DNA of 20,607 bases from positions 1 through 20,607 of the IMG/VR virus record IMGVR_UViG_3300007234_000145, one strand, 5' to 3'. A program made the position numbers and the translations under genes. The first letter of the stretch is position 1. Each line of letters starts with the position of its first letter. Below are positions 1 to 20,607 of the stretch, piece by piece. Under the pieces are notes generated by a model, which saw nothing but the letters and a program-made list of their open reading frames with translations, did no database searches and had not been told where the DNA came from. This stretch comes from a virus.

Positions 1-632
1 GATCCAGTGGTGTTGCTGAATCCTGCATAACGACCTAAGAAGTTATTAGAACTTCCAGTGGTGTTGTTGTATCCTGCACCACAACCAAAGAAGTTATTAT
101 AAGCACCAGAACCAGAAGCACACTTACCGGCATAAGTTCCTAAGAAGTTATTATGTTCTCCAGTGACCGTTGCACAACGACCGGCACCAACACCGATCAT
201 ATTGTTACAAGATCCAGTGGTGTTTGCTAATCCCGCATTAGGTCCAATGAAGTTATTAAAACCTCCAGTGGTGTTGGAGAATCCTGCACTATTACCTAAG
301 AAGTTATTATTAGTTCCAGTGGTGTTGCATTTTCCTGCATAAGTTCCCAGGAAGACATTAAAAGATCCGGTGGTGTTCTTATTTCCTGCACATTTACCAA
401 AGAAGTTATTTTTAGATCCAGTGGTATTATCTCTTCCCACAAGAGCACCAATGAAGTTATTATCTATTCCAGTGGTGCTGCGTTCTCCTGCATAAAAACC
501 TAAGAAGTTATTATAATTTCCAGTGGTGTTGCATTTTCCTGCATTAACACCAAGGAAGTTATTTTGACTTCCAGTGGTGTTGGAGAGTCCTGCATTCCTA
601 CCTAAGAAGGTATTATGACTTCCAGTGGTGTT
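1..632 (-). repeat. 51-bp in-frame coding tandem repeat (about 12 units)
   Basis: The motif TCCAGTGGTGTT (plus strand) recurs every 51 bp, for example at 621-632 and 570-581, with 54-bp spacing in two units near 100-200. Each unit encodes N-T-T-G-x-x-N-N-F-L-G-x-x-A-G-x-x. Two more degenerate protein-level units extend the array to about position 734. Units differ at the variable codons, so the array is diverged rather than freshly amplified. Confidence 0.9.
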
Positions 633-1250
633 TAAGAATCCTGCACAGAGACCAGCAAAGAAATTAAAATCACCTTCAGTAATGCTATTACCAGCATTAC
701 ATCCCATAAAGATATTAAAGCAGGCAGTTCCTGTTACCGGATCATACCCACCACCAGTCGTGGAATCACCGGCAAATAGATTTCCGTCTACGTCTTGTCT
801 AAGTTCTGCTGCAAATGAATTAATACCAGTTAAATTAGAACCATTACCAACAAATGATGCTGCTGTTACAACACCCGTTACTGTTACTCCATCGAAAGTA
901 GGATTATCAGTTAAGGTAACTGTAGCTAAAGACGATCCAGCACCAGAAGTTGCCGTTAAATTAGAACCAACAAAACTAATATCTTGAACGCTACCCGCAG
1001 AACCTACTATAGATCCTTCTTCTCTTATAGTAATACCGGCGATAGCACCTACATCACCAGCAGTAAGACCAGTTATATTGGAACCGTCACCATACAAAAA
1101 GTTTGCAGTTACAATACCAGCATTGACTATTGTGGTGTTGTTCGCGTCAACTGCAGCTGTTGGATTTGTTGTACCTACTCCAATATTGCCAGTGTTAATT
1201 AATACTCTACTATCATCAATGATAGTATTTCCTTGGATCTTGATTGCCAT
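1..1250 (-). CDS. Tail-fibre-like protein with NTTG/NNFLG 17-residue repeats, 3' end outside window
   Basis: An open frame starts at ATG 1250 and runs off the window after 416 codons with no stop. The start is preceded by AGGA six bases upstream. The protein begins MAIKIQGNTIIDDSRV. Two 'GDGSNITG'/'GNGSNLTG' modules lie near residues 55 and 135; the same modules occur in the fibre genes upstream. From about residue 172 it is a tandem array of 17-residue units, consensus NTTGSxNNFLGxxAGxx, two of them 18 long. The pattern resembles head/stalk repeats of trimeric adhesins (YadA-like) and fibre shafts of other phages. The likely role is a trimeric tail or side fibre contacting the host surface; the receptor-binding tip would lie beyond the window. 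It is the last gene seen of the fibre block. Confidence is high that it is coding and structural, moderate for the fibre role. Confidence 0.88.
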   Translation of the reverse strand, partial: MAIKIQGNTIIDDSRVLINTGNIGVGTTNPTAAVDANNTTIVNAGIVTANFLYGDGSNITGLTAGDVGAIAGITIREEGSIVGSAGSVQDISFVGSNLTATSGAGSSLATVTLTDNPTFDGVTVTGVVTAASFVGNGSNLTGINSFAAELRQDVDGNLFAGDSTTGGGYDPVTGTACFNIFMGCNAGNSITEGDFNFFAGLCAGFLNTTGSHNTFLGRNAGLSNTTGSQNNFLGVNAGKCNTTGNYNNFLGFYAGERSTTGIDNNFIGALVGRDNTTGSKNNFFGKCAGNKNTTGSFNVFLGTYAGKCNTTGTNNNFLGNSAGFSNTTGGFNNFIGPNAGLANTTGSCNNMIGVGAGRCATVTGEHNNFLGTYAGKCASGSGAYNNFFGCGAGYNNTTGSSNNFLGRYAGFSNTTG

Positions 1251-1288
1251 CTACCGTCCTCGTATACACTAGGCAGTTTTATTACAAT

Positions 1289-1296
1289 TATTTAGA
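1289..1296 (-). promoter_or_regulatory. Late-promoter-like octamer TCTAAATA
   Basis: Read on the minus strand, TCTAAATA differs from the T4 late promoter TATAAATA at one base. It lies 39-46 bases upstream of the ATG at 1250, in the 52-bp gap after the 369-aa gene. The gap also holds the AGGA ribosome-binding site. It could drive the repeat-rich fibre gene independently; this is inferred from motif and position only. Confidence 0.5.
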
Positions 1297-1302
1297 CAAT
1301 TA

Positions 1303-2412
1303 TTATATCTTTGACAATTTCTCATTTATATAGTTAATCTGATTTTGTTGTTCTTTAACTACTTCAATCAAAAGACCAATTAATCCATTATAATTAACTG
1401 TTTTGGGGTCAGTATTGTTTACCAATTCTGGGAATACTCCTTCAATATTATCTGCAATTACACCAACAGATGGTTTATTATTCTCGATCCAATTGAATGA
1501 CACTCCATTTATTTTAAGAACTTTTTCTATCGGGTTTGAAATCAATTCGATATTGTTTTTAAGTTTCTTGTCAGATGTTGAATTAAAATTGGAAGCTGTA
1601 ACTTCTTCAATTACGTTAATATTCTGTGCGGTAATAATACCAGCAAAACTACCATTTCCTGACGGTAAAAGAGTGATTCCAATACCAGGACCATATCCAA
1701 CATTTAGACCAGTTCTTGCAGTTATAAAACCAATAGAGTCAATATTAGTGACATCTTCATAAGTTAATGTTCCTCCAATAGAGACATCACCAGAAAAAGT
1801 TGCGGTCCCACCTATAATATTAGGTAAATTTATAGTAGTAATGCCAATCGATTCTGCATTAATAACACTAAATGTCGAAACACCACTAACAGTTAGTTGT
1901 GTCAATGAACCGATACCACCAATAACACTCGTAGAAATACCAGATAAATCTACATAAGGTTGTTGAGAAACTATAATAGTGGAGATACCACCGGCAGAAG
2001 TACCAGTGGCTTCAATCTGCAATCCCCTAAAATCAAGTCCATTAAATGATGTGCCAGGACCAACATTATTACCCTCGTTAAATATGAGAAGACCATCAAT
2101 AGAACCCTGTGGTGTATTGGGAGCCCATTCTGGAGGTTGTCCTGGACCTCTTGATTTAAGCACAAGACCAGTAGATCCATTATCAAATGCGGAAGTTAGA
2201 CCTGGTTGTGCTTGATATAATAGTTGTCCTGTCCCACCACCGTAAATATTAGTTGCGTTTGTAGCACTAATAATTCCAGTTAGTCCTACACCAGAACCAA
2301 AATATGTAGTTGCATCAACACGACCAATTACTTCTAGTGAATTGAGATTTTCACTATAAGAAGATACACCAACTTTTAATCTTAATCTATCATTACTTGT
2401 GTAATTTGGCAT
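1303..2412 (-). CDS. Tail-fibre protein with C-terminal Peptidase_S74-type chaperone domain
   Basis: This 369-aa protein starts MPNYTSNDRL. It carries modules shared with the 1320-aa protein: 'TTYFGSGVGLTGI' near residues 36-48 and 'SGISTSVIGGIGSLTQL' near residues 158-174. The C-terminal 90 residues begin SDKKLKNNIE at Ser280-Asp281, with Lys285 following, and contain 'GVIADNIEGVFPELV'. This is the typical signature of the S74 intramolecular chaperone of phage fibres and endosialidases, which helps trimerise the fibre and is then released by self-cleavage before the conserved Ser. The last roughly 20 residues (VVKEQQNQINYINEKLSKI) look like a short coiled coil, usual for this domain. It follows the 114-aa gene with 5 bp between; only a weak TAAAG lies before the ATG. 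Function is a fibre/adhesin; the receptor is unknown. Confidence 0.88.
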   Translation of the reverse strand: MPNYTSNDRLRLKVGVSSYSENLNSLEVIGRVDATTYFGSGVGLTGIISATNATNIYGGGTGQLLYQAQPGLTSAFDNGSTGLVLKSRGPGQPPEWAPNTPQGSIDGLLIFNEGNNVGPGTSFNGLDFRGLQIEATGTSAGGISTIIVSQQPYVDLSGISTSVIGGIGSLTQLTVSGVSTFSVINAESIGITTINLPNIIGGTATFSGDVSIGGTLTYEDVTNIDSIGFITARTGLNVGYGPGIGITLLPSGNGSFAGIITAQNINVIEEVTASNFNSTSDKKLKNNIELISNPIEKVLKINGVSFNWIENNKPSVGVIADNIEGVFPELVNNTDPKTVNYNGLIGLLIEVVKEQQNQINYINEKLSKI

Positions 2413-2417
2413 CTTTA

Positions 2418-2762
2418 TTATTGATTAAGTGTCTCTAGTATAGATGAGATAAATTTCAAGTCAGTATCATTACTTGAAGATACTACAAGAGAATCCCCAG
2501 TCTCAAGGACAAGTTTACCAACAATAAGACTTGCGGAATCATTTGCGGGTACTGGAAAATTTTGTAGTAATTCAGTAGTTACAGCAATACCTGTTACATT
2601 TCTTTCGTGAGCAAATGTAATAGTTTGTGTATTATTACCAACATTTGCAGTTTGTGCTAAAAGAATAATAGCACTATATCCAACTGGGGCAGTATAGATA
2701 TTTACTGGTCCAGTAGTAACAATACCTGTGACTGTTTCGTAATTATTGAGGGCTAACGCCAT
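2418..2762 (-). CDS. Small virion structural protein, fibre-associated (114 aa)
   Basis: The product starts MALALNNYETVTGIVTTGPV and is predicted to be all-beta, with a conserved-looking 'NFPVPANDSASLIVGKLVLETGDSLVVSSS' type stretch around residues 68-97. I know similar short beta-rich proteins beside fibre genes of T4-like cyanophages, but no precise function. A possible role is a small trimeric connector or decoration on a fibre. The start is well supported: AGGAGGAG lies just upstream, inside the last codons of the 1320-aa gene, and only 4 bp separate the two genes. Co-transcription with its neighbours is likely. No signal peptide or membrane segment is seen. Confidence 0.8.
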   Translation of the reverse strand: MALALNNYETVTGIVTTGPVNIYTAPVGYSAIILLAQTANVGNNTQTITFAHERNVTGIAVTTELLQNFPVPANDSASLIVGKLVLETGDSLVVSSSNDTDLKFISSILETLNQ

Positions 2763-2766
2763 TTTA

Positions 2767-5700
2767 TTAATCTCCTCCTAGTGCGAGAATGTAAGGTGTA
2801 ATACTGGCAAATAAACTTCTATTGTAAGCATCACCAGTAATAGAACCTTCTAATTGATTAATGATAACTCCTTCACCAATTTTAAAGTTACCTGCCTGAT
2901 CAGTAGAAGTAAAAATAACCAGACCTCCATTTTTATTTACAATTTCATTTTCTGGTATAGCTATACCACCTCTTTGAGGAAGAGCAGTAAGTGCTGTATT
3001 TCCAGAACCAATATATTCAAATGCTTGTGATGAAGCAAGTACTCTACTTTGTTTGAAGAATGGAACTGTTGTTCCTACACCAACCGCATAGGGCACATTG
3101 TCAGTAAATGTAACTGTAGTAATACCACTAACTATAGGAGTTGAACTACTAACCACATAGTATGTAGGTAATATTTCAGGGTCACCTGTAGCACTTCCTT
3201 CAAAGGTTACAGTTGGAGTTCCAGTATAGCCTCTACCATTAGAAATCATATCTATGTCAGTAACTTTATCACCTGTCAATATTGCAACAGCTGTTGCCTT
3301 GATACCCCAAGATTCTGAAGGATTTGAGAAAGTTACCTTAGGTGGAGTTGTATATCCACTACCACCATTAGTAATAGTTACATCTTTAATACTATTGTAA
3401 ATAGAATCCAAATATACAACCTGACCATCAAAGGGTCTAGTGATAAAAGTCTCTACTTGACCACCAGAGTGGTAAAGTGAAGGGTAAGTAGAAACACCAA
3501 CATAAGAATTAAATTCTGTTGGTGACGCAATATCAGTTACTGTGAAGATATTTCCAAATGATCCGTTAGGGAATGATGCAATAGTACTAATTGCTACTTG
3601 ACCACTATCAATATATGTGTGAGAAATTGTTGAAGGACCAACATTAACTGTAATGTCTTTTGGTCCCACACTGATAACATCAAATACATGATTAGGTAAA
3701 CCATTACCATCACCAGCTGCAGGTGGGAAGAATGCTGTAGAGAATCCACCACCAGAATTACACTGGAATACTAAATTGGTCATCGTAACACTGATACCAG
3801 TAACAATATTATGTTCTACATCTGTAGAAACTGTCATGATACCAGTTGTAGAATTATATATCGCATTGGTAACACCGTAATATGGAGTGTTAGTTGCAGT
3901 TCCGCCCTCAACAAATTCATGATCAATTGTAGAAATACCAACATTAACTACGAATACGTTATCGTCAGGAATTTCTTGAACACTGAATCTTGAAGTAGTT
4001 GCTCCATTACCATCACCAGCTGCAGGTGGGAATAACGCTGTAGAGAATCCACCACCAGAATTACATCTGAATACTAGGTTATTAAGATTAACTGCAGACT
4101 TATAAGTCAGATTATGATCAGAGTTCGTAGTGACAGTCATGATACCGGTTGATGCGGTATATGTTGCTGTAGAAACACCGAACAGTGAAGGTCTTAGTGT
4201 TGAAGTACCACCCTCAACATATGAGTGTGTAATTGTCGAAATTCCTACATCAACAACAAATTGATTGTTTGCTGGAATTTCGTCAACAATAAATCTGCTT
4301 GTTGTAGGACCATTACCATCACCACCACCAGGTGGAAAAAATGCAGTAGATAGTCCACCACCAGAATTACACTGGAATACTAATTGACTTAAGTCAATTG
4401 TAGATCTTCTATTAAAGTTATGATTCGTACCGGTAGTAACAGTCATTATACCGGTTGATTCAGTGTAATCTGCATTAGATACATTGAATGGAATTTGTTG
4501 TGCGACTGAAACTTCTCTCACAACATCTTTAGAATCACAAGAGAACTTCAAGTTTCTCATTGAGACTGACATACCAACATTGAAACCATGATCGGTTGCC
4601 GTTGTAATTGTAGTGAGACCAGTTACATTATCGTATGTTGCATTTGTAACATTGATACTATCAACACCGAGGTTAATTGGAAATTGATTTGTATCTGCAG
4701 ATACAAACTCACTCACAGTACCAATGAAGTTTTGGGGTCCTATACCATCAGCAACTAAACCTAATCTACCAAATGAAGAGTTGGAGTTTGTAAGATCACA
4801 TTGTCCACCATTGATACAAACAATACTTTGATCATTATAAATGGTGAAGATAGAAACTAATTGTGCATAACCCTCATTAGAGACAGAAACACCAATACCA
4901 CCTTGATTAAGTTGAGTGTAACTATCAACATTCATTGCTCTGGTAGGACCGAGAACATGATTACCATCGATCTTCATACCAATACTATTGGAAATGAAGT
5001 TTGTACAATTTCTAATATACGGACCCTGTGTTACATATGATGGTTTCTCTGGGTTGAATGCAATAATTGCTTTACCTTCATCCAATGTTCCAGTGAAAGT
5101 CATGTTTTCTACATAACTTCCATTTGCAACATAAATTAAATCCTTATCACGGTTTTGTGGAATAATTGAAACTTCCCTTAAACTATCACCAAGAAGTGTG
5201 ACTTGTTCAGGAAGAATAATTGGATTATTCTCTTGATAATTACCAGCAGAAATTCTAATGACTGTGGATGCTTGTGCGATAGTAACAGCGGAACCGACTG
5301 TCCTCTTTGCGGTAGATAACAAATAACCATCATTTTCATCATCACCATCAGGTGTAACGTAAATTTGATTTGTGACAGATACTAAACCAACAACATTAGT
5401 AAGGTTAGCGCCGTCACCATAAAATGATGTTGCACTTACAATACCCGTTGTTGGATACATTGTAATTGCTGCACCTACTGATGTAATACCACTTACATAA
5501 ACACCACTTATAAATGTCGAGAAACCAGCAAAAGTTGAAATACCAGTTACAAGTAAGTCCTTTGTTGTCGCAAGACCAGTGACACCTAACTGGTTGATTG
5601 TTGCAATACCAGTAATATTCAGGTTATTACTATCAATTTGATCAACTTGAAGATCTCCACCAACATAAAGATCTCCACCTGTTGTAGTAATACCACCATC

Positions 5701-6729
5701 AGACGCGAGTGTAGTAATACCAGAAACAAATAATGTTTCACTAAGAGATGTTATTCCAGATACAACCAAGTCATTTGTGGTAGTAAGACCAGTAACTCCA
5801 AGTGTAGCTAATGTGGTAGTGCCAGTTACATTTGCATCACCAATATTAGCAGTGCCTGATACATTTAGTTGTGAGATCGATCCTAAACCAGCAACTTCTA
5901 ATGTCTGAGTACTAGTAATACCACTGACATTTAGTTGTGTAACTGAGGCAATACCACCAATAACACTAGTGGATATACCAGATAATCTTGCATATCTTAC
6001 ATCCAGAGTTGCTTTAGGGTCAATCCAAATTGGTAAATTAGTACCTTGACCTAAAAGAAGTTTTCCTGCAGGACCAATTGGTAAAAATGTAGTCGTGTCA
6101 GGAGCAGTCTGTATCGGAATTCTACCAGCAGAACCTCCAGATAAGTTTGAGGTAATACCTGAACTAGAAGCAAAAGATACTACAGTAGCAACCGGGTCAA
6201 CCCAGATTGGAGATCCGTTTCCAGTAGATTGAAGGATTTGTAAATTATTTCCAACAGCAGTAAATCCAGTATCATTTAATCCAGCTTGATATAAAACTGC
6301 TCCAGCTGCACCACCTTTAATATCTGTTGCTATACCAGCATTATCTGCATAATCTGCTAAAGGAGCAGATGTTACAGAGACTGTTACCTTTCCTTTACCG
6401 GACGGTGGTGTAACTAAAATACCACTACCAGATTGAACCTCAGTTACAATACCTGTTAGATTTACTCCATCACCAAAATAAGTTGCACTAGTGATAATAC
6501 CGGCAGTGGTGATACCAGTAAGAGATGTATTGAATAATGAAGTTGCGTTTGTTGATGTTAGGTATTTTGTAGTAAGAGCACCACCAACATTAATGTTATT
6601 GGTTACTATATCTAAAGTAGTAAGTATTCCCGCAACAGCGAAGTTCCCAGTTACAGTAGAAGGACCTACAATAATAGGACCACTGTTATTGAACCTATTG
6701 GTTATCTTGTCGGCCCTAAGTAAAGACAT
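2767..6729 (-). CDS. Large tail-fibre/structural protein with beta-helix domain and 101-aa repeats (1320 aa)
   Basis: The N-terminal about 450 residues consist of fibre modules such as 'TSATYFGDGVNLTGI' (about 80-95), 'SGISTSVIGGIASVTQL' and many 'GVTGLTT/VSGITS' strands, consistent with a beta-structured shaft. About residues 453-680 begin 'IYVTPDGDDENDG' and look like a pectin-lyase-type right-handed beta-helix, a fold common in polysaccharide-binding phage proteins; no lyase active site is evident. Residues about 697-1045 hold one partial and three full repeats of about 101 aa ('STGIMTVTT...HN', 'FQCNSGGG'). 'GGSGYTTPP'-type segments follow at about 1105-1180. The C-terminal module 'AFEYIGSGNTALTALPQRGG' through 'GNFKIGEG' is shared with the 1631-aa protein. 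An exact TATAAATA late promoter lies 28-35 bases upstream. Role: virion adhesin or fibre; no enzyme activity is claimed. Confidence 0.88.
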   Translation of the reverse strand: MSLLRADKITNRFNNSGPIIVGPSTVTGNFAVAGILTTLDIVTNNINVGGALTTKYLTSTNATSLFNTSLTGITTAGIITSATYFGDGVNLTGIVTEVQSGSGILVTPPSGKGKVTVSVTSAPLADYADNAGIATDIKGGAAGAVLYQAGLNDTGFTAVGNNLQILQSTGNGSPIWVDPVATVVSFASSSGITSNLSGGSAGRIPIQTAPDTTTFLPIGPAGKLLLGQGTNLPIWIDPKATLDVRYARLSGISTSVIGGIASVTQLNVSGITSTQTLEVAGLGSISQLNVSGTANIGDANVTGTTTLATLGVTGLTTTNDLVVSGITSLSETLFVSGITTLASDGGITTTGGDLYVGGDLQVDQIDSNNLNITGIATINQLGVTGLATTKDLLVTGISTFAGFSTFISGVYVSGITSVGAAITMYPTTGIVSATSFYGDGANLTNVVGLVSVTNQIYVTPDGDDENDGYLLSTAKRTVGSAVTIAQASTVIRISAGNYQENNPIILPEQVTLLGDSLREVSIIPQNRDKDLIYVANGSYVENMTFTGTLDEGKAIIAFNPEKPSYVTQGPYIRNCTNFISNSIGMKIDGNHVLGPTRAMNVDSYTQLNQGGIGVSVSNEGYAQLVSIFTIYNDQSIVCINGGQCDLTNSNSSFGRLGLVADGIGPQNFIGTVSEFVSADTNQFPINLGVDSINVTNATYDNVTGLTTITTATDHGFNVGMSVSMRNLKFSCDSKDVVREVSVAQQIPFNVSNADYTESTGIMTVTTGTNHNFNRRSTIDLSQLVFQCNSGGGLSTAFFPPGGGDGNGPTTSRFIVDEIPANNQFVVDVGISTITHSYVEGGTSTLRPSLFGVSTATYTASTGIMTVTTNSDHNLTYKSAVNLNNLVFRCNSGGGFSTALFPPAAGDGNGATTSRFSVQEIPDDNVFVVNVGISTIDHEFVEGGTATNTPYYGVTNAIYNSTTGIMTVSTDVEHNIVTGISVTMTNLVFQCNSGGGFSTAFFPPAAGDGNGLPNHVFDVISVGPKDITVNVGPSTISHTYIDSGQVAISTIASFPNGSFGNIFTVTDIASPTEFNSYVGVSTYPSLYHSGGQVETFITRPFDGQVVYLDSIYNSIKDVTITNGGSGYTTPPKVTFSNPSESWGIKATAVAILTGDKVTDIDMISNGRGYTGTPTVTFEGSATGDPEILPTYYVVSSSTPIVSGITTVTFTDNVPYAVGVGTTVPFFKQSRVLASSQAFEYIGSGNTALTALPQRGGIAIPENEIVNKNGGLVIFTSTDQAGNFKIGEGVIINQLEGSITGDAYNRSLFASITPYILALGGD
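2772..2779 (-). promoter_or_regulatory. Shine-Dalgarno of the 114-aa gene, inside the preceding gene
   Basis: AGGAGGAG on the minus strand also encodes part of the final Gly-Gly-Asp of the 1320-aa protein. It sits about ten bases before ATG 2762. It is much stronger than the ribosome-binding sites of the large fibre genes, which suggests the small protein is translated at higher stoichiometry. Confidence 0.75.
3590..4650 (-). repeat. About 101-aa (about 303-bp) in-frame coding repeats in the 1320-aa gene
   Basis: The plus-strand block CCACCACCAGAATTA recurs at 3746 and 4049, and again at 4355, giving spacings of 303 and 306 bp. Nearby TTACCATCACCAGCTGCAGG is nearly identical in two copies. 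Each unit encodes 'TGIMTVTT...HN', 'LVFQCNSGGGxSTAxFPP', 'GDGNG' and 'VVxVGISTIxHxYVEGG'. A fourth, shortened unit lies on the N-terminal side near 4637-4500. Confidence 0.85.
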
Positions 6730-6756
6730 TATCTATAATGTTTTATCCGTTGTTTT

Positions 6757-6764
6757 TATTTATA
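6757..6764 (-). promoter_or_regulatory. T4-type late promoter (exact TATAAATA) for the 1320-aa gene
   Basis: TATAAATA reads on the minus strand, 28-35 bases upstream of ATG 6729. In T4 this octamer is the -10 element recognised by the phage late sigma gp55 with gp33 and the gp45 clamp. The match is exact. It faces away from an equally exact octamer on the plus strand eight bases further on. Confidence 0.8.
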
Positions 6765-6772
6765 CCAGTACA

Positions 6773-6780
6773 TATAAATA
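6773..6780 (+). promoter_or_regulatory. T4-type late promoter (exact TATAAATA) for the plus-strand 106-aa gene
   Basis: TATAAATA on the plus strand ends 23 bases before ATG 6804. The spacing fits a short leader. It forms a perfect inverted repeat with the minus-strand octamer at 6757-6764, separated by CCAGTACA. Confidence 0.8.
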
Positions 6781-6803
6781 TTTTTCAGGTATGATGATAT
6801 ATC

Positions 6804-7124
6804 ATGAAAAAGGGAGAATTCTGTCCATTAATTCAAAAGAAATGTGTTGAACATAAATGTGCCTGGTATACATGTGTAAGAGGAACAAATCCTAATACTG
6901 GGGAAGAGATTGATGATTGGCGTTGTGCGGTATCGTGGATGCCTATGATGACAGTCGAGATTGCACAAAAGTCAAATCAAACTGGAGCCGCTATAGAAAG
7001 TTTCAGAAACGAAGTAGTAGATGCAAATCATCAGAACCAACAACTTTATGCTCATGCCATCCAACAGGGAATTAATGTTGCTCAAATAACACCACTTAAC
7101 CCCCCTATGATAGCGGGTGAATAA
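6804..7124 (+). CDS. Cys-rich small protein, possible metal binder (106 aa), the only plus-strand gene
   Basis: The sequence starts MKKGEFCPLIQKKC. Cysteines stand at residues 7, 14, 19, 24 and 41, with His17 between, in a pattern C-x6-C-x4-C-x4-C; this could ligate Zn or an Fe-S cluster. A 'NPNTGEEIDDWRC' segment follows, then a helical Gln/Asn-rich C-terminal half ('GAAIESFRNEVVDANHQNQQ'). I believe related short proteins exist in other T4-like cyanophages, but I know no function. It is certainly coding by composition and has its own late promoter, so it is expected late in infection with the virion genes. It converges on the 875-aa gene with only 6 bp between stops and no visible terminator hairpin. 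No clear Shine-Dalgarno is seen before the ATG; a 12-bp palindrome overlaps the start. Confidence 0.85.
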   Translation: MKKGEFCPLIQKKCVEHKCAWYTCVRGTNPNTGEEIDDWRCAVSWMPMMTVEIAQKSNQTGAAIESFRNEVVDANHQNQQLYAHAIQQGINVAQITPLNPPMIAGE

Positions 7125-7130
7125 GAGTAT

Positions 7131-9758
7131 TTAGTCCTTTCTGCAGATGATAACATCGATGTACTGAACATCGAAGTTCATGTTGTTTACATTTCCTACA
7201 GAATCAACAGTAATTTCATGGTTATGGTTTTCAGTTTGTGCATTGATACTAAGATTGTGACTGTGAGCTGCGTTTGCAGCATTCGTGTTAATGCTATGAC
7301 TATGCGTAGCATTACCTGTTTTTACATTTTGTGCAGTATAACTTACGTTACCTTTACTTGCATTGAAGTTTTCTATTCTCCCTGCACCACTACCTGAAGC
7401 CGTTGGTGCATTACTCACCGAAACATTTGTGACGAAACTTCCACTTGCTCCTCCAGCGTTGATACCATGGCTATGAGATGCATTTGCACTATTAGCTGAC
7501 CCACCGTGACTATGATTTGCATTAGCCGTATTAGTTGACCCACCGTGACTATGATTGGCGGATTGTATTTCGGCACTAGCATTATGTTTATGAGTAGGTA
7601 CTGGAACAGACCTCTCGCTAAATGCACTAGTGAAAGTATTAGTACCACCAGAACCACCACCAGAACCAGAAACAACACGTAATGTTTTGTTATTATCTGT
7701 AGTCAATTTTGTCCAACCAGTTGGTGCAGATGCCTGATAGAACAACATTTTCGAACCAGGAGGAATCGCGATTCCTACTCCTACTGCATCATCGTATAGT
7801 TTCTTAAACGCTCTAGCACTTGGCGGTTGAACAGTTGAAGTACTTGTCGGTGGGTATGTATCCTGAACTATAACTGCACCTTGAATTGCAGTTGTAGCAG
7901 AAGGAAGTCTTGCAGGAGAAATTGTACCTGTTGTAATATTACCACCGTCAAGATCAGTAAGACCTGCACCATTACCAGTAAAGTTTCCTACCGTCAGTCG
8001 ATTGGTACTTGGATTATATTTAAATTGTCCACTATCAGAATCAATATATGGTCTTTGATAACCAGCAGATTGATTAAGACTGAATAATACTTGATAGTCT
8101 ATATTAGAACCAGTCTCGTCTACATTGATAAAATCTGCGTTCAGTGAAACACCAGTCAGATTACCAGTTACATCACCAACCAAATCACCAACAAGGTTTG
8201 AAACTGAGAATGTATTTGTTGATGGGTTATAGGTTAGTTCATTACTCTGAGAATCAATATAAGGTCTTTGGAAACCACCACCCTGATTAGCACTGAATAA
8301 TACTTGATGATTGGTGTTCTGTGTATTGGTATCTACATTGATAAAGTTTGCATTTGTTGCAATACCAAAAAGATTACCAATGATATTTTCAACAGTAAGA
8401 GTTTCTGTAGATGGATTATATGTTAGATGACTATTGTCAGTATCAATATACATCCTCTTATAATCAGTTGCACCTTGCTCACTAAAGATAACCTGAAAAT
8501 CAGTATTAGTGTTTATTTCATCTACATTAATATTATCCGCACCAGTGGCAATACCAGATACATTACCTACAAATCTAGTACAAGATAGTACATTTGTAGA
8601 AGGAACATAGGTTAATTGATTAACATCAGAGTCAATTAAGTGAAGTGGATAGTTTGAACCCAGACCTAAATTATTAACAAAAGAAACCTGATGTGTAGCA
8701 CTACTACTTGTAGTCTGAACACTGACTCTATCTGCACCAGTAGAAACACCAATGAATGCTGTTTGATCCTGTCTTACTGTAACAATACCAGCACTAACAC
8801 TGAAATTATTACTCTTGATATTATTGATTGTGCCGATACCGGATACAAAAATATTTTCAAAATCACTACGGTCATCACTAATTAAACTTTTCCTTACTCT
8901 CAAACTATCAACAGTAAGATCTGACCCGATCGATGTTAGTTTAATAGCACCACCCATGCCATTAACATTCGATGCTTGGTAGTAAAGTACGCCTGGTGCA
9001 TTATATGGAATTCTAAGAGTCAGAATACCAACTTGAGTCCCATTACCTTCTACTCCATCATTATAGATATTGTTAAGATTTGCTGTTGGTTCAGTCTTAA
9101 TATAAAATGGGAATCCACCAGAATCTATATTAAATTCATATTTCTTTCCACGTATTAAGAAAAGATCTGGATTATCTGCGTTTTCAGTAAAACCAATACT
9201 TACGGGGTCACCAGTTCCAGCAATAAATCTAAAGGTATCACTATTAAATTCTTCTACAGTAAATTTAGTAAATAATTCTGCTTCATTTCCAAGTAAAGTA
9301 TTTGTTACAGTAACATTTGTAAATCCAACTGTTCCACCAGCAGAAATTTGACCTGCCAAAGATGTTGCCTTAATGTTACCAGTAACTGTCAAGTCACCAT
9401 AAACATACTCTGCAGTCTGACCAATCGAAACTGGTCCAATAACATCAAGAGTATATGCAGGAATGTCAGAGTTGATACCAATTTTTTTGGTCAGAGTAGA
9501 ACTCGTAAATACTGTTCCACCAACACCTACATCAAGACCAATATTAGAAGTAGTAACACCAGTGGTTACAAGTCTTTGGGCAGTAATTGTGGTACCAACG
9601 GCAAGATGTTTACTGACTTCAGTATCACCAATAATTACAAGTTTCTTGTCTGGTGTTGTAGTTCCAATACCGATTTTATCACTATCTGCGTCGGCATAGA
9701 TTAAATTTTCATTGACTTGAATGCCATTTCTTATGACAAAATCCTTATCTACTGCCAT
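7131..9758 (-). CDS. Tail fibre with cupredoxin-like domain, internal repeats and gp37-like seven-HxH tip (875 aa)
   Basis: The N-terminal about 150 residues are beta modules ('KIGIGTTTPDKKL', 'LTVTGNIKATSLAG'). Residues about 165-275 resemble a cupredoxin fold ('LFLIRGKKYEF', 'FPFYIKTE', 'APGVLYYQASN', 'MGGAIKL') whose copper-ligand positions appear substituted. Residues about 350-595 hold four imperfect repeats around 'YIDSDSxxLTYNPSTNxL' and 'FINVDETxxNxDYQVLFS'. A tail-collar-like segment 'KMLFYQASAPTGWTKL' starts near residue 669. Residues about 723-847 carry seven HxH motifs (one HKH, five HSH, one HNH). In the T4 long-tail-fibre tip gp37, HxH motifs from three chains coordinate a line of iron ions in a needle. 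The C-terminus is 'YIDVIICRKD'. Inferred role: receptor-binding trimeric fibre. A late-promoter-like GATAAATA lies upstream, overlapping the previous stop. Confidence 0.88.
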   Translation of the reverse strand: MAVDKDFVIRNGIQVNENLIYADADSDKIGIGTTTPDKKLVIIGDTEVSKHLAVGTTITAQRLVTTGVTTSNIGLDVGVGGTVFTSSTLTKKIGINSDIPAYTLDVIGPVSIGQTAEYVYGDLTVTGNIKATSLAGQISAGGTVGFTNVTVTNTLLGNEAELFTKFTVEEFNSDTFRFIAGTGDPVSIGFTENADNPDLFLIRGKKYEFNIDSGGFPFYIKTEPTANLNNIYNDGVEGNGTQVGILTLRIPYNAPGVLYYQASNVNGMGGAIKLTSIGSDLTVDSLRVRKSLISDDRSDFENIFVSGIGTINNIKSNNFSVSAGIVTVRQDQTAFIGVSTGADRVSVQTTSSSATHQVSFVNNLGLGSNYPLHLIDSDVNQLTYVPSTNVLSCTRFVGNVSGIATGADNINVDEINTNTDFQVIFSEQGATDYKRMYIDTDNSHLTYNPSTETLTVENIIGNLFGIATNANFINVDTNTQNTNHQVLFSANQGGGFQRPYIDSQSNELTYNPSTNTFSVSNLVGDLVGDVTGNLTGVSLNADFINVDETGSNIDYQVLFSLNQSAGYQRPYIDSDSGQFKYNPSTNRLTVGNFTGNGAGLTDLDGGNITTGTISPARLPSATTAIQGAVIVQDTYPPTSTSTVQPPSARAFKKLYDDAVGVGIAIPPGSKMLFYQASAPTGWTKLTTDNNKTLRVVSGSGGGSGGTNTFTSAFSERSVPVPTHKHNASAEIQSANHSHGGSTNTANANHSHGGSANSANASHSHGINAGGASGSFVTNVSVSNAPTASGSGAGRIENFNASKGNVSYTAQNVKTGNATHSHSINTNAANAAHSHNLSINAQTENHNHEITVDSVGNVNNMNFDVQYIDVIICRKD
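7975..8710 (-). repeat. Four imperfect 63-69-aa coding repeats in the 875-aa fibre
   Basis: The four units share 'hQVLFSxNQxxxYxRPYIDSxSxxLTYNPSTNxLxVxN', then 'GNLxGxATxADFINVDExxxN'. The most N-terminal unit is the most diverged ('HLIDSDVNQLTYVPSTNVL'). The variable length between units comes from inserted 'GDLVGDVTGNLTG'-like steps. Boundaries are approximate. Confidence 0.75.
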
Positions 9759-9787
9759 TTATCTTGTTAATCAGGAATTATTATTTT

Positions 9788-9795
9788 TATTTATC
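9788..9795 (-). promoter_or_regulatory. Late-promoter-like octamer GATAAATA overlapping the 1631-aa gene stop
   Basis: On the minus strand GATAAATA has one mismatch to TATAAATA and lies 30-37 bases upstream of ATG 9758. It includes two bases of the TGA stop (9794-9796) of the preceding gene, so the signal is packed into the gene end. Position relative to the start matches the exact octamer of the 1320-aa gene. Confidence 0.55.
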
Positions 9796-12700
9796 AACTG
9801 ATAACTCCGAAGGTTCTCCACTGATTGTTTGTTGTGTAGACCCAACCAACTGTTCCACTGTTCTCTGGATTTGCGTTGAAGACGATATCACCAGGAGTAC
9901 CAGCCTCTGTTGGTATGGTTATACCTACAGTCAACTTTCTTGAAACTAGAGCATTACCTTGAATAAAGACACTGTTAGCTTCAATACCTTGGTCAGATGT
10001 GCTAGTAACTTTTTTGGTAAATTCTACAGGTCCATTGAACTGTGAAAGAATATTACCCTTATCACCACCATCAACTGTCATGCTCCTTTCAATTTTGAAG
10101 ATGGAACCTTCAATATAGTTGAAATCGGATGCATCATCACGGACACCAGTAGAATAAGGGTCTTCACCAGTATATGTTTGAACTGGAGTATCGAACACCT
10201 GTTCTCTACCTGTATTAGAAGCAATTCTCTTATTACCAATGAAGAAGTCACCTCTATCATTCATACCAGTATAGTTGACAATACCACCGGCAATTGTTTG
10301 TGATTGTGCGTTAATCTGTTGAGATAGTGCAAGTCTCTTTGTCTGTTTTTCTGGGAATGCAGTCGAGTAGTTGCCAGGACCGTAACCAATATATTCAAAA
10401 GTATGACCAGATGCCCTGATGATTGAGTTTCTTCTAAATTCAACCGGGAAGAACTTAACCCGAGTAATAACTGAGCCTATCACATGAGTATTTGCAATAG
10501 AACCATATACACCTCTAAACACTTTAAGTTGTGTGGTTCCAATTACTCTACTCACAGTAGTTTTAATTCTCATCAACTCATCATTAACTCTAACAAAATC
10601 ACCAATTCTGAAGTCATAATCAGTCATGTTATTGACATTGATAGTATCAGTTGTTTTACTAGTAATTGCAGAATTAAGTGTGGTCGAGATACCAGCATAG
10701 ATTTGACTTTCTCTACCAGACAGTCTACCATTTCTTGCAATTAGGTCACCAAAGTTTCCAGAAGAACCAGATGGGAATAGTTGAATATTACCAGTAATTG
10801 GAGGAGTGACTGTAGCAATACCTACATCGAGAACTACTGTGGTCAATCCAATTTTATCAATACAAACAAACGAACCATTGTAGAATGTTTGACCTGCACC
10901 ACTTACAATCACAGAATTATTAACTCTAAAGTTATTATTCAGTTTTGTCGTTATAGTTGCAATACCAACATCTTTGTTGTAAACAAACATTTCAATATCA
11001 AACGACGGTCCAATGACGGAGAAACCACCACCAGATACTTTGTCTGGGCCAAAACCTAATGTTGTAATACCAGGAGAACCCAGAACTGGAGTTACTTCAA
11101 TTTGATTAGTATCTGAAATTGCAGAAATTCTATATGCTTGATTGTAATTTCTACCATCGTAATCATTGATACCTGTTATGGTAAGAGTATCTCCTCTGTT
11201 GTCATAAATTTTATTGACACTACCAGTAGCTGCACTGAATCCAGTTGTTGTTGCAATACCAACAACTCGGAATTCATCACCAGCAACAAATGCCGAACCA
11301 CCATCCATAATCTGAATATCAATAATCTCACCAGCAGATGTACCATCAATAGTGACCAATGCAGTACCAAAATCACCAATCGAACCACTATTGATATTTT
11401 GAAGTTTTGCGTTATAGTAATACTGAATTGTATTTGTACCATCACCATACCCTGCACCAGGATTGTTGATGGTTGGAACAGTAATTCTATTCAATCCATG
11501 GTCATATTGAGTAAAGATTGTATATGCAGTTCCTACATTATTTGAAATGATTCCAGTAATTGCAACACCAACACCGGCTTGTTGGAACATATCCTCCATT
11601 GTTTCTCCGGTGATACTATTCTTAGGGTCATTAATCACAACTTCACCGAGGGTATTAGAAAGTGCATAACATGCAGCTGATGGTGCCTCAGTTACAGGGT
11701 TATCTCTATCTAACTGTGGATAATAGTTAGTGGCTGGTTGCGAGAAAGCATAATTGTCATTGTTGAATGGGAAGACTTTTGGTTCATTTGCTGAATTGAT
11801 TATTGACAGGTGATAAACACCATCTTGTTCTCCGTTGATATACTCATTAATAGTTTGTACATCATATACATAGAAATCTTTTTCAAAGTTTCTCCGAGAA
11901 AATGTCGGAAGAGCAGTAGTTCTCTGTGAGGTATCATTAATAAATGTACCTGCAGAAAGAGGAATAGAATTTACAGTAAAGGTTTTTGCACTTGTAATTC
12001 CTGTAACTTCATATGTACCATTATAACCAGAGTTACCTGTACCAACTGTTGGGAACAAAGTACTTCTTACATTATTAATAATGACAGTCGAACCAATAGA
12101 AAGTCTGTGTGGTTTTTCTGTTGAGTAGTATGTAATTCCGGCTTTATAATCAACACCAGAGATGAAACTAAAGTTTCTCATTTGGGAGTCATTACTCATT
12201 GTCACAGAACCTGGATTAAATTCCAATGCAACTTCTGTATTAGTTGCTCCAGTAACATCACTCGATTCTTGAAGAACAAAACCATCCAGTGGTTGTCTTG
12301 CTGAAGAGACACCAGTATTTGCAGGAATGACAAATCTCAACTGATGAATTCTATCGTCAGATTGTCTAGAATCTTTCTGTCTGATTATATATGTTCTAGA
12401 AGTAATATTTCCAAGTCCACCACCATTTAGTTTAGAGAACAAATTATTCTCTGTTGATGCAGATGATACATTTACATACCATTGTGATTCATCAACATCG
12501 TATTGAACAGGATGTCCTACGTCACCAGGGTCTTTATCACTAACTCTACTCTCTACAATAAGAGTATCACCAAGATTGTTAATACCAACCTTATTACCAG
12601 CCAGAGAATCATTGAATGATTGTGCTAGTTGGATTTGATTTGGGGGTAAACCATCAACAACAGCAAAATAAACTCTATTACTCTCAAGACCATCAGGAAG

Positions 12701-14689
12701 TCTTCCATCATTTGAAATGGTTCTTACGGTCTCACCCTGTTTAAATTGATGGTCTTCAGTGAACATCAACGTAGAGTTTGTAATACTATTACCGGTAGAA
12801 ACATTTCTTCCGATTCTGGCAAGCTTTCTTCCAGTTATTTTCTTTGTTGCATATGCAGTGTCGTCCATAACGACTTTTGCCCTGAAGACTTCAGTCTGTC
12901 CTCCTACTGGAATCACAACATTCAATGTCTCGTTATTATTTGCACCAAATCTATAACCATTAACTGTACTTGGTGGTAGTACATCTTGATTAGTATAATT
13001 ATAGAGATACATTCTACTTGTATCTGCAACACCTACAGTCTTTGTAATATCGATTGAAGGATATTCAATCGTAGTAAATTGTGGTTTCAGTGATTGTGGT
13101 GGAATAACTTGTGTGATATACCCAACATCGTCTTGTGCGAATGCTAAATTTCTATAACCTCTAGAGATAAGTGCAGACTGTCCAAAGTTTGAGTTGGAGT
13201 TAGTAACAGAGAAGTCACCACCAGATTCTGTTAAGAATTGTTCTGCATAACCAATAGCAAAGATAGAAACCAACTGAATCAAAGAATTATTAGATGCCTT
13301 GATGTGGTAACTTGAATATTGCGGTTTGTATACTGCATTAATGTCTGTATGTAAATTTGCAATGACATTAGAATCATCAAATGAACCACTCGTAGGATTA
13401 TATTTTACAAAAGCTCTATCATCAACTTGAAGACCAATTCCAGTGAATTGTGCAACAACCATTGATTTAAATCCATCCGCCTTACTGCCGTCGGCATGCA
13501 TACCACACATGCCATAAATGGATCTCTGTGACACATTAAAGATGTATGGTGATGCACTAGTCACAGTATCAGAAGAAAGTTCTACAGAAGAACCTAGTGG
13601 GTTTGGTAGTGCGTTACCGGGAGGAACTGGAACTTCATATGTAAATTCAGTAACTCCATTTGCATCAGTGTCTAATACTTGAGTTACGAGATATGTACCG
13701 TTATATCTTGTATCGGTTACATTATTGATAATAACATTAGTATCAACATTTAGACCAAAAATACCATTAGAAAGTTTAACATTAACATTTACAGATGATG
13801 TTACACCATCACCAGCCTTGATACTATTGATACCGACTGAACCAGATACTGGTCCAACAATACGGTACTCATCAATTTTGGGTTGAATATCTACACCTGC
13901 ATTTGGATAATCGGGTTCAATCTCTCTTCCACTTGCAGAACCATATGCAATACCAATTTTCTCATAATACATGTCTAGATCAGTACGATCTGTAACATAG
14001 TTAATGAAATCATCATTAATGTTTACATTGTTCTTACCATCTGCATACTCAAAACACGTAAGTTTGTGATGAGAGAATGTTGGTTTGAATGTAGAAGGAC
14101 TGTAATCTTTATATGCAGGTCTCTGTGTATCTGCGTCTTTTGTCGTAAACTGGAACATGTAACATCCACCAGTCAATCTAAAGATTGCGGATCTTTCGAT
14201 TAAATTGTTTTCTGGATTAGGAACATAGATTGGTCTGATAACAGTCTTTCTTAAATCCTGACCAATAATGGACACACCTCTGGGGATAATGACTCCACCA
14301 TGAATACTATTCAATTTGTAAAGAATGTTATTGCCGTCTACAATATCAAAGTTTGATGTATTACTGAACGACTGAAAATCATTCGAGTTAACACCACTTC
14401 TCAACAAATAAGTACCTGACCCAGTTGGAATCCAACCTGGTCTGTTATCAATGTAATGTGTACCAGGAAACAGATAGATTGAAGTTTTCTCAAATCTATC
14501 ATTATCAAGACCTACCTGATATGAAAATCTAGATGCTTCAATTAATGCCCTTTGTAGAGTTTTAAATGGTCGAGCAATTGAGTTCCCTTGGTTCTCAATA
14601 CCATCTGTTGCATCCAAATTACTTGGGTCAACATATAAAATATTTCCCTTTACGTTCTTTAAGAAATTGTCAAGTCTGCTTAAGGGCAT
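9794..14689 (-). CDS. Very large virion structural protein with beta-helix domain (1631 aa)
   Basis: It starts MPLSRLDNFLKNVKGNILYVDPSNLDATDG. The 'YVDPSNLDATDG...ARPFKTLQRALIEASRF' segment followed by 'SIYLFPGTHYIDN', 'GVSIIGQDLRKTVIRP' and 'SLIQLVSIFAIGYAEQFL' is typical of a pectin-lyase-like beta-helix N-terminal domain (about 15-520). The middle is beta-rich with 'YNGTYEVTGI'-type repeats and 'GGSAFVAGDEF'. At about residues 1420-1515, 'HTFEYIGYGPGNYSTAFPE' through 'GDFFIGNKR' is a module also ending the 1320-aa protein. The C-terminal part has 'GDIVFNANPENSGTVGWVYTTNNQWRTFG'. I recognise this architecture from large structural proteins of T4-like cyanophages; the exact virion position is not established. 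It is the first gene after the terminator at 14731-14761 and has its own late-promoter-like element. The ribosome-binding site is weak (AAGAAAG directly before ATG). Confidence 0.88.
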   Translation of the reverse strand: MPLSRLDNFLKNVKGNILYVDPSNLDATDGIENQGNSIARPFKTLQRALIEASRFSYQVGLDNDRFEKTSIYLFPGTHYIDNRPGWIPTGSGTYLLRSGVNSNDFQSFSNTSNFDIVDGNNILYKLNSIHGGVIIPRGVSIIGQDLRKTVIRPIYVPNPENNLIERSAIFRLTGGCYMFQFTTKDADTQRPAYKDYSPSTFKPTFSHHKLTCFEYADGKNNVNINDDFINYVTDRTDLDMYYEKIGIAYGSASGREIEPDYPNAGVDIQPKIDEYRIVGPVSGSVGINSIKAGDGVTSSVNVNVKLSNGIFGLNVDTNVIINNVTDTRYNGTYLVTQVLDTDANGVTEFTYEVPVPPGNALPNPLGSSVELSSDTVTSASPYIFNVSQRSIYGMCGMHADGSKADGFKSMVVAQFTGIGLQVDDRAFVKYNPTSGSFDDSNVIANLHTDINAVYKPQYSSYHIKASNNSLIQLVSIFAIGYAEQFLTESGGDFSVTNSNSNFGQSALISRGYRNLAFAQDDVGYITQVIPPQSLKPQFTTIEYPSIDITKTVGVADTSRMYLYNYTNQDVLPPSTVNGYRFGANNNETLNVVIPVGGQTEVFRAKVVMDDTAYATKKITGRKLARIGRNVSTGNSITNSTLMFTEDHQFKQGETVRTISNDGRLPDGLESNRVYFAVVDGLPPNQIQLAQSFNDSLAGNKVGINNLGDTLIVESRVSDKDPGDVGHPVQYDVDESQWYVNVSSASTENNLFSKLNGGGLGNITSRTYIIRQKDSRQSDDRIHQLRFVIPANTGVSSARQPLDGFVLQESSDVTGATNTEVALEFNPGSVTMSNDSQMRNFSFISGVDYKAGITYYSTEKPHRLSIGSTVIINNVRSTLFPTVGTGNSGYNGTYEVTGITSAKTFTVNSIPLSAGTFINDTSQRTTALPTFSRRNFEKDFYVYDVQTINEYINGEQDGVYHLSIINSANEPKVFPFNNDNYAFSQPATNYYPQLDRDNPVTEAPSAACYALSNTLGEVVINDPKNSITGETMEDMFQQAGVGVAITGIISNNVGTAYTIFTQYDHGLNRITVPTINNPGAGYGDGTNTIQYYYNAKLQNINSGSIGDFGTALVTIDGTSAGEIIDIQIMDGGSAFVAGDEFRVVGIATTTGFSAATGSVNKIYDNRGDTLTITGINDYDGRNYNQAYRISAISDTNQIEVTPVLGSPGITTLGFGPDKVSGGGFSVIGPSFDIEMFVYNKDVGIATITTKLNNNFRVNNSVIVSGAGQTFYNGSFVCIDKIGLTTVVLDVGIATVTPPITGNIQLFPSGSSGNFGDLIARNGRLSGRESQIYAGISTTLNSAITSKTTDTINVNNMTDYDFRIGDFVRVNDELMRIKTTVSRVIGTTQLKVFRGVYGSIANTHVIGSVITRVKFFPVEFRRNSIIRASGHTFEYIGYGPGNYSTAFPEKQTKRLALSQQINAQSQTIAGGIVNYTGMNDRGDFFIGNKRIASNTGREQVFDTPVQTYTGEDPYSTGVRDDASDFNYIEGSIFKIERSMTVDGGDKGNILSQFNGPVEFTKKVTSTSDQGIEANSVFIQGNALVSRKLTVGITIPTEAGTPGDIVFNANPENSGTVGWVYTTNNQWRTFGVIS

Positions 14690-14719
14690 CTTTCTTGCAC
14701 TTCTAAATCTATTATTAGA

Positions 14720-14727
14720 TATTTATT
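14720..14727 (-). promoter_or_regulatory. Late-promoter-like octamer AATAAATA
   Basis: The minus-strand AATAAATA has one mismatch to TATAAATA, lies 31-38 bases before ATG 14689 and follows directly after the intrinsic terminator. This order (terminator then promoter) marks the start of a new transcription unit for the fibre block. Confidence 0.55.
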
Positions 14728-14730
14728 ACA

Positions 14731-14761
14731 TAAAAAAAACCACCCAGAATACTGGATGGTT
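14731..14761 (-). terminator. Strong intrinsic terminator ending the baseplate operon
   Basis: Read on the minus strand, AACCATCCAG pairs with CTGGGTGGTT (10 bp, one G-U) around a TATT loop, followed directly by eight T. It lies 49 bp after the stop of the 56-aa gene and 42 bp before the 1631-aa start. Confidence 0.92.
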
Positions 14762-14809
14762 GATTACCACAGAGTGGCACTAATTCACACAGAAGGAACT
14801 TACATCATA

Positions 14810-14980
14810 TCATGGATTGATATCAGTGTCAAGTAAATATTCTACAGTATTTGCCACATCATTCATAGCATCTCTTAAATCTTCTTGACCTCCAGAATGT
14901 TGGTCATTTGAATCTATATCAGAGACAAGAGACCATCTCCATTCTCTCATAGGTTCACTGAACCAAACATTGATAATCAT
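14810..14980 (-). CDS. Small acidic protein of unknown function (56 aa)
   Basis: ATG at 14980 is preceded by AAAGGAG four bases upstream (AAAGGAGTAGA-ATG), the best ribosome-binding site among the small genes here. The protein starts MIINVWFSEPMREWRWSLVSD, and its second half 'LRDAMNDVANTVEYLLDTD' looks like an amphipathic helix. It is acidic, with no Cys and no membrane segment. It sits 28 bp after the 97-aa gene and is the last gene before the terminator. I do not recognise a function; the codon composition and ribosome-binding site make it very likely real despite its length. Confidence 0.82.
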   Translation of the reverse strand: MIINVWFSEPMREWRWSLVSDIDSNDQHSGGQEDLRDAMNDVANTVEYLLDTDINP

Positions 14981-15008
14981 TCTACTCCTTTATTTTATAT
15001 AGGAATCT

Positions 15009-15302
15009 TTATAATGTTCTCTCTAATCTATTTGTTGCTTGGTCAGGAAAGTCTCTCGGGCGACTATCAGTTGCATTATCAGTTCTGGGTGAACCTTCGT
15101 TTGCCTTCATTGTATGCTGGTAGTTGATTCTCTTGTATCTAATACAGAATGGATCGGGCATCCAGTATGTTACTTGCCAATTAATTGATGAGTTTAACTC
15201 TAGATGTTTTTCTACAGAATGGTTGAAGATACCAATCTGAATATATCCATCATGAGTAACACATCTACCATTACCAATATCAACCACAAATAATTGTTTC
15301 AT
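15009..15302 (-). CDS. Hypothetical protein (97 aa) coupled to the upstream small gene
   Basis: The chosen start is ATG 15302, giving MKQLFVVDIGNGRCVTHDGY. This ATG overlaps the TGA of the 51-aa frame as ATGA, and GGAGGA sits directly before it. That is too close for classical initiation but fits re-initiation. A TTG at 15314 in the same frame is less likely. The N-terminal half is compact ('GYIQIGIFNHSVEKHLELNSSINWQVTYWMPDPFCI'); the last about 30 residues are polar and probably disordered. Function unknown. Its place in the late baseplate operon suggests a role in virion assembly or late infection. Confidence 0.72.
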   Translation of the reverse strand: MKQLFVVDIGNGRCVTHDGYIQIGIFNHSVEKHLELNSSINWQVTYWMPDPFCIRYKRINYQHTMKANEGSPRTDNATDSRPRDFPDQATNRLERTL

Positions 15303-15454
15303 TCCTCCGACCAAGTAGGAGGATGAAGCACACAGTACTCATTAAAGGTAATTTTCATCTCCTTTTGAGTTAAGTTGCAGTTCTTTGCTGCCTTTGGAAG
15401 ATTCCATTTGGCAGAGAACAACATTTCCATAGACTGACGGGTTTCTGGTCTCAT
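15299..15454 (-). CDS. Small helical protein (51 aa), HTH-like
   Basis: The frame runs from ATG 15454 to TGA 15301-15299 and encodes MRPETRQSMEMLFSAKWNLP, then 'KAAKNCNLTQKEMKITFNEY' and 'CVLHPPTWSEE'. The 'LPKAAKNCNLTQKEMKITF' stretch has the spacing of a helix-turn-helix, so a small DNA-binding or adaptor role is possible but unproven. The stop overlaps the start of the 97-aa gene (ATGA), which supports translation. No strong Shine-Dalgarno is visible. It overlaps the alternative 52-aa frame over most of its length; of the two, this one looks more protein-like. Confidence 0.68.
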   Translation of the reverse strand: MRPETRQSMEMLFSAKWNLPKAAKNCNLTQKEMKITFNEYCVLHPPTWSEE

Positions 15455-15500
15455 ATTCGTAACAGTTTAGAATTTCTTCGTAAAGGTCTGGGCAGTTCAT
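15342..15500 (-). CDS. Alternative small reading frame (52 aa), overlapping
   Basis: ATG 15500 overlaps the TGA of the 76-aa gene as ATGA. The frame encodes MNCPDLYEEILNCYEYETRN and then about 32 less protein-like residues, ending 'KGDENYL'. The N-terminal part looks coding, while the rest is overlapped out of frame by the 51-aa gene. Possible explanations are a true overlapping gene, or a short leader that carries ribosomes from the 76-aa gene to the next one. Low to moderate support. Confidence 0.4.
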   Translation of the reverse strand: MNCPDLYEEILNCYEYETRNPSVYGNVVLCQMESSKGSKELQLNSKGDENYL

Positions 15501-15727
15501 TCTGCAGAAGTAACCAAAGGTTCTGCATAAACAATGTCGTCTTCCTTGATCAATGCACGCACCAACTCAAGAACATTCATAAACTGCTCTACATGTTCAC
15601 AATCAACGACTTGACTATTACCTTCTGTCGAGTAAAGATAGAACTTACGAAGACTTGTATCCACCACAACACGGGTCAAAAAGTCTTGGTCTTCTTCTTC
15701 TTCTTCTTCTTGTGGTTTGTAGGTCAT
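15497..15727 (-). CDS. Small acidic protein with Glu run (76 aa)
   Basis: Start chosen at ATG 15727 because AGGAG lies four bases upstream and it begins after the stop of the 237-aa gene. A longer frame to 15892 would overlap that gene with no ribosome-binding site. The protein has a hexa-Glu run at residues 7-12, encoded by GAA repeats (plus-strand CTT x7 at 15691-15711). A compact domain follows: 'RVVVDTSLRKFYLYSTEGNSQVVDCEHVEQFMNVLELVRALI', ending 'YAEPLVTSAE'. I do not know its function. It is in the baseplate operon, 61 bp after the 237-aa gene, and its stop overlaps the next small frame. Confidence 0.8.
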   Translation of the reverse strand: MTYKPQEEEEEEDQDFLTRVVVDTSLRKFYLYSTEGNSQVVDCEHVEQFMNVLELVRALIKEDDIVYAEPLVTSAE

Positions 15728-15788
15728 TGAACTCCTGTCTACTCTAGTAGTATAACGGTTCTTGGTATCTGGGTCAAGTGGGGGTGTG

Positions 15789-16502
15789 CTACTTCTTCTT
15801 CTGTCCTCTGACATCATAGTCATACCCAGAGATGGAGAACTGATCAGAACTTCCTGGATACTTGGCAGGTGTCTCTCCCTCATACTCAACAATCAATGGT
15901 TCTCCATCAATTCTTTGTGCAGTAATCGTATAGAAACACTCAATAGGACCACCCAGATTGTTTCTAATCTGTATTCTCTTACCCCATTCGATTGACTCAA
16001 CAAAGAGTTCTTGATAACAACCAATTGGAGTTAGATTGACACTGATGGATTCAGGATCAACCAATCCTTGCCAGTATGTAGGACAGGTGATCGTAGTTCC
16101 TTTACACTTTCCTCGAATATAAACACCAGCCTCTGGACCCTCCATACAGATGTGTCTCAGTCTATGACCATCTTTGTTAGGATGTTTAATATCAAATCCT
16201 TTCCAAGATTGGACATTAATGTTCCCAGAAAATGTAGGAGCAGTTACAGTACCAGAGAAAGTTGCAGTGGCACCAGTCAGGTTTGCATTGACCTGGAGTT
16301 GATCAATTTGTGCTGTCGCATGATAATACGGTGGACACTGAGGTTTTGAATATGGGTTTGGAGTGGGAGTTTCTGCGTAATTATTAAAAGCCTTTTGAAT
16401 ATACGAGAAATTACCTGATGGTAATCCTGTGGCTTGACCATCTGAACAATCTTGTTTTCCTGGTGAACCTGGTTTAAATGGACCAAATAATGAGTCTGTC
16501 AT
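15789..16502 (-). CDS. Putative virion tip/needle protein, paralogue 3 (237 aa)
   Basis: The N-terminal about 75 residues are Pro/Gly-rich ('MTDSLFGPFKPGSPGKQDCSD'). A short beta stretch follows ('IDQLQVNANLTGATATFSG'), resembling fibre strands. The C-terminal domain (about 102-237) begins 'GFDIKHPNKDGHRLRHICMEGPEAGVYIRG' and continues 'PTYWQGLVDPESISVNLTPIG', 'PIECFYTITAQRIDGEPLIVEYEGETPAKYPG'. This domain is shared with the two genes before it. I recognise the 'RLRHxCxEGPExxVYxRG' signature from marine T4-like phage structural genes, but its molecular role is unknown. Its ATG overlaps the previous stop as ATGA, so translation is coupled. The C-terminus is basic (QKKK). Confidence 0.82.
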   Translation of the reverse strand: MTDSLFGPFKPGSPGKQDCSDGQATGLPSGNFSYIQKAFNNYAETPTPNPYSKPQCPPYYHATAQIDQLQVNANLTGATATFSGTVTAPTFSGNINVQSWKGFDIKHPNKDGHRLRHICMEGPEAGVYIRGKCKGTTITCPTYWQGLVDPESISVNLTPIGCYQELFVESIEWGKRIQIRNNLGGPIECFYTITAQRIDGEPLIVEYEGETPAKYPGSSDQFSISGYDYDVRGQKKK

Positions 16503-17275
16503 GATTTAATATCGTAATGGTATCCTACAATTGAGTATTGATCGTTATTTCCTGGATAATCTGCAGGTGTCTCACCTGGATATTCAGGTATCAAACTTTC
16601 CCCATCTTTTCTCTCTGCATAAGCATGATAGAAACAGTGGATTGGAACATCAGATCGTGATTGAAGATAAATCTTATCTTCGTCAATTTTTTTCACGATG
16701 ATGTCTTGATGATCACCTATTGGTGTCAAACTGACTGTAATAGATTCTCGATGAACAAAATCCTTCCAGTATGTAGGAAGGTCAATATAATCTTTATTCT
16801 TTAGTGTTCCTCTAAAGTATACATCATTGGTGGGCCCTTCTGGACAAGTATGTCTCAACCTCCAACCTTCTTTTGAAGGGTGAACAATATCAAAGTTCTT
16901 CTTCAAAGATAGAATATGAACTCCACAATTAGAAATAATTTCACCTTGTGCTGCTACGTGTTGACCAACAACAACTGAAGCATTGGTATTCACCATACCC
17001 ATCAAAGCGGTTGAACCAACAACAGCCAAAGAGAATGGATTAGATGGTGGTCCATAACAAAACCCACCAGGGATTAACGGAGGAGTTGATTCTGGATTGA
17101 TCAGAGGACCAATCATTGATGATGCCCATACATTAGGGAAAGTTGGAGTTCCTGTAATCGTAGGGCCCTGCATATAACCAGACCCACGGATTTCTGCTGG
17201 TCCTCTACCCAGACATTCTGGGTTTCCTAGTCCAACAAATAATCGTTTACCAACATTTAAGTCAGGTACCTTCAT
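16499..17275 (-). CDS. Putative virion tip/needle protein, paralogue 2 (258 aa)
   Basis: It starts MKVPDLNVGKRLFVGLGNPE. The N-terminal half (about 1-120) is a Gly/Pro-rich beta segment ('GSGYMQGPTITGTPTFPNVW', 'ALMGMVNTNASVVVGQHVAAQGEIIS'). The C-terminal domain (about 127-258) is 'NFDIVHPSKEGWRLRHTCPEGPTNDVYFRG', 'LPTYWKDFVHRESITVSLTPIG', 'CFYHAYAERKDGESLIPEYPGETPADYPGNNDQ'. Both ends overlap neighbours by ATGA, and AAGGAA lies about 12 bases before the start. The N-terminal half differs from paralogue 3, so the pair looks like different stems carrying the same head. Confidence 0.82.
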   Translation of the reverse strand: MKVPDLNVGKRLFVGLGNPECLGRGPAEIRGSGYMQGPTITGTPTFPNVWASSMIGPLINPESTPPLIPGGFCYGPPSNPFSLAVVGSTALMGMVNTNASVVVGQHVAAQGEIISNCGVHILSLKKNFDIVHPSKEGWRLRHTCPEGPTNDVYFRGTLKNKDYIDLPTYWKDFVHRESITVSLTPIGDHQDIIVKKIDEDKIYLQSRSDVPIHCFYHAYAERKDGESLIPEYPGETPADYPGNNDQYSIVGYHYDIKS

Positions 17276-17607
17276 GATTTGTTCTTTCCTTCTGTCTTAA
17301 GTCTTGGGACATCCTTTCGTTCACCATATACATGGTAATAACAGTCAATAGGAACACCTGGATTTGAATCGAGTATGACTTGATTATCCTGAATACCTTT
17401 CACAATAATACTTTGTGCCATACCGATAGGTGTAATTGATACCGTAATAGAAAGTTCTTCTACAAGGTCTCTCCACACCTCAGGTAGTTCAATTCTATCG
17501 TGACCTCTCAATCTACCTCTATAGTATACACCATGCTCAGGACCATGTAAAGAGGAGTACTCAAGTTTTTTTCCTTTCTTTTGTGGATGTGGAATATTTA
17601 AAGTCAT
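17272..17607 (-). CDS. Stand-alone copy of the LRH-EGPE-type domain, paralogue 1 (111 aa)
   Basis: The whole protein is the domain found at the C-termini of the two following genes: 'NIPHPQKKGKKLEYSSLHGPEHGVYYRG', 'IELPEVWRDLVEELSITVSITPIG', 'PIDCYYHVYGERKDVPRL'. It lacks the N-terminal stem, and the usual LRHxC is replaced by LEYSS, so it is the most diverged copy. It also lacks the 'EYPGETPADYPG' tail. The ATG overlaps the stop of the preceding gene by one base (TAATG) and the stop overlaps the next ATG. Function unknown; placement directly after gp5 and the needle-like protein suggests a baseplate-tip role. Confidence 0.8.
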   Translation of the reverse strand: MTLNIPHPQKKGKKLEYSSLHGPEHGVYYRGRLRGHDRIELPEVWRDLVEELSITVSITPIGMAQSIIVKGIQDNQVILDSNPGVPIDCYYHVYGERKDVPRLKTEGKNKS

Positions 17608-18188
17608 TATCCTACTGGTAGATTTTGTATTTCATTTGTTGATGGAAGAATTGAACCTTTGATTGATGTTGCACCATCTGCACAATCAATAAATCCACCA
17701 TACATATTTAAGATTGCATTTCCGATAAGTTCGACTGTCTTCTCTGAAAATACTCTAGTCGATACTTTAGACGAGACATCAATAGTCTGTGCTCTCATAA
17801 GTATCTTTTCATTGGCGTCAATCGTTATAACACCATTTTGGCCATCAGCACCAGAAGCAATCAAATCAATATTGACTCCTTCTATTCGAACTCTTCCACT
17901 CGGAGCTCTTAGAACTAAATCACCACTAACAGCTTCAACATATACACCAGGTATATCTTTACCAACATTATCACCCGATCTTACTTGAAATGATCCAGGA
18001 GAACGACAAATAGTTCCATATTTACGAGAATCTGAACCAGAGGAATCCAGTGTAATATAATGATTTTTTACTCTTCCATTTCTGAGTAGAACCGCAGAGA
18101 GAGTATTATCCTGAGTAAGGTGACCAAATTTTATTTCACCATCTGATGTACCATATCTAACAGTATGATAATTTTCCAACTTTGCCAT
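17607..18188 (-). CDS. Needle/beta-helix-like structural protein following gp5 (193 aa)
   Basis: It starts MAKLENYHTVRYGTSDGEIK. From about residue 75 the sequence is a series of short strands with polar turns ('GVYVEAVSGDLVLRAPSGRVRIEGVNIDLIASG', 'GVITIDANEKILMRAQTIDVSSKVS', 'RVFSEKTVELIGNAILNMYGG'). This spacing is typical of triple-stranded beta-helical needles such as the C-terminus of T4 gp5 and VgrG-type spikes. Since the gp5-like protein before it lacks such an end, this gene may supply the needle as a separate chain; this is inference. It is coupled to gp5 by TAATG and to the next gene likewise. Confidence 0.8.
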   Translation of the reverse strand: MAKLENYHTVRYGTSDGEIKFGHLTQDNTLSAVLLRNGRVKNHYITLDSSGSDSRKYGTICRSPGSFQVRSGDNVGKDIPGVYVEAVSGDLVLRAPSGRVRIEGVNIDLIASGADGQNGVITIDANEKILMRAQTIDVSSKVSTRVFSEKTVELIGNAILNMYGGFIDCADGATSIKGSILPSTNEIQNLPVG

Positions 18189-20607
18189 TAAATCTTACCT
18201 ACACAATCAATAACAGTTACAATCTTATCCTGCAATGTGGGTTCCTTAAGTTCATCATTGCCAATTCTATCTATACAAAGTTTTGGTCGTAATATTGCAT
18301 TGTAACCTGTTTCGGACTGAATGTAAAGTTTTGGATACTCAGTAAATCCTTCACCACTTACAGTTACCTTAACCGAAACTACTCTTCCCTGTTGATCAAA
18401 TTTAGGTTCTGCAACCGCACCAATATCTGGGGTAATAATTATTTTATCCTCAGGAGAATAATTAATACCACTTTCATCAATAAAGACTTCGCAAAGATAT
18501 AAAATAACAGGATAAGAACCAGTTGAAGAAGTTGGAAAATCTCCTGAAGATCTTTGATAATCAGGTTTAGGAGTAGTAAAGATACCGGGGGATTTTACAA
18601 TATAAGGATTTCCACCGAAAATTATTTCGCCACCACCCTGACCACCATCATCATCAGTAATACCAGGAACAACAGCACCACCAGGACCATCACCCTGACC
18701 AGGAGTAGTGATGGTACCTCCAGGTCCAATACCAGGACCATCACCCGGGCCAGGAGTAATGATAGGTCCAGTACCCGGAATAACTCCAGGTATTAATACT
18801 ATAATATTTTCAGCATCACTACCTAGTTGTGGTTCTGTTGTAATGACAGTATTTGGTGGAGTAATTACAGTAATATTTGGTACAACAGAAACTAATTGTC
18901 CAGGTGGTATAGGTAACCAAGTACCATCGGGATAATTTATAACAGTGTCTTCGGGGTCAGCCCAAGTATATTCATTACCACCTCTACTTCCATCAGGTGC
19001 ATTAAGATAACCAGTTCCAGATTCTATAATTTCAATATCAACAATACCACCAGTTTGTTGATTACCTTGATCATCAACATAGTCACTTATTATGGGTCTA
19101 AAGTAAGCTGCTTTACCCTTACCACAATTGTCATATACTTTACCGTAAGAGTCATTATCGTATCCAGAACCAAAATTTATCATATCAATTCCAATAACTT
19201 CACCCAAAGAACCAATAATCAGATTACCTGCGGCACCAACTCCAGACCCAAAGAATTGTGCTTCAGGTGGTCCACATAATACGGGTCCAATGTCACAACC
19301 AGTCTGATTAAATACATCATCAAAATTAATATCTAAAGCATTATCAATATTATTTCCTGCACTATCTATAGAATTTTGAATTGATGCCGAAACATTTTTT
19401 GACTTACTGATAATAGACTCAATATCTCCGGTAAATGACTTACTAGCACCACTCAAAATATTCCACTCGTCAACAAAAGAACACCGTGGTTTTTCTTCAC
19501 AACTTAAGAATGAAAGTACATCTTTAATGATACCCAGAATCTCTCCAACAATACCAACAGTCTGACCGACTAGTGCAGTAACTGTTGACAATGCCCCATT
19601 TATGATATCTGATATCCCACCGATAAGGTTTCCTAAAATATTACCAATTAAGTTCTCTACTAGACACTCTACACCATTAATAACTTTATTCGCAGCATCT
19701 AAAAGAAAATTACCGATCAAAGGTAATAATTCACCAATCAACTTTCTAAAGAGACATGCAATCAAATCATTAATATTCTCTACTGCAACTTTAAGTTCAG
19801 GTCTTTCATTTGGAAACAAAAGAAAATATGTTTTTTTAAGAACATCGTTAGTAGTCTTAATGACAAATTTTTGAATTTCTGTAAAAATCCACTTTATTCC
19901 ACTAGCAACAAGTTCTGATGCCTTTGTAAGTGCTCTATTAATTTTATCTTGAATATCTCCAATTTGATTGTTTACAGCATTACTATAATCATAAATTGAT
20001 TTTTGAATTTTTTGAATTTCTACAACAATATTTTGTATTTCTTTTTGTATTCTACCTAAAGGTATTGGTTCACAATCGGATGATACTGCGAGTGGGACAG
20101 TTGGTTCATCTGCACAAGCTGTTGAAGATACATCAATAAGAGAAGAAGAAGTAGAACAAGATTCATTCCAAATAATAGGAGTTCCATTATTATTCTGATC
20201 AGAAACAAAAATGTTTCCACCATTCTCTTCAGTTGCAAATGGATCAACTAATTCACCAATTGGTCCCAACAATTGAGAATAATAAGCTACAAAATCGGGG
20301 TTTGTATTAAAATTATATCCACTTATATTGTCATATCTTGCTGTACCTACTCTATTTTTTACGATTCTCTGGTATTCCGTTCTTCCGAGTACTGCAGAAA
20401 TAATCGGTATCTGTCCTTCTTCTCCATCAAGAAAATATCCACGAACAAAATCACCTTGTGCAAGATTTGCGGATTGTGATGAGGATCTACCCCCACTTCC
20501 TGCAGTTACTGGATATTCAACAGAAGCCCAGGCTAATTCTTCATCTTTAACTTCTTCAGTATCAAAAGGGGTAAATGAAATCATTGCAACACGATATCTT
20601 TCACCAA
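18188..20607 (-). CDS. gp5: gp5-like baseplate hub protein, 5' end outside window
   Basis: The frame is open to the window edge; the codons before ATG 20584 read G-E-R-Y-R-V-A, continuing smoothly into 'MISFTPFDTEEVKDEELAWA'. The true start is therefore upstream. Numbered from that Met, residues 1-75 match the N-terminal OB-fold of T4 gp5: 'LAWASVEYPVT' and 'GDFVRGYFLDGEEGQIPIISAVLG' parallel 'LPWMSVIQPIT' and 'VYGHFLD'. Residues about 175-430 are helix-rich and amphipathic ('IQKEIQNIVVEIQKIQKS', 'LIGNILGNLIGGISDIING'). No lysozyme catalytic domain is visible. 'GSGY'-type segments, a Pro/Gly-rich linker (about 595-651) and a small C-terminal domain ending 'VTVIDCVGKI' follow. The role is the central baseplate hub at the tail-tube tip. 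TAATG couples it to the next gene. Confidence 0.85.
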   Translation of the reverse strand, partial: GERYRVAMISFTPFDTEEVKDEELAWASVEYPVTAGSGGRSSSQSANLAQGDFVRGYFLDGEEGQIPIISAVLGRTEYQRIVKNRVGTARYDNISGYNFNTNPDFVAYYSQLLGPIGELVDPFATEENGGNIFVSDQNNNGTPIIWNESCSTSSSLIDVSSTACADEPTVPLAVSSDCEPIPLGRIQKEIQNIVVEIQKIQKSIYDYSNAVNNQIGDIQDKINRALTKASELVASGIKWIFTEIQKFVIKTTNDVLKKTYFLLFPNERPELKVAVENINDLIACLFRKLIGELLPLIGNFLLDAANKVINGVECLVENLIGNILGNLIGGISDIINGALSTVTALVGQTVGIVGEILGIIKDVLSFLSCEEKPRCSFVDEWNILSGASKSFTGDIESIISKSKNVSASIQNSIDSAGNNIDNALDINFDDVFNQTGCDIGPVLCGPPEAQFFGSGVGAAGNLIIGSLGEVIGIDMINFGSGYDNDSYGKVYDNCGKGKAAYFRPIISDYVDDQGNQQTGGIVDIEIIESGTGYLNAPDGSRGGNEYTWADPEDTVINYPDGTWLPIPPGQLVSVVPNITVITPPNTVITTEPQLGSDAENIIVLIPGVIPGTGPIITPGPGDGPGIGPGGTITTPGQGDGPGGAVVPGITDDDGGQGGGEIIFGGNPYIVKSPGIFTTPKPDYQRSSGDFPTSSTGSYPVILYLCEVFIDESGINYSPEDKIIITPDIGAVAEPKFDQQGRVVSVKVTVSGEGFTEYPKLYIQSETGYNAILRPKLCIDRIGNDELKEPTLQDKIVTVIDCVGKI

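Follow-up and report, generated by a model that had tools for sequence, protein, structure and literature searches.

HxH iron sites are already known from tail fibres, namely T4 gp37 and the pyocins, and HxH tips of marine phages have also been published. The tip of T4 gp37 is reported to hold seven irons, and H929 and H931 are essential (PMC6957217). Its inter-subunit contacts, G964 with H929 and G921 with F970 (PMC6957217), place the returning motifs between the outgoing ones. In the sea, the fibres of Alteromonas phages R22Y (gp12, PMC11705849) and V22 (gp23, PMC10579305) carry six and three HxH motifs, respectively, for which iron binding has been proposed. HxH metal needles are a widespread way of building a phage tip. 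The authors of the pyocin work note that there are no experimental data for the role of the metal in folding (PMC6116203).

The stretch of DNA analysed here (the window) comprises the 20,607 nucleotides of a viral record in IMG/VR and is assigned to a T4-like cyanomyovirus, a virus of marine cyanobacteria. The nearest named phages are S-B43 (filed under Kyanoviridae), RN05-S and RB11-B. The recognised genes, found between 1303 and 20584, include fibre and baseplate genes and lie on the minus strand, except for one small gene. One of them (1303-2412, minus strand) encodes a 369-aa fibre with a C-terminal Peptidase_S74 chaperone domain (PF13884, 1.4e-12) and is a second, probably self-cleaving fibre of the same cluster. 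About 294 bases at 15009-15302 match, at 80-83% DNA identity, a gene adjoining an annotated endonuclease in Syn1 (also S-RIM44 and S-RIM12); the flanks show no match, and the segment is read as a shuttled small gene. Two adjoining paralogues at 15789-17275 (minus strand; phrog_17490/28536) have no assigned function, and the 111-aa ORF that follows them (17272-17607) is similar to them by eye. A plasmid search gave no match.

Seven HxH motifs at the end of the fibre

The fibre of interest and the parts of its tip are as follows.

7131-9758, minus strand: 875-aa tail fibre (P0001), from the ORF, phrog_8215 and the S-B43 alignment
7593-7766, minus strand: N-terminal collar-like segment, residues 665-722 (IPPGSKMLFYQASAPTGWTKLTT...), the best-conserved tip part in alignments of relatives
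7467-7592, minus strand: putative outgoing needle arm, HxH 1-4 (residues 723, 736, 749, 762), 13-residue pitch
7464-7556, minus strand: 39-base tandem repeat, 2.4 copies, equal to the 13-codon HxH unit (Tandem Repeats Finder)
7305-7466, minus strand: head, residues 765-818, the least conserved tip part (mean majority fraction 0.60)
7218-7304, minus strand: putative returning needle arm, HxH 5-7 (residues 819, 832, 845), 13-residue pitch
7134-7217, minus strand: C-terminal collar-like strand, residues 848-875 (...MNFDVQYIDVIICRKD), with an end conserved among relatives

The N-terminal part of the protein resembles cyanophage tail fibre and 'baseplate wedge initiator' proteins: residues 1-479 match phrog_8215 (7e-6) and residues 1-739 are 51% identical to the S-B43 'tail fiber protein'. 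The fibre ends in a 230-aa tip, in which all 14 histidines sit in seven HxH motifs (HKH723, HSH736, HSH749, HSH762, HSH819, HSH832 and HNH845). The intervals of 13, 13, 13, 57, 13 and 13 residues describe four motifs out, a 57-residue head spacing and three motifs back. The initial annotation had reported these seven motifs (HKH, five HSH and HNH) at 7218-7591; they are indeed present, on the minus strand, and the start is correct, with the end falling one base further on, at 7592. Composition-preserving shuffles of the tip (n=20,000) contained 0.79 HxH motifs on average and five at most, never seven, and no HxH was found in any of the ten other window ORFs checked. The 39-base repeat codes for the outgoing arm, with an 85% match between copies. 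Needles may lengthen by duplication of this unit; close relatives nonetheless keep seven motifs.

Selection acts on the motif histidines. Among 13 seven-motif sequences, that is, the window and 12 relatives whose tips share 52-98% identity with it, all 14 are invariant while the X residue, the linkers and the head vary. They make up 14 of the 17 invariant columns among the 71 of the needle (hypergeometric P 3e-12). Both CAT and CAC are used at 13 of the 14 histidine columns, so it is the protein that is conserved and not the DNA. The mean majority fraction is 0.91 in the N-terminal collar, 0.72 in the outgoing arm, 0.60 in the head, 0.65 in the returning arm and 0.75 in the C-terminal collar, which together with the invariant histidines indicates that the head is free to vary and the histidines are not. 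A variable head makes receptor binding by this fibre plausible, with residues 765-818 as the probable receptor-contact loop.

The pattern argues for a metal-pinned needle, with a probability of about 0.8. The fibre C-terminus would form an intertwined needle, presumably trimeric, in which each chain runs out from the collar with HxH 1-4, makes the variable head loop and returns antiparallel with HxH 5-7. At each motif, three symmetry-related HxH copies would offer six histidines to one metal ion on the axis. The trimer would thus hold seven ions, Fe(II) being the likeliest, and the planes of the two arms would interleave in an order inferred from T4 gp37. The ions would hold a stalk rich in Gly, Ser and Asn, with few hydrophobic residues, in register and keep it stiff, leaving the head to vary freely, and the collar-like N- and C-terminal segments would close the needle. 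AlphaFold2 monomers of the tip (28 sequences) and of a short two-HxH relative (22 sequences) reached a pLDDT of 57 and 55 and a pTM of 0.26 and 0.24. The tip model has two strands, at 772-783 and 795-806, and is otherwise poor. A Foldseek search with it returned nothing credible, so that modelling lends the needle no structural support; phmmer and profile searches of the PDB found no relative of the tip.

The antiparallel needle predicts regularities that can be sought in other fibres. Unrelated ladders were gathered by DNA-pattern scans of IMG/VR. A three-motif pattern gave mostly chance matches, from which ORFs with a periodic, Gly/Ser/Asn-rich context were kept. Arrays with HxH every seven residues were left out of the two-armed set, being mostly devoid of a returning arm. 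Relatives of the window tip have from one or two HxH (short collar proteins) up to eight, and unrelated two-armed ladders up to 15. Of 69 two-armed ladder clusters, 49 have exactly one motif more on the way out than on the way back, and three have fewer on the way out. The pitch of the two arms is correlated (rho 0.68, P 1e-10) across these 69 clusters, which are not fully independent; in three scans, four motifs in a row had to share a pitch of 12, 13 or 14, a choice that skews the pitch values and leaves the relation of one arm to the other untouched. In the same clusters, an irregular interval on one side of the head tends to have its mirror image on the other (173 observed against 225 +/- 11.5 after shuffling, with 0 of 5000 shuffles as low). 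Ladder L332, for example, runs 13, 13, 13, 11, 13 out and 13, 11, 13, 13 back, and L036 runs 13, 15, 12, 9 out and 13, 15 back. The one extra outgoing motif, the common pitch and the mirrored intervals match the prediction, as far as sequences can tell. Such a rule (usually n+1 out and n back, with equal pitch and mirrored changes) would make the metal count and the head position readable from the sequences of uncultured phages. The longest two-armed ladders, L138, L226, L258 and L285, have 13-15 motifs spaced 12-14 residues apart. Another architecture is seen in L335, L395, L392 and others, in which HxH recurs every seven residues, up to about 30 times, with no returning arm.

By analogy with the T4 and pyocin structures, the metal is likely to be iron. 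Metals are indistinguishable from sequence, and the HxH of T4 gp12 holds zinc in its crystal, although that protein was refolded with a zinc salt (PMC6116203). A needle held together by zinc, by nickel or by a mixture of ions, iron being present in some structures only, is nevertheless unlikely, as the other solved HxH fibres and spikes (gp37, R-pyocins, P2 and phi92) hold iron (PMC6116203).

A four-cysteine gene behind collar/HxH tips

Directly behind the fibre gene lies a 106-aa partner gene that the initial annotation had missed. It is the sole plus-strand gene inside the minus-strand fibre cluster (6804-7124), and is here called Cys4.

6804-7124, plus strand: 106-aa Cys4 protein (C7, C14, C19, C41), convergent with the fibre gene and ending 6 bases from its stop codon
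6773-6780, plus strand: TATAAATA, late promoter box of the T4 type, 23 bases upstream of the start codon of Cys4
6757-6764, minus strand: TATAAATA box on the opposite strand, before the gene of a 1320-aa fibre

C7, C19 and C41 are present in all 84 aligned sequences and C14 in 90%. Where C14 is absent, most sequences have a cysteine nearby at a different spacing, which in some gives a CxxC. Searches of Pfam, NCBIfam and PHROGs with the family gave no convincing match, only weak ones to single members, and there was no match among PDB chains. Cys4 is encoded in at least 595 IMG/VR stretches against 12 of 50,697 phage records. The TATAAATA box and the ATAAATA core (TATAAATA or GATAAATA) that precedes Cys4 in those convergent relatives that were inspected suggest late expression; the window holds two TATAAATA boxes where 2.4 are expected by chance, which makes the promoter evidence weak.

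The association of Cys4 with collar/HxH tips was counted at loci fetched only by tip similarity or the HxH DNA pattern, Cys4 not being used as a query. It is present in the fetched DNA of 36 of 37 collar/HxH tip clusters (the exception being L076), whereas among 50 clusters of other ladders it is present in four. Of these four, L036, L060 and L528 share this kind of C-terminal strand. P values for this linkage overstate its certainty, since related phages do not count as independent events, and the spread across lineages is the stronger argument. The distance to the fibre is within 300 bases in 58 of 65 cases, and many of the non-adjacent ones look like runs of collar genes with Cys4 behind the last. 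When Cys4 itself was the starting point, an HxH ORF within 300 bases was scored at 61 of 80 loci, one of them a false match (L615); of four loci scored as having no HxH ORF, two (L566 and L599) turned out to have a collar with HxH. All eight phage records matched by the tip itself also hold Cys4. In the group of the window the two genes are convergent; they share a strand in Roseobacter phage CRP-361 (Autographiviridae), P-SSM2, S-SCSM1 and two bacterial genome contigs. The contigs, from Solimicrobium silvestre and a gammaproteobacterial MAG, were found by a scan with the Cys4 alignment, a scan of genome contigs with a single Cys4 sequence having found nothing. The best reading of a linkage that outlasts both inversion and a move between phage families is a functional one. 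In P-SSM2 and CRP-361 (L541:5122-5643, L540:5023-5460) the gene next after Cys4 encodes a 'MKLSIIP...' protein that carries the annotation tail fiber or tail assembly chaperone protein, which makes a trio of fibre, Cys4 and assembly gene.

On balance, Cys4 probably serves the tip as a chaperone or in its assembly. It would be expressed late and act on the constant part of the tip (collar plus HxH), most likely as a folding chaperone, and would perhaps deliver or hold metal through its four cysteines. Cys4 is far more conserved than the tip (74-96% identity to the copy in the window where the tips share 47-70%), and so it probably acts on the constant part. Cys4 also accompanies collars with one or two HxH; its partner may therefore be the collar and not the metal ladder, and a collar chaperone and a metal loader are inseparable here. 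The four cysteines, arranged as CxxC in some members, suggest a metal site. A more tentative proposal is that the family is a phage-encoded metallochaperone that carries iron (or zinc) on the four cysteines and loads HxH tips during trimerisation. If true, 'collar/HxH tip plus Cys4' would be a module complete in itself for assembling metal needles. In its proposed role, Cys4 resembles T4 gp38, the assembly chaperone of gp37, whose gene also lies directly behind the fibre gene; gp38 differs in having 183 aa and being encoded on the same strand as gene 37, and the two are compared by position and role, not sequence.

The same position behind the fibre would suit a part of the virion, either a tip cap or an adhesin like T2-type gp38, which the T4 record describes as an adhesin in the T2 group. 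An adhesin under host-range selection would hardly be so much more conserved than the tip it sits on, and this reading is improbable. Fibre regions recombine often. Cys4 could accordingly have an unrelated job, its place by the fibre reflecting no more than a host-range cassette that is swapped as a unit, and in S-SCSM2R the collar match and Cys4 are indeed about 38 kb apart. This is rather less probable still, given that the linkage persists when the genes are inverted, across phage families that are unrelated and in two contigs from bacterial genomes, and that Cys4 is missing from other HxH ladders.

The new element here is the Cys4 partner family tied to collar/HxH tips, which did not appear in a literature search limited to open-access papers. 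Being nearly one-to-one with HxH tips, the family offers a direct handle on metal entry, and its gene can serve to locate receptor-binding tips in marine viromes.

Iron demand and the comparison with described fibres

In the initial annotation the tip gives the virion a metal (iron) demand in an ocean where iron is scarce. A large demand can be rejected by our own arithmetic: with six fibres a virion would hold about 42 ions, or less than 1 pM at 1e10 virions per litre. The Ferrojan-horse idea was reportedly put forward by Bonnain in 2016. An ecological iron demand is not a new proposal, and the work on alterophage R22Y takes up this hypothesis (PMC11705849). A published version, cited there (PMC11705849), has phages reach siderophore receptors via tail-fibre iron, but surface-exposed HxH motifs that bind host metal, lipopolysaccharide or siderophore receptors directly, with no axial stack, are very improbable here, since the fixed pitch, the mirrored arms and the invariance of every histidine suit a stack inside the needle, variation is concentrated in the exposed head, and the Vi01-like phages that were tried infected Salmonella deficient in TonB and FeoB as usual (PMC10892097).

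Compared with the fibres of R22Y and V22, the needle proposed here belongs to another phage family, and in R22Y the motifs lie N-terminal to the receptor-binding region; the accessible parts of both papers mention no Cys4 partner (PMC11705849, PMC10579305). The R1 and R2 pyocin fibres likewise combine HxH motifs of three chains around a buried octahedral iron, with the difference that they have one site per fibre and a lectin-like tip. The tail fibre of Synechococcus phage S-B43 (QDH50551.1) has a homologous tip, with a convergent Cys4 gene (QDH50552.1) behind it. It differs in having six HxH motifs, spaced 13, 12, 9, 45 and 13 residues apart, and the annotation of the two genes goes no further than tail fiber protein and hypothetical protein.

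The closest likeness in build is to T4 gp37, with which the tip had been called homologous or convergent. The tip of gp37 (2XGF, domains D10/D11) also has exactly seven HxH motifs that hold all 14 of its histidines, both fibres follow an out-and-back course with a head between the arms (read in the window from the sequence pattern), and the terminal sequence of gp37, HGHTITVNSTGN..., resembles the HNHEITVDSVGN... of the window. The shared build, with its collar-like closure, stands. A profile comparison, which had been suggested as a check, gave a match between the tip family and gp37 relatives (hhalign probability 88.7, E 2.5e-6) that fell to a probability of 0.2 when the histidines were masked. 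The Pfam Collar domain (PF07484), detectable in gp37 at 1e-11, has no match in the tip, in the tip's relatives or in three short ones. One short relative, L066, matches phrog_2097 (4e-8), a PHROG also matched by gp37, which is an indirect link only. The arms differ as well: gp37 has three motifs out and four back, at intervals of 32, 14, 37, 14, 9 and 9, whereas the window has four out and three back, with a uniform 13 and a head spacing of 57. Behind gp37 lies gp38, with no Cys4 in the fetched region, and behind the window fibre lies Cys4. On present sequence evidence, the window tip probably works like gp37, whether or not it belongs to the same family.
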